A stretch of DNA of 64,000 bases from Tenrec ecaudatus. Lineage: Eukaryota; Chordata; Mammalia; Afrosoricida; Tenrecidae. Under the pieces are notes generated by a model, which worked only from the letters and a program-made list of their open reading frames with translations, had not been told where the DNA came from and ran no database searches. Position numbers and translations under genes: made by a program. Where the stretch lies: positions 8,614,497-8,678,496 of the forward strand of contig NC_134542.1 in assembly GCF_050624435.1 (NCBI RefSeq), written 5' to 3'. This document shows, one piece after another, positions 1 to 64,000 of the stretch (position 1 is its first letter; every line of letters starts with the position of its first letter).

Positions 1-401
1 TTAAGAAAACATTCCCGTTTAGTCCCGGTCAAGTTCTTAAGACCAATATTAGGCCCTATGTCTGATAACAAGCTATAACTCCCTCTTCAGACTCACACAA
101 AACATGCAATGACGCCAAATGCAGGAAGATCACAGGCCATTTGGTGGAAAGTCTTGTGGGTCCAGTGGCAGTGGAAGCATGTCAGCGCTGGCAGGGTTTT
201 CCATGTGGCTCCTCCAGCTCTATGATTCTAGTGTAGCTTCATGTGTCTTGTCAGCAAGAAGACAAAGCACCAAGTGGATCTGGCCTCCAGTGAGAAAATT
301 ATCTCCTTTGCACTTCCAAATGAGCTCATCAAGCTGTGACCGGCTTGACAGGCTGGACTCCACCCCTTTGCAAGTTGACAGGAGATGATGTAACTGCCAC
401 A
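1..401 (-). mobile_element. Solo LTR, MaLR-like (cut by window edge)
   Basis: Its sequence matches the better-preserved copies at 8.36 and 9.65 kb: the CATCCCAGCCCAGTCC-type block, the GGAAGATCACAGGCC block, and an end reading GTAACTGCCACA. The left part lies outside the window. It is an old, non-coding LTR fragment of an ERVL-MaLR-like family. The family name is inferred from its TG...CA ends and the 5-bp target duplications of its sister copies. Confidence 0.7.
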
Positions 402-779
402 CAGAAGTTTGTTTTCTTTCCAAAATAAGGACTTTCATTACCAAGGCAAATTCTATGAGTGCTCCAAAGTTTTCATTTCATTGTGGATGACCTGTTAATT
501 CCATTTCAATGTTATAAGAATCAATGCTTTGGGAATTAATGTAATTTTCCGGAGATATTTTTACAGTGCCTTGACTTTGGAACCTTTATTCCCTCTTCTG
601 TTCCATCTTTGAGGACTACTTCCATTCCGTTTATTCTAGTCTTTGGCAAGGGCCACTTACAGTTATATCCTGCATGTTGACTCTTGACAGAATACCTTCA
701 TGGACTCCTCTGCCATCTTACAGCCTCTACAAGTCATTGGGAATCTCCATGACCATTTTTATATGCTTTTTTCTCCCAG
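402..779. other. Unique intronic sequence
   Basis: No repeat or exon is recognised. The right end carries a pyrimidine tract and AG (778-779) that form the acceptor of the SP100-family exon. Confidence 0.5.
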
Positions 780-942
780 GATGTCCATGGAAGACCAGGG
801 CCTGGAGGATGGATTATTCTATAAGGCTATGGTTAGTCACTACAGAAAGTTAAAGGTGGAGCTCTCCCACGCAATAAATAAGACATTTCCTTTCCTCACG
901 ACCCTCCGAGACCGTGGCTTCATCAGCAATAAGCTGTTTACA
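780..942 (+). CDS. SP100: SP100-family exon: first half of the HSR domain
   Basis: The acceptor is TTCTCCCAG at 771-779 and the donor is GTGAGT at 943. The 163 bases supply the last base of a split Arg codon, then MSMEDQGLEDGLF... through NKLFT. Known SP100 reads MFTEDQGVDD...NKMFE here, with the shared core INKTFPFL..LRDRGFIS (KKTFPFL..LRDRDLI in human SP100). The frame is fully open. The Arg/Met split codon matches the known family exon border, which supports the start. An open frame running through it from an upstream ATG at 700 is only intron read-through. Confidence 0.9.
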
Positions 943-1365
943 GTGAGTGATGTTTCTAACCCAGCCCAGCTTAACGGGGCGTCACCCGCCCCTAGTCCAG
1001 CTCCAAACATCAGAGTGCATCTAGCTGAGCTTGGTGCCACCAATGAGCGGGAAAACTCTTCTATTAATTCTCTGAATATTCCAACCAGGTAAAAGGCAGA
1101 CATCCCCAGCTCTGTTCCTGCTTCTTCTCACTGCAGGAACCAACTTCCGTGTCCCCGACTGGTCTCAGTCAGGGCCCTGGGGGAGTGACCTAGAGGAGGA
1201 CACAGGCTGGGTCCGACACACATGTGTGCCATACAGATGTCATGTCTCGTGGGAATTCACACAATGAAGGATAAACTGGAAATTAAGTCAGAAATGAGAG
1301 AAATGGCCCAGAATTTCATTTTAGGAAACATCACCTTGACATACTGAGAGCTGAGAGCATCCAAC
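943..1365. other. Intron sequence, no feature seen
   Basis: This lies between two SP100-family exons. The open frames across it are intron read-through. No repeat was recognised before the SINE at 1366. Confidence 0.4.
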
Positions 1366-1545
1366 CCACCCCTGCCATTGGATTGACGCTGACTCTTAGG
1401 AGGGGGTAGGACGGTCTCACTGGGTGTCTGAAACCGTAGCTCTTTATGGGAATAGGACACTTTGTCTTTCTTCTGTGGAGCCGGCTTGTGTTTTCAAATT
1501 ACTCACCTTGCCATCAGCAGCCCAATGCAGAACCGCGACGCCATC
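1366..1545 (-). mobile_element. AfroSINE
   Basis: It reads CCTGCCATTGGATTGACGCT, then CTGTAGCTCTTTATGGGA, then ACTCACCTTGCCATCAGCAG on the + strand. That is the reverse of a tRNA-headed AfroSINE. It lies in the intron between the first two SP100-family exons. Confidence 0.85.
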
Positions 1546-2182
1546 CAAACGCACAGGAAATTGGTGTCTTGTTATTTGGGGAGCAGGTGCTTGCTATCCC
1601 CTTGCAGACTCCTCCTCCACTGGCCTCCGTGTCCTTAGCTGTTGTACATATTCAGAGTTCTGGCGGTTGGGCACATGTTAGCAATGAACCTTGCAGGAGT
1701 GACACGTGACAAGTTCTCTCCTTGTCCGATGAGGCTGATTGTTCGAGAGCCACATTCACAGCAGGGAGGGGCTGGTCCTGCCTTCCTGGAGACTTTGTGC
1801 CCATTAGTCCTGGGAGAAGGGCAGCGTTTGTCCGGTCAACAGAATGGCCACTCACCGCCCACTAAGACTGGTCCTAAAATATCATGGCCAGATTCTCACA
1901 GGGCGACCCATCTTTTAACTGGAAACCCAATCTTTTGCTACAAAATAACTCCTTCCCATCATTAATATAAGTGAGATGAAATTACGTTCCAAAAATGAGC
2001 TGTTTGTTTTTTTTTAAGAAGGGAGGACTTACTTGTTTCATTTCTATACAGAAATCCTGCATTGTCCCATCACAAGACCCCTTTTCTTACAGACTAGATT
2101 ATCTACATTTACTTCCAGGGGTCCTTTGGTAATTTTGGAGGCCTGTGTTTATATTTTCTCCCACCACTGTTTTGTTTGTAAG

Positions 2183-2348
2183 GATTCTGAAGAGTCTTGT
2201 AGAAACCTAGTCTCTGTACAAAAGGTGGTGCACAAGGTCCTCAATATCAAAGAGGACTTTTGACCTGCCACTTCTGAAAGCGCTGTTCAGTGAGGTCAGC
2301 TTGATGGAACCCCCGACCTCATTGATACCCACAGTAGCTTCACATCGG
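2183..2348 (+). CDS. SP100: SP100-family exon: second half of the HSR domain, frame disrupted
   Basis: The acceptor is TTTGTTTGTAAG ending at 2182 and the donor GTAATT starts at 2349. The exon opens DSEESCRNLVSVQKVVHKVL, which matches SP100 [20 protein letters not shown]. At about 2255-2263 two bases are missing relative to the family, giving TGA at 2261. The homologous reading continues in another frame as FDLPLLKALFSEVSLME. One more base is missing in the C-run at 2309-2313, after which PDLID returns in the original frame. The exon is 166 bases, against about 169 expected, so the two deletions compensate, but the stop remains. This is either a genuine lesion or an assembly error. Confidence 0.85.
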
Positions 2349-3171
2349 GTAATTAGTTACCCTTCTTTTGAGATCCTGGGGCATTTCCCGTCTATGTCCA
2401 TTCTTGATTGGGTCCCAGCTCTGAGCTGCACAGTGGGACAAAGTACTTAACAAACGAACGCCTTGAGGCTTCTTGCAGCTTACGGTACAGAGGCTGATGC
2501 CCAAACCCCCGAGGTCTGCTTGGCGGGGCATGTGGAGTCAGGAGACAGTCAGAAGCACCCTGGCATCAGCTCGACTTAGAAGGACACAGGACAGGAAACC
2601 TCTGGCCAGCAGGTCGCCAACCCTGTTCTTCTTCACGGGCATCCTTGTCCACTAACAGCCAAGAGGAGAGCTCCCCGCCCTCCTCGATAATCACTCCTGT
2701 CTGCAGTTTTCAGGGAGATTTTCCCTGGATTCCTCACATGTGGTCTCTTTTGGGCTCTTTGGAAACCCGTCCTCCTCTCTGACTCAACACCGTTCTAAGC
2801 TTCCTCTTTCTTCATCTCGATTTTGGAAGCTGCTGGGGCTTTCTGGGCGACCTGTGCTGGTCTCTGCATGATCTAACCTGTCCCTCGGGGAGGATGTGTT
2901 TGTTTCCTTCGTCTGAACACCCCAGCACATTGCACCTCAATTATGTATTTAGACGAATGTTTCCCCACCAGCTGATCACTTGTCAAGTGCGCACACACTG
3001 CACACAACATTCCCACAACCCTTTACTCTTGCATCTTTAAGGCTGGCTCTGAGTAGGAGACTTCCAGGGCCCCTGTTAGGGTGTCTGCTCGGCTGCCCCA
3101 GAGCGTGAGGACTGAACTTCAGGTCACAGGAAGCTCTCTGAGCTTTGATTGATCCAAGAGCTGGGAGATCC
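2349..3171. other. Intron sequence, mostly unique
   Basis: No coding signal was recognised beyond short chance frames, and no clear repeat was seen. It separates the second and third SP100-family exons. Confidence 0.4.
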
Positions 3172-3364
3172 TCAAACTCCCACTGCCATCGAGTGGATGC
3201 CGACTCGTGGTCACCCTGTCGGACTGCCTGATGGGCGTTTCTGAGACTGTAGCTCTTTACCGGAGAAGAAAGCCCGACTTTCTCACTCAGAGCAGCTGGT
3301 GGTTTTGAACTGCTGATCTTTTAGTTAGCAGCCCCACAGGTAAGCAAGACACCACCAGGGTCTT
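3172..3364 (-). mobile_element. AfroSINE
   Basis: Nearly full length. It runs from CACTGCCATCGAGTGGATGC to ACACCACCAGGGTCTT on the + strand, with the reversed B-box region at 3305-3335. Confidence 0.9.
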
Positions 3365-3431
3365 GGATGTGTGTTCGTGAGGTTTTGTCTCTGCTGGAGA
3401 TCCCTCATTGCCCTTTCCTTCCTCTCTTCAG

Positions 3432-3506
3432 TGATCAAAGAGACATTCTGTTTCCAAGAACTAGAGGGAGAAGACAATCCTGGCATCCAAGCAAGCCTGG
3501 AGGGAG
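3432..3506 (+). CDS. SP100: SP100-family exon: linker after the HSR domain
   Basis: A strong acceptor (a pyrimidine run ending CTCTTCAG at 3431) and the donor GTAACT at 3507 bound 75 bases. With the G left by the previous exon, the first codon is GTG. The peptide is VIKETFCFQELEGEDNPGIQ then ASLEGG, like VIHDKLPLQESEEEEREERSG then LQLSLEQG in human SP100. The frame is open and ends in phase 1. No continuation exon was confidently found downstream. Confidence 0.8.
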
Positions 3507-4386
3507 GTAACTTGAGCTGGATAAAGACGATCCGTCTCTATGAAGGAGGAAAGGGTCTCAGGGGCCTGAGGCCCAGTGTGGGGAGGGGATGTGGAATCAG
3601 AGAAGGACTGCTGAGGGCCACCATGCAGGCAGAGAGGACATGGGTTTGTGGGAGGAGCATCTTTCTGTGACACCTCAGAGCTAAGGGAAAGTGGGATTGA
3701 AGGTGTCAGTGGCTGAGACAGATCTCGGTGAAGACTTGGTCGTCCTTAGGATTTAGCAGCATCCCTATGAAACTGTGAGGGGTCCACATGCCTGGCTCGT
3801 GGTCACCATGGAAGAAGAGAGCAGAAGCAGGGACTGAATGAAATCCAGAAGGTGTTCTTTTAAGAGCCAGAAGGCTGGGAGGGGAGATGGAAGCAGAGAC
3901 AATGGGGGGAAGTGTGCCAAGGGGAGGGGCAAAGAAGGAGGGGCGGGGAAAGACTGAGGGGAATTGGGGAGAGGACAGCAATCATGAAAACGAACAGCTC
4001 ACTTTCACTGAACATTTATTCCGTGTTTGTTGTGGATTCTGCCCTAGCGGTTGCCCTTTGGGGGGAGTATGACTTACCTGCACACTGCTGATGATTTCTG
4101 GACTCCTACTAACCCTGACTGCTGGGGTCACTTCCATGAGGCAGAGCAGAACTGTCCCTGGGGTTCAGGGCTGCCATCATTACCGAAGCCCACTCTCACC
4201 TGCTTCTCCAACAGAGGGGCTGGTGGGGTAGAACCACGGACCTTCCCAATGCTAGCAAAGTTCTTAACCACTACGTCCCCAACGTCCCTTCATCAGGATC
4301 TACCTGAGGTCATGAGCAAAGACTAATCCAGGCATAAATGATAACAAATTCAAACAAAAATGGAGAAATATGTTTGAAGAGGAGAT
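3507..4386. other. Unique purine-rich stretch plus a decayed SINE end
   Basis: GA-rich sequence fills 3850-3980. The part at about 4205-4285 (GCTGGTGGGGTAGAACC to CTTAACCACTACG) looks like the head of a reversed, decayed AfroSINE. No exon could be supported. Confidence 0.4.
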
Positions 4387-4907
4387 TGTGGTGTTCTGGG
4401 TTGACTAAAGAACAAATTCAGAGATGCTCATATGTGTATTTGCAAGAGCTGTATATAGAGAGTAACTATATATTAAGAAAACATCCCAGCCCAGTCCAGA
4501 TCAAGTCCATACGTCCAATATTAGCTCATACATCCGATACCCATCTATAAATTTCTCTTCAGACTCATGCAACTCATGCAAAGCTGAATGTAGGAAGATC
4601 ACAGCTCAGTGGGTGGAAAGTCTTGTGGATCCAGTGGCAGTGGAAGTATCTCAGTGCTTGTGTGGGCCTCCATGTGGCTCCTCCAGCTCCAGGGCTCTGG
4701 TTCCATCAGCTGTATCTCTATGTGGCTTGTCAACAGGAATGTCTCCCAGTGAGAGTGTGTGTTTAGCCTCAAGGGAGGAAGATAGTAACTCCCAGAATCC
4801 TCAGAAGAAGGCCATGCCCACACAGAGGCCTCTTTGGCTATGACCTGATTGACAGGCTAGACTCCACCCCTTCGCTCAGGTTGACAGTAGAATATGTAAC
4901 TGCCCCA
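4387..4907 (-). mobile_element. Solo LTR, MaLR-like
   Basis: It carries the family blocks TCTGGGTTGACTA, ACATCCCAGCCCAGTCCAGA and GTCTTGTGGATCCAGTGG, and ends AACTGCCCCA. The flanks GAGAT and GAGAA could be a 5-bp target duplication with one mismatch. It is an old solo LTR with no internal region. Confidence 0.75.
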
Positions 4908-4912
4908 GAGAA

Positions 4913-5955
4913 ACATCCAGGAAACAATGGGATAATTAGAGCAGGAGGAAGTGGAGAAGGATGAACACTGAAATTCTGATGGAAAGTCCAAGAACAAAGA
5001 TAGACTATGGCGGTGGCAATAGGGCAAGAGGACTTTCTAAGACTCCAGCTGGGAACCTGGGGGTAGGAGTAACTCTGGGGGCAAAGGCAGGTACCCCGTA
5101 GCTGGAGTGTCCAGATAATCCAGTGTCCCATGGAGAACACTCAGAGGAGCTGGCCTGGTGAGGTCCCGAGCCTTGGGGACAGCTGACCCAGCCTCCCCAC
5201 TCTAGGAGCTGCCCCAGTCTGGTGGGAGTCATCAGGTCCGGTGGGGTCTGTGTGGATAAAGGGGGAAGTCTATAACGCTAATGTCTGAGAGACTAAAAGG
5301 GGAATTGGTTACAATGATGGAACTCCCATGTCAACATCTGATATGAATTTTGAATTTCTGCCCCCCAGGAACTGGTGGAAACTCTCATGGCAGCCTGCCC
5401 TGGCTGCACGCAGATTCCGCGTCTCATGCTGGTTTGTCCCTCTTGACTCGAGTCTCGATTCTTGTGTGGGGCTGCATCTTTGTATCCTGAATCTTCCATC
5501 TTTGTATCTGCACGTTCTCCGAGTTAAGGAGACACGAGGTCCCTGTCTTCTGTGTTGCTGAGGACGATGACCCCTTCCCTTTCTCCTCAGACACACCTGC
5601 GGCCCGGCCAGGGGGCTCTGGAGCTGGACTTTTCCAGGCGCCTGGCTGTGCACTTAGCTGCCTCTGCCTTGCTCCCTGGATTGCTTTGATATTGTGTGAT
5701 TGCAAACTTGATGCTTTGATAGTAATGGAGTGGCGGCAATGTGGGCACAGAGGGGCGAGCAATGGAGTGATGGGAGGGTCCCTTTGTGGGATCCATTACA
5801 GGGCATCGAGAGCCATCACCCATCACCAACACCATGACCCATCACCCTGGGATTAGACCAGCAGCTGCCCTCCAAGCACCAGATGGGCCACCACAAAGAC
5901 CCTTTGTAATTTCATCACCAATAACCCCTGCTTATAACTGCATAATATAAGTAAT
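4913..5955. other. Unique sequence
   Basis: Overlapping short open frames on both strands at 5293-5835 show no recognisable domain and no consistent splice pattern. I see nothing else here. Confidence 0.35.
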
Positions 5956-5956
5956 G

Positions 5957-6160
5957 TTACCCCAAACACACTGCCATCAAGTCGATGCCAACTCATAGTG
6001 ACCCTATAGGGCAAGGTAGAACTGCCCCCGTGGATTTCTAAGACTAACTCTTTACGGGAGTAGAAAGCTCCATCTTTCTCCCAAGGATTGGCTGATGGTT
6101 TTGAACTGCTCACCTTGCAGTTAGCAGCGTAACATGTAACCATTAAGCCACCTGGGTTCT
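5957..6160 (-). mobile_element. AfroSINE
   Basis: Full-length copy reading CACTGCCATCAAGTCGATGC at its left and CATTAAGCCACCTGGGTTCT at its right on the + strand. The A- and B-box region is reversed at 6100-6155. Confidence 0.92.
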
Positions 6161-6234
6161 TTCATGAGCAATGATACAATATTAAATTGTTCAAAGTATT
6201 GCCAACTTAAGGCATTATTCGTTTTATTTGGCTG

Positions 6235-6400
6235 ATCACAGATCCCACATTGCATGTAATCCCTCATTTAATCATCCCAACAATTTAAAGATGGTTCCCA
6301 TTTTTCAGCGAGTTGGGGGATTGTACAACTTCACCAATATCAGAGCTAGGATTGACTAAGTGCCAGAAGGTAGGGTCAGAGCATGAACGGTAGTGGTGCC
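6235..6400 (-). mobile_element. MIR SINE, old
   Basis: The stretch TTTAATCATCCCAACAATTT, then CCCATTTTTCAGCGAG, then an AGAGCTAGGATT-like block follows the order of the ancient MIR element in reverse. It is diverged. Confidence 0.55.
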
Positions 6401-6929
6401 TTCAATTCAAATTCTTCCCCTCTGATCTGGGCATGGCTGTTCTTTGCACCTAAGATTCATGCCTTGTACTGCAGGTGTGATTGTAGCACCAGCAGCCCAG
6501 GTCTGCTGTATCTTTAGAGTAAGTGAGGTTTGTGTGAAGCACTCACAACCCTGCTGGTACTCCCTCCTTCTTAGGTGCCTTTGTTACTACTGCTCCATTG
6601 AATGATCATTTTTCTCTGTCGCTCTCTCTAGAGTCCCAGTATTTAGCTATAACAGTTAACTCTGGAGTCTTCTTCTGTGTCAGACCCAGATGTTTCCTGG
6701 GGGTAAAATTATTCCCCAGACTAGAGAAGAATGTGCTCAAAGCAGCATCCACCTGGTGATCAAGAATGTGGAGGCGCCACCATTTCCCCACCATTGAGCA
6801 CACTGGTCTCTAGCGAATACTCTGTGTTACCCATGCTTCTCTTGGGGAATTGAGCAACATTTCAAACTAGCAAAATGACAATGTGCTCATCACTACACAC
6901 TGCCATAACTATTTCACCATCCATCTGTC

Positions 6930-7100
6930 AGTTGGTCATACTGTGGTGGTGAGCCAGTTACTGTGACACTGGAAACTATGCCACCAGTATTTTGAATACC
7001 AGTAGGGTCTTCCATGACAGGCAGGCTTCAGCAAAGCTTCCAAAGAGGATGAAAGGCCTGGTGCTCTTCTTCTGGAAATCCTCCCAAAAAATAAAGAAAA
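6930..7100 (+). mobile_element. RTE LINE 5' end fragment
   Basis: CATACTGTGGTGGTGAGCCA, then GGAAACTATGCCACCAGTAT, then a block ending AGCAAAGCTTCC matches the 5' start of the RTE element seen at 19.7 kb. An AfroSINE follows directly. Confidence 0.65.
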
Positions 7101-7104
7101 AAAA

Positions 7105-7303
7105 ACTGGCTGCCATCGAGTCGATGGCGACTCATAGTGATGCAGTCGGACAGGAGAGCACTGCCCCTGGCGGTTTCTGAAATGGTAACTCTTCACAGAA
7201 GTAGAAAGTCCCATCTCTCGCCCTTAGAAAGTAACTGGTGGTTTCAGCCTGCTGACTCTGTAGGTAACAACCTAACACGTAACCACTATGTCACCAGGGC
7301 GCT
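7105..7303 (-). mobile_element. AfroSINE
   Basis: It reads CTGCCATCGAGTCGATGGCG to GTAACCACTATGTCACCAGG on the + strand. It is well preserved and preceded by an A-rich stretch. Confidence 0.92.
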
Positions 7304-7429
7304 GATAAGAAACCAATGAAGATCTTACGCCTTATAAAAGACATTGTCTGATAGAGTTCTAGAATGGATATATCAGATTGTGTAAGATATGGTTAAAAAA
7401 ACTATTATAGAAAAAAAAGAATAAGGGTT

Positions 7430-7690
7430 CCTAGGGTCTGGTGGGAGAGAAGGGCCCAAGGGGAGCCGATATCAAAGAGCTCAAGAAAATAGAAAATGTT
7501 CTGATACTGGTTGTGGTAGCAATTGTACGGTACTGCTTGATGTTATTGAACTATGAACTGTTAAGATATATGTACGAGCTCCCTGGGTTACAAAGTCGTA
7601 TGGAACCTAGCAAGATCCCAACTCTGACCTGGATCACCGTAACTGGATACAGAAGGGAAGAGAAATGGATGAACATCAAAAAAGCATTAT
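7430..7690 (+). mobile_element. LINE 3'-end fragment
   Basis: It contains AGCCGATATCAAAGAGCTCA, then GATACTGGTTGTGGTAGCAA, then TGTACGAGCTCCC. This resembles both the AATAAAATGA repeat of this window and L1-type 3' ends. Which family it belongs to is unsure. Confidence 0.5.
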
Positions 7691-7772
7691 GATCGCAGGT
7701 CCATCTGCAGTGTAAGCTATTGTAGGATTTTCAAGTCTTCTGTGTAGGAATAACTGTTTTCTCCCTTTGTAG

Positions 7773-7828
7773 AGTCTGTGGAACTAAAAAAGTCACCCCC
7801 CCTTTGAGAAAAAGCCCCAGAAAAAGAG
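7773..7828 (+). other. Candidate lysine/arginine-rich mini-exon
   Basis: An acceptor (TTTTCTCCCTTTGTAG) and a donor (GTAAGA) bound 56 bases. One frame reads VCGTKKVTPPLRKSPRKR, a basic composition like the linker exons of SP100-family proteins. The phase does not fit directly onto the 3432-3506 exon, and a 7-C run may hide an indel. This is weak and could be chance. Confidence 0.25.
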
Positions 7829-7981
7829 GTAAGAGAAAACCAAAACTCCAAGGTTATAAATGAGCATTTTTTTCTCCAAGATTTTCACTATAATTTTCTG
7901 TTCTATCTTTCAAAGTAAACACAGAAATTCCTTTTCCTTTCAGATGGCTTATATTTTAACTTCCGGAGTAGGCAGGTGTCC

Positions 7982-8208
7982 GTGGGTGGTGCCACCAGCT
8001 AAACGTTAAATAACTAGCTGAAAGATTGGTGGTTCAAATCCATTCAGAGGCTCCTCAGAAAAAAACGCTGGGCCTTTTCCTTCTGAAAGTCCACTCACTC
8101 ACTGCCATCCGGTTGATCCCACCAAGAGCCCAGAGGAGCCCAGTTCTACTCTGAAGCACCTGACGTTGCCATGAGCTCGGATCCATTTGATGACAACTGG
8201 GTTGGTGA
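7982..8208 (+). mobile_element. AfroSINE
   Basis: The tRNA-like head GGTGGTGCCACCAGCTAAAC and a GGTGGTTCAAATCC B box are followed by the body and the tail GATGACAACTGGGTTGGTG. Confidence 0.8.
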
Positions 8209-8361
8209 GCTAGGTAGGCTCCCGGCTATAATGGAGACATCCAAACAAGTCAGTGGCGCAAACCTAATAGAAGTTTTAGTCTCAATTTCTCAAGTAAACA
8301 TTCCAAGAACGTTTAGAGTTGATAGGGATGAGGTTCTGTTTCAAGGAGTCAGGGAAGCAGC

Positions 8362-8866
8362 TGTGTTCGTCTGGGTTGACTAGAGAAACAAATTCATAGA
8401 CACTCATATATGTATAGGAAATAGCTTTATATACAGTGTAATTGTACATTGAGAAAACATCCTAGCCCAGACCAGATCAAATATATAAGTCCGATATTAG
8501 CCCATATGTCCGATACTAATCTATAAAGTCCTCTTCAGACTCACGAACCACATGCAATGATGCCGAATGCAGGAAGATCACAGGCAGTGGGTGGGAAGTC
8601 CTGTGGATCCAGTGGCGTTGTAAGCATCTCAGCGCTGACAGGGGTCTCCACATGGATCCCCCAGCTCAGGGCACTAGTGTAGTTCCATGGGTCTTGTCTG
8701 CTGCAATGTCTCCCAGGGAGTGAGACTGTGTCCTGCCTCCAGCAAGCTATTTATCTCCTTAGCACCTCTAAATGAGGTCATCAAGCTGCAACTTGATTGA
8801 CAGGCTACACTCCACCCCTTCACTCAAATAAGTCTCAAATTGACAACAAATTTTGTAACTACCACA
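8362..8866 (-). mobile_element. Solo LTR, MaLR-like, with 5-bp target duplication
   Basis: The element starts TGTGTTCGTCTGGG and ends CTACCACA. It is flanked on both sides by GCAGC (8357-8361 and 8867-8871), a perfect 5-bp duplication as made by ERVL/MaLR integration. There is no internal region. It is one of the best-kept copies and defines the family borders used for the others. Confidence 0.85.
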
Positions 8867-9011
8867 GCAGCCAACACAATCGGAAACACAATCTTTGAAG
8901 AGACCAGTGAAAGAAGATATTGAATGAGGTCTCAGAAGACTGAGTGTGAAGACGACAGCAAGAGGCCCATTGTGGGTAGATTTCTCAGCCTTTCATCAAG
9001 CAATGTTGGTA

Positions 9012-9240
9012 TTATTTTTAATTGCTGTCGAGTCAACTCCGACTCATGGCGACCGTGTATACAACAGCACAAGCACGGCACAGTCCTCCACCATCCCCAC
9101 AATCTCGAGAAGGTCCACGCCCATTGTTGCCGATCTTATGCCAATCTCCTTGAGGGTGTCCTCGCTCTAGTTGGCCCTGTGCTTTGTCAAACATGATGTC
9201 CTCCTCCAGCGGTTGAGCCCACTGGAGGACGTGTCTGAAG
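9012..9240 (-). mobile_element. RTE LINE 3' end fragment
   Basis: ATTGCTGTCGAGTCAACTCC, then CATGATGTCCTCCTCCAG, reads the 3' terminal region of the RTE element in reverse. The first part is the module shared with AfroSINE tails. Confidence 0.75.
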
Positions 9241-9651
9241 CGAGCGAGTCCTACAATGTGGGGTGTGTAACCCAAAGGGTTTTCCTTGGCTAATTTCCAG
9301 CATCAGAGCAACGCCTGAGCCTCCACCATACAGTAATCCGACAGGTGGGTGGTGGACCCAAGAGACAGCGAAGGATAAAATACTGACCTTGATATCACCG
9401 TATTCAAAAGACATCATGGAGGATTGAGGAAAAGGACCAGTTTTGCCTGGGATTTCAGAACTTCCCCAGTCCCACCCTGCCCCCATAGTTTTCCTTTTAT
9501 AGGATTTCCTATGCCATATACTAAGACCTCTGGGGGATCATTTGCTCTTTTCTGCAGTGGTACAATACAGAATCCAGTGAGGAGGACAAGCCCCCAGAAG
9601 CCTGCGACACTCGGCAGGCCAAAGTGGACCTGCAGAGGAGGGTAAGGATGG

Positions 9652-10178
9652 TGTGTTAGTCTGGGTAGACCAGAGAAACAAATCCATGGTACCCATATGC
9701 GTATAAGAAAGAGATTTATATACAAGAACAACTGAACTTTGAGAAAACATCCCAACCCAGTCCAGATCAAGTCCATAAGTCCGATACTAGCCCATATTCC
9801 CAATATCAATCCATAAAGTCCTCCTCAGATTCATGAAACACATGCAATGACACCAAGTGCAGAAGATCACAGGCCAGTGGGTAGAAGGTCTTTGGATCCA
9901 GTGTCATTGGATACATCTCAGCGCTGGCAGGGGTCTCTCTGTGGCTTCTCCAGCTTCCGGGGTCTGGTTGTGTCCATGTGGCTTGTCTTCTGCAATGTCT
10001 CCCAGGAAGTAGCAGAGAGAGGTGTCTTCCACTTCCAAGGAGGAAGCAACAGATTTCCCAGAATTCTCAGGAGAAGGCCATGCCCACAGAAGTCTCACTG
10101 ACTAACTCCAGACTGACAGCCTAGACTCCACCCCTACACTCAATCCTTAAATTGACATCAGATTAGAGGACTTCCACA
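9652..10178 (-). mobile_element. Solo LTR, MaLR-like, with 5-bp target duplication
   Basis: It starts TGTGTTAGTCTGGGTAGACC and ends CTTCCACA. The flanking GATGG is present on both sides (9647-9651 and 10179-10183). It is an old solo LTR of the same family as the copy at 8362. Confidence 0.87.
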
Positions 10179-10341
10179 GATGGGCAGCCCTAGGCTCTAG
10201 GACATAAGGGTCCAAGCCCAGAGATGTTGTTTCCTGTCACGTGTCCCCTAACTACACCTCACTCAATGACACAGTAACCCTGAAGCCCCTCCTCTGCAGT
10301 CACCACATCTAGTCATTTGAGAAAATGCAAAGAAAGGAATC

Positions 10342-10830
10342 ATTTATACAAGGGGGTACTCCAAAAACAGGGGGGAATTTTTCCCCTCAAAGCTATGTAC
10401 TTAAACACCTTCAAAGTCCTCTCCATTATGCTTAATACATTTGTCAAATCTGTGATTCCATTCACGGAAACATTTTTCAAACTCATCTGTTTGGATGGCT
10501 AACAGAACCTCCCTCGTGTTTTTTCTTTGCCTATTTTAAATAATCAAATCGCTGTCCTTTTAAGTCTCTCTGCATTCAAGGAAACAGAAACAAGTAGCAT
10601 GGAGTGAGATCAGGTGAGTCAGGTGAGCAGGGAAAGAGAGGCATGCTGTTTTTTGTTGGTTTGTTTGTTTGCCAAAAACCGGCTCCCTGAATGACTGACT
10701 GGGAAGCTGATGATCTAGTCTGTGTAACTTCTCCCCACTCACAACAGAGTTTATTTCTATTCAATGTGTAACTTTTGACAGACGACCCACAGTGGCATTT
10801 TAAAAATATCTTTGTGAATGCAATCACCTT
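10342..10830 (-). mobile_element. Mariner DNA transposon, 3' part
   Basis: The right terminal region reads AAGGGGGTACTCCAAAAACA at the left edge. On the - strand the decayed transposase gives pieces such as FGKQTNQQ...LTHLISLHATCFCF, matching the mariner block FLAKxxI...SPDLAPCDFFLF. It is 5'-truncated and carries several frame disruptions. It is the same family as the copy at 42.15 kb. Confidence 0.8.
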
Positions 10831-11160
10831 TTATCTTTCCATTAAAAAAATAGACAAGATATATGTTGTCCTCCAATTCAAATATAAAGAAACTTTAGCA
10901 AGTAAACTTCTAAGGATCATTTCCCACATCCCACAGGTGACAATACAGGAAGAGGCAGGATTGACAGTCTGGCCTCTTAGCAAAGATTCACAAGCCTTTA
11001 TCTGAAGCCTTTGAGGGCAGCTCTGTCCCAGGATTCCAAAAGATTTAATTTTCAAAAGTGGATGTGAGTTCTGCCATATGCATGACAGAGCACTCCGCAG
11101 AGTCTGGGAGAGAATCCCGATTTCAGATCTGGAATTCCAAGATTACTTGTATCATGTCGA
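10831..11160. other. Unique sequence, nothing recognised
   Basis: Short open frames only. There is no domain match and no repeat signature. Confidence 0.3.
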
Positions 11161-11310
11161 CCACCCCTGCGATCTTCTTGTCCATAACTCATGGCAACCC
11201 CAAGCCTTACAGAGCAGAACTGCGCAGCTGGGTTTTCTTGGCTGCAATCTTGACAGACGCAGTTCAGCAGGCCATTTCTTCCACAGAGCCACTGGGTGGG
11301 TTTGCAGTAC
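11161..11310 (-). mobile_element. AfroSINE-type fragment, diverged
   Basis: CATAACTCATGGCAACCCCA, then GAGCAGAACTGCGCAGCTGG, then CCACAGAGCCACTGGGTGGG follows the reversed SINE order, with heavy divergence. Confidence 0.6.
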
Positions 11311-11458
11311 TATGCCCATTCAGGAGTATTGTCATTTGGTCACAAAATTATAAACGCCTCTGAATGCAGATGCTTGTCCTTCGTAAACACAGACAAGCGA
11401 AAGCTTCAGATCAACCCTCCTCAGAGGGTCATAGTCATTGGCAGTGACCCTCACGAGG

Positions 11459-11945
11459 TGTGTTGGGCTGGGTGGTCTAGAGAAACAAAACCGGTGACCC
11501 TCATAGATGTCCAGGAAAAAGCTTTATAGCAAGAGCAAATCTTATATCAAGAACACATCCCAGACCGGTCCCATTTAAATCCAGGGGTCCGATGACAGCA
11601 GAAGCCTGACTCAGACTCCTGCAGCTGCAGGCCGATGATGCAGAAAATGGGAAGCGGGATACAGGAAGATCACAGGCTGGTGGATGCAGAGCCCTGTGGA
11701 CCCGAGGTCAGTGGGAACTTGACAGGGCACTGACAGGCCTTGGGTTGGCAGCCCACACAGGGCCAATCCCAGAGGCAGGCAGGAAGTCCGAAGACAAAGA
11801 GGCAGAGAGAGGTAGGCGTGGTCCCGAGTGGGCTCATAAAAAGGCCACACTTCCCAGGAGGTACCACCAGGCTGTGACCTGATTGACAGCTTGGACTCCA
11901 CCCCTCCACCCGTGCAAGTGGACATACGATTTAACTGTCACCCCA
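11459..11945 (-). mobile_element. Solo LTR, MaLR-like, diverged subfamily
   Basis: It starts TGTGTTGGGCTGGG. It then shows GGTCTAGAGAAACAAAA, GGAAGATCACAGGCTGGTGG and GACTCCACCCCTCCACC, and ends near GTCACCCCA. It groups with the copy at 28.53 kb rather than those at 8-10 kb. The target duplication is unclear. Confidence 0.7.
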
Positions 11946-12765
11946 GGTAAGTGGATCACACGGTGCTCTTTCAAACTGCTCTGTCACATAAGATCTTGCT
12001 TTGTCCTTACAAAAGTCTTAGGACTTTAAGTCGAGCTAACCATTACATATCTCTGTTTTCTTTTCATTTTTTTTTCTCTTGAGTTTTCTTTTTAACATTT
12101 CATTAGGGACTCATACAACTCACATATCGCTGTTTTCATGGCGCTCAGGTACCCAGTTAGAGCGGGAAGATACAAACGTGGGGATGGAAAGTTCCCATGG
12201 TGACTGCAGTGAGACGGGCTATTTGGTGGAGTGGGGTGAAGAGGAAGACTTGTGGGGACAGAGCGTTCTCTCAAATGGGGTGTGGAAGGCTGTGGCAGAG
12301 ACACCAGTCTTTGGCGGGCCTTCAGCCAGGCCTGTGTTCATGCTGCCAATGGAGGAACGTCACGTAGACTGCGGCGGCGGTCGATCAGGCTCAGCAACAC
12401 CCTGTGTGATTTGTACAAATACTTGGGGCACCGCAAGCGGTCTTATCAGTTCTGACGATGGTGGGACCCTCAAGGCACCAGCCAAGGCCACCGTTCCAGG
12501 CAGCAGACCTTTAGAAGGGTATCCCTCTCAAACTGCCTGGCTCCTGTTTGTGCAGCGCCTCCGGCAGCATGGAGGCCAGCTAGATGGCCTCTGCAGAGTT
12601 TGATGCAAAGACCTCGGCCGAGAGGCATAAGGCAAGTCTTTTCCTTTCACCACTCACCCACACCAAGGGAGCAGAACTTCCCCGTCTGGGGGAACGGCTC
12701 CAGCCCCCTTTCTCAGCTCAGCCCCCGACCGCATGCATCCACTCCACGCTCCACAGGACTTTCAA
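11946..12765. other. Unique sequence with a 174-codon open frame, unrecognised
   Basis: A + frame stays open from 12079 to 12603. Its peptide shows no domain I know, has no signal or membrane segment, and its composition is uneven. I treat it as chance or a decayed retrocopy, not a gene. Confidence 0.3.
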
Positions 12766-12767
12766 AG

Positions 12768-12900
12768 GCTGAATTTACAGAAGCAGATCACCAAGCTTTT
12801 ATTTCTTCTTCTTCTTCTGATGCACCTATGGATGGAATTGACCCTCCCGCCTTTAGCTCAACAGCTAAGCAGGTTAACCATCACCCAGGTATGCTAAGCA
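12768..12900 (-). mobile_element. AfroSINE fragment with TTC repeat
   Basis: TTTACAGAAGCAGATCACCA, a short (TTC)n insert, then a decayed end with GCTAAGCAGGTTAACC. It resembles an older reversed SINE copy. Confidence 0.45.
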
Positions 12901-13130
12901 TCACCAGCACTCAAAAGAAGGTAGGTTGGAAAGGAAAGTTCAAAACATCCAAAGTGCAGGAGAGCTCAAGGTGGCCGACGGTGTCAGCCAGAGAACAGGC
13001 TGGCAAGTTCAAGGCGAGCCTGCTGCAAGGAGCTGGCAGCGGAAGCGGTCTCTTTGAGGTTCTTGTATGGACCTGAAGGGAGCCATGGGGTTGCTGAGCT
13101 GGTTAGAACTGGAGCCAGCAGCGCTTGGCA

Positions 13131-13271
13131 AATCGCATGCATCTGTACTACAGTGAGTGGATTTAATTAAACATGGGAAATCGCACCCATCTTTACTACA
13201 GTGAGTGGATTTAATTAAACATGGGAAATCACACGCATCTGTACTACAGTGAGTGGATTTAAACATGGGAA
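13131..13271. repeat. 48-bp minisatellite, three copies
   Basis: The unit ATCGCATGCATCTGTACTAC plus GTGAGTGGATTTAATTAAAC plus ATGGGAA repeats exactly every 48 bases (13133, 13181, 13229). The last copy lacks five bases near its end. The copies differ by only a few bases, so the expansion is young. Confidence 0.9.
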
Positions 13272-13308
13272 CTTGACTCCTTGATTCTAGCTATACAAAT
13301 TTGACCCA

Positions 13309-13528
13309 GGAGTGCCGGCGGCTTAGTGGCCGCAATGTCGGAAGTTTGAAACCAAGAGCTGTTCCCCTTGTGAAAGATGAGGCTTTCTGCTCCCGTAAAA
13401 ATGTACAGTTTCCAAATAAATAAATTAAATTAAACAAACAAAATGCACAGTTTCAAAACCCACAGGGGCAATTCTACTCTCTCCTACAGGGTCCCGATGT
13501 GTTGACTCAGTGACAGAGTCTGACATTT
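13309..13528 (+). mobile_element. AfroSINE
   Basis: The head GGCGGCTTAGTGGCCGCAAT is followed by the body GATGAGGCTTTCTGCTCCCG and the tail GTCCCGATGTGTTGACTCAG. An A/T-rich insert of about 30 bases sits at 13406-13440. Confidence 0.8.
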
Positions 13529-14770
13529 TGGAAGCAAGTTTGAGGTGGCAACAGGAAACAAATTATTTCACTGAAACTTACGTGTGCTGTTTCTTTATTT
13601 GGAATAGTCGTTCTTGAACGGGCCAAGATGCAATTTGAAAAACAGGAATCATCACTGTGGGTATTCTATTTTATTAGTTTTTTAAAATTAGTGTAATTAT
13701 CTTATTTTAATTGCAGCAAAAATAGACACAATGAAACCCTCTCCAATTCATCAACTTCTGCATGTATAATTGAGTGCCATTGATGACACGCTTCGTGTTG
13801 CACACGGTCTTTGTCCACATTGTTCCACCACAAACATAAAGCCAAAACCCTCTGAGCAGCAACTCGTCCTCCTGCACCCATGGCAACCATTGGTCAACTT
13901 GGCTTCTTATTATTATTAATATGGAACGCCTCATGGATTTGTGTGTGATCCTTGCTCAGGGCCATGCTAATCTCTGTATTGCTCCAGTATTAGTGTGTGC
14001 GCTGACAGAGCAAGAACTCGCTGTTGGTATTTTAAACATACTGATTGTGGTAAGGATTGTACAACTCTTCTTGATACGATTGAACTATTGATTTGTATGG
14101 TATGTGGGTTGTGTGCCAATAAAACTTTTTGAAAAAGACTTAGAATGGCAATTTGATACTTTCAAAGCCAAAGTATCATTTTTTAAAGTAAAAAGTTTCA
14201 TCCCATTCAGGAAGATGTGGCATCAACTTCAAGAAGTCCAACATGACCTTCAGTGAAAGGGAGTATGTGTCTTCCCTGGGTTCCCAGGTGTCAGTCTGCT
14301 TCTGCAGAATCAAATGGAATCATGAGTTCCCTGTGTTTTCCTCAAGTGAATTTAGGGAAGGCAAGTACCGATCCTCTCTGGTCTGCCAGATCATTTGGGG
14401 TTTGAGAGTTTGGACGTGGGCGGTGGCTAAAATTTGTGTTTAAAGTGATCATTCATGACACAAGCAATAATCACGGCCAGGATGTGGAAATCCTTTGCTT
14501 CTGTTGTCGGTTGATAGCAAGTCAGCTGGGATTAATAACGATTCCACGTCGAGAACGGAATGCTGCCCAGTCCTGCACGCTCTCTTGGATGTGTTTGATC
14601 TCTGATATGTGCGAGCCCATTGTTAATGTGACTTAGTGGAAGCAGGGATGTCTAAGAATTGGCAGATGTATTTTAAAACCACCACGCCATGTGGTTAGCA
14701 TTGCCAGTAGACACAGGTGACTTCCGGAGGGACGCCTTTAGGAGCTGCTGTGGAATGTTCCATATTCTTG
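13529..14770. other. AT-rich sequence with an L1 3'-end piece
   Basis: At 13995-14135 there is an L1-type 3' end: TGATTGTGGTAAGGATTGTA, then GTATGGTATGTGGGTTGTG, then CCAATAAAACTTTTTG. The rest shows nothing I can name. Confidence 0.5.
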
Positions 14771-14966
14771 TCCCCTAGTGGTGCAGTAGTTACGAGTTGG
14801 GCTGCTAACCATAAGGTCAGCAGTTCAAAACCAGCAGCCACCCCTGAGAGAAAGATGTGGCTCTCTACTCTTGTAAAGAGTTACAGTCATGGAACCTCAC
14901 AGGGCTAGATTTACCGGGTCTATAGGGTATCTATAAGTTGCAATCGACTTGATAGCAGTTGGTTGT
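14770..14966 (+). mobile_element. AfroSINE
   Basis: Its parts are CCCCTAGTGGTGCAGTAGTT, AAGGTCAGCAGTTC, and the tail AATCGACTTGATAGCAGTTGG. It is nearly full length. Confidence 0.9.
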
Positions 14967-15289
14967 CCCCTGCCGATATAGAGGAGGGAGGTGCTGATAC
15001 GGAAGAACAAAGCAGAGTCATTCCAGGTTAGTAGCTAACCTAGTAGGTAGCCCAGACTTTCAAAGGACCTCCGATGGAGAAGATTGGGGTTTGTGTGCTG
15101 TTGCGCCATAATCTGTCGTCCGCATTATTCCTCAGTGCTCAAGGGGCAGGAGAGACACCAGCACTGCTCAGGAAACTCTGGAAACGAGAGCCTGTCTGTC
15201 CTACCAGACGCCACTGTGTATTGCAAGTGGTCCTAATGGCGGAGAGTAGGGGTTGGTAGACAGCAACCCACAGACCCAAACCTGTGCAC

Positions 15290-15560
15290 TGCGTGTTCTC
15301 GTACAGCGAGAAACAAGGACAGTTCTTTGATTTTTAAATGAACAAGACTTCGTGACACACGAAAAGTTGGTGACATTCAAATTTCCTTTTCCACGAATGA
15401 CGTTTTATTGGACAACGCCCATGTGCATTCTTGGATGTATTACATGGAAACAGCAGGGTGGAGCAGTTGCAACAGAAACCAAGTGGCCCACAAAGCCCAC
15501 ACCATCGCCTACCCCGCCCTTTACACAGCGTGTCTGCCTGGAGACAAGCAGGTGTGGAAA
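15290..15560 (-). mobile_element. MER-type hAT element
   Basis: CAAATTTCCTTTTCCACGAA, then TTTTATTGGACAACGCCCAT, then a GAGCAGTTGCAACAGAAACC block matches the ancient mammalian hAT MER whose ends read GTCGGCAAAC. A sister copy lies at 28.3 kb in the other orientation. Confidence 0.65.
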
Positions 15561-15713
15561 ACACGAAGCTTGTTAACTTGGATCAAAGTGCCCCAGAACA
15601 AAAGGACTCTGAATAAAGTGAAGACACGCCCGGTAATGTCTTAATTAGCGTTCTCTGTTTTACCTCTCTGGGCTCTAATATGTGACTCTGAGACATACCT
15701 CTCTGAGTCGAAT

Positions 15714-15905
15714 AATATGGTGGCACAGCAGTTAAGGGTTGGGCTGTGACCTGCAAGGTCTGAAGTTTGAAACCAACAGGGTTTCCACTCCTGTAAAAAG
15801 TTTCCGTGTTGGAAACTCAAAAGGGCAGTTCTACTCTGTTCTATAGGGTTGCTATGAGCCGGCATAGACTCAGTGGCAGTGAGTTTTGGTTTGGTTTGGT
15901 TTAGG
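15714..15905 (+). mobile_element. AfroSINE
   Basis: TATGGTGGCACAGCAGTTAA at the head, and a tail CATAGACTCAGTGGCAGTGA followed by (TTTGG)n. It is full length. Confidence 0.92.
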
Positions 15906-16924
15906 CTCTAATATCCATTGAAACGACTGTACAGAACTCATACTTTATTTTAAAGGTTGGATTTATTTAAAATAAAAAAGTTTTATTTCAAATAAAAAGA
16001 TTTTTGAATAAAAATGTTTTCTTTAAAATTTTTTAAAAAATAAAAAGTGGAGTTCTTTTTAAGAAAGCATAAACCCTTTGATTTGTTTTAAAAGTTAAAT
16101 TGTAATGCCAGTGATCAATGCTCAGGGTTGAGTTGTTTATCAGGATATTTTACAAAGTTCTGCCAAGTCTACTAATAAATGCCCAAAAGACATGCCACTC
16201 TGCTATAAACCTCACCCTGAAGGCATTCAGCTTAAGCCCCATGGGTCAGCAAACCCAGCTCCCTGAATTAAGTGCCCAGAAGCACCCCACTACAGTAAGC
16301 CTCAGTGTGAAGGCACTCAGCTCCACTTCCATGGGTCAGCAAATCCAACTCCCCCAATTAAGTGCCCAGAAACACCCCACTCTGCAAGCCAGCCTCCGGC
16401 ACAAAAGCACTCAGCTTTACTAACTCCATTGAGTTGGGAAAGCCCATCAGTTTGCTCCATGCTCTGGCTCGTGGCTCTGGGACTGCTTCCCTGATGTTGC
16501 TGTCGGCTGGATCCAGGAGGCTCACTGCACAGGGATCCTGGGTCCAGAAGACACTGTACACTCCTGGTACTTGTTGGTAATGAGAGCTCTGTTCCTGTTT
16601 CTCAGAGGGCTCATCTTATCCACAGCTGGATGGCACTCCAGGGAATCCTATTAGCAATCGCTCACTAGTGAATCTTATCAATGTCTTCCCCCACCTTCTT
16701 ACTAGAGCTCTGCAGGGAAAGGTCATTTGATGGGAGTTGGGGGCTTTGGCTAGAAGAGCCACAATCACCAATGTTTTAAGGTGGTTAACAGACTCATCAG
16801 TGCTTTTTAATGATGCATAATATTTCATTGTCTGAATCGAGAAGAGTTTCTTTATCCATCATTCTAGCGTTAGAGTTTTTGGTTGTTTCCACTTTTTCAC
16901 TGTTATTGAACTTGCTGCTTGACA
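15906..16924. repeat. AT-rich tract and three tandem ~91-bp units
   Basis: 15950-16100 is A/T-rich. From 16174 three imperfect units of 90-92 bases follow (starts 16174, 16266, 16356). Each holds AATTAAGTGCCCAGAA, then GAAGGCACTCAGCT, then CATGGGTCAGCAAA. After them comes an unclassified block to about 16620. A short related piece (GGGCCAGCAAATCCACC) is at 53.1 kb. The family is unknown to me. Confidence 0.6.
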
Positions 16925-17590
16925 GGATCAGGTATAAGGCAACAGAACACCCAATACAATCCTATCGATGCAAACAAGGATCCAAAGCCCATCTGTACAC
17001 AATGGGACATCCCCTCACAGTAGGACCACAAGGAAGGAACAAGTCAGCCAGGGTGGAGTATAACACCAACAAAACACACAACATTCCTCTAGTTCCTTAA
17101 TGCTTGCCCCCCTCCCCTTTCATGACCCTGGTTCTACCTTACAAATCTGTCTAGACCAGAGCATGTACACTGGTACAGATAAGAACTCAAAACACAGGGA
17201 ATCCAGGACAGATAAAACCCCCAGGAATAGAAATGGGAATAGTGATCCCATGAGGGTAGGTGGAGGTGAGGGGAGAAGGGAGGGGGAGAAAGGGGAAACG
17301 AATCGCAATGATCAACATGTAACTCCACCCCAAGGAGGATAAACAATAGAAATGCAGGTGAAGGGAGGCAGCGAACGGTGAAAGATATGACAATAATAAT
17401 AATTTATAATTTAACCGGGGTCATGAGGGTGGGAGGGGAAAAGAGAAGCTGATACCAAGGGCTCAAGTAGAAAGAAAATGTTTTGATATTGATGATGGCA
17501 ACATATGTACAAGCATGCTTGATACAATTGGTGTATGGATTGTTATAAGAACTGTAAAAGCTCCCAATAAAATGATTGATAAAAGAAAGA
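16925..17590 (+). mobile_element. Lineage repeat ending AATAAAATGATTTTT (LINE 3'-end-like)
   Basis: It contains TAGACCAGAGCATGTACACT, then GAATCCAGGACAGATAAAAC, and ends GCTCCCAATAAAATGATTGA before an A-rich tail. The polyadenylation signal and A-rich tail mark a retroposed 3' end. Copies also lie at 25.9, 36.8, 43.4, 44.1, 52.0, 56.7 and 56.95 kb. I infer that it is the 3' UTR of a lineage-specific LINE. Confidence 0.7.
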
Positions 17591-17727
17591 AAGACAAATT
17601 GAAGGGGGGAAAAAACAACAAAAGATAAATCGAAGGGGAAAAAAACAACAGAAGAACTTGCTGTAATTAAAGAGAGAGCCACATTATATAGTTCACTATC
17701 CCTGCATACTTTCCCCCAAAAAACCCA

Positions 17728-17806
17728 AACTCACGGGTGGGTTTGAACCACTGACCTTAGGGTTAGCAGCCTAACACATTACCCAATATGCCACCAGAGA
17801 ACACCC
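17728..17806 (-). mobile_element. AfroSINE fragment
   Basis: TTTGAACCACTGACCTTAGG, then a block ending ATGCCACCAGAGAACACC: the reversed tRNA-like head only. It abuts arm A of the inverted duplication. Confidence 0.8.
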
Positions 17807-17824
17807 TAGCCAATGAATTCCCTT

Positions 17825-18565
17825 TACAAATGTTTTTATGTGCAAAAAGGTGATGTGGGATAGAAATCTATGTCTCAGTAAGTCTCCGTGAGCTCCATCA
17901 GTGAGGATACAGTGCAGCTTCTCAGAAATAGGCCCGTGTGGTCCCGCTGAGCATTCAGCACGCTTTCCTTTCTTAGAATCGATGGGGCCTCTGGCTCCAT
18001 GGACTATGGTCACATGAACGCTATCAAGCAAGTTCTTCTCTAGAAAAGCTGCTGGAATCCTAGTTGTGATCAGCGGCTTTCTGAGTCAGTAGCTCCCTTT
18101 GGGGCTTACTTCTGTCCTGGCAGTTGGCAGAATAAACATGACGTTTCCCACGAGTCAGAGGAGTCTTGAATCTCGGGCATCTCTGGCTCTCCTTCAGCTG
18201 TCATGGGTTCCTCAGACGACAGCAGCTGCAGGAGAGCCCCTGGCACATGCCAGTCCTGCGCTTGCTGACCAGCAGCCATGTCCCGTGCTCTCTGTGGCCA
18301 GCATTTCTAAGGGTGGGTAGTGTGCGCTTCAGAGAGTCCAACCGCCCACTGCTTTCCTGTAAACTCAAGGACCGAAAATGCTTTAGGAAGGAATAGGCAG
18401 TCCTATTTTCAAAAACCCTCAACATTTCTGAATTTTAATATTAGTTGTGTTGACTAAGCAGTTACTTCTAAGTCACTGTCCTGGAGGATTGGGAAGATGT
18501 TGACTTCTCATGATACTTGCTCCTTTGACTGGACCTCCACTGTAAGTCTCCCAGAAGATACATCA
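17825..18565. repeat. Inverted duplication, arm A
   Basis: This segment is repeated in reverse complement at 27261-28040 with very high similarity in its core (by eye only a few differences per 100 bases). Short open frames mirror each other in both arms (one strand reads NRTAYS.LKHFRSLSLQESS in each). No known gene or repeat was recognised inside it. Confidence 0.9.
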
Positions 18566-18971
18566 TTAATTACATTGAAGAGCACAGAAAACAAAAATGA
18601 TTTATTTAGGGGCATGTGTGCAAAGTACACCCACAATATGGTAAAGTTTTATTTGGGGTGAGGGCCAGACTACTTGAGCTTGTTAGTTTTTATTCTTGAA
18701 ATTCAGGTTTATTGAGATAAAATTTACATTCAATCTAAAAAAACGATGGGAGATTAGAAGAGTTTTTGCCAATGTAGGGAGTGAAAGAACACCACTACAA
18801 TCAAGACAAATGACCACTTCTCAGCCCCCAGAAAGTTCCCAAGAGTCACTTGGGAGCTCACTTCCTGTTCTCCAGTCCCCCCAAACCACAAGACAGTACA
18901 TTGCTCCTATAGTTTGTTTGTTCTAAAATGCCATGTGACTGGTATTATATAAATGGAAATACACCATTCTG

Positions 18972-19162
18972 AAACCAAACTCACAGCCGAGTGGATTTGA
19001 CTCAACGCGGCCCTACGAACTGACTGTGTGGGTTTCCTGTGGTGGAGTTTTTATGGGCGCAGAGAGCCTCATCTTTCTCCCAAGGAGGGAGGTCCTTTCA
19101 AGCTGCTGACGTTGGAGTTCGCAGGCCAACACACATTCCACGTTGCCATCGGGGCTTAGCAG
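18972..19162 (-). mobile_element. AfroSINE
   Basis: CAAACTCACAGCCGAGTGGA, then GCCTCATCTTTCTCCCAAGG, then CACGTTGCCATCGGGG. It is diverged but nearly full length. Confidence 0.85.
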
Positions 19163-19639
19163 TCTTCAAACCTGGCTTTGTTTTATTTTTTCGGTTAACC
19201 TATGCTTTGGGATTCATCCGTGTCTCTGCATGCATGCATGAATAGTTTGTGGTTCTTTATTGTCGAGGAGTGAATATGTCATAATCTGCTTGCCTCTTTC
19301 GGTGTTGATGGGTCTTTGGGGGTTTCCTAGTTTGTGCATATGACAAGCAAATCTTCTGTGAATGTCTATGTACGGATCTTGATGCTGGTCTACGTGCTCA
19401 TTTCAAAGCTTGGGTGTTGCCACGTCCTCAGAAGGGGCTTAACGTGGAATGTAAAGATTATTGCATTTTGGGCCTTTTTGAAGCCTCTCGCATTGCAAGT
19501 GAAAGTCTGACTTTATGAGCCACGCCCAAGCTGATATCCAATATGTTGTCTCACTTGCTTTCCCTGCAGGAGCGCTTGAGAACTCCAGGTGCTCTGCATC
19601 TTTGTCGGCACTTGGAACTGTCAGGCTTTTTAATGATGG
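19163..19639. other. Unassigned sequence
   Basis: T-rich stretches such as TTTGTGGTTCTTTATTGTCG resemble an old L1 or processed-transcript remnant, but no family can be named. Confidence 0.3.
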
Positions 19640-22258
19640 TTAGCCTAAAAGATCAGCGCTTGTCGATCAGGTTGTCCTACTGTGTGTTGCTACGATGCGT
19701 GAAGCTATGTGGCTATGTCTCCAGACTTCCAATCACCAGCAGGGTCACCCAGGGTGCACACATTTCAGCAGAACTTCCACACTAAGAAAAGACTACAAAG
19801 AAAGGATAGATTGTCCATTTCCAAGGAATTCGCCACTGATAACCTTGGGGAAAGCAGCAGCTCATTGTCTGATACTGGAAAACTGCGAATCGCAGTGGAA
19901 CACTGTCGGATATGAGCTCAAAGATGAGACTGCTCCAAATATGCCTGAGGGCGAGCTGCTTTCTCAAAGCAGAGTTGACCTTGAGGACATGGATGGAGTA
20001 AAGTTTACAGGATCTTCATTTTCTGCTGGGGCACGACTCAAATAAGAAGAAATCGTTGTAAACATCTGTTAATAATTGGAATCTTAGAATGTATGAAATG
20101 TGACTCTAGGAAAATTAGAAATCATCAGAAGTGAAGTGAAACACATAAAAATCAGTATGTTAGGCATTAGTGAGCTGTCATGGACTTGTATTGATCATTT
20201 TGAATCAGGAAACTATATGGTTTACTATCTATCCTAGGAATGGCCAACTCAAGAGTTAGGTCATCGTGTTCAACTTCTAAAAGGAAACCTCAGGATCCAC
20301 CTTGAAAAACAATACTTTCTGTGATGAGAATAATATCCATATGCATACAAGGAAATCCAGTCAGTACAACTATTATTCAAATTTATGCACCAACCACTAA
20401 AGCTAGTGATGAAGAAATTGAAGAATTCTGCCAACTGTCTGAAATTGATCAAACCTAAAACCAAGATGATGGATAATTACTGGCACCTGAAATGCAAAAG
20501 TCAAAAACAAAGAGAAAGGAGCAGTAGTTGGACAATATGGCGATGGAAATGAAGCTGAATATCACATGATAGAATTTAGCAAGACCAACAGCTTCTTCAT
20601 CACGAATATCTTTTCTTTCAACACCATAAGTGACTGCTATACACATGGACTTCTCCCAATGGAATCCACAAAAATCAAATTGACTACATTCATGGCACAA
20701 GACCATGGAGAAGCCCAGCATTATCAATGAAAATGAGGCCAGGGACTGACTGTGGAACAGACCATCAATTGTTCATGTGCAAGTTCAACTAGAAGTTGAA
20801 GGAAACTAAAACCAGTCCCCGAGAACCAAAATACAACTTTGAATATATCCCAGCTGGATTTCAAGAACATCTCAAGGACAACTTAATGTATTGAACACTA
20901 GTGGCAGAAGACCTGATGATCAAGAAGCTCAGACATGAAGAAAGCAGAGATCAAAGTGAATGTCAGAAGAGACTGCAATTTGCTCTTAATTGTAGACGCG
21001 CTGAGGTAAATGGGAGAAGATGGTGGCCAAGAGCAGAACAGGACGTTTCAAAAGCCATCTCAGGGAGACAACATAAAGTGTTATAATAAAATGTGCAAAG
21101 ACCTGGGGTCAAAAACCCAAAAAGGAAGGACATGCTCAGTATCTATCAAGCTGAACGAACTAAAGAAAAATTCAAGCCGTGGTTTACAATATTAAAAGAT
21201 TCTACAGGAAAATGTGGAACAGGCCAGGAAGCATCAAAAGACAATGGAAGGAAAACACAGAATCACTATTAAAAAAAAACACCTAGTCAACATCAACCAC
21301 TTCAAAAAGTAGCGTGTGATCAAGAATCATGGGTACTTACAGAAAAAGTCCAACCTGCCCTGAAGGAGTTAGTGAAAAACAGGTTCTAGGGATTCATAAA
21401 CTATAACTTGAAATATTTCAACATGCTTATAAAGCACTGGAAATACTAGTTTATACCCAAAAAATCTGGAAGACAGCCACCTGGCTAACCAACTGGAAGA
21501 GATCTATATTTGAATCCCTTCCAAATAAAGACAACCCCGCAGGATACAGAAACTATCAGCAGTATCATACTATCACATGTAAGCAAAATGTTGCTGAAGA
21601 TCGTTCACCAACAGTTGCGGCAATACACTGATGGGAAGCTGCCAGAAATTCAAGCTGGTACAAAAGAGGTTGTGGAATGGGGATATCATTGCTGACGTCA
21701 AATGGTCTTGGCTCAAAGCAGAGAGTACCAGAAACATGTTTACTTGTGTTTTATTGGCTATACAAAGGCACTGACTGTGTGAACTATAACCAAGTACTCA
21801 CAGCACTGAAAAGAATAGAAATTCCAGAGTTCTATGCTCATGCAGAACCTGCACATGGCTCAAGAGGTAATTTATTCAAACAGAACAAGGGACTATTATA
21901 TGATTTAAAATTAGGAAAGGAGGATTGCAGCCTTCTGTGTGAATTACAACTCAATGCAAAGAAAACCAAAATCCTTACAACTGGACCAATAGGTTAACAT
22001 CATGATAAATGGAGAAAATGTTGAAATATTCAAGGATTCTGTCTTGCTTGACTCCACGATCAGTGCTCATGGCAGCAGCAGTCAAGAGATCAAATGACCC
22101 ACCACATTGGGTCAATCTGCTGCACGGGGCCTTTTTAAAGTGCTCAAGAGCAAGGACCTCAATGTGAGGTTTGGGTGCCCCTGACCCAAGCCACGGTGTT
22201 TTCAATGGCCTCATCTGCGTGTGAAAGTTGGGCGTGGAATAAGGAAGACCACAGAAAG
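19640..22258 (+). mobile_element. RTE-clade LINE, long but degraded
   Basis: It starts with the 5' region (TGAAGCTATGTGGCTATGTC, then a CAGCAGGGTCACCC block). It passes through AP-endonuclease-like sequence (GAACAGACCATCAATTGTTC) and into reverse-transcriptase sequence near 21740 (YWLYKGTDCVNYNQ, the family's YIDY.KAFDCVDH block). It ends with the 3' segment (GTGTGAAAGTTGGGCGTGGA). There are many frameshifts and stops. The part of the RT domain between about 21850 and 21890 is missing, so the catalytic DD block is gone. This element supplies the 3' tail used by AfroSINEs. Confidence 0.85.
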
Positions 22259-22263
22259 CTAGT

Positions 22264-22325
22264 CCGTTTGAACTGCTAACCTTGTGGTTAGAAGCCCACT
22301 GTGTAGACCACTGCACCACCAGGTC
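22264..22325 (-). mobile_element. AfroSINE head fragment
   Basis: GTTTGAACTGCTAACCTTGT, then a block ending ACTGCACCACCAGGTC: a reversed SINE head. Confidence 0.75.
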
Positions 22326-22451
22326 AGCTGGTCGACCGACCGACTGACTAGTTAAACCTCCACTGCCTAAGTGGATCCAAGCCCTTAAGAAGAGGGAGTT
22401 TTTAACCACCTGATTGAAGCTGTTCCTTTTTATTCCACAGAGAAAGACAGA

Positions 22452-22491
22452 GTGAGAGGGAGAGGGAGAGGGAGAGGGAGAGGGAGAGAGA

Positions 22492-22573
<82 letters not shown>
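22452..22573. repeat. (GAGAGG)n/(GA)n microsatellite
   Basis: About 120 bases of GA repeat, beginning as GAGAGG hexamers and becoming pure GA. It produces the long Ser-Leu and Arg-Glu open frames on either strand, which are not genes. A CA/TG run follows at 22655-22680. Confidence 0.97.
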
Positions 22574-22576
<3 letters not shown>

Positions 22577-23040
22577 GCTTCAAAACATTTGTGGGGAAAT
22601 CCCATTATTTTTTCATTCCATCTTCCCACAAACTTTTTGAAGTCCCCTGGCACATACACACACACACACACACATATGTATACACACCCACATCTATATA
22701 GGCCTGGCATAGAATATGTCCCTTTTGTCACTTGAAAGGTTGGATAATGAGAGAGGCGACTAAGACAGGGAATTCAAATGGTTTCTTAAAAAGAAACCTA
22801 TTTGATATGATGGAAGTTCCTATTTACTGAGACTGAAAGTTTGATAGATCCGTTTATTTTGAAGAACCTTCGTGTCAGATAGCACACGAAGCAGAGAAGT
22901 GGGTTTCTCGCGGTGACGGTGGACTCTTGAGACTGTCCTGGTTTTTGTTTTCCTGGATGTAGATTTCATTCCCCAAAGCTTTAAAAACCAAACAAAAAGA
23001 GCATTTCTTCCTACTCTCCCTGCAAACTCCTCCACAAGGT
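22574..23040. other. Unique sequence, nothing recognised
   Basis: Apart from the short CA run near 22660 I see no feature. Confidence 0.35.
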
Positions 23041-23242
23041 GTCCTGGTGGCATGGTGTGCTAAACATTGGCCTGTAAACTGCAAGGTCAGCAGTTCAAAT
23101 CCACCAGCTGTTCCAAAAGAGAAAGATGGGGTTTTCTGCTCTGGTGAAGCGTTACTGTCCTGGAACCCCACAGGGGCAGTTCTAGCCTGTCCAGTGGGGT
23201 CACTATGAGTTGAATCCACTCAGTGGCTGAGTCTGAGTTTTT
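23041..23242 (+). mobile_element. AfroSINE
   Basis: GTCCTGGTGGCATGGTGTGC, then AAGGTCAGCAGTTC, then the tail CACTATGAGTTGAATCCACT. Confidence 0.92.
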
Positions 23243-23589
23243 GAGAGACCTTCTCAGCAAGGCACCATTCATGTCTCTCCTCCCCTCTCCACCCCCTTCC
23301 CAGTTCTCCCTGTGGGACTTCCCAGCCTTTGGCATTCCTGGCCTGAAGATGGCTGTTGGGAATGGCCTCTGGCTTAACAAACAACTGCAGGATTTGCTGG
23401 CTCTGCCCTTAAGAAGTTCACATGTGGACTTGGCCCTGCCGTTGGAAAACTGTCATTGCCTGGGCTCTCCCAGAGGCCTCCCTGGCCTGTGTTCTGTCCA
23501 GCTCTTACCCTGAAGTCCAGTCCCAACCAGTCTGATCCTCTATTTTCTCAGTGACTGTGCCGGCATCCGACCCCGTTGACCTTCTCTCT

Positions 23590-23830
23590 TCCTCCCCATC
23601 ACTTCTCCCGGCCCCTCCGCTCTGGTCCCACGGGCCTCCTCACTATTCCCTGAGCACGAGGCCAGCTCTTGCCTCCAGGCCTTCACATCAGATGCCCTGT
23701 GGACGTCTGGAAGGTTCTGCCCCTTGGAAGTCCCTGTGGTTCCTTCCCTTGCTCAAAAGTCCCCTTCTCAAGGAAGCCCAACCTGACTCACCCCTTTACC
23801 ATGTTAGCCTCCCCTCACGTGTCTCTCCGC
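23590..23830 (+). mobile_element. L2-like LINE 3' end
   Basis: GCCTCCAGGCCTTCACATCA, then GGAAGGTTCTGCC, then CCCCTTCTCAAGGAAGCCCA is the order of the ancient L2 3' end. The open frame over it (PSHQMP...) is incidental. Confidence 0.55.
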
Positions 23831-24526
23831 CCAGAGGCCCCTGGGAAGAGAGAGAGGGGACGGACTTCAGAGAGGTCGCAGCCTCGAAGGTGCTAGAGAG
23901 CAGGTCTGCTGCACACGCTTTGGGTCGCCCTGAGTCAGAGCTGACACCAACCAGCCTTTGACAAAGTAGACTGTCCTCGACACAGAACCTGCGAGCGGCT
24001 CTTGGGTGGGACTTTATTTCTTCGCCCTCCTTGGGCAGCAGGGTGGAGATGCCAGTGGCTGGGTGGAAACCTGGTGGGTCTGTGCTCTCGGACGCCAGGC
24101 AGTGGACCCACAATTCACCCCCCCCCCAACCTGTGAGGCCCCCAGGCTCTTCCATGACACTACTAGAGCATCTAGAAGCACGAGCTGCCTTTTTGTACAC
24201 GAAATTGTCCCTAGCTGCTCTTTCCGGGGGCTGTCCCTTTGAGCTAGCAGGAGGGGCGACTCCACACCTAACACCTTATCCTCTTCCCTACTGTCTCCCA
24301 GATCCCAGAACCAAGGAGACCCGTCTGTACCTGAGCCAAGAGAACCAGCAAGCCATCGGGTGGATTTTCATTCACCCGAGACTGTCACAGGTACCTGTAC
24401 CCAGGCCTCCTAAAGAAGCCTCACCTGGGCTCGGCCTGGACCTGGATGCAGCGCCAGAACAAGCCAGAGGGAACTGCCAAGACTGAATCTCTCCTATCAC
24501 GCCATTCAAGAAAAAAGCAACACGCT
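23831..24526. other. GC-rich unique sequence
   Basis: Open frames overlap on both strands at 23796-24486 without any recognised domain. The frame at 24031-24486 has no splice or start context that favours it. Confidence 0.35.
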
Positions 24527-25905
24527 GTTGTTGTTGTTGTTGTTGTTGGGTACCATCGAGTCATTTCCAGCCCAGAGCCGCGCTGCGTCTCACACCGCCT
24601 GGTCCTGTGCCATCTTCACAACTGCTCCTAGGTCGGAGCGTGCCGTCACGGCCCTTGTGTCCCGCTATTTCGCTGAGGGTCTGTCTATTTTTGCACATGC
24701 TCTACTTTACCAAGTCGGATGACCTTCAGCAAGGAAAGGATCCTCCTGATATTTGCCCCAAGTCAGGGAGGCCAAGTCCTGCCATCATCTCTCTAAGGAG
24801 CACGTTGGAGGTGCTTCCTCCGAGACATACCTACTCATTCTTCTGGTGGACGAATGTGCAATATTCTTCGGCAATACCAATAAAGTCGAAGGCATGGATT
24901 CCTTTCCAGTTTTCCTGATTCATTATCTATCTTGGGTAAGGCATGCAATGCTGTGATTGGACGTCCCTGTGTGGGGCAGGGCCATGTTAGCCCTTAAAGT
25001 GGCATCTCTGGGCTGGGGCACTGGAAAGAGGCCTGCTGCAGCTTACTTAACCAATGGGATACATGGTTCGATTTCCTGACTACTGCCTCTGTGAGCGTTA
25101 ATTATGGATCCAAGTGAAATGAAATCTTGGACAATCTTTGGAAATCATTCTCTTTCCCATTGCTCATGATGCTGCTTCTTGGTCTTGCTGTGAGGATTTG
25201 TGTTTTCTTTAAATTGAGTTGTAACGCATGCCAAAGGCTGCAGTCCTTGATCTTCATGGGCAAGTCCTTCAAGTCCTCCTCACCTTCAGCGAGCAAGGCT
25301 GTGCCATCTGCATATCTCAGGTTGTAAATCAGCCTTCCTCCAATCCTGATGCCACGTTCTTCTTCAAATAGTCCAGCTTCTTAGATGATTTGCTCAGCAT
25401 ACAGATTGAAGGAGGCAATCTTTCCTTATTATAAACCAGGCAGCATTTCCTTGCCCTGTTTTAACAACTGTCTCTTGGCCAGACCCAAGTTCCACCTGAG
25501 CACAATGAAGTGTTCTGAGATCTTCCTTCTTCTCAATGGGCCCTTAATTTGTTATAATTCTCACAGTCACATGACTTTGCATCATCAATAAAACACAAGT
25601 AACTCTTTTCTGGTATTCTCTACTTTCTGGCAAGGTTCATCTGGCAGCAGCAATGATAATCTTTATGCCAAGTCCTTATCTGGATCTGGCTTGAGGTTCT
25701 GGCAGCTCCCTGTTCATATACTGCTACAACCATTTTTAATTACCTTCAGCAAAATTTTACTCATGTGGAATATTAATGCTATCATTTGATAATTTCTGCA
25801 TTTGGTTAGATCACTTGTCTTTGGAATGATCATATCTATAGATCTGTTCCAGTCAGTCAAGTGACTGTCTTCCAAATTACTTAGCCCTTTGTCGAAGCAT
25901 TTCAA
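24527..25905 (-). mobile_element. RTE LINE 3' half, reversed
   Basis: It begins with a (GTT)n run, the reverse of the element's 3' repeat. GGTACCATCGAGTCATTTCC, CTTCTTCAAATAGTCCAGCT and GATCTGTTCCAGTCAGTCAA follow in the expected reversed order, into the reverse-transcriptase region. It is 5'-truncated with many disruptions. Confidence 0.87.
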
Positions 25906-25917
25906 TCAATTCTTTTT

Positions 25918-26000
25918 TAAATTAAAAGATCGTTTTATTGGGGGTTCTTACAGCTCTTACAATAATCTGTACATCAATTGCATCAAACCTCTCTATTGAT
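25918..26000 (-). mobile_element. AATAAAATGA lineage repeat, short 3' end
   Basis: AAAAGATCGTTTTATTGGGG, then a CAGCTCTTAC block and CATCAATTGCATCAAACC: the extreme 3' end of the repeat at 16.9 kb, reversed, next to the RTE fragment. Confidence 0.75.
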
Positions 26001-26293
26001 TCTTGATGCCTTGTTTTTACCAATGCCCTCAGCGCAGCTTAGCCAACTTGCTTTACAATCACGCTTCTCCCTTCCAGACTGTTGGCAGTGACCTAAACCA
26101 AGTGTCTGTCACCCGCTGCACAGGTGAACAGGGGTGATACAGCCATACAATAGACAGGTGCACAACAATAAATGATGACAAGCTTATGATGCATGCAAAC
26201 ACACAACGAATCCCCAGAGCATTATGCTAACTGCAAAAGAAAAACAGCCAGATTCAAATGGCTGATAATGATGTAATTTCCTGTATATGATGC

Positions 26294-26881
26294 TGTGTTA
26301 GACAGGGTTCTCTAGAGAGATAAAACCAGATTGCTGATAATTAGAATGATAGATAGATAACACAAGAAATGAACTGTTAAATTATATACAGATAGAGAGA
26401 TATATAATACAAGAAATAAACAGTTAAATTATAAAGCAGTACAAATGACTCAGCGCAACTCACTCCTGTGAGAGAGTTGTGAGACACTGGCAGTCCTTCA
26501 TGTCTTGAGGGCCACCAGGTCCTCTGTAGAGAGAACTAGGCTCTCCCAGCACAGGAAGCAAACAGCAAGGCAGGTCACCAACCGTCAGCCAGGTCATCAA
26601 CCATCAGTCCCCACCCAGCTCCAGAGATGTACATTCCAATTCTCTGGCAAATCAAGTCTTAAAGGGACCTCAAATTACAGTGACACAGTTCACAGGTTAG
26701 CTGTCCTACAGGTAGTGTAGCTTGCAAATTGAGGCACAGAACAAGCAAGGCAGCCACACACTGGTCCGATGATCAAAGAGCGAGAGACAAGAAAGGTGAG
26801 GCTCACTGAGCCATTTATCTCTCCGCCCTTCAATTAATCCCACATGTGTTTATCGGCCAGGCTGGCACAATAAACTGTCTT
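26294..26881 (-). mobile_element. Solo LTR, MaLR-like, second family
   Basis: It starts TGTGTTAGACAGGGTTCTCT, the classic reversed MaLR end. It carries AT-rich GATAGATAGATAA stretches. GATGC flanks it on both sides (26289-26293 and 26882-26886). It is an old solo LTR distinct from the family at 8-10 kb. Confidence 0.6.
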
Positions 26882-27260
26882 GATGCCAATGGTTGTCCTT
26901 CCAGAGTATACCAAATGACAGCTACTAGACGCAGCCTGGTGGCTTCAGGGGACTGGAGTGGGAGAGGTGGGTCCCCTAGGGGCTCTGAGGAGCTCTGAGG
27001 GCCATTAAATAGGCTTTAGTCTTGACTGTAGTGCTGTCACTTCATCTGCTGGAGAAAACATCTAACCACACAAGGCAGTGGATTTGATTGAATATCATTG
27101 AAACCTCAATGAGCCTGACTTTAGAAAAACAACACAAAACTAAACTAACAAGATCAAGTAGTCTGACCCTCACCAAAAACAAAACCCCACATGGTGGTTC
27201 CGTTTGGCCCACGTGGTTCCCTAAACTGACCACTCTTAGTTGTGCTCGACAAGATCATGG

Positions 27261-28040
27261 GTGTGTCTTCTGGGAGACTTAGAGAAGAGGCCCACTCAAA
27301 GGAGCAAGTATCAGTAGAAGTCAACATCTTTACAATCTGTCAGGACAGCGACTGAGAGTTAACTGCCTGCTCATTAAAGTTGATATTCTAATTCCAGAAC
27401 TGATGGGAGTTTTTAAAAATAGGACTGCCTATTCCATCCTAAAGCATTTTCGGTCCTTGAGTTTACAGGAAAGCAGTGGGCGGTTGGACTCTCTGAAGCG
27501 CACACCACCCACCCTTAGAAATGCTGGCCACAGAGAGCACGGGACATGGCTGCTGGTCAGCAAGCGCAGGACTGGCATGTGCCAGGGGCTCTCCTGCAGC
27601 TGCTGCCATCTGAGGAACCCATGACAGCTGAAGGAGAGCCAGAGATGCCCGAGATTCAAGACTCCTCTGACTCGCGGGAAACGTCATGTTTATTCTGCCA
27701 ACTGCCAGGACAGAAGTAAGCCCCAAAGGGAGCTACTGACTCAGAAAGCCGCTGATCACAACTAGGATTCCAGCAGCTTTTCTAGAGAAGAACTTGCTTG
27801 ATAGCGTTCATGTGACCATAGTCCATGGAGCCAGAGGCCCCATCGATTCTAAGAAAGGAAAGCGTGCTGCATGCTCAGCGGGACCACACGGGCCTGGTTC
27901 TGAGACATCCTCACTGTATCCTCACTGATGGAGCTCACGGAGACTTACTGAGACATCCTCACTGTATCCTCACTGATGGAGCTCACGGAGACTTACTGAG
28001 ACATAGATTTCTGTCTTATTTTATATTTGTGCATGTACAT
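27261..28040. repeat. Inverted duplication, arm B
   Basis: Reverse complement of 17825-18565. Arm B holds an extra 48-bp tandem unit at 27902-27997 (GAGACATCCTCACTGTATCC start) that arm A has once. The ends (27261-27400) are more diverged than the core. A SINE in the mirrored orientation follows at 28085. Confidence 0.9.
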
Positions 28041-28084
28041 ACCAGGGAGCTCAAAAAAATGGAATAAAGAGATAATGGAATTTA

Positions 28085-28232
28085 ATGGTGGTGCAGTGGT
28101 TACAATTTGGGCTGTGATCCCAAAGGCCCACAGTTCAAACCCACTATCCGCTCCGCAGGAGCAAGAGGAGGCTCATTATGCCTCTAAACAGTCGCTCTGA
28201 GTCAGCATCAATTCAATGGCAGGGAGTGGAGG
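28085..28232 (+). mobile_element. AfroSINE
   Basis: ATGGTGGTGCAGTGGTTACA, then CCCACAGTTCAAACCCAC, then the tail CAGCATCAATTCAATGGCAG. The middle is shortened. Confidence 0.85.
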
Positions 28233-28319
28233 TATTTCTTGTATCGACTCAGAATTTCTTTTTCTGACACACCTTTCAGTTCAAAATCATGAGGTTTCCT
28301 GTTTGCCACACCTCAGGGT

Positions 28320-28495
28320 CCTTGAGGCCAGGGGAGGGCAAACATTTTCTGAAAGGGATGATGTAGGCTTTGGGGGGGTCATTTGGCCACTGTGGCAACT
28401 GCTTAGACCTGCCATCTCAATGCAATGCATCAATGAACATACATGGGCATGACCACATAAAACTTTATTTATGAACACAGAAATTTGAATTCCCC
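28320..28495 (+). mobile_element. MER-type hAT element
   Basis: GGGCAAACATTTTCTGAAAG, then AAACTTTATTTATGAACACA, then a GAAATTTGAATT block: same family as the copy at 15.3 kb, opposite orientation. Confidence 0.7.
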
Positions 28496-28530
28496 AGTGG
28501 CTATAACAAAGTCAGACCAACCCCTATTCT

Positions 28531-29030
28531 ATGCCATTAGGCCGGAGTATGTAGAGAAACAAATCCAGGGACACTCAGCTGTGTATAGGGAAGAGCTTTA
28601 TATTAAGAAGCATTTATATATCAAGAAGGCAACCCAGCCCAGTCCAACTCAAGTCCAGAAGTCTGATGTGAGTCTACAAGATCCTCTTCAGATCCACATA
28701 GCAGCAGGCCGGTGACGCAGAGAGGCGAACCAGGAAACAGGAAGCTCACAGGCTGGTGGGTGCAGGGTCACATGACTCCAAGGTCAGTTGGAACACGCAG
28801 GGTGCTGGCAGCTCTCAGGACTGGGCAGCTCACATGGGGCCGCCTCTCAAGGGGTGCAGAGTTCCAGCAGGCAAGAAGGCAGAGGACACAGAGAGAAGGG
28901 CACTCCAGTGTTTTCACTCTCCCAAGAAGGCCACTCTCCCAAGAAGGCATCATCAAGCCTCCACATGACTGACAGGCTGAACTCTGCCCCTAGCCAGGAG
29001 TGTCTAGTTGACATAGTATCTGTCTACCAC
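28531..29030 (-). mobile_element. Solo LTR, MaLR-like, diverged subfamily
   Basis: AGAGAAACAAATCCAGGGAC, then AACCCAGCCCAGTCCAACTC, then GGAAGCTCACAGGCTGGTGG. It ends near TCTGTCTACCAC. It is related to the copy at 11.46 kb. Borders are approximate. Confidence 0.65.
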
Positions 29031-29552
29031 TATAATGTACCATATCATTTAATAAAATAGAGAGATTCTAGTGTCCAGGATTGCCAGTGGGCCATTCGTG
29101 TCTAGTCTGGCCACTTGGATACTGGAGAATATTGGTGAGGATGTAGTGCAGCATCTAACAACAACCAAATCGTATCCACTCAAGGTCGTGTGATGTTCTG
29201 GGCTACTTTCTAGGTTAGCTGCCCATCCTGAAGAGATTCAACTTCACTTTTCTGTATTAGCACCTGCCCCCTCCAGATTGACAGGGGATTAAAATATGGA
29301 AAATCACACAGGAGCACTTAAAGGCTTTCCCCCAGAAGTAACCTGTATCCATGGAAATGCCAACCGCATGGCATGGTGGCTTTAGAATTCCAGCGAATTC
29401 TTTGACCTCACTGCCTCCACAAAAATGGAATGAATTCCTTGTCCCTTGAACATTGGTCAGTGGCAGTATCTCACTTGTAATAGGGTGTAACGTGGTGGAG
29501 GTGATGATTTGGAATTAGAGAGGGCTGATGGTTAATGTTACCTGCCGTCTAG
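29031..29552. other. Unique sequence, nothing recognised
   Basis: I see no exon, repeat or structured element here. Confidence 0.3.
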
Positions 29553-29706
29553 AAGCCCTGGTGGTGTAGTGGTTACATTGGCCCGCGATCCGCATGGTCA
29601 GCAGTTTGAAACCCCTCGCAGCTTTGTCACAAACAGTGAGAGTCTCCGAAACCCCCTGGGGGTTGCTATGAGTCAGCATTGACTCCATGGCAGTGCGTGC
29701 TGCTTT
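29553..29706 (+). mobile_element. AfroSINE
   Basis: AAGCCCTGGTGGTGTAGTGG, then CATGGTCAGCAGTTTGAAAC, then CAGCATTGACTCCATGGCAG. Confidence 0.92.
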
Positions 29707-30115
29707 GGAGTGGACTGGCCTAGGCCATGATTCTCGGTGGCTCAGCAGACAGGACGGAATCATCCTCCCTTTGCGAGCCAAGGTGAGCAGCCAGTCGTTT
29801 GGAAAGGAAGTGCCCTGGCTTTGGGCAAGTCTGCTGCAAAAGACCTCATGAAAGAGTGAAAGAGTAAGGCTGTCGCTTCGAGGACTACGGTGCACCTGAC
29901 CCTCATGGGCATGTAAGAGTTGGGCACTGAAAAGGGCGGATCCTAGAAAAATCGGTGCCTTTGAATTATAGTGCTGGCAAAGAACACTGAAGACACCCAG
30001 TCTTTCCGGAAGAAGGGCAGCCAGCATGCTCCTGAGCACTGGGGATGCCGAGATGTGGCAGAGGGTTGCTACGCATCAGAGCTGACCCGACAGCCCCTAG
30101 CAACAGATAATGGAT
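29707..30115 (+). mobile_element. RTE LINE 3' end
   Basis: TCTGCTGCAAAAGACCTCAT, then GTAAGAGTTGGGCACTGAAA, then a terminal block CATCAGAGCTGACCCGACAG follow the RTE 3' order. The first 90 bases are uncertain. Confidence 0.7.
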
Positions 30116-31265
30116 GCGAGCTGTGCCCACTGCTGACTGGCTCGTGAAAACCGAATTCATTCATTAATTTGAAAGTATTTGGAATTGAACAAATGTGAGT
30201 ATTCAGCGTGGTCTCAGGGATTCCACCACTCTATCGGACCAGTAAGCCTGGTCACTTTCATGATTCTGAGTTTTGTCCCAGCTTGCTCCCGCTCTATCCA
30301 GGACCTTCGAATGTGATCCCTTTCAGAGCTGTAGTAGCTGGGTACCATCTAGTTCTTCCGGTTTCAGGGTGATAGATACTGATGTCCATGTGGTTTATTA
30401 GCCCATTGCACCAATTGTGTCCACGTGTCTTCAATCTTCATAACTCTTTTCCCTCTGCACAGAGACTGAGTGTTGCACCTTATATACCTGCTCATGGGCT
30501 TTCAAGACTTCCTTGGACACTCACTGAAATCGAATGTGGAACAGAGTCTTTGTGGGCCATGTTATGCTAATGAATCTTAGGGCACCTGGAAACCACAGTT
30601 CTGGGCCTTCAGGCCCAGTGACTAATTCCCTGAAAAGTGTTTGGTTATGTTTAAAATATTTAATTTCAAAATTTGTTGTTCTTTGTAAACTAGCTATTTT
30701 TTTCACCTAGCCATTAATAATGAGGGTGAGTGACTATGTAAAGTTGAAATTCCAAACTAGGTAAATATGGGCTTCTTCTTTCTCTAGACCAGTTTGGCTT
30801 CTGCTGGAAGATTTAAGTAAAAGACAGGGGCGGGGAGGAATCCTTTTGTGCTTTAAGTCTTCCAAAGAGTGGATTTGATAATAGAAAGACTGTGAAATAA
30901 ACATGCAGAGCCAGGCTTTGGGGAAAATACCAAAGCATCCCCTTTGGTTTTTCCTCCTGATGACCTATGGTCTGGCAATGACAAGATAAGCTATGGAAGG
31001 GCCCCCACAATTTATTAGGGGTCTTAGGAAATATACATTGTATTCTTAAACTCCAACAATGATCAGAGTTCTTACAGTGTTCTCTTTAAAATGCCACATT
31101 GGTCTTTATGAAAGACTTTTTATAATGTTGAGTCTACGGGCTCATTTCACAGAAAAGAGTAGCCAGCTCCTGATTAGCAAAAGTCCAATGATACATTAGG
31201 CCTAAACTTTGCACAGACGTTGACAGCATTCCATTGTCAATGCTTTCTACCAAGAAGATTGAAAA
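30116..31265. other. Unique sequence
   Basis: No gene or repeat was recognised. It includes AT-rich parts around 30650-30720. Confidence 0.3.
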
Positions 31266-31612
31266 CGGTTGTTGTTGTTGTCGTTGTCGTTGTTAGGTGC
31301 CATGGAATTGATTCCTACTCACGGCAACCCCTTGGACAACAGAACGAAACTGGGCCTGCCTCACAATTCTGGTTAGGAGGGAGCCCACGGTGACAGCCAC
31401 TGTGTCCATCATCCATCTTGTCAAGGGCCTTCCTCTTTCTCGCTGCCCCTCTGCCTTACTGAGCACAGCACAATGTCCTTCTCCAGGGACCGGTCTCTCC
31501 TGAGACCGTGTCCGAAGTCTGTGAGATGAAGTCTCGCCGCCATCTTTGCTTCTTAAGAGCAGTCTGGCATGCCTCAGGAATGTCTGTTTCATGGAAATCA
31601 GTGTCACACGCA
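31266..31612 (-). mobile_element. RTE LINE 3' end, reversed
   Basis: (GTTGTT)n, then GGTGCCATGGAATTGATTCC, then AATGTCCTTCTCCAGGGACC: a clear RTE 3' end with its simple tail. Confidence 0.9.
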
Positions 31613-32205
31613 GACTACAGTGAAATCATTTATCTCAGGCCGTTGCCTCAGACTTGCTCTGTCCGATTGAAGCAGTAAGACAGTCCCGTGTTTAAATCGG
31701 TTCAGTGCGCTCCTCAACGAGGGTATTCTCATTGGAAACTGTTTCCATAACGCATTTAGAGTTCTCGGAGACCCTCAACAGATAACTCTGTGTTTGTATA
31801 TCATGCTGATAGGCAGAGTATCCTTTTAGGAGGATTACCTTGATGTAGACATGAGCAAAGTGTCTTTGTGTAACTTCTAGAAAGTGTCTTTAGAAGCAGG
31901 GTATAGACTCTCCCTCCCCCCCCCCCATTCCCATGGGCTGGGGTGTGGCTGTGACGGCTGGAGCACTGACAGCCACTTTGGATCATGAGGTAGAGCACTA
32001 ATCAGGGAATAGCAGACTAGAATGAGCCTGCCGACTACTGAGCTCCCTCACAGGCCTAGATGGTTTGCCTCTAGTTTTCTTTCATGGAGAACAAACAATA
32101 ACCTCTATCTTTTAAAGCCTCTGTTATTTTGTCCTCTTTTTTTATCATTATCTGCAGCTAAATTTAACCCTAATTCATAAACTGAACAGCTCACTGCCCA
32201 TCAAG
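31613..32205. other. Unique sequence with a poly-C run
   Basis: A C run lies at 31917-31926. Nothing coding was recognised. It is the downstream (3') side of the receptor gene, and no AATAAA on the - strand stood out. Confidence 0.35.
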
Positions 32206-32375
32206 GGCATTCTGACTGCTAGCCACAAGGTCAGCAGTTCAAAACCACCAGCCCCTCCAGGCGAAAGATGAGGCTGTCAACTCCCTTAAGTAGTTACAAT
32301 CTCAGAAACTCACGGGTGGGGGGGGGCAGTGCGACCCTGTCCCGTCAGGTTCCGATGAGTAACCTGAATTTATAG
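32206..32375 (+). mobile_element. AfroSINE, truncated
   Basis: CTGACTGCTAGCCACAAGGT, then CAGCAGTTCAAAACCACCAG, then a G-run and GGTTCCGATGAGT. The first part of the head is missing. It lies just downstream of the receptor gene. Confidence 0.8.
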
Positions 32376-32491
32376 AAAGGTACAAACACATTCTCAAAGG
32401 CTACCTAACTTGCTTCGCCTTACTCAAGCCAACCACACATGACTTACAATCCACACAAAATCAAATGAGGTTGAGGACAGGCGAGGCCTGG

Positions 32492-32501
32492 CTCCTACCT
32501 G
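32492..32501 (-). other. Donor-like site overlapping the receptor stop codon
   Basis: The last codons read ATC AGG TAG followed by GAGC. CAG/GTAGGA here matches a splice donor, with the TAG inside the intron side. If it is used, the reading frame would continue in another exon. Confidence 0.45.
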
Positions 32502-33454
32502 ATGCGTCCACTCGGACTAGAGTTTCTGACTCGCAGAGCCGGTGTATCGGTTTCAATGGGCGCTCTGCTGTTGACCATGTGATCACAGCACAGCCAGTGC
32601 CATAGCCTGCTCTGCAGTTCTCGGTTCTGGAGTCCATAGATCAGAGGGTTAAAGCACTGGGCCATTGAAAAGATGGCAAACAGCACCATATTTAAAGCAA
32701 AGTAAAAGGCCCCGCACCTCTTCCCCAAGCCTATGATCACCAGGGTTGGCACGACATGTAGGGCCATCTGCAGTAGGTGAGTAAGAACTGTTTTCCTGGC
32801 TTTGACATTCGACCTATTAAAATGCCCGGCCCTTTTCCCTTCGTGGTAAATCAGAGAGTAGCTGATAAGGATGACAGACAGGGGAAGGCAAAAGAAAACC
32901 GTACCAATGACTCTGAACGTTGTGCTGTTCAAGGTCACAGGGCAAATGGGCTGGGATTTCAGAATGGCCACTGGAGAATGGCTCGTGCCCTCTATGAGAT
33001 AGAAGCTAACATTCTTGAGGATGATGACGGTCCACATCCCAGCTAGGATCTTGTACTTAACTGAATCCACCAGGACCAGCGATCTCAAAGGCCAGCAAAT
33101 CGCCAGGTAAGTGTTGAGAGTCATCAAGGCCAAGGTGAAGAGAATCCCTTCCCCAACACTTAGCTGGATGCCGAACACCACCCAGCAGATCAGCAGAGGG
33201 CTGTTGGCCTGCAGCGCCCGCATCCCCTGGAACACAATGCCCAGGCCGCAGTAGGAGGAGATGCACAGGAGATGGTGGCAGAGGAGAATGTACCGGATCT
33301 CACTCTGCAGTTTCCGATCCTGCACCACGATGGCCATGATGATGGCCGTGGTGGACGTGGCGAAGGAAAAAGCCACCATGAACACAGAGGCCTTCACCGT
33401 GGCTTCCAGCCTCAGCCAGTCGGAGATGTTGCAGGGCTCTGACGAGGCATTCAT
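32495..33454 (-). CDS. Seven-transmembrane receptor, OR131-2/GPR148-like (possible Csprs relative)
   Basis: This intact 319-residue class-A-like GPCR is the only clean gene in the window. Predicted helices lie at about residues 22-45, 54-77, 86-118, 133-154, 179-203, 220-242 and 249-274. Cys90 at the top of TM3 and Cys171 in the second outer loop can form the usual disulphide. Asn2, Asn9 and Asn176 are possible glycosylation sites. TM7 has NPLIY (269-273), and Cys289-Cys290 could be palmitoylated. TM1 lacks the usual GN motif, TM2 lacks the conserved Asp, and DRY is replaced by NTYLAICWPLR (114-124), close to HTYLAVIHPLR of GPR148. The start is supported by an in-frame TAA 12 bases upstream and A at -3. 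Ligand and coupling are unknown. It may belong with the mouse Csprs gene near Sp100, but I could not check this. Confidence 0.9.
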   Translation of the reverse strand: MNASSEPCNISDWLRLEATVKASVFMVAFSFATSTTAIIMAIVVQDRKLQSEIRYILLCHHLLCISSYCGLGIVFQGMRALQANSPLLICWVVFGIQLSVGEGILFTLALMTLNTYLAICWPLRSLVLVDSVKYKILAGMWTVIILKNVSFYLIEGTSHSPVAILKSQPICPVTLNSTTFRVIGTVFFCLPLSVILISYSLIYHEGKRAGHFNRSNVKARKTVLTHLLQMALHVVPTLVIIGLGKRCGAFYFALNMVLFAIFSMAQCFNPLIYGLQNRELQSRLWHWLCCDHMVNSRAPIETDTPALRVRNSSPSGRIR

Positions 33455-33490
33455 CCTCTTCAGTTATCCCGGCTCCTGGGGGAGGAAAGA
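33455..33490 (-). promoter_or_regulatory. Splice acceptor and short 5' leader of the receptor exon
   Basis: On the - strand CCTTATTCTTTCCTCCCCCAG ends at 33476, a good acceptor. The exon would begin at 33475, leaving 21 bases of leader with an in-frame TAA before the ATG. This predicts an upstream non-coding exon. I could not place that exon or a promoter. Confidence 0.6.
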
Positions 33491-34139
33491 ATAAGGGAGA
33501 GTGAGGCCGTGCTCTAGCTGCTGATGTGTTTTGCCAGCTCTCTTGGTGAGGGATTTCAAAATCGAGCCCCTGGAACAGTCTCTGGGTTTCCATATAATGG
33601 TTGACACTGGTCAGTGTAATTGATGTGGATAAAAGGCCTGGAGATATTGCCAGAGGTCTTCTCTTTGACTGGGGGCGGGGGTTGTGAAGAGAGATCCCCC
33701 CACCCCTCAAATCATCTACTAGGAAGATCTGAAAGATGGTATTCTGGGTCCTCAGCAAAGAGCTCAAAACCAGGTCAATTTTCTGCTTCTGTGTCCTTTC
33801 CCATCTCTGGCTGTGGCCGCCTCTTGCAATCTAGAGTGTGAAACACCACATCCGGAGAGGCAACGATTGACCACTGGGCACTGTTGGCACTGAGTACGCT
33901 CTAAGGTCTGGAAAGGAAGTTGGCGCAAGAGCCAAGAGGAAGGCCAAGAATTAGGAAGCATTGAGGTCCTTGACGCAGAGAGCTGAACCCTTGGTGTCAG
34001 AGAGTTTTAGAAGGTGATCGACAGTCATGCTGGTGATCAGGACAGACACTTACAAGGACCTGCTCTGGGTCCCAACTGTTCCTAAAGTAGATTCCTCCCT
34101 CCCCTGGGGCATGCTTGCTGCTCCACTAGATGGTCTGAT
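33491..34139. other. Upstream region of the receptor gene
   Basis: Unique sequence. No CpG island or TATA-like signal was evident. A non-coding first exon of the receptor may lie here or further right. Confidence 0.35.
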
Positions 34140-34275
34140 TATACGCTTTTCACAAATGGGGCAACTGAGGCTGAGAGAGGGTAGGAAACTCGCCCAAGGC
34201 CGTACGGCCATTGCAGAATATAGGACCAGGGCTTCAGTCAACCAGGAGGACAGCCAGTCCAGAAGCCACACTGTC
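34140..34275 (-). mobile_element. MIR SINE, old
   Basis: CACAAATGGGGCAACTGAGG, then GGAAACTCGCCCAAGGCCGT: the standard reversed MIR core. Confidence 0.8.
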
Positions 34276-34349
34276 AACCACTGCAGCCTCCCGTGAGTGT
34301 ATTCTCAGACCACTTCTTTGGCTCCGGTCATTTATCCACCCAGCTAGAC

Positions 34350-34536
34350 CAGCAGTTCTCAACCTGTGGGTCGACCCCTTTGGGGGGTCAAACAACCATT
34401 TCACAGGTGTCGCCCAATTCATCACAGGAGCAAAATGACAGTGATGAAGTAGCAACAATAATAATTTGATGGTTGGGGGGTCACCCCCACATGAGGCACT
34501 GGATTTAAGGGTTGTGGTGTAAGGAAGGTTGTATGT
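34350..34536 (+). mobile_element. SPIN/URR1-like hAT element, decayed right end
   Basis: CAGCAGTTCTCAACCTGTGG, then GTGATGAAGTAGCAACAATA, then TTTGATGGTTGGGGGG. The left terminal inverted repeat is clear and the right one is damaged. A weak 8-bp target duplication (AGCTAGAC and TATTAGAC) is possible. Confidence 0.85.
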
Positions 34537-35096
34537 GTATTAGACCTACACTCTCCTGTATAGGCAGTTGGTGTTCATATGGTTTCTTTGCTTGCGATGC
34601 TGGGAGGTTGCATTTCCAGGGGTGGCTGGAAGCCCAGTGACCACCGAAATGGGTAAGGTGCACACGCACACACAGTAGCTGCATACAACTTCCCAAATGG
34701 CTCCGTGCTGACTGACATGGTGTGCAGCTGTGGCAGCTTAAGGGACCCCACAGGACAGCATGCTGCATGGTGGAGATACCAGCTGTGGTGGAGATACCAG
34801 CCATGGCCTCCCCACCGCACCCCAGCCTAGGCCATCAGCAGTTCCACCATGGACTTTGCTGCCTCACTTTGACCTCATGTCTTACCACCTCACCACCACC
34901 ACCACCCCCCCATCCGAGTTGACTAGACCCCAGGATAGCAACTGTGCCGTGAAAACCCCTAGACTGGGTTGTGTCCCCCAGAGTCTCTCTCAAAATCTGA
35001 CCCAGCTATCAACAGATGACAAAAAAAAAATTATAGTGTATGCGCACAATGAAATACCAATCAGCCATAAAGATAAATGAATCTGAGGTGAATGGT
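34537..35096. other. Unique sequence
   Basis: A short duplicated GGTGGAGATACCAGC motif lies at 34770-34800, and a CCA-rich run at 34890-34912. Near 35010-35090 there is an A-run and ATGAAATACCAATCAGCCAT, like the L1 or processed remnant ends seen elsewhere. Confidence 0.35.
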
Positions 35097-35282
35097 GAAA
35101 ACATTCCCAAAATAAACCGAACTCACTGCCATGGAGAACTGCCCCTGGGAGTTCCCAAGGCGGGAACGCGTTATAGGTGCAGAAAGCCTCAACTTTCTCC
35201 TATGAGAAGCTGGTGATTTGCACTACTGACCTTATGGTTAAGGGTCCAGCATGAAGCCACTATACCAGCAGGGGTCCTTTGG
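35097..35282 (-). mobile_element. AfroSINE, internally shortened
   Basis: CCGAACTCACTGCCATGGAG, then AGCCTCAACTTTCTCCTATG, then ACTATACCAGCAGGGGTCC. Confidence 0.87.
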
Positions 35283-35404
35283 CGCCCGAAGACATCAGGC
35301 TGAACGAAATAAATCGCAAAACAACAAATATGGTACTGTTATCTGGTCTCATTTATGCAAAAGAGGCACACACATTGAGATCAAAGCTCACGGTTGATAA
35401 CTGG

Positions 35405-35530
35405 GGGAGAAGGGGTGCACAGCAGTTAAAGTGCTCGGCTGCTAAACTGAAACGTGGGAGGCTTGAATCCACCACCAACTTCACACGAGGCAGACGTGGC
35501 AATCCGCTGCCATGAAGAGACACGGCCTTG
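35405..35530 (+). mobile_element. AfroSINE head, diverged
   Basis: GGTGCACAGCAGTTAAAGTG, then GTGGGAGGCTTGAATCCACC. The tail is lost or replaced. Confidence 0.6.
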
Positions 35531-36501
35531 CAACAGAGGCAAACATCGCCATGTGCAATGAAGACAGTGCATGGATAGACACGCGGGGGGGGGTGGGGGG
35601 CGGCGGGGGACTCCACTCACAAGTACATGCAGTTGATGGAGGGTACATGGGTATTTACCTCAGCATACGTGGGGCAAAGTCACAAAAACGTCTTAGACAT
35701 AAGCAAATGCCTTAAGGGACCGGGTTGCTGGGCCTGGAGGCTCAAGACCATGGTCTCAAGCAACAGCCGGGTCAGTTGACATAGCAGTCCACAAAGGCAA
35801 TGTTCTACACGCACCCTCCACTGGTGAGTAGGACTGGGATCTTAAAAGCTCGTGAGCAGCCATCAAAGAGGAAAGAAGAGTGATGAGACTGATTCTAAGA
35901 CACATGCAAACACGCAGTCCAATGGACCACATGACCGGTCTCTGCGAGCACAAGAACATCCCTGGTGCTCAGCTACCACGACCAACTCCTCTGAAAGGAT
36001 CACACTGAAAGAAGGTCCGGGGAGAGTGGAAGAAAATGTGAACTAAAACGCAAAATCAGGAAAAGGACCAGGCTTACTGGGCAGATAGAGACTGGCGGAG
36101 CCCCTGAGATGATAGCCCACCGTCACCCTCAGGGATGGCATTAACCCCCCTCCTGGCTCGACTTTCAAACAACAGACAGGTCCATAGTGGGAATAATGAC
36201 ATTCAAGCTAGACGCTAGACTCATTAACCATTTGAGATCAAAAGGCCAGCATTTACCCAAGGACAGTATATTTACACACACACATTTATCCATCCTTGGA
36301 AACCTCGTGGGTCAGTTCTACCGTCCTACAGGGTCACTGAGACTTAACAGCAGTAGGTGTGGGTCTTGCCCAGGGTGGGAGGAGTGAGGAAAGCAGGAAT
36401 CTGACCTTCAGAGTCACTGAGTTTCCGTGAATGGTGGTGGAATCATTTGGCAATGGATAGTGGTGATCGCTGGACAACCGGATGACCATAATCGACTTCA
36501 A
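35531..36501. other. Unique or old L1-derived sequence
   Basis: A G-rich run lies at 35584-35608. Blocks such as GGACCGGGTTGCTGGGCCTG, then a CTCAAGACCATGGTCTC block, look like an old repeat I cannot name. Confidence 0.3.
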
Positions 36502-36712
36502 GACTTCCTGGTAGTGCAAAGGCTAGGTGCTTGGTTGCTAACCTCCAGGTTGCTGGTTTGAAGCCACCCAGCCACTCTGGGGGGAGGCAGGCCTGGCAAT
36601 CTGCTCCCGTAAAGACCACAACCGAGAAAGCCCTAGGTTATAGGTTTACTCTCTGACACAAGGTCACGATGCAGTGAGATCCAATTGATGGCATCCAATG
36701 ACCAGGTGTAAG
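36502..36712 (+). mobile_element. AfroSINE
   Basis: ACTTCCTGGTAGTGCAAAGG, then GTTGCTGGTTTGAAGCCACC, then a diverged tail with GATCCAATTGATGGCATCC. Confidence 0.85.
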
Positions 36713-36764
36713 CCCAATGTTCAGTGGAAAATGGTTCATGACACATGCCTTTATTTAGTTATAT

Positions 36765-37545
36765 GTTTAATAAGTTATTTTATTAGGGGCTCTTATAATA
36801 ATCCATACATCAATTGTGCCAAGCACATTTGTACATAGGTTGCCATCATCATTTTCAAAACATTTCCCTTCTACTTGAGCCCTTGGTATCAGCTCCTCTT
36901 TTTTCCCTCCCTCCCCCACTCTCACACCTTCATGAATCCTGGATAAATTATTATTATTTTCATATCTTACACTGTCCGCGGTCTCCCTTCACCTGCGTTT
37001 CTGTTGTTCATCACTCTCAGGTGTATGTGAGGGGATGGGGAGTGTTATATGTCAATCATTGTGATCAGATCCCCCCTTTCTCTCTCTTCTCCCCCCACCC
37101 TCATAGTATCGCTATTCCCATTATTGTTCCTGAGGGGTTTGGCTGTCCTGAATTCCATATCTCAAGAGCTTTTATCAATACCAGTGTACATGCTCAGGTC
37201 TAGCTGGATTTGTAAGGTAGAACTGGGATTAAGATGTGGGGGAGGGGAAGCATTCAAGAACGCGAGGAATGTTGTGTGGTTTCATTAGTGCTCTGCTGCA
37301 CCCTGACTGGCTTGTCCCTTCCGGTGACCCTTCTGTGATGGAATGTCCCATTGTCTACAAATGGCCTTTGGGTCTCCACTCAGACCCTCCTCGTTCACAT
37401 TCATATGACTGTTTGTCTTGGGTCTTCTGATGCCTGATACCTGATCCCATCACACCTCATGCTCACCCAGGCTGGTGTGCTTCTTCTATGTGGGCTTTGT
37501 TGCTTTCCTGCTAGATGGCCCCTTGTTTAACTTCTTATAGTAAAA
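36765..37545 (-). mobile_element. AATAAAATGA lineage repeat, longest copy
   Basis: Begins AAGTTATTTTATTAGGGGCT (reverse of the 3' end), then CAATTGTGCCAAGCACATTT, CAGTGTACATGCTCAGGTCT and CACCCTGACTGGCTTGTCCC, and reaches TAGATGGCCCCTTGTTTAAC. At about 780 bases it extends furthest 5' of all copies and so best defines the family. Confidence 0.85.
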
Positions 37546-38139
37546 GGATTAAAATGAAAACGAGTATAAAAAATAATCTGATCCAAGATCCACAGAAAAT
37601 GTAGTGTGAGTATTGCGTCAGGTAACTGACCTGTCAGTTCACACTGAGAAGAGGGTGAGTGGAAGAAAGGGGGAGAGAGAGATGTAGGAGCGAGAAGCAG
37701 AGGGAAGCTGGGATGGAAGAGACCACGAGGTCCCTGCCAACCCTTAGAAGTTCTTCCCAGACAAAGCGACCAGCCTGTCTTGGCTCTGGGCCACCTGTTC
37801 CACTGGGTGCTTAAAATATCACAAGCCCCTCTATCTGGTGAGCTAGCTTGAAAGGGTTTTGATTCCTCCGTGATGTCCCGTAGACTCCACTGCATATAAA
37901 ACGAGTCCTGAAAATCCACCGTAAATTATGCTGATTTTCTAACGGGCACAGAGCCACGACAGTGGAGCTAACAGCAGCTCTGCAGCTTTGTGAGACTCTC
38001 CAACGCCCTCAGTGCTGTGGAGTCCCTCGCTGGGGTCCTAAGGTATCTTCATATGATCCTGGGTATTGCTGCCCTTAGTGGGGACTCTTCCTCTTGATGG
38101 ATTTTTCTGGCCATTGTCCTGCCTTTGAAATCCAGACCA
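37546..38139. other. Unique sequence
   Basis: A 130-codon - frame (37527-37919) overlaps the repeat edge and has no recognisable domain. I see nothing else. Confidence 0.3.
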
Positions 38140-38345
38140 CACTGGGCCCTCAGCCATCGAGCCAATCTTCAGAGCAAGGCTGCAAGGGTAGAGTCGAACT
38201 GCCCGGGGGGGATTTCCAAGGACATGAATCTACAGTACAGACAGCTTCGTCTTTCTCCCGAGGAAGGGCTGATCAGTTTGATCCACGAAACTTTCCGTTC
38301 GCAATCCGGTGCTTCACCCACCGCACTACCAGGACTTCTTTGGTG
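38140..38345 (-). mobile_element. AfroSINE, diverged
   Basis: CCTCAGCCATCGAGCCAATC, then CTTCGTCTTTCTCCCGAGG, then a block ending CGCACTACCAGGACTTC. Confidence 0.87.
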
Positions 38346-38554
38346 AACTCCATGCACTTGTTTCGATTATGTTTTGTTTTTCTACTATCTGCTTCCTAAG
38401 GAGGAATAGAAATTGTCTTGTGGACAATATCAATCTCAGGCTTTGTTTTAGCTACAGACTTTATACTTCAGTATTAAACAGAAGGAAGCATGCCACTTAT
38501 GTGAAACACCTCTCCTTCCCATAGTCCCCTTCCCTGAGCAACACATGTGACAAC

Positions 38555-39045
38555 AGCGGGCCTGCTCCATGCCACGAGGTTTTTTTTAATCGCCTCGGAT
38601 GCAGGTGGAAGCTGGACAGTGAACAAGGAAGACAGCAGGATGCCTGCATTCAAACAGGGATGTGGTCGAAGGATGCGGATTGGCAGAAAACCAAAATCGT
38701 CCAGATACAAACACATCCAGAATACTCCTTGGGATGACGAAGATAGTAAGATTGAGGCCCTCTTTGTTTGGGTAGCTTGTTTTTGCTTTTCAAGCTTCAT
38801 CACGTGGGACATGCCGTCAGGGAAGACCGATTGCAAAGAAAATGACATCCTGGCTGGTAAAGTCGAGAGCCCGGGAGAGCAAGAGAACTCCTCAATGTGA
38901 TGGGTTGGTATGAGCCTCAGCAATGGGCTCAAATAGAGCTATGATCTCAAGGATGGCACAAGACTGGGGGCTGTTTCGTTCCATTGTGCCTAAGGTCGCC
39001 CTGAGTTGGCACCAACTTGATGGACGCTGATAATAACGACAGCCT
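38555..39045 (+). mobile_element. RTE LINE 3' end
   Basis: GGAAGCTGGACAGTGAACAA, then ACATGCCGTCAGGGAAGACC, then GTCGCCCTGAGTTGGCACCA. The GAGTTGGCACCAACTTGATGG end is the RTE/SINE shared module. Confidence 0.85.
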
Positions 39046-39054
39046 TATTGTTAT

Positions 39055-39325
39055 CACAAGAGACGGGCTCCTGGAGCAGAACCTCATGCCCGGCAAAGTC
39101 GAGGGTCAGTGGAAAAGAGAAAGGCCCTCAATGAGATGGACTGGCACAATGGTTGCATCAATGAATTCAAGCATAGCAACAAGGCTAGGCTGGATTGACC
39201 CCAGGCTCAACAATGGGCTCAGAGATACCTGAGGTCCTGAGGAGGCCCAGGACCAGCTAAGGCGTTGTTCTGTGGTGCAGAGCATTTCCATGAGTCAGAA
39301 CTGCGTCAATGTCACCTAAATAATA
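39055..39325 (+). mobile_element. Second RTE 3' end in tandem
   Basis: GGGCTCCTGGAGCAGAACCT, then AGGCCCTCAATGAGATGGAC, then GAGTCAGAACTGCGTCAATG. It repeats the terminal part of its left neighbour in the same orientation. Confidence 0.75.
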
Positions 39326-39929
39326 TCCTGAGAAATGAGCGCGCCTTACCAGCCCATTACTTTCTTATTCCCCGGGCCTTGGTCTTGCACCCCTGATCTG
39401 CAGAGAACCCCCAGCTCTCTAGAACAGAACTTACTTTGTCCTGCCACGGCCCTTCCCCAGACCCGAATGAAATCCAGCCTCTAAGACCTAGATCCCACTA
39501 CTAGGACTCGCAATCCTACACACGCCTAGGCTTCCTGTGGCCAGGTGTCCCCATGCTATGTTGCAGGCCCAGTTTTGAGGCTCTTGCTCCCCATGCCCCA
39601 TTGTGCTGGTCTGCCCCAAGCTGGCCATGCCTGTAACCTCCCTGCTGGACCCCTGATCCCCAGGACTTCTCTGCTCCTGAGCTGAAGGCACCACCCACCC
39701 ACGCCCACGTGATTCCATTGCGCTGGATGCTACCCCCACGGTGAGCTGTACTGAGACCGGAGACCTAGATAGAACATAGAGCGCCTATCGCCGTGCTTCC
39801 TCTGGAATCAAAATGGTAGATTCCGTGTTCATACGAGGTCACTATGAGCCAGAACCCACTCAGTGGCAGTGAGATCATAGGACTGGCTTAAAACATTTGT
39901 ACATATGAAATCTCCAACCCAAACCAAAA
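39326..39929. other. Unique sequence with a SINE tail piece
   Basis: GGTCACTATGAGCCAGAACC, then CTCAGTGGCAGTGAG, at 39838-39873 is the tail of a + AfroSINE whose head is gone. Confidence 0.5.
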
Positions 39930-40124
39930 GCAACCACCGGCCACCAACTCAATTCCAACTCAGAGTGACCCTAGAGGGCAGAGTAGAACCTCTCCCTGGA
40001 TTTACTGAGGCTGCAAGTCATTATGGGAGGAGGTTGCCTCATCTGTCTCCTGGTGGGCTCAAACCACTGACTTTGTAGTTAACAGCCCAATGTGTAACCC
40101 ACTATGCCACCAGGACTCCTTTGA
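39930..40124 (-). mobile_element. AfroSINE
   Basis: ACCAACTCAATTCCAACTCA, then GTTGCCTCATCTGTCTCC, then ACTATGCCACCAGGACTCC. Confidence 0.9.
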
Positions 40125-40505
40125 AATCTCTAAACAGGAAACAAATCTACAAAATCCTTGAGTGCACATTATATTGCCTGTTTATCTAGGGTTGTATAGC
40201 TCGAGAGAATGGCCAGTGTCTGATTCACAGTTCTTCTCAGAGCTCGACTTGCTAGGTCTACTTTCAGACAGCAGGCCCATGGGAGAAGCCCCATCCATAC
40301 ATGGGTCTCCAGTCAATAACAATCCCTAGAGCATATCTCTGAAAGCCTAACATGGGAACATCACTCTTCTCTCAGTCCCAAATGCCACTTCCAGCTCAGA
40401 AATAAGCCCATTGGAGCCAAGAGGCTTGGCAAAGAATAGCACTCTGTCCATCGCTGCCCTGACAAAGGAGACTCTCCATGGGCCAAACAGTTAAAGCACC
40501 CAGCT

Positions 40506-40700
40506 CAGCGGTTCTCAACCTGTGGATCGCGACCCCTTTGGGGGGGTCAAATGACCCTTTCACATGGGTTGCCTGATTCATAAAAGTAGTAAAATGACAG
40601 TGATGAAGTAGCAACAAAAATAATTTTATGGCTGGGGGTGTCACCACCACATGAGTAACTGTATGAAAGGGTCGCGGCGTGAGGAAGGTGAGGACCACTG
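40506..40700 (+). mobile_element. SPIN/URR1-like hAT element with 8-bp target duplication
   Basis: CAGCGGTTCTCAACCTGTGG at the left, AGGTGAGGACCACTG at the right. Flanks ACCCAGCT (40498-40505) and GCCCAGCT (40701-40708) are an 8-bp hAT target duplication with one change. It is non-autonomous, 195 bases, with no transposase. Confidence 0.93.
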
Positions 40701-40711
40701 GCCCAGCTACT

Positions 40712-40870
40712 AGTTGACAGGTTAGAGGTTAGACTCTACCTCGAGGAGCCTCAGAAGAAAGATCTGGCAATCTTCTGAGCAATTAGCCACTGCGATCCCT
40801 GTGGAACACAGTTCTCCCATGATACGGAACCCATGTGATGACAACTGATTTGGTTTTGTTTTTCCTGACA
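40712..40870 (+). mobile_element. AfroSINE, diverged
   Basis: Lies directly after the hAT element. GTTGACAGGTTAGAGGTTAG, then GAGGAGCCTCAGAAGAAAGA, then the tail GATGACAACTGATTTGGTTT. Confidence 0.75.
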
Positions 40871-40984
40871 ACTTCAGAGCCAGCCACACAGCCACTCCCT
40901 GCAGGAGTCCAAGACTGGACAGCCCAATTCCAAAATCCCCCTCAGCTAAGCGCTCAACCAGGTGACCCCCACTCATGATCCAAA

Positions 40985-41218
40985 ACTCAAGCCAAACTCA
41001 CTGTCACTGAGTCGATTCTGACTCACAGCAACCCTGCAGGACAGGGTAGAACAGCCCCTGTGAGTGTCTGAGGCTGTAATGCTTTAACGGGAGTAGAGAG
41101 CCTTGTCTTTGTCCATAGAAAGCTTCGTCTTCCTCCCTCACAGGGGCTGGTGGACTCAGACTGCTGACCGTGTGGCTAACAGCCCATCGGGTCACTCACT
41201 ACACCACGAGGCTCTACT
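40985..41218 (-). mobile_element. AfroSINE with internal duplication
   Basis: CACTGTCACTGAGTCGATTC to CACTACACCACGAGGC. The CTTTGTCCATAGAAAGC / TCTTCCTCCCTCACAGG region is longer than in other copies. Confidence 0.87.
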
Positions 41219-42140
41219 CTTCATGGGCATGGAAAGACACCTGATCTTTCTCCTATCACATTCATTACGGTGGGCATTTAAAGGTCAACCCTAGGTCACC
41301 TCAAGAGCTTGGTGCAGCAGTCCATAGGGGCAGTGGGAAGCAGAGCAAGGACCCTCCCCCTGGTGCACAGAGGTGGATGTAGCCCAAGTCAATGAGGAGG
41401 GCTGCTTTCCCACGCAGGCCTTTTCTTTCCAAGACCAGATTTGGTTGTTGTCTGGTTCCTTCCAGCAGCAGAGTGAGGTGTGTGCCTTCATTCTTTAAAA
41501 GGAAAAAAAAAAAAGTAAGGACTGAGCAGGGAAAAGCAGCAATTGGTTAGTTCCCACTGACTTCCATGAATGGAGATGAGCGTCTAGTGGGTCGCTAGGA
41601 CTAGATGGCTCCCAGCAGAAAGAATAGAGAGGAAGAAAGACGGGTCCTCTGTAAGGTGGGCCTTGGTTCTTGGGCAAGCACCATGGGCCGGGCCAGAGGC
41701 TGACTCACCATGGCTGGGAAGAACGGGTCCACTGAGCATGAAACTCAGAAAGGGTGCCAGGAACCCAGAGGCTGCAGGAAGAGGCCAGGGAGAAGAGGAT
41801 GCTTCCGGAGGGCCCGAATGATGCCACATTGGCCTCCCCAGGAATCACACGCCTTCTCTTCAGACCCCGCTGCCCCTCCCTCCACACTCGGCCTCGCGGT
41901 GCCAGGGCAGAAGGCCTGTGGTTTCTGGGCCGTTGTCCACAGGGGAAGCAGGCACCAGAATGAGCTCTTGTCATACTGGCTGGTGTTGTCAGCCCGGAGA
42001 CTTCGTGGGTTGCAAAAACTGGAAAAAATCACTAAGTCTCCGTGTGACTTCGGAAGACAACAACAAACGACACTTCTTGCTCTTAAACAGTTTCCTAGGC
42101 AGCTAACTCTTTTTTTTTTTAAGCTAACTCTTTAAGTCTT
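41219..42140. other. Unique sequence
   Basis: Overlapping frames on both strands at 41584-42135 lack any recognised domain. A/T runs lie at 41505 and 42110. Confidence 0.35.
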
Positions 42141-42159
42141 AACCTACCTTTTAAAAAAA

Positions 42160-43405
42160 TACATAAGGGGGTACCCCCCCCAAAAAAAAAAACAGAATTG
42201 TGCGGGACAGAAGAGAGCTTTCACAGTACACATTTTTGCTGCTAGACAAGCATTGGGCAACTCATTCTGAGTCAGCGCACCCAGTGGCATCACCAGGGAG
42301 TGTTCTCTTTGGTCACAGTGGATTTTTTTGTGAAAGCAGTTTTGCTCAAGCCTCGTTTTTGATGATGCCTGATTTAAGGGAACAGAGTGTAGCTGTGAAA
42401 TTTTGGGAAAAAATGCTGCAGAAACTGTTTTCATGACGAACACAGCTCACGAGGACAGGGATATGGGAAAACTTAAGTGTACGCGTGGCTTTCTCCTCTC
42501 AAAACAGGTGAAATGTTGAGTGATGACAAACCTAGTTCTGGACGTCCATCAACTTCCCAAACGGATAAAAATGTCGCATTTGGAGTTTGCTCCACTGTTG
42601 AAGGCCATTAAGACTCAGCCTTGAAACGGCTGAGAAGTCTCATGACCTAAGTGTTTGCTGATTTCTTCTGTGACTTTACGCTTTGAACAGACTGTCAAGG
42701 ACAAGAAAGCAAGCAAGGTCTGGGAAAAACAGGTGGTTTAATTTTCTCAAGGCTGTCTGGCTTGGCAGAAGATAGAGTTGCTATGTGTATCAAATGTGCC
42801 TGCTGAACAATGAGATTATTAACCCCGGGTGGTTTCTGCATGGATATAAGGAGTGTGTGGAATAAACTCCCGTGCTTCAGTCCATCAGACTGCTGCCCTC
42901 CCAAGACTTTCTGTCTCTCTTTATTTCCTCAATCCTCGCTCCCCCTTTCAGGACTGTTCCACTCGTCGGCTGGCTCCGACACTCCACCAGGTCAGACTGT
43001 TAATCAAGCTTTCTATTTAGAGGTTCTGGAAAGAATGTGGCACAGTGTGCAACACCAAAGGCCTGGTTTGTGGCGGATGGAGGACTGGTTTTGCCACCAC
43101 AACAATGCACCTGCTCACACAGCCATCTCAGCACAGCAGTGTTTGGCAAAAACAGCACGCACCTTACTCATCTGACCTCACTCTGCAACTTCCCTTTGTT
43201 TCTTCAGATGAGAATGAAGAGGGGGATGAAAGGACAGTGATGTGATGACATAGAACAGGTGAAGGAAAAATAAGGGAGCCATTCTGTCAGCCGCCCAAAT
43301 AGATGAGTTTGAAAAATGTTTCCAAGAATAGAATAGCAGATTTGACAAATTTAGTAAGTGTAACAGAAAGTACTTTGAAGGTGATAAAATTGTTTCATAA
43401 TATGA
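42160..43405 (+). mobile_element. Mariner DNA transposon, degraded
   Basis: The left terminus CATAAGGGGGTACCCCCCCC mirrors the terminus of the copy at 10.34 kb. Transposase pieces read in order: GEMLSDDKPSSGRPSTSQTD near 42510 (helix-turn-helix linker block), then GQTVNQAFYLEVLERM and NNAPAHTAISAQQCLAK near 43000-43150 (catalytic region), then a C-terminal AAQIDEFEKCFQE-like part. About 300 bases of the middle are lost or replaced near 42640-42960. Many frame breaks make it inactive. Confidence 0.88.
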
Positions 43406-43625
43406 CAAAATAACAATCTATAAATTATCAAGGGCTCATGAGGGAGGGGGGAGTGGGGAGGGAGGGGGAAAAAAGAGGACCTGATGCAAAGGGCTTAAGT
43501 GGAGAGCAAATGCTTTGAAAATGATGAGGGCAAAGAATGTACAGGTGTGCTTTATACAATTGATGTATGTATATGTATGGATTGTGACAACAGTTGTATG
43601 AGCCCCTAATAAAATGTAAAAAATT
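43406..43625 (+). mobile_element. AATAAAATGA lineage repeat
   Basis: TCAAGGGCTCATGAGGGAGG, then TGTATGAGCCCCTAATAAAA. It sits immediately at the right end of the mariner, perhaps inserted into its terminal repeat: TGTTTCATAA recurs on both sides (43393-43402 and 43625-43634). Confidence 0.85.
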
Positions 43626-43831
43626 GTTTCATAAAAAAATTCACATACACGACTTTGAAATAAATTACATTTTTATACCACCTCGGGTATATAAAGAGAC
43701 AATCTCCCACTTCTGCTAATTCTTGTTCCTGAACCAAACTTTGATCAACAGCTCTTCTAAGTCCTCAGAGGATGTATCAATCCAGAGATTGACCCCCTTG
43801 CTTTGCTAAAAAGAACCTTGTCCATTTCTAG

Positions 43832-44036
43832 GGAGCTCCGGTGGCGTTGGGTGTACACGTGCTAAGTGCAAGGTCAGCACTTCAAAACCACCAGACACTC
43901 CAGAGAAGAAAAGGGGACTTTCTACCTCTGTAAAGAGTTAGTCTCAGAAACTCGCCCAAGCAACGATACCCTATCCTTCACGGTCACGATGAGTCAGCAT
44001 CGATTCAATGACAGTAAGTTTGGTTTGGGTTGTCTT
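43832..44036 (+). mobile_element. AfroSINE
   Basis: GGAGCTCCGGTGGCGTTGGG, then AAGGTCAGCACTTCAAAACC, then CAGCATCGATTCAATGACAG. Confidence 0.92.
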
Positions 44037-44084
44037 TTTCTAAAATAGCTGGTGTTTAAAAACACGTCGAGCCCGTCAGGGTGC

Positions 44085-44615
44085 ATGATAAAACATGCAA
44101 CTTTCCTCTTGTTCTTTAATGCTTCTTCCCCACCCACTATCATGATCCCAATTCTGCCTTAAAAATCCGGCTAGACCAGAGCATGTACACTGGTACAGAG
44201 AAGAGCTGGAAACACAGGGAATCCAGGACAGATAAACCCCTCGGGACCAATAATGAGAGTAGCAATACCAGGAGGGTGGAGGAAAGGTGGGGTAAAAAAG
44301 GGGAAACCGATCACAAGTATCTACATATAACCCCCTCCCTGGGAGACGGACAACAGAAAAGTGGGTGAAGGGAGACAAAGGACAGTGTAAGACATGACAA
44401 AATAATAACCATTTATAAATTATAAAGGGTTCGTGAGGGAGGGGCAGTGGGAGGGAGGGGGTAATGAGGAGCTGATACCAAGGGCTCAAGTAGAAAGCAA
44501 ATGTTTTGAGAATGATGATGGCAACAAATGTACAAATGTGTTTGACACAATGGCTGGATGTATGGATTGTGATAGGAGTTGTACGAGCCCCCAATAAAAT
44601 GATTTTTAAAAGAAA
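44085..44615 (+). mobile_element. AATAAAATGA lineage repeat
   Basis: TGATAAAACATGCAACTTTC, then GCATGTACACTGGTACAGAG, then GAGCCCCCAATAAAATGATT and an A tail. This is the cleanest copy. A 201-codon antisense frame crosses it; it reflects the repeat's composition, not a gene. Confidence 0.88.
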
Positions 44616-44692
44616 AAAGGCAATATTCATACGCATCTTAACTGAATAGAATGAGATCTTGTGACACCAGGCTGCACACAAGCAAGGACCAG

Positions 44693-44760
44693 TGGGGCAG
44701 CCGTGAGGCGGCAGTGGGGCGGCCGTGAGGTGGCAGTGGGGCGGCCGTGGGGAGGGCAGG
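44693..44760. repeat. 22-bp GC-rich minisatellite, three copies
   Basis: GGCGGCCGTGAGGTGGCAGTGG repeats three times with small changes. It lies right after the lineage repeat at 44.1 kb. Confidence 0.85.
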
Positions 44761-45282
44761 GAAGGTGTGGAAGACTCGAAACTGAGACTTATAAATCAAT
44801 GTTCAAAAGGGAAGGAATGGAAAGAAGGTAGCTAATGATGCTGGCAAAGGTCTTTTTTTATATAAGTTAGTTAATTTTATCTTATAATGTTAAGTATGTG
44901 TGATCCCAAATTGTTATCTAGCCTAGCCAACCAGCTGTTATCTCACTGGTTTCACCTTACGGCACCTCCTACATGCGTCCGAGTAGAGCTGTGTTCCGCA
45001 CGGTCCTCGGTGGCTGATTTTGTTTTGGAAGTAGATCACCATCACTAGGCTTTCTGAGGACACTCTGGGTCAATTTGGACCTCCAGTCTTTCGATTAGCA
45101 TCCAAGAGCATTAACTATGGTAGCACTGAGAGGCTCCCAGGTTATTTCAGTAACAATAACATCTGGGTTAACAAAGAAGAGACAATTTAATAACCTAGTT
45201 CACTGACCTTTTTTCAAAAAGTGTCACGACAGATAGAAACGTGGCATGAGATTTCAGAAAGAGATTATTTATTTAATCAGGT
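44761..45282. other. Unique sequence
   Basis: No feature could be supported. Confidence 0.3.
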
Positions 45283-45420
45283 GTTGAGCTGATAACCCTC
45301 AGGTGAGCACTTTGAAACCCCCAGGCAATCTGAGGGGGGAAAAGCGTCTACTCCTGTAGAGAGTGACAGTCTCAGGAACCCATAGGAGCAAGTCAACTCT
45401 CTTTGGTTTGGTTTTGGGAT
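45283..45420 (+). mobile_element. AfroSINE, truncated
   Basis: GAGCTGATAACCCTCAGGTG, then GAAAAGCGTCTACTCCTGTA, then AGTCAACTCTCTTTGGTTTG. Confidence 0.75.
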
Positions 45421-45863
45421 CTTAAGGCAGTTCCCTGCAAGGCAGAGAGCACGTGGCCTTTCTCCTACCCCCCATCCTCCACCTCTCCAGATGTGAAAGG
45501 TTCGGATGGTGTAAATAAACCACAAAGCCAACAGTAATCAGCATGCCGCTGAATGTGTAGTTCATTGCCAATTCCACTGTACAGAATCTGAGGGGAATGT
45601 TTCTTTGGTTGGCCTCTGGTTTGTTTTGAGCTCATCTGGTAGCGTTTACATTGGAAAATATGCCGGAGCTCATTATTTTAGTGTTGGTGGTTATGGTTAT
45701 TCAGCTGCATCAAGTTGACGTGCTGGTACATGACCTTGACCTCATGGAAGCATCTGGCTGCCAAGATAATGAGCTTGCGTGTTTGACTAGTAGTTCTCCT
45801 CTGCTCCAAAGTCACCGGTTTCCTTTCACTGAACAGTCAAGGGGCCCTGAAAGTGTGTGGAAC

Positions 45864-46005
45864 CCCTGGTGGGGCTGTGGTTACAAGCTGGACTGCTAAC
45901 TACCAAGGCCACTAGTTTGAAACCACCTGCTTCTCAGAGGGAGAAAGAGTGAGGAGTCAACTAAGTCCACATGGAAGAAGCACACCAGTTTGTGTGACCC
46001 AAGGA
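45864..46005 (+). mobile_element. AfroSINE, truncated
   Basis: CCCTGGTGGGGCTGTGGTTA, then CCACTAGTTTGAAACCACC. Confidence 0.8.
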
Positions 46006-46319
46006 GGACAATTCTTAAACTTGAACATGGCGAGAAGAAAATCATCAGAGCAAAAATTATGAACACCCAATTTGTGGAGGGCTCTGGGGGACAGTTAGAG
46101 CCCAAACCCATCTGCAGAGTATCTGGTCAGCCTGAGCCACTGGCCGATCTGCTCTGGCCACAGCCAAGAGTCTCCATCAGCCTTGCTATCAGGCAGAGAC
46201 CATTGTAATCTTGATTATGCCGGACTGCACTCAACACTTGGCCAGGGGACCGCCCTCTAGAATGATCTGCATCTGCTCTGGGTGCAAGTATCTCTTACTG
46301 GTTCCATGACAGAAATTCC

Positions 46320-46775
46320 TTCCCTGTTTTTTTTTTTTTTTTTGGTGTTATTGTTGGATGGCTTTCCCTTCTTTAGCATCATTAGCATTTTTGTCTTTAT
46401 GCTGTCAGGCTTCCCCCCCCCCCCCCCCAGTATCGCCTTAGCATGACTTTGTCTTCTATTGTTTTCTGTTGGGTCTCCCAGCTGTGAAGCACAGGAGGAG
46501 GGGGTGCATAATGATAATAGCGGACACAGGGGGATATGGGGAATGCAGGGGGTGGGGTTGGGAGAGAAAGGGGATTTGGGGAGCAAGTAATGAAGATGGG
46601 AGCGGGAGAGAGCACTAGAATGGATTGTGATTGCATAAATCATCTTAGAGGCGATGGAACCATGGGGGAGCGATGGAACCATGGGGGAAGAGGAATGGTC
46701 TAAAATTGATGTGGGGGTGATTGTACAATTGTAATATGTAAAATACATGTGAATAAATCTGCTCGGGTAGCAAAA
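46320..46775 (+). mobile_element. LINE 3'-end-like repeat with homopolymers
   Basis: A T run (46327-46343) and a C run (46412-46429) precede GGATTGTGATTGCATAAATC, then TGTGAATAAATCTGCTCGGG. A short duplication (GCGATGGAACCATGGGGGA) lies at 46652-46689. The large - frame over it is low complexity. Confidence 0.5.
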
Positions 46776-46797
46776 GATAGATATAGATATATTTTAA

Positions 46798-46945
46798 GAG
46801 CTATCATCTCAGAAACCCCCCGGGGCAGTTCTGCCCCATACTATCGGGCCCTGTGAGTCAGCCTGGACTCTGAGGCAGCGGGTTTGTCTTGAGGCTTTTT
46901 AGCAATAACACGAGGTTCTTTTTAGCAATAACACGAGGTTCTTTA
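46798..46945 (+). mobile_element. AfroSINE tail plus 24-bp duplication
   Basis: CATCTCAGAAACCCCCCGGG, then GTGAGTCAGCCTGGACTC. At 46897-46944 the unit TTTTTAGCAATAACACGAGG plus TTCT occurs twice in tandem. Confidence 0.75.
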
Positions 46946-47140
46946 AACTCGCTCTTTCTCAGCAGATCAGCCTTCTCTAACCAATACCATCTCAGGAAAG
47001 GGGAAATCGGCAGGCTCTGTGATGCATTTTGCTTTTGATGCTCTGATTTAGCTTTTAGAATGCATTTAACCTTTTAATAAAGGGCCACCTACTAACATGT
47101 CGAAGTGGCTACTTAGTGACGTGGGGGAGGGTGGGGGGGT

Positions 47141-47332
47141 GGACCTTCACTGCCATCCAGTCACTGCTGACCCACAGAGACCGACAGGACGGAAGAGAAC
47201 AGCCACTGTGGGTTTCTGAAACTGTAGCTCTTTAGGGGGATAGGAAGCCTCATCCTGCTCCTGAGGAGAAGCTGGTGGTTTTGAACTGCTGGCCTTGTGG
47301 TGAGCAGTCCAATGCATTACCCACTTTAGCAT
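47141..47332 (-). mobile_element. AfroSINE
   Basis: TTCACTGCCATCCAGTCACT to CCAATGCATTACCCACTTTA. Confidence 0.88.
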
Positions 47333-47974
47333 ATGTATACAAATATAAATATTCTTGCTAAATATGCCTAACCAACCATATATTTCTTTGGCAGGGACAT
47401 TAGTGCGCCTATCACAGCAAATTCTACTATTCATAGGGTGGATTTGAATGTTTCCATTGCAAATTCCAGTTATATCAGGTTATTCAAATTCTTGTTTATT
47501 CTCATTAGCATTTATATTTTGCGCCATAGAATTGACATAGGACTTTGGATTACCTTTATAGAGCAAATGGCTGTTACCTAATCTTCTAATTGCCTTAAAA
47601 TATGACTAGAACATTAACCTGCTCATTTAATAGGCTTCTTCTCTAAAAGAAGAATGTATCATAGTCATGGATGTTATTTGTGGCTATGGTTTTTATCTCA
47701 CAAACCACACTGCATCCTAAGTATTGGTGATAAAGAAAAGTATTCACTTGGAAAGCCCCCAGGTACGTGATCACTACACTACTTTTGAATGAGCAGATAA
47801 CCTACAGTCACGTAGCTTTTTACCGATTCATTCTGATCTTTCAGTGCCACCTTTGTGCCCTCACTCCTTCACACTTGCGAAGAGAAAAGTATGCACCCTA
47901 TAGAGTACCTACGAGGGGCTGCTGCTCCTCATAAGGTTTCTGTGGCTAATTCCCCAGAAGCTGACCGCCTGTTC
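47333..47974. other. AT-rich unique sequence
   Basis: Nothing recognised. Confidence 0.3.
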
Positions 47975-48625
47975 CTTCCTCACCGCCAGTTCTCAGTCTG
48001 CAAGCTCTGCTGAAACCTGTTCACTTCGGGTGACCCTGCTGGCGTTTTAAATACCAGGGACACAGCTTCCAGCCTCACAGCACACACAGGACACCACAGT
48101 ACGACAAGCTGACAGTCAAGCAATCTGCTGCCTAAGGCCTCTTTAAAGTGTTGAAAAGCAAGGATGTCACTTTGGAGGACTATGAAGCACCTGGCCCTCG
48201 CCGTGATCTTTTCAATCACCTCAACTGCGTGTGAAAGTTGGGCATTGAATAAACAAGATCGAAGAAGAATTGGTGCATTTTAATTATGGTGCTGGCGGGG
48301 AATATTTGAAGTACCATAGACTGACACCCTCCCCCCAAAAAAATCTGTCCTGGGAGAAGTACAGCCAAAAGTGCTCCTTAGAGGCAAGGGTAGCAAGACT
48401 TCATGTCACTTACTTTGGACATGTTGTCAGGAAAGACCAGTCCCTGGACAAGGACATCGTGCTTCGTACAGTAGAGGGGCGGCGAAGACGAGGAAGGCCC
48501 TGGGCAAGATAGACTGGCACAGTGGCTGCAGCAACGGGCTCAAGCGGAACAACAGTTATGGGGAATGAGCAGGAGTGGGCAGTATTTCATCATAATGCAC
48601 GCAGGGCCGCCATGAGTCAGAGCCA
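47975..48625 (+). mobile_element. RTE LINE: inverted 5' end joined to 3' end
   Basis: The left part (47975-48118: GCAAGCTCTGCTGAAACCTG, then CACAGTACGACAAGCTGACA) is the RTE 5' end in reverse. The right part (48119-48625: CAATCTGCTGCCTAAGGCCT, then GTGCATTTTAATTATGGTGC, then CATGAGTCAGAGCCACCTTG) is the 3' end in forward order. The middle of the element is absent. The layout fits a 5' inversion made during target-primed reverse transcription. Confidence 0.8.
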
Positions 48626-50142
48626 CCTTGACTGCACTCAGCAACTAATTGTTGGGCCATATGTGAACAACTGGTCTTCAGTGTGGATGAAGTGCTCATA
48701 AAACGGTTGAAAACAACAACCCCTGCTCTTTAGGGGTGAGTGGAACGCGGCCTTAGTCTCAAAAACCAAACATTCTTCATTGATTTCAGGATGCAGGTGA
48801 GAACGGCCAGGAGGTAGCCTCTGACCCAGGAGGTAAAAGTATAGAACAATTTCACATTTTTAGGTAGAAGAAAACCCTGCACAAAACCCACAAGACCTTT
48901 ATCACTGGTCTCTGGCCAACTCTGCCTCAGGTGAGTATCGCCCTCGCGGCCTGATGGCAAGTGCGTTTGCACTTAGTCTTGACTTGCTGGATTGTACCTG
49001 CTGCAGAGAGCCCCGCCTCCTGGCGGCCCCACGGGCAAGAGAGCAGAACACTGCTGGGCCCTGGACTGTCCCCCCAATGGGTTGTGGATCAGACTGTTGG
49101 GATCCATAGGTCTTCATGAACTTCCTGGATCCCTGGTCTCAGAACACTGAAGTTTGTTTGTTTTTATTTCTATTTATTTATTTTCTTATGTGCCCTAGGC
49201 ATGAAACAGCTCTGGCCACAATCTAGGCATCAAGCTAGGATGAACAAAGGGCTGCCAGTCTGCTCTGCCCCTGACTGATATAAGAGCACCACCACCAATC
49301 AGGTGTCTCTTTGCCCACAGCCAGGGGTTTGTTTGTTTGTTTGTTTTTTATCAGCCTCTGATTACTGATTGACTATTGATCACTGAATGCTTTTCAGATG
49401 AGGCAGGACTGGGGATGGGAGGGCAGGTCACATGAGGTCATTCACTCTTCCAGAGTGGTGAGAACGAAGCCAGTTTAACCCCCCCCTCACGGTAGTGGGA
49501 GTTCAGACAGCAAAGGCACCCGTTTATGGGGGAAGGGCAGCCTCTGGGGAAGCCCACCGGCCAACAGGGAGTGGGAACCAGACCAGGGACTGAGCTTCTA
49601 GGACAAGAGGTGTAAGAACCCACATAAACGCCCAGAGGAGCCCTGCTGAAACGACAGCGCTGGCCCCGGGACTTGGAGACGGGTTTTTGGAAGGAGATTA
49701 AGGTGCCTCCTTGTGTAAAATCAAGGGGTGACCCCGGAAATGTACTTCTTGGGAACCACTCGGCACATTTGTAGATTCAACAGAGAGGGTTTGGGGACAA
49801 CATTTGCAAATAGAAGCTTCCTGAGGAATAAGGTACATCAAGGCGGGTGAGCTGACGACTGTACCATTGACACAGAGCATTGCTTCAAATGCTCTGATCC
49901 ACCTGACAAGGACCAGGAAACCTCGGGGCCACCTTATTTCCTGGTTCACAAGCCTTCTGACTGACAGGTGCTGTCTCACTTCTTAGCCACTGCTCTCTAG
50001 TAGTGGACATGATTTGCCGTTTCCTTCTCTGGTAAGGTGTCCACCTTATGCAGATTCCAGCTTGTGTGGGAGCTGCTATCCATCCCAAAGGCTGCTCAAG
50101 ACTAACGAGACTGCCCCGATTTTATCATTGCAGGCCATGAGC
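48626..50142. other. Unique sequence
   Basis: Contains (GTTT)n runs at 49155 and 49327, and GC-rich short frames near 48900-49110. No gene or known repeat was recognised. Confidence 0.3.
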
Positions 50143-50150
50143 CTCTGTGG

Positions 50151-50340
50151 CAGCGGTTTTCAACCTGTGGGTCGCGACCCCTGTGGAGGGCAAACAGCCC
50201 TTTCACAGGGATCACCTGATTCATAACAGTAGCAGAATTACAGAAATGAAGTAGCAACAAAAATAATTTTATGGTTGGGGGGGTGGTCACCACAACATGA
50301 GCTGTAAAGGGCGCAGCATGAGGAATATTGAGGACCACTG
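50151..50340 (+). mobile_element. SPIN/URR1-like hAT element with 8-bp target duplication
   Basis: CAGCGGTTTTCAACCTGTGG to ATTGAGGACCACTG. Flanks CTCTGTGG (50143-50150) and CTCTCTGG (50341-50348) differ at one base. Confidence 0.93.
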
Positions 50341-50348
50341 CTCTCTGG

Positions 50349-51599
50349 TGTGGGTGCACCACAATCACAGTGAAATAGAAAGCTGGGCCAATCCCCTGCC
50401 TCCCTGGCACTCAGACTTTTTCCAGAAACAAACGCATCTGAGTAAGTCATTTCAATGCTATGAGTTAAGTGAATAATATAAAGCATGATGGAATCCCAGA
50501 GGAGGAAGTGTGATCTGCTGAGAAGACTTCCCAGGGCTGCTGTCCCTTGAAAAAGAAGAAACGTCTGTCCAGCCAGCCAGACTCATGTCTTCTTTAACCC
50601 CTTGTGTGCTGAGTATTCGACTCCTCTAAGTGCAGCGGACAACATATTGAGCCAGGCAGGCAAGGTGCAGACCCTCATGAAGTTCACTCACTGGTGGCGT
50701 GGTCATTCGAACCAGAACAAGCACCAAATGACATTTTAGGATCCCCCCACCCCCAAACACCCACCTCTGGCCTCCTTCTCCTACACGAGACCAGACAGAC
50801 CTGATCACTCAACCCAGAGCACATGGATTCTTTTGAGAAAATCAATTCCCATCTCAAATCCAGCCACTTCCACTCCTCGCCACCTCATGGACTAACCCAG
50901 AAGAATGTGGTCAGAGAACTATCCAGACATAGCTCAGGACCAACCTGAAGCCGAAATGGAAGCCGTGAGAAGAGGGGCTTCAGCCAGGCACAAGACCGAC
51001 TTACCTTAGCTTATCGTATGGCCAGGATCGTTTCTGCCAGTGAAATAGAGTACTTTCCAGGACAAAGGGTGTGAGGTGACAGCAGGGATCTCTTCAGGAA
51101 TCTTAGGCAGAACCTTCCAAACTCAGCCTCTCACAGCCGAGACGTGCGGCAGGAACCAAAGCATACAGCCTGGAGGTTCCTGGGTAGGTGCCCGCTGCCA
51201 GTGTCCCGCTGTGATTCCCTGGGTGGACAGACGCCCTCAGGGAACCCAAAAGTCAGCTGTGGCTCTTTCCTGGAAAAGGCTGAGTCGTCTGTCCCAGAAG
51301 GAAGTCAAGGGACCCTGGGCCCCGCCTCCCTCCTGAACTCAGGGGCCCCTCTACAGAGAGGTACCCGCCCTCCACACTCCACACCCCTTCTGTGGTTTAG
51401 ACCCATTTCCTGATGTTTGTGGGTGACATGGGGAAGCTGACAAGTTTCCCTCATCCTCAGATTAACCCCCTCCAAACTAAGCCCACTGACACCTAAGGAA
51501 GGCTGACTCGGAGCGAGCCTGTAACACAGAGTAGAAGTGTTCTGTAGCGTTTTCAGACTGTAAATCTGAAAAGATGAGTGGACAGCCTCGTCTTTCTCA
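50349..51599. other. Unique sequence
   Basis: GC-rich short frames at 51076-51413 show no recognisable domain. I could not find splice borders that support an exon. Confidence 0.35.
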
Positions 51600-51665
51600 G
51601 TGAGTTGGAACCTGTGACCTTGCCATCAGCAGCCCAATGCTTAACCCACTGCATGACCAAGATTA
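51600..51665 (-). mobile_element. AfroSINE head fragment
   Basis: TGGAACCTGTGACCTTGCCA, then AACCCACTGCATGACCA. Confidence 0.7.
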
Positions 51666-51727
51666 GAAAGGGGAAATCTGAACCACTGGGATCCCTGGTT
51701 CTAAAGCAGATTCGCCTTCAAAGAGGC

Positions 51728-51905
51728 CTCCTGGTGTGGTTATGGCTATGAGTTGGGCTGCTAACCTCAAGGTCAGTAGTTCTAAACTCCTCTGAGGGGG
51801 AAAGATGTGGCTTTCTACTCCCATCACGTGCTACAGTCTTGGAAACCCACGCGGGGCAGATCTACCCTGACCTACAAGGTTGCCGTGAGCAGTGAGCGTG
51901 AGATT
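51728..51905 (+). mobile_element. AfroSINE
   Basis: CCTCCTGGTGTGGTTATGGC, then AAGGTCAGTAGTTCTAAACT, then AAGGTTGCCGTGAG. Confidence 0.87.
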
Positions 51906-51989
51906 TTGAATTTGATCCTTCCAAAATCTCAGATTACATCTCCGGAAGTGACTGCAGTTTCAACAGAAGGAACCGGGTAGTTAAACGCT

Positions 51990-52175
51990 TCTGCAAGGGG
52001 GGCAAGGAGGGAGGGGAAAAATGAGGAGCTGGTGCCAAGGGCTCATGTAGAAAGCAAATGTTTGGAGAATGGTGAGGGCAACAAACGTACAGATGTGCTG
52101 GACACAATGGATGGATGGATGCATCGTGGTGAGAGTTGAACGCGCCCCCAATTAAATGATTTGAAAAGAAGAAGG
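51990..52175 (+). mobile_element. AATAAAATGA lineage repeat, 3' end
   Basis: AGGAGCTGGTGCCAAGGGCT, then CGCGCCCCCAATTAAATGAT and an A-rich tail. The polyadenylation signal has decayed to ATTAAA. Confidence 0.82.
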
Positions 52176-52467
52176 AGCAGCTTCTGCAGGACGCAGAGGG
52201 TGCCATACTGAGAATGTGCTTCCTGTTAGCCAAGAGGCCTGTCTTCAACCCTTCATGCTGCTTGTCACAGTGCCACCCGTCCTGCTGTTCTTAGCTGCAG
52301 TCAAGGCGGCTCGGGCCCTGGTGACCTTCGGGATGACAGAACTGAAGGTTGCCCGGGCCAGCATCCAACTCGTGGTCTGTGATCGGAACGAGCCCGTTGC
52401 TGGGGCCCTGGTGTCAGTCCCTGAACGCTTCCTTTGTTTTCACTCGTCCTTTAACAACATCCTAGGT

Positions 52468-52665
52468 CAGTGGTTCTCAGCCTTCCTCATGCCGCGACCC
52501 TTTCATGCAGTTCCTCATGTTATAGTGACCCACCCCCAACCATAGAATTATTTTCGTTGCTACTTCATCACTGTCATTTGGCTACTGTTATGAATTGGGC
52601 GACCCCTGTGAAAGGGTCGTTTGACCCCCCCAAAGGGGTCCCGACCCACAGGTTGAGAACCGCTG
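52468..52665 (-). mobile_element. SPIN/URR1-like hAT element with perfect 8-bp target duplication
   Basis: CAGTGGTTCTCAGCCTTCCT to GGTTGAGAACCGCTG. TCCTAGGT occurs on both sides (52460-52467 and 52666-52673) without any change. This is the best-preserved insertion of the four. Confidence 0.96.
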
Positions 52666-52673
52666 TCCTAGGT

Positions 52674-54205
52674 GCTACAGGTACATGTTTTAATCAGGAC
52701 AAGTTGATATTGCATACATGGTTGAGGAAGTGGTGTGGGGTCCACATCTGACTTCCTTTGGCGACAAAAGGGAGCAGGATAATCCACGTCCACATCAACC
52801 CAAGGCGACGGCCACAAGGCAGAGTGCAGACATTCTTCCCCCTCCACCCTTCTTTACTGTCTTCTCACGCTACAGGGCACTCCACTTCCCTCCTGGGTTC
52901 CATCATTAGTGGATGGCCACACGCGAACAGATCTCAGAGATAATACACATCACCAGGGGGGCTGACTAGGTAAGTCATCAGCCGAACACAAGCCACAAGC
53001 TAAACACTAGGGCCCACAGTCGCACATCTTCTCAGCCAACAGCGGATGCCTCTCTGGTCTCAGTACACAGTCCCGCAGCCTCGGCCTGGTTCCGTGGGCC
53101 AGCAAATCCACCCTGCTGGTCTGCCTCATGCTCTCGGGGTCTCTGGTCTTGGTGCTGCTGGTCTGGTGCCTGGCCAGGATCAGACAAGGGTCTTCCCCAT
53201 GCACCACTGCTGGCTGCTCTTTCTTGATGGCCCTGGGATTCTCTCTGCTTTTGCTTCTGCTTCTGAGACAGAATAGCAGAACTGTTGTCCGTTGTCAATT
53301 AGACAGGTCCATCTTTCACTTTATAGCTCATGTGACTGTCACTCTCGCTCTCTTCCCTCACCACCTCCCCCCCACCCCATTTTATTTTTATTTTTGGCAT
53401 TCACTAACCAGAACCTTACAGTCCTGCAGGTTTCGCCTCCAGCTGGTAAAGGTGGTCTGGTGTGGGCAGCAGGGAGCTCAGGGATGCTGAAAGGCCTGGA
53501 CCCCTCTTCTCCTGATTGCCCTTCATTGTGTTTGTTCCATACTGTGGCTTCCTCTTCTTGTCAGCCCCTTTATTGGCTTAGTACAATGGCTATAGGCCAG
53601 GAGCCAAATGCCACCTCCTTCAGGAAGTAGTCCTTGACTCTTCTCACTGGAATCAAGTATATCTCCTTTTGAAGGCCAATGACATTTTTTTTAAAAGTCC
53701 TTTCTTAGGGAACTTGCTGTCTCCTTCTTTGTATTCCTGTTCATTAGCGACCACTCCCCACCCTGCTCCCCTTGCCATCTGGAAGGCGAAAAGTAAGAAC
53801 ATTCCCGGAGAGAAAAGTGTATGATGATCGTGGACAGACAGATCCAGAAGATGGGACTACAGGTGTCTTTAGCCTACCCATTGAGATGCTTCCTGCTCGC
53901 ACAAAGTTCCCACTGCCTCCACACTCGGTGGTGCCTTCTCCCTGTGACCTCCCTCTCTGCCCTCTCCTCACTGCCACAGCCCACGGAGTGAAACCTCTCA
54001 CGAAGCAAAAGTGAAGGTTCCATTCAGAAAGGGTGGGGAAGGATGATTCCACATGGTAAACAGTCATGCTGGGTAGGGCTGGGCACCTAAAATGCTGCCT
54101 CAATGGTCACAAAATAACAAATAAATGTGTAACTTATACAGTGTGCAGAAGAAAGGTTAGAAAATATTTGTATAAACCTGAGATGGGAAATAAATTCTTC
54201 AGTAA
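52674..54205. other. Mixed sequence with weak old repeats
   Basis: 53090-53280 resembles the unclassified repeat of 16.3 kb. 53560-53680 (CACCTCCTTCAGGAAGTAGT) looks like L2. Open frames on both strands at 53032-54103 have no recognisable domain. Confidence 0.4.
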
Positions 54206-54209
54206 GCTA

Positions 54210-54211
<2 letters not shown>

Positions 54212-54242
<31 letters not shown>
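54212..54242. repeat. (CA)n microsatellite
   Basis: About 15 CA units. Another CA run of about 17 units lies at 60469-60502. Confidence 0.97.
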
Positions 54243-54245
<3 letters not shown>

Positions 54246-54520
54246 AAAGAGAATCTGGCAAATACAAAACACGAATGCTACCATAGCTGGCCAGACACTG
54301 ATGGAATGTATTTTTAACACGTAAGCAGACAAAAGGTGAACTTATCTAGGTTACAGTATACAAAAAGTTTCTACAATTTAATTTTTTTAAGCAAATAGCC
54401 AAGGGAAAATGGGCAAAAGATATGAACAGACAATTCAGAGTGGGCGATGAAAGGGCCAGCTAACAGGGAAGAGGCTCGGTCTCTCTGGAAAGAAAGGGGC
54501 TGGGACTCAAGCAGCAAGGA

Positions 54521-54667
54521 GATGCCCTTCCTCAGCCATTCCTCAGGATGCCCTTCCTCAGCCATTCCTCAGGATGCCCTTCCTCAGCCATTCCTCAGGA
54601 TGCCCTTCCTCAGCCATTCCTCAGGATGCCCTTCCTCAGCCATTCCTCAGGATGCCCTTCCTCAGGA
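54521..54667. repeat. 26-bp minisatellite, five full copies plus a partial
   Basis: GATGCCCTTCCTCAGCCATT plus CCTCAG repeats at 54521, 54547, 54573, 54599, 54625 and (partial) 54651 with essentially no changes. The period is not a multiple of three, so the frames crossing it change meaning with each copy and are not coding. Confidence 0.97.
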
Positions 54668-54839
54668 GGGGCGGGCAGGTAGCAACACAAGGCGAAGGAG
54701 AACAGATTTGACGTAGTTCGGAGAGGAGTGTGGTTGCTGTCCTCTTTGGGGCACAAACCTAACAATCCATTAAAATATTTTGCAACCTGGTCCCAACAAC
54801 CCCAGTGGGAAAAATGTGTCCTACAGAAGTAAGACCAGT

Positions 54840-55152
54840 ACCTACGTGCATCGGATACACCATCCAGAAGAACAAACACATCCGTGTTAGAGGAAGTACG
54901 GTCGGAGTGCTCCTTCGTGGGGCGGATGGCGAGACTGCGGCTCGCGTGCTTTGGACACCGTCATTGGGAAGGGCCAGTTCCTGGAAAAGGACATCGTGCT
55001 CCGTAAAGCGGGGCTCATTGAAAAAGAGGAGGGCCTGCCATGAGACGAGTTGATAAAGAGGCTGCCACCACTGTGGGGACCGGGCAGCGTCTCATTCTGT
55101 TACACATGGGGTTCCTATGAGCCAGTACCGATCCAACAACACCTAACAACAA
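54840..55152 (+). mobile_element. RTE LINE 3' end
   Basis: ACCATCCAGAAGAACAAACA, then GAAAAGGACATCGTGCTCCG, then CAGTACCGATCCAACAACAC, followed by (AACA)n. The RTE terminus is complete. Confidence 0.88.
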
Positions 55153-55365
55153 GAGCACTCACCAGTTGTCTGAGGAGTCGCATGCCACTGCGATGCTGGA
55201 GAGGTTTCAGGAGACCTTCCAAACGAAAAGAGTCTAGGAAGAAGAGTCTGGCGATCTACTTCCAAAACGCCGGTCAATGAAAGCTCGTTGGAGCCTCATG
55301 ATCCAATCCCCTTGTGCATGGGGTCATGAGTCAGGGCTGACTCAATGGGAGCGAACAACAATCGA
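55153..55365 (+). mobile_element. RTE-related fragment, tandem to the previous one
   Basis: GAGTCTGGCGATCTACTTCC, then GGGTCATGAGTCAGGGCTGA, then GGGAGCGAACAACAA. It starts with 5'-type sequence and ends with the 3' module, so it is a short internal-deletion derivative. Confidence 0.7.
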
Positions 55366-55514
55366 CAGGCACTCATGGAAGGATCCTTAATTCTGCATCG
55401 TGTGAAGCAAAACATTAAGAGGAACATCGGCTGGTTCTCCAAGAGTAAGGGCATGGTTGAATAAATTGTGAAATACACATATTACAGAATATTAAATATC
55501 CATTAAGAAGGCAT

Positions 55515-55612
55515 TTCATCTACAAGGAAGCATCATCAAGCTGTGACCCAACTGACAGGCTAGACTCCACCCCTAGATTCTATTTATTAAGCTGACATGT
55601 GATTTCGGTGGG
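55515..55612 (-). mobile_element. LTR fragment, MaLR-like
   Basis: CATCATCAAGCTGTGACCCA, then GACAGGCTAGACTCCACCCC: the end of the LTR family seen at 8-10 kb. Confidence 0.65.
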
Positions 55613-55770
55613 TCTGGCAGGGGAAGCTGAGGGAAATGGGCAACGAATAACAATGAGTCCAAGCGTGAAGAAAATATTTTAAAACTGATTGTACAACTCT
55701 TCTGGTCATGATTAAACTATTGAATTATATGGTATGCGGATTATATGCCAATAAAGCTGTTGGGAGAGGA
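55613..55770 (+). mobile_element. L1 3' end
   Basis: TGATTGTACAACTCTTCTGG, then TATGGTATGCGGATTATATG, then CCAATAAAGCTGTTGG. It is followed by (TATT)n. Confidence 0.75.
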
Positions 55771-56744
55771 AAGGGTTATTTATTTATATATTTATTTATT
55801 TATCTCCTTATCTATTTATTTATTTATTACAGAAAGCAAGACATGCATCCCATAGTCAAAAGTACTATGGAGAGAACATGAGTGGAGTGAGAGTAATTGA
55901 TTAGACAGCTTCTTGAGATTAAACAGTGAGGGAGGGGCTCTCTGAGAAGGTGATCTTTTAAGCCAAGACCAGCCGTCAGCCATGATCAGCAGGAAGAGCT
56001 TATCAGGTGAAGGGAGCAGGTAGTTCAAAGGTGATGAGGCACAAATATACCTGGCAGCTTGAAGGAATGTAAAAGAAGGCCGATGTGACTTCGTCAGAGT
56101 GGCTGAGGAGAAGAGTTATTTAGGAAGAGGTGGGAGAGAAGCCAGAACCAGTAAGAATTTATATTGTAAAGGACTTGCTTCTGTTTTGATTTAATTTGAT
56201 CTCCTGACCCCCAATATGGTAGCCAGCCTTCATCATGGCTCCAACAATCCCTACCTGCTGGTGTGCACCCCAGGGCCCCACACGGAATTGGTGTTGGCTT
56301 GTGTAGACAGAGTGGGAGCCCTGGTGGGTGATAGATTAGATGTGGGGAGGGCCAGTAGGAGGTTGGGAGGAGTGAGGAAAATCCATGAACCTGATGGGGC
56401 CTGTCTTGAACCACGTGGACATATCTCCCCCACTTGGACTTCCAACTCTTCAGGCTCTTCCATGATCTCCCCATCTCCTCAGGTTCCCAGCCTGTGGCTC
56501 TTTGTATAGTGGGTGTTCACCAGTGCATAATTGAATTGACCAGAGATAAAGGCTTTTGAGCATTGACTGCACCTTTGTTGGTGGGTAGTGGAGCAGGGAA
56601 ATCATGAGTACTCTGTTTGGATCATTCTTCTTGAAACTCCCCTGACTCAGGCTGAACCTCTCAAGAGAACTGTGCTCTCTAATTAGGACACATCAACAGG
56701 AAAGGCCAAACGATAGAAAGAGACTTCATATCTGAGAATAACTA
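55771..56744. other. Unique sequence and (TATT)n
   Basis: A (TTTA)n run lies at 55778-55832. The + frame at 56216-56509 has no recognisable domain. Confidence 0.3.
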
Positions 56745-57345
56745 TTTAAAAAATCATTTTATTGGGACTCTTACAGCTCTTATAAGAATCCATGTATCCA
56801 TTATGTCAAGCACATTTGTGCATAAGTTGCCATCATCCTTTTCAAAACATTTTCTTTCTACTTGAGCCTTTAGTATCAGCTCCTCATTTCCCCCCTCCCT
56901 CTATTAATACATTTGTTGGCTTATGCATTATGGTTAGCTTTCTTGGTAATTTTTTAAATTAAAAAATCATTTTATTGGGAGCTCTTACAACTCATAACAA
57001 TCCATGCATCAATTGTATCAAGCATATTTGTACATCTGTTGCCATCATTCTTTTTTAGATATTTACTTTCTATTGAGCCCTTGGGATCAGCCCCTCTTTT
57101 TTTCCCTCCCTCCCCCACACCCACCTTCATGACCCTTGATAAATGATAAATTATTACTATTTTCATACCATACACCGACCGCTGTCTCCTTTCCCCATGG
57201 TTCTGTTGTTCGTCCCCCTGGAAGGCATGGTGGTGGTTATGTGTCCATCATTGCATGTAGTTCTCCCTTCCTCCCCTCCTCCTCTTCCCGCCTTCCCCCT
57301 ACCCTTCACTATCCCATTCCTGCTCCTGGATTCCCTCAGAAGAGC
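56745..57345 (-). mobile_element. AATAAAATGA lineage repeat, one copy nested or two in tandem
   Basis: A first 3' end starts AAAAAATCATTTTATTGGGA at 56749. A second starts at 56960 (AAAAAATCATTTTATTGGGA again) and runs on to about 57345. The first stops after about 160 bases, so one copy probably landed in or beside the other. Confidence 0.82.
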
Positions 57346-57512
57346 TCTTAATGAGATGGACTGACGCACCATGATGGACAGCGCTCCTCAAGAATGGGCT
57401 CATGCTTCCATCTGGGAGCTGGCCCGGGACTGGACAGGGAGTCATCCTGTTCTCTGTAAGGTCGCCAGGAGCCAGAACAGACATCACGATGCCTAAGCAA
57501 CTCATGATACCT
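57346..57512 (+). mobile_element. RTE LINE 3' terminal fragment
   Basis: AATGAGATGGACTGACGCAC, then ATGGGCTCATGCTTCCATCT, then GGTCGCCAGGAGCCAGAACA. Confidence 0.75.
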
Positions 57513-57754
57513 GCTTTCCGTCTGGGTGGCTATGGTGAAAAGTCTGAAACATATGTTTCATGAACAAGCAAAATCAACAAATCTTTTGCTTTTACATCGT
57601 CTCCACTACTGTTTCCTTGTTTAAAGCTAGCAGTTATCCGTTTCAAGCTAACGGATCATTTTCAGAGCAACAGCTTATTAGCCTTGATAAACATATCATG
57701 CCCCGATGACTTTATTGCTATGAAAAGTGTGAATAAAGGTACAGACTACAGAGC

Positions 57755-58080
57755 ATATCATGGACTGCCAGAAGAACAAACAAATCTTTCTTAGAAGACG
57801 TAGAGCAGAGTGTGTCTTCGAAGCCAGAGCAGGAAGACGTCGGCTCGCCTACGTTGGACTTGTGATCAGGAAATATCAGTCTCTGGAGAAGGACATCGTG
57901 CTTGGTGAAGGAGAGAGACAGGGAAAACGAGGAAGACTCTGGATGAGATGATTAACACGTGACTGCAACAACCGGTTGAGCCGGGCGATGACGAGGCTGG
58001 CTCAGGAGCAAGCAGTGTTTCCTTCTGCTGGACATAGATCCACTGAAAGTAAGAACTGGCTTCACGACACGGACCACCCA
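57755..58080 (+). mobile_element. RTE LINE 3' end
   Basis: ATCATGGACTGCCAGAAGAA, then GAAGGACATCGTGCTTGGTG, then AGGAGCAAGCAGTGTTTCCT. The last few bases of the terminus are missing. Confidence 0.87.
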
Positions 58081-58974
58081 CAGCAAGGACCCCTTAAACA
58101 GAGAAGTCTAAGCCCCACTCACCCACCTCCCCCCCACACCCCCACCCAAATCTTTGAAGTCAATTGAAACAAAGCCTAACCACAGCTGTAGCTTGTGCAA
58201 GTACAAATGTAAACCCGTTCCGTTCACTTTACCCTGACGATCGTGAAAGAGCTTTCCAAAATACTCTGTCAATTATTGGCTTTCTCAAGTGCAGTGCGGT
58301 TGGTTCTCCTCCAAATAAACCCCAAGACTTCTAGTACATGTGTTTAATATTCATTTCTAATGTTTTTATTCATTAAAATATTTGCGGTTTCATTTCATAG
58401 TTTTATTCAGATCAACCCCAAGAAAGAAAAGAGTATCTATTTCTACTTCTGCACCCATCTCTAGGATGCACACCAAAGCGAGCTGCCACTTTCATAACAA
58501 ACAGCTTTCCCCGAAGTCTCCCTGGCTCGGAAGGGTCGACCTTCACAGCCGTCCGCACATGACATTCTCCTGGTGGCTGTGAGAACCAGGAAGACAGGGG
58601 AGTGTCCCAGGGCCTCCCAGCCTCAGGCCACCTCCTCACAGGCCTCACCCAATGTGCACGTGGGCACAGGAGGGAGCGCAGATCCCGCAGGGGCTGTGGA
58701 TACGCCCTTGGTGCACTTTCAGCAGATCCACATCGCCTCTACCTCCTGCACCGATTCGGGCCGTGCTCCCTGGCCGCTCCTGACTCTTCATCCCACTTGG
58801 CCCCTCCTGGCTCTCAAGGTCCATCTGGGAGCAGATCTCCAGCTTGATGACAGAACTGTCCTGGGAGCCCAATCCAGGCACCCACTCTCCATCCCCACGC
58901 CTGGTGACTCAGGTTAGAGACACAGCAGTTCTCCGCTAGGTGTCTAGGGGTGGGGGACGGAGGGATCACTTATT
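58081..58974. other. Unique sequence, GC-rich at 58500-58900
   Basis: Open frames on both strands at 58573-58917 show no recognisable domain. If an exon hides here I could not establish its borders. Confidence 0.35.
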
Positions 58975-59078
58975 GGAGTTGGTTGTCATAGATTCTGAGG
59001 CACCTCTGGGTGGGTTTAAGCTGCCAGCCTTTCGATAGTAGTGGAGTATTTCACTGTTTGTGCCACCCAGCCATCCAA
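58975..59078 (-). mobile_element. AfroSINE fragment, old
   Basis: CTCTGGGTGGGTTTAAGCTG, then a block ending TGTGCCACCCAGCC. Confidence 0.6.
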
Positions 59079-60104
59079 GGAATGTCACTCAGCTATTACT
59101 CCTGCGACCAAAGTGAAGTCTACTCTGTGAGAGACTCTGGAGGCCCAAGGGGGCATGGGCATCCGCTCGCATGGACCCTATAGTCCAGGGAGGGTGGAGG
59201 GGAGGGCTTGATGAAGCCAGACTCTGTGCAGGCCAGTGTGGCAGGTGCTAGAATGCATGGGTACCTAGTCCCCTGGGAGCACAGATGGGGAGCACCCACT
59301 GCAGGACCTGCCAAGAGGGGAGAGAACATGGGATCAGGGTCCGGACTGCTGGTGTGAGTCAGTGAAATTACCGAAGGCCTCTTCGGGTTGAATCTCATAT
59401 AGAAGGGTGAGGTGTTCATGGAATTATATGATATATGTATTATATCTCAATTGATAGTTAAACATAGTGAATTTGTAAAGTGTATGTCTCATGCAATAGT
59501 GGAAGCAAACTTAGACGGGGAATTATTTCATCACAGGATGCCAAGCACTGCTCTGGGGACTACCAGGACACTTGCTAGGATGACCCTGGGTTCCTCTTTT
59601 AACTCCGTAGGGTGGAATCGGTTCCTCCTTTCAGGTTTGGGGGAAGGGGTTATATCTCCTCCTGGCACTAGCTTTGCCCCAAAATGACACTTAGTAGACT
59701 GGTAGAGCCAAGCCAGTCCAGCAAGAGGATGGTGGGTAGAGGTTGGGAAGGGCTCAGGAGATAAATGGTTTGTCTGACCCAATTTTGCTCTTGGCCAGAT
59801 GCCCTGCAGGCTGAGAGCTCTAGTTTTGCTCAGCCAGTTGGCAGCCAGCTGAGGGGAGTTTCTGCATTCGCCTCCCAGGGTCTCCTCTTCTCTCCCTCCC
59901 TTGTTTTCTCCTCCTTCCTCTCTCTCTCCTCTCCTTTCTCTGCTCCTTCTCTCCCTCCTCCCTCTCTCCCTCTCTGTCCTTCCCTCCAGATTGAAAGCAA
60001 TCATGGGGTATAACCCATCTGACTGTGGAGCCTCAGGATGCCAGGTGAGAGGGTGTGAGGGTCAGTGATGCGGAGCTGGGGCCCACACGGCGCTTGGCCT
60101 AGTA
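59079..60104. other. Unique sequence with a TC-rich run
   Basis: 59878-59995 is rich in CTCC/CTTC. The 157-codon - frame over it is low complexity (Arg/Glu-rich) and not called. Confidence 0.4.
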
Positions 60105-60240
60105 TGGTCTGGGACCATGTAAAATGATCCCTGGGCCCCACCCCAGACCTGCTAGGGCAGAACCTTCAGGGATGAGGCTCAGGAAGCTGTTTCAACAAGC
60201 TTTGGGTGTGATTTGGGGGCCCAATAAAGTTTGGGTGCAC
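60105..60240. mobile_element. MER5A-like hAT element
   Basis: GGGCCCCACCCCAGACCTGC, then AAGCTGTTTCAACAAGC, matches the ancient MER5A order. Confidence 0.65.
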
Positions 60241-60467
60241 TCACAACATTAAAACATGGTCCTTCCGAGATGGAAAATGAGATTACGATCGTAGTGAGTC
60301 ACACCTTAGCTCCCTATCTCTGGCCTAGATCATCTCTCAGAACTAGCCCCCAGCCGCAAGTAGCTGGGGTGGATGAGCTGGTAGAACAAGGGGAGACAAG
60401 CAGGAATGGGGATGTTCACAATGCCTGGGAGACCTCCTGGGACAGGGGGCGGAGTATGTGAGTGAGT

Positions 60468-60506
<39 letters not shown>

Positions 60507-60514
60507 ACCTGCTG

Positions 60515-60800
60515 TTGATCACTGCTGTCAAATTGGCCCATGACTCGTGAAAATCTCATGCCCAATGGAATGGCATGTTGCCTGGTCTTGTGCCAACCCC
60601 ATGGTGCACTGTGGACCGAACAGCTGTAGCCCAAACGGTTGCCACTGCATTCGATCAGCAGGCCTTTCTTCCTAGTCTGGAAGCGCTGCTGAAATCTGTC
60701 CAGCGGCATAGACTCACACACCTTCTGCTGACCAGTAGATGGTGGCTGTGCGTAAGGCTTGGAATCCAGCTCGCTCACAGGGGAGAGTTCCATCGCTGCA
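60515..60800 (-). mobile_element. RTE-related fragment, reversed
   Basis: TTCTTCCTAGTCTGGAAGCG, then CTGCTGAAATCTGTCCAGCG, is the RTE 5' region in reverse. The left part, with CCTGGTCTTGTGCCAACCCC, resembles the 3' module. Confidence 0.6.
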
Positions 60801-60879
60801 CTACCTCGCCCTCACATATCCAGCTAATGCTTCCACGACATTTGAAAAATCATTTGGTACCTTCTGTATTTATACCAAA

Positions 60880-61082
60880 CCCGGACCAAACCCACTCCCC
60901 TTGAGTTGATCTGACCCATAAAGCAAAATGTTGTAGGACAGATTGCTTCGTAGGGTTTCTGAGACGATAAATCTTTACCAGAGCAGACAGCCTCATCTTT
61001 CTCCTGGGGAATGGCCAGTGGATTTGAACTGCAGACCATGTCCTTAGCAGACCACCTCAAAGACTACTAGGACTTCTTGTGT
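60880..61082 (-). mobile_element. AfroSINE
   Basis: AAACCCACTCCCCTTGAGTT, then GCCTCATCTTTCTCCTGGGG, then CAAAGACTACTAGGACTTCT. Confidence 0.85.
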
Positions 61083-62179
61083 TTGGCACAGATCTGCGTT
61101 AGAGCAAGTTACAAACCGCAGTGGCTTACTCATGTATAATTGATGAGTAAGCGACTTATAAATAAATAATTCCTTTTCTCCAAAAGGCTCTTCTCTGTCT
61201 CCTGAAAGAACTTTCCCAGCACTACAACTGCTGGTTCCGACAAGAAATATTTAAGCATGATTCAGGACTTATATATTTTGCATAAGGAGTACTTTTTTCC
61301 CCGAGGCAACTGCTCATAAACACTAAGAACCAATAAGAATTCTGTGAAGCCAAGGGAAAGACCGGGGGTGGGGGTTGGGGAGGAGGCACTGCTTGGAGAC
61401 CCGTATCAGGGACGATGCTGGAGTCAGCTAGCCCTCTTAGGATAGACAACCGGTCTCCTATGGAGGCAGGTAGAAGGAGACATGGTGAATGGGCCCTCTC
61501 ATCCTTCTAGAAATTTTCTAAAAGGCTTCACAGAGAATGACAAGTTTATCCTCCATCCTCCCCTAGCCCTTGTTTATCCTCCATCCTCCCCAGCCCTGAT
61601 ATAAGCACCCAGAAAACAAAGATATCAAGGTAACAAGGAAGAGTGGAACTGGCCGTGCAGAGGCATCCATTTATGATCAAAGCACCATGGGACCAAATGG
61701 CACTACTGTTGAGTCCAAAATTGGATCATTGCTATCGCAAAACACGCTGTGCCGGATTGCTGTGTCCATGTATGAGAGGTCTGCAGCAACTGAGGAGGGA
61801 GGGACTGATACACTGAAAATGGAGAAAGTATCCTTTTAAAGTTTTACCCCCCTGGAACTTTCTGAACATGGCATGGCTCCTGAAGAAGCAGGAACATGCT
61901 TTCAGGACAATACCTGTGTCCAATCGTATTTCCAAAGACGAGCATAACTAATACCTCCCATCTCACCTACTTCCTCTACTATGTGATCTGAACACGCCTC
62001 CCCTTGATGGGGAGGGTCCGTGTTCACTCATCTATGAGGGCTTCAGCCAATAGAGAATGCTTCCTCTGTGTTCTGGACCACTTGCTCTGAACTGTCATTC
62101 ATAGTCCAATCACACTGAGGCTGACATGTCAGTGAAGCCGGCCGCAGCCTTTCCAGACAACAGCCTAGCTGTTTCCAGC
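61083..62179. other. Unassigned, with a 27-bp tandem duplication
   Basis: TTTATCCTCCATCCTCCCC plus TAGCCCTTG is doubled at 61543-61598. From about 61610 on, the sequence may be the upstream part of the L1 3' region that follows. Confidence 0.4.
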
Positions 62180-63500
62180 TGACAGCCATATGAATGTTTC
62201 ATCTAGTATATTTAGAGGAGTTGAGGTTTCCAACCCATCCTGTGTGATCCGAGGACTGTGAATAATAAAATTCAAGAGCAGAGGAGGGAATTGTATGGGA
62301 GTTTAAATTCTGAGCAGCCAGTTTGCAGAAAATCCCAAAATCCATTTGCAGAGACCCCACAGAGATTAAGACTCCATTGAATGCCCTCGGACCATTGATC
62401 AGGGAGGGGAATCACTAGCCTTCAGACAGAGTGCATCAGAAGTGGATTAATGTCAATATGATTAGGTTAAATTAAGCATGTCATTGGTTTTCCTTTTGGA
62501 CCCACTTTTAATTTGTTGTCATTTCTATTCCGCTTTCTTTTGGATTGACATTTTTCTGTTTTATTTCATTACTGGGTTTTTGGTTTGAGTCTTATTTTAG
62601 GTTTTCCTTATATGAAATACAGCACACCAGCCTGAGTGAACCAAGGACTGCAAAGAATATAATCCAGATTCAAAGGAAGGAACTGTACAAGAGCTTACAT
62701 TGTGAATACCCGTTCATAGAAGGCTATGAATGACAGGGGAAGTTCAAAATCCGTTCCTAGGGTCCCCACATGGACTAAATCCTGTTGAACCCCCTCTGAC
62801 GATAGTCCAGGGATGCGAACAGCCCTGCCACCAGCCAGATCACTGTAAAGTAAATTGTGGCAGATGGCGTTAGGTTAAACTGTACCACCTAATCATTTGA
62901 TCACCCACTTGGAAGTTGTGTCCGTTTTTAATATTTTCTCCTTTCTTTTTGCTGGAATTTTTTCTCTGTTTTCTTTTGGCATTGTTGGGGGTTCTGAGCT
63001 TGCTTGCTTGCTGTTTGTGGTTTGCGTGATTTTCTGTACATGAAATCCACGATAGGTAAATCTATAGAGACAGTAGGTAGATTAATAATGGCCTAGGAGC
63101 AGAGCAGGGGAGTGAGGGAATGGGGAGCTAACAGCAATGAGTGGGAGAGGAAACTGTGACACTGACTGCGGTGATGATTGTGCAACTCTTCTGAATGCAG
63201 TTGGGGGATTCCATTGTATGAGACGTGGGTTAGGCGCCAGTAACACTATTTGAGCAAAGAAGGAAATCCAGTATGGTAAATCTGTAGAGACGGTAACTAG
63301 TTTAATTCATCCTTACGGTCAGAGCAGGGGAGATTGGGGCTAATGGGGAGCTAATAACAATAAATACCAAATTGAGGGAACAGTTCTACAATGGGTTGTG
63401 GTGATGAGTCCACAACTCTTTTCGGAAGATGTATTCAAACCATTGAATTGTATGGTATGTGAATTATGTGTCAAGGAAACTGGTTTTTTTATAGCGTAGA
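62180..63500 (+). mobile_element. L1 3' UTR with two internal direct duplications
   Basis: The first pair (about 62255-62630 and 62635-63040) shares AGGACTGTGAATAATAAAAT / AGGACTGCAAAGAATATAAT and matching T-rich ends. The second pair (about 63041-63258 and 63266-63490) shares GGTAAATCTATAGAGACAGT / GGTAAATCTGTAGAGACGGT and GAATTGTATGGTATGTGAAT-type 3' ends. The GGTAAATC.ATAGAGAC block marks an L1M-type 3' UTR. Confidence 0.75.
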
Positions 63501-63761
63501 TACCGCTAAAGAACAGAAGGCTTTGTGTAGCAGCCCTGAAGCCTGGCGATCTGAATCTGTGGCCTCAGCCAGGCCGTGCACTCTCTGTCCACAGCAGGGG
63601 AGGTCCTTTTGTGGGTCCCCCAGCTTCTGGTAGCCCCTCTGTCCCTTGATGTGTAGGTGAGTCTTGGAAAGGCTGTGCTTCTTCTTCAGTGTGTTTCTGA
63701 GTGTGTTGTCCTCTTTTATAAAAGCAACACTCACATGAGATTAGGATCCACTCCTCTTTGG
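63501..63761. other. Unique sequence
   Basis: Nothing recognised. Confidence 0.3.
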
Positions 63762-64000
63762 TATGTTGTTGTTGTTAAATGCTGTCGAGTCTGTTCTAAT
63801 TCATGGAGCCCTTATGCACAGCAGAATGGACCTCTGCCCATCCCTACACAATCCTTGCAACCTTTGCTATGTTGAAGCCTACGGTGGCAGTCACTGTGTC
63901 AATCCGTCGAATCGCGTGCCTTCCTCTTTTTTGTGGACTTTGGTATGACCTCTGTTTAACTCGTCCCTGGGTGTGCAAACGGTTCAGGGCTCAGCTACTA
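63762..64000 (-). mobile_element. RTE LINE 3' end, reversed, cut by window
   Basis: GTTGTTGTTGTTAAATGCTG, then TCATGGAGCCCTTATGCACA, then CAGTCACTGTGTCAATCCGT. Confidence 0.88.

What the first reader, a model, noticed from the sequence alone, without database searches (positions are those of the whole stretch)
32495..33454. Intact orphan GPCR in a repeat desert near SP100
A full 319-codon seven-helix receptor with no lesions survives where almost everything else is transposon debris, so it has probably been under selection. It lacks the TM1 GN motif, the TM2 Asp and DRY, which is unusual for class A. Its nearest relatives by eye are fish odorant receptor 131-2 and GPR148. Sequence shows the frame and motifs; the family placement is from memory.
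Basis: partly seen in the sequence, partly recalled or inferred. Interest (0 to 1): 0.8.

Follow-up and report, generated by a model that had tools for sequence, protein, structure and literature searches.

The report
Intact Csprs-like OR-kappa receptor gene
The window holds a complete, undamaged gene for a seven-helix receptor beside a cluster of SP100-type immune genes; it is most likely this mammal's copy of a known, ancient receptor (called OR-kappa, or Csprs in mice) that is active in immune cells and that humans have lost.

Summary
In detail: the minus strand (33454 to 32495) encodes an unbroken 319-residue class A receptor (Pfam 7tm_1, E 1.7e-11), found once in this 3.9-Gb genome, with a 3' splice site 21 bases before its ATG. 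TM1 GN, TM2 Asp and DRY are indeed missing (DRY is N114-T115-Y116). It is not an unplaced orphan: it lies at the outer edge of an SP100-type gene cluster, as mouse Csprs flanks the Sp100-rs/Sp110 array, and a 2026 paper lists mouse Csprs as OR-kappa, an ancient Type 2 'olfactory receptor' expressed in immune and endothelial cells and lost in human. Sequence agrees: OR-type motifs, but outside the conventional ORs of its own genome and no Pfam 7tm_4 match. Fish OR131-2 and GPR148 (both recalled) are no closer than ordinary ORs, 23-29% identity. I could fetch no OR-kappa sequence from another species, so orthology rests on position and motifs, and dN/dS could not be run. The neighbouring SP100-like copy is frameshifted; the receptor is not. 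New member of a known kind; modest interest.

The parts
32495..33454 (-). Single coding exon, 319 codons plus stop, class A seven-helix receptor (Csprs / OR-kappa-like)
   Evidence: Open frame; Pfam 7tm_1 E 1.7e-11; one copy found in own genome at G000:C102:8646994-8647950; coding composition
33455..33498 (-). 5' UTR stub of 21 bases with in-frame TAA (33455-33475), preceded by a 3' splice site: CAG at 33476-33478 after 19 pyrimidines of 20
   Evidence: Sequence, count. Implies at least one upstream non-coding exon, which I did not locate
820..948 (+). First-half HSR-domain exon of an SP-family gene, open
   Evidence: Pfam HSR E 3.6e-13; genome hit E 3.0e-9
2174..2347 (+). Second-half HSR exon of the same copy, frameshifted; no SAND match downstream of it on the contig
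   Evidence: tblastn of paralogous exons splits over two frames, three-frame reading, SAND map

Best explanation
The ORF is the coding exon of this mammal's single-copy orthologue of mouse Csprs, that is, the clade C OR-kappa gene, a Type 2 member of the olfactory-receptor superfamily that is not an olfactory gene. Shown here: an intact seven-helix frame, a 3' splice site before the ATG, one copy found, OR-type motifs without membership of the conventional OR families, and a position at the outer edge of the SP-family cluster. From papers on mouse and zebrafish: expression in immune cells (and, in mouse, endothelial cells), and interferon-lambda induction of Csprs in a mouse intestinal epithelial line. 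Inferred: the protein sits in the plasma membrane of immune or endothelial cells, is raised during interferon responses with its SP neighbours, and senses an unknown internal ligand. Having Thr where class A receptors have the Arg of DRY, and lacking the TM2 Asp, it should couple to G proteins atypically, weakly or with altered basal activity, or act by another route.
For: Position: 14 of the 16 HSR matches in the genome run along C102:8228388-8615444, Mo25 (CAB39-type) exons lie beyond the low end at 8094916-8108102 (5 of 13 Mo25 matches), and the receptor at 8646994 is just outside the high end, about 30 kb from the last HSR exon piece. In mouse the Sp100-rs/Sp110 array is flanked by single-copy Sp100 and Csprs at its two ends, and Sp100-rs is a fusion of Sp100 exons 1-3 with the Csprs exon, which needs a splice acceptor at that exon (PMC13042054, passages); the window exon has one. 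Mouse Csprs is OR-kappa8; OR-kappa clade C is kept in amphibians, reptiles and mammals, with stable copy numbers and isolated from OR clusters (PMC13113109, Results, Discussion and Methods). Motifs: [KR]AxxTxxxH of TM6 is in the window protein, in 29 of 37 own-genome ORs and 0 of 7 aminergic-type receptors; MxxxxYxAIC in 22 of 37 and 0 of 7; NPx[IV]YxLxNxE in 5 of 37 and 0 of 7. No 7tm_4 match where 4 of 4 OR controls match. Four trees put it outside the conventional ORs. None of the other 20 own-genome matches to the protein lies on C102.
Against: No OR-kappa or Csprs protein from any other species was compared, so orthology is by position and motif. The trees join long branches, and support for the split from the conventional ORs is only 74/96 when the window protein is the only long row; the non-OR controls are 7 aminergic-type receptors only (kind by eye). 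Of the mouse Csprs primers printed in PMC5650613, the reverse primer has 7 sites of at least 14 of 20 in the window, none in the receptor exon; for the forward primer only the best 8 sites were listed, none in the exon. Only an 8-base stretch, CAGGAGCC, is shared with the acceptor, noted after the fact. No interferon-response element stands out: 4 GAAANNGAAA sites in 64 kb, none within 4 kb of the coding exon. The WWE search found no TRIP12-like match on this contig, so the receptor-side neighbour is not anchored. In mouse, Csprs was not induced by interferon-lambda in dendritic cells or in unpolarised epithelial cells.
Confidence: 0.82

Rival explanations
1. A recently inactivated OR-kappa gene: the frame is still open because loss was recent or regulatory (promoter or upstream exon gone), as the gene was lost in human, opossum, platypus and chicken.
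For: Losses are repeated in other lineages (PMC13113109). A neutral frame of this size has a half-life of about 2-4 My under rates that I assumed, so an intact frame does not exclude a loss within a few My. The adjacent SP copy is broken. I found no promoter or upstream exon, but made no systematic search for one.
Against: No lesion in the frame; strong third-position and second-position composition signal; intact splice acceptor.
Confidence: 0.12
2. A GPR148-like receptor: the two share Thr in place of the DRY Arg and the TM6 A-x-x-T-x-x-x-H motif, so this could be the lineage's GPR148 counterpart.
For: Recalled human GPR148 aligns over 270 residues at 23% with 46.2 bits; Smith-Waterman score 140 against 41.7 +/- 7.3 for 1000 window-shuffled versions (the recalled OR131-2 gives 115 against 41.5 +/- 7.0); both have xTYLA in TM3. 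In a direct tblastn the probe does find the window gene, at 40.0 bits, or 45.8 without low-complexity filtering.
Against: Two own-genome ORs score 47.8 and 47.0 bits. The GPR148 probe in the own genome has a better match elsewhere (49.8 bits, aminergic-type by eye) and the window gene is not among its 13 listed matches (117 of 277 candidates were scored, so the gene may have been missed by the first look). Recalled GPR148 lacks MxxxxYxAIC and NPx[IV]YxLxNxE, which the window protein has. The GPR148 sequence is from memory.
Confidence: 0.04
3. A divergent conventional (Type 1) olfactory receptor stranded outside the OR clusters.
For: The best blastp matches among 44 own-genome receptor frames are ORs, up to 47.8 bits; OR-type motifs. 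(Not all 21 matches are ORs: C22:190366674 scores 236 bits with 7tm_1 and looks like another class A receptor.)
Against: No Pfam 7tm_4 match at E up to 1, whereas 4 of 4 own ORs tested score 155-186 bits with 7tm_4, above their 7tm_1 scores; four trees place it outside the Type 1 ORs; DRY is missing.
Confidence: 0.02

Closest known systems
Mouse Csprs (component of Sp100-rs; OR-kappa8) and the other mouse OR-kappa genes Gm7582, Gm7609, Gm2666, Gm7592
   Same: Receptor gene at the edge of an SP100/SP110-type cluster; coding exon with a splice acceptor (inferred for mouse from the Sp100-rs fusion); OR-superfamily receptor.
   Different: One copy found here, several in mouse; the nearest SP copy here is a broken one on the other strand. 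Proteins not compared (none could be fetched).
OR-kappa clade C of vertebrates (the tree of PMC13113109 has 85 OR-kappa genes of 58 species, 27 of them mammals)
   Same: Type 2-like: OR motifs but outside conventional ORs; one copy; no OR neighbour found on its contig in the capped searches.
   Different: Not tested against the published set; DRY Arg is replaced by Thr here, and the main text of that paper does not mention DRY.
Fish odorant receptor 131-2-like (OR-eta by recall) and human GPR148
   Same: TM6 A-x-x-T-x-x-x-H; GPR148 also has Thr for the DRY Arg.
   Different: 23-27% identity only; no closer than ordinary ORs. Both sequences recalled, not fetched.

Membership tests
OR-kappa / Csprs | Groups with OR-kappa sequences in a tree | not testable with these tools
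   No OR-kappa sequence held; viral scan gave no relative
OR-kappa / Csprs | OR superfamily but outside Type 1 ORs | tested here: met
   Motif counts, no 7tm_4 match, four trees; support for the split 100/99, 92/98, 96/100 and 74/96, with long branches
OR-kappa / Csprs | Stable, single or few copies, no birth-and-death expansion | tested here: met
   One copy found in the own genome; the other 20 matches are at most 32% identical (125 of 333 candidates scored)
OR-kappa / Csprs | Isolated from OR clusters (over 2.3 Mb) | tested here: inconclusive
   The other 20 matches to the protein are not on C102. The 7tm_4 search scored 138 of 2576 candidates and all 138 are from contig C41, so it says little. 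Of 147 scored 7tm_1 matches (of 3038 candidates), 7 are on C102, kind untested, the nearest 4.6 Mb away
OR-kappa / Csprs | At the edge of the SP100/SP110 cluster, as mouse Csprs | tested here: met
   against PMC13042054 (passages)
OR-kappa / Csprs | Coding exon joined by splicing to an upstream exon | tested here: inconclusive
   Strong acceptor present by pyrimidine count; upstream exon not found, no RNA data
OR-kappa / Csprs | Expression in immune or endothelial cells; interferon induction | not testable with these tools
   No RNA data; reported for mouse and zebrafish
GPR148 | Best match of GPR148 in this genome | tested here: not met
   Recalled GPR148 has a better match elsewhere, 49.8 bits, than the window gene, 40.0-45.8 bits
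Conventional (Type 1) olfactory receptor | Pfam 7tm_4 match above the cut-off | tested here: not met
   No match at E up to 1; 4 of 4 OR controls match
Class A (rhodopsin-like) GPCR | Pfam 7tm_1 above cut-off, NPxxY, TM3-ECL2 cysteines | tested here: met
   C90 and C171 aligned

The most novel reading that the evidence does not exclude
The pairing of an OR-kappa receptor with the SP100/SP110 cluster goes back at least to the placental ancestor, so the parts from which mouse Sp100-rs was fused were in place before the rodent array arose; and this receptor, without DRY Arg and TM2 Asp, signals in an atypical way as an interferon-linked internal chemosensor. The linkage part assumes that the genome is afrotherian, which I did not establish.
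Probability: 0.3. Interest if true: 0.5.

Novelty: new member of a known kind. Interest (0 to 1): 0.32.

Why it matters
OR-kappa is a vertebrate-wide, immune-expressed receptor whose function is described as unclear (PMC13113109), lost in human. An intact, apparently single-copy version beside the SP cluster in another mammal offers a simpler locus than the rearranged mouse array in which to study its regulation and its link to the SP100/SP110 region, where a preprint reports a selfish toxin-antidote element in mouse (PMC13042054). It also gives a receptor sequence with an unusual TM3 motif for coupling tests.

Tried and rejected
Relatives outside the own genome: a viral-contig scan matched 9 stretches, none of them a relative; I did not use the genome-contig scan. 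Structure: AlphaFold2 on the single sequence gave pLDDT 40.8, useless, so no fold search was made. Interferon elements: consensus counts only, no shuffles; 4 GAAANNGAAA sites against about 2 by uniform-base arithmetic, none close to the gene. Synteny on the receptor side through TRIP12 (WWE): no match on C102 among 11; the HECT search did not complete. Mouse Csprs primers of PMC5650613: no good site in the receptor exon among those listed; the shared CAGGAGCC at the acceptor is weak. Papers: no hit for 'odorant receptor 131-2' or for '131-2-like' with 'odorant receptor'; Niimura 2009 not held. Read as passages only: PMC10869828 (no 'kappa' in the main text), PMC8661438, PMC6504862 (no 'csprs'), PMC2651185, PMC7393270, PMC7759678, PMC9861207 and PMC10742943 (Csprs only as an expression marker). 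PDB: the best sequence matches are distant class A receptors and consOR2; for the recalled GPR148 probe no GPR148 entry is among the best 60 of 97. First thought rejected: GPR148 as nearest relative, from comparing its 46.2 bits with the tblastn scores of ORs (at most 36.4); with whole OR frames in blastp two ORs score slightly higher.

Full report
What is there. On the minus strand, 33454 to 32495 is an open frame of 319 codons from ATG to TAG. Length alone would not prove a gene: in 60 simulated windows the longest ORF was 180 aa on average and 347 aa at most. The Pfam match to class A receptors (7tm_1, E 1.7e-11), the third-position G+C of 70% against 45-51% in the flanks, and the 39% T at second positions do. 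An in-frame stop lies just before the ATG, the N-terminus has two glycosylation sequons, and hydropathy peaks fit seven helices. Twenty-one bases before the ATG is a CAG after 19 pyrimidines in 20, a strong 3' splice site by eye, so the gene should have an upstream non-coding exon. I did not find it.

Motifs. Against consOR2 the TM1 GN falls on T35-T36 and the TM2 Asp on S66; DRY is N114-T115-Y116. NPxxY, and the cysteines C90 and C171 that align, are kept.

Copies and kin. In the own genome (3.9 Gb, 2140 contigs) one copy was found; 20 further matches at E up to 0.001 are at most 32% identical and none lies on the same contig (125 of 333 candidates scored). In blastp against 44 own-genome receptor frames and two recalled proteins, the best are two ORs (47.8 and 47.0 bits), then recalled GPR148 (46.2), two ORs, and a recalled OR131-2-like protein (37.7); the best aminergic-type receptor among the 25 rows shown scores 25.4. 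Three OR-type motifs are present: [KR]AxxTxxxH (29 of 37 ORs, 0 of 7 non-ORs), MxxxxYxAIC (22 of 37, 0 of 7) and NPx[IV]YxLxNxE (5 of 37, 0 of 7). The 44 are the frames of at least 270 aa among 47 receptor loci; three OR loci (L007, L045, L048) fell below that length and were dropped. The labels OR and non-OR are mine: 28 of the 37 came from the 7tm_4 search, the others; the 7 non-ORs look aminergic by eye, which is a narrow control. The Pfam OR model 7tm_4 does not match the window protein at E up to 1, while 4 of 4 own ORs score 155-186 bits with it. In four trees the protein falls outside the conventional ORs; in the largest it joins the recalled OR131-2-like protein (89/81), but these and GPR148 are long branches, and with the window protein as the only long row support for the split is 74/96. 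This is what a Type 2 OR would look like; it does not prove one.

Place. HSR-domain exons, which mark SP100/SP110/SP140-type genes, occur 14 times between 8,228,388 and 8,615,444 on contig C102 and twice on contig C22 (16 matches); the SAND matches on C102 (9 of 14) end at 8,592,390. Mo25 (CAB39-type) exons lie beyond the low end at 8.09-8.11 Mb. The receptor is at 8,646,994-8,647,950, outside the high end. The nearest SP copy, at window 820-948 and 2174-2347, is frameshifted in its second HSR exon and has no SAND match after it: a damaged copy 30 kb from an undamaged receptor.

Known counterpart. PMC13042054 (passages, 12 of 25 places) says that the mouse chromosome 1 array of Sp100-rs and Sp110 is flanked by single-copy Sp100 and Csprs, that Sp100-rs joins the first three Sp100 exons to the Csprs exon, and that the region acts as a toxin-antidote element through SP100 and SP110; the passages that I saw give Csprs no part in it. 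PMC13113109 (abstract, Results, Discussion, Methods) lists Csprs as OR-kappa8 with four more mouse genes, describes OR-kappa as a Type 2 OR isolated from OR clusters, found mostly in immune cells in zebrafish and in immune and endothelial cells in mouse, present in clade C from cartilaginous fishes to mammals (27 mammals among 58 species of its tree), and lost in human, opossum, platypus and chicken. PMC8661438 (passages) notes that theta, kappa and lambda may not be OR genes and are most often single copy. PMC5650613 (passages) reports 55-fold induction of Csprs by interferon-lambda 2 (4-fold by interferon-beta) in polarised mouse intestinal epithelial cells, none in unpolarised cells or in dendritic cells, and in lung epithelial cells induction by interferon-beta only. 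PMC2651185 (passages) lists GPR148 as missing in dog and rodents.

Reading. Position at the SP-cluster edge, a coding exon with a splice acceptor, one copy, and Type 2-like sequence all fit the Csprs/OR-kappa orthologue. What is missing is a direct comparison with any OR-kappa protein. The claim of selection is supported but not proved: by my estimate a neutral frame of this size is lost with a half-life of 2.2-4.0 My (assumed rates 2.2-3.0e-9 per site per year), so an open frame speaks against an old loss but not a recent one.

Function. Reported by others in mouse and zebrafish: expression in immune and, in mouse, endothelial cells, and interferon induction in some mouse epithelia. Inferred for this animal: an internal chemosensor of immune or endothelial cells, ligand unknown, with atypical coupling because the Arg of DRY is Thr. 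I give the identification 0.82 and would put the functional inference well below that.

Species. One stretch near 32.2-32.35 kb looks like an AfroSINE to me by recall, but exact probes for recalled pieces of that element gave 6 matches for one piece and none for four others, so I treat the species as unknown.

The check changed statements, not odds: the number of dropped OR loci (three), the kind of the non-OR controls, the limits of the OR-isolation test, the primer listing, the fact that the GPR148 probe does find the gene in a direct comparison, and the cell types in which mouse Csprs was not induced.

Noticed in passing
window 49186-49329, minus: Full-length Rfam SNORA48 match, 89.6 bits; may be a retrocopy, host gene not looked for.
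   Followed up: no
window 13915-14017 and 17728-17802, minus: U6 snRNA match (58.7 bits) and a tRNA-like match with an odd anticodon; probably pseudogenes or SINE parts.
   Followed up: no
window 820-948 and 2174-2347, plus: SP-family HSR exon pair; the second exon is frameshifted and no SAND match follows on the contig.
   Followed up: partly
G000:C102:8228388-8615444: Seven first-half and seven second-half HSR matches in both orientations, more SP-family copies than the four-gene set that I recall for human.
   Followed up: no
window 42810-43175, plus: Open frame of 121 aa that looks like a mariner-type transposase piece by eye; no Pfam match at E up to 0.01.
   Followed up: no
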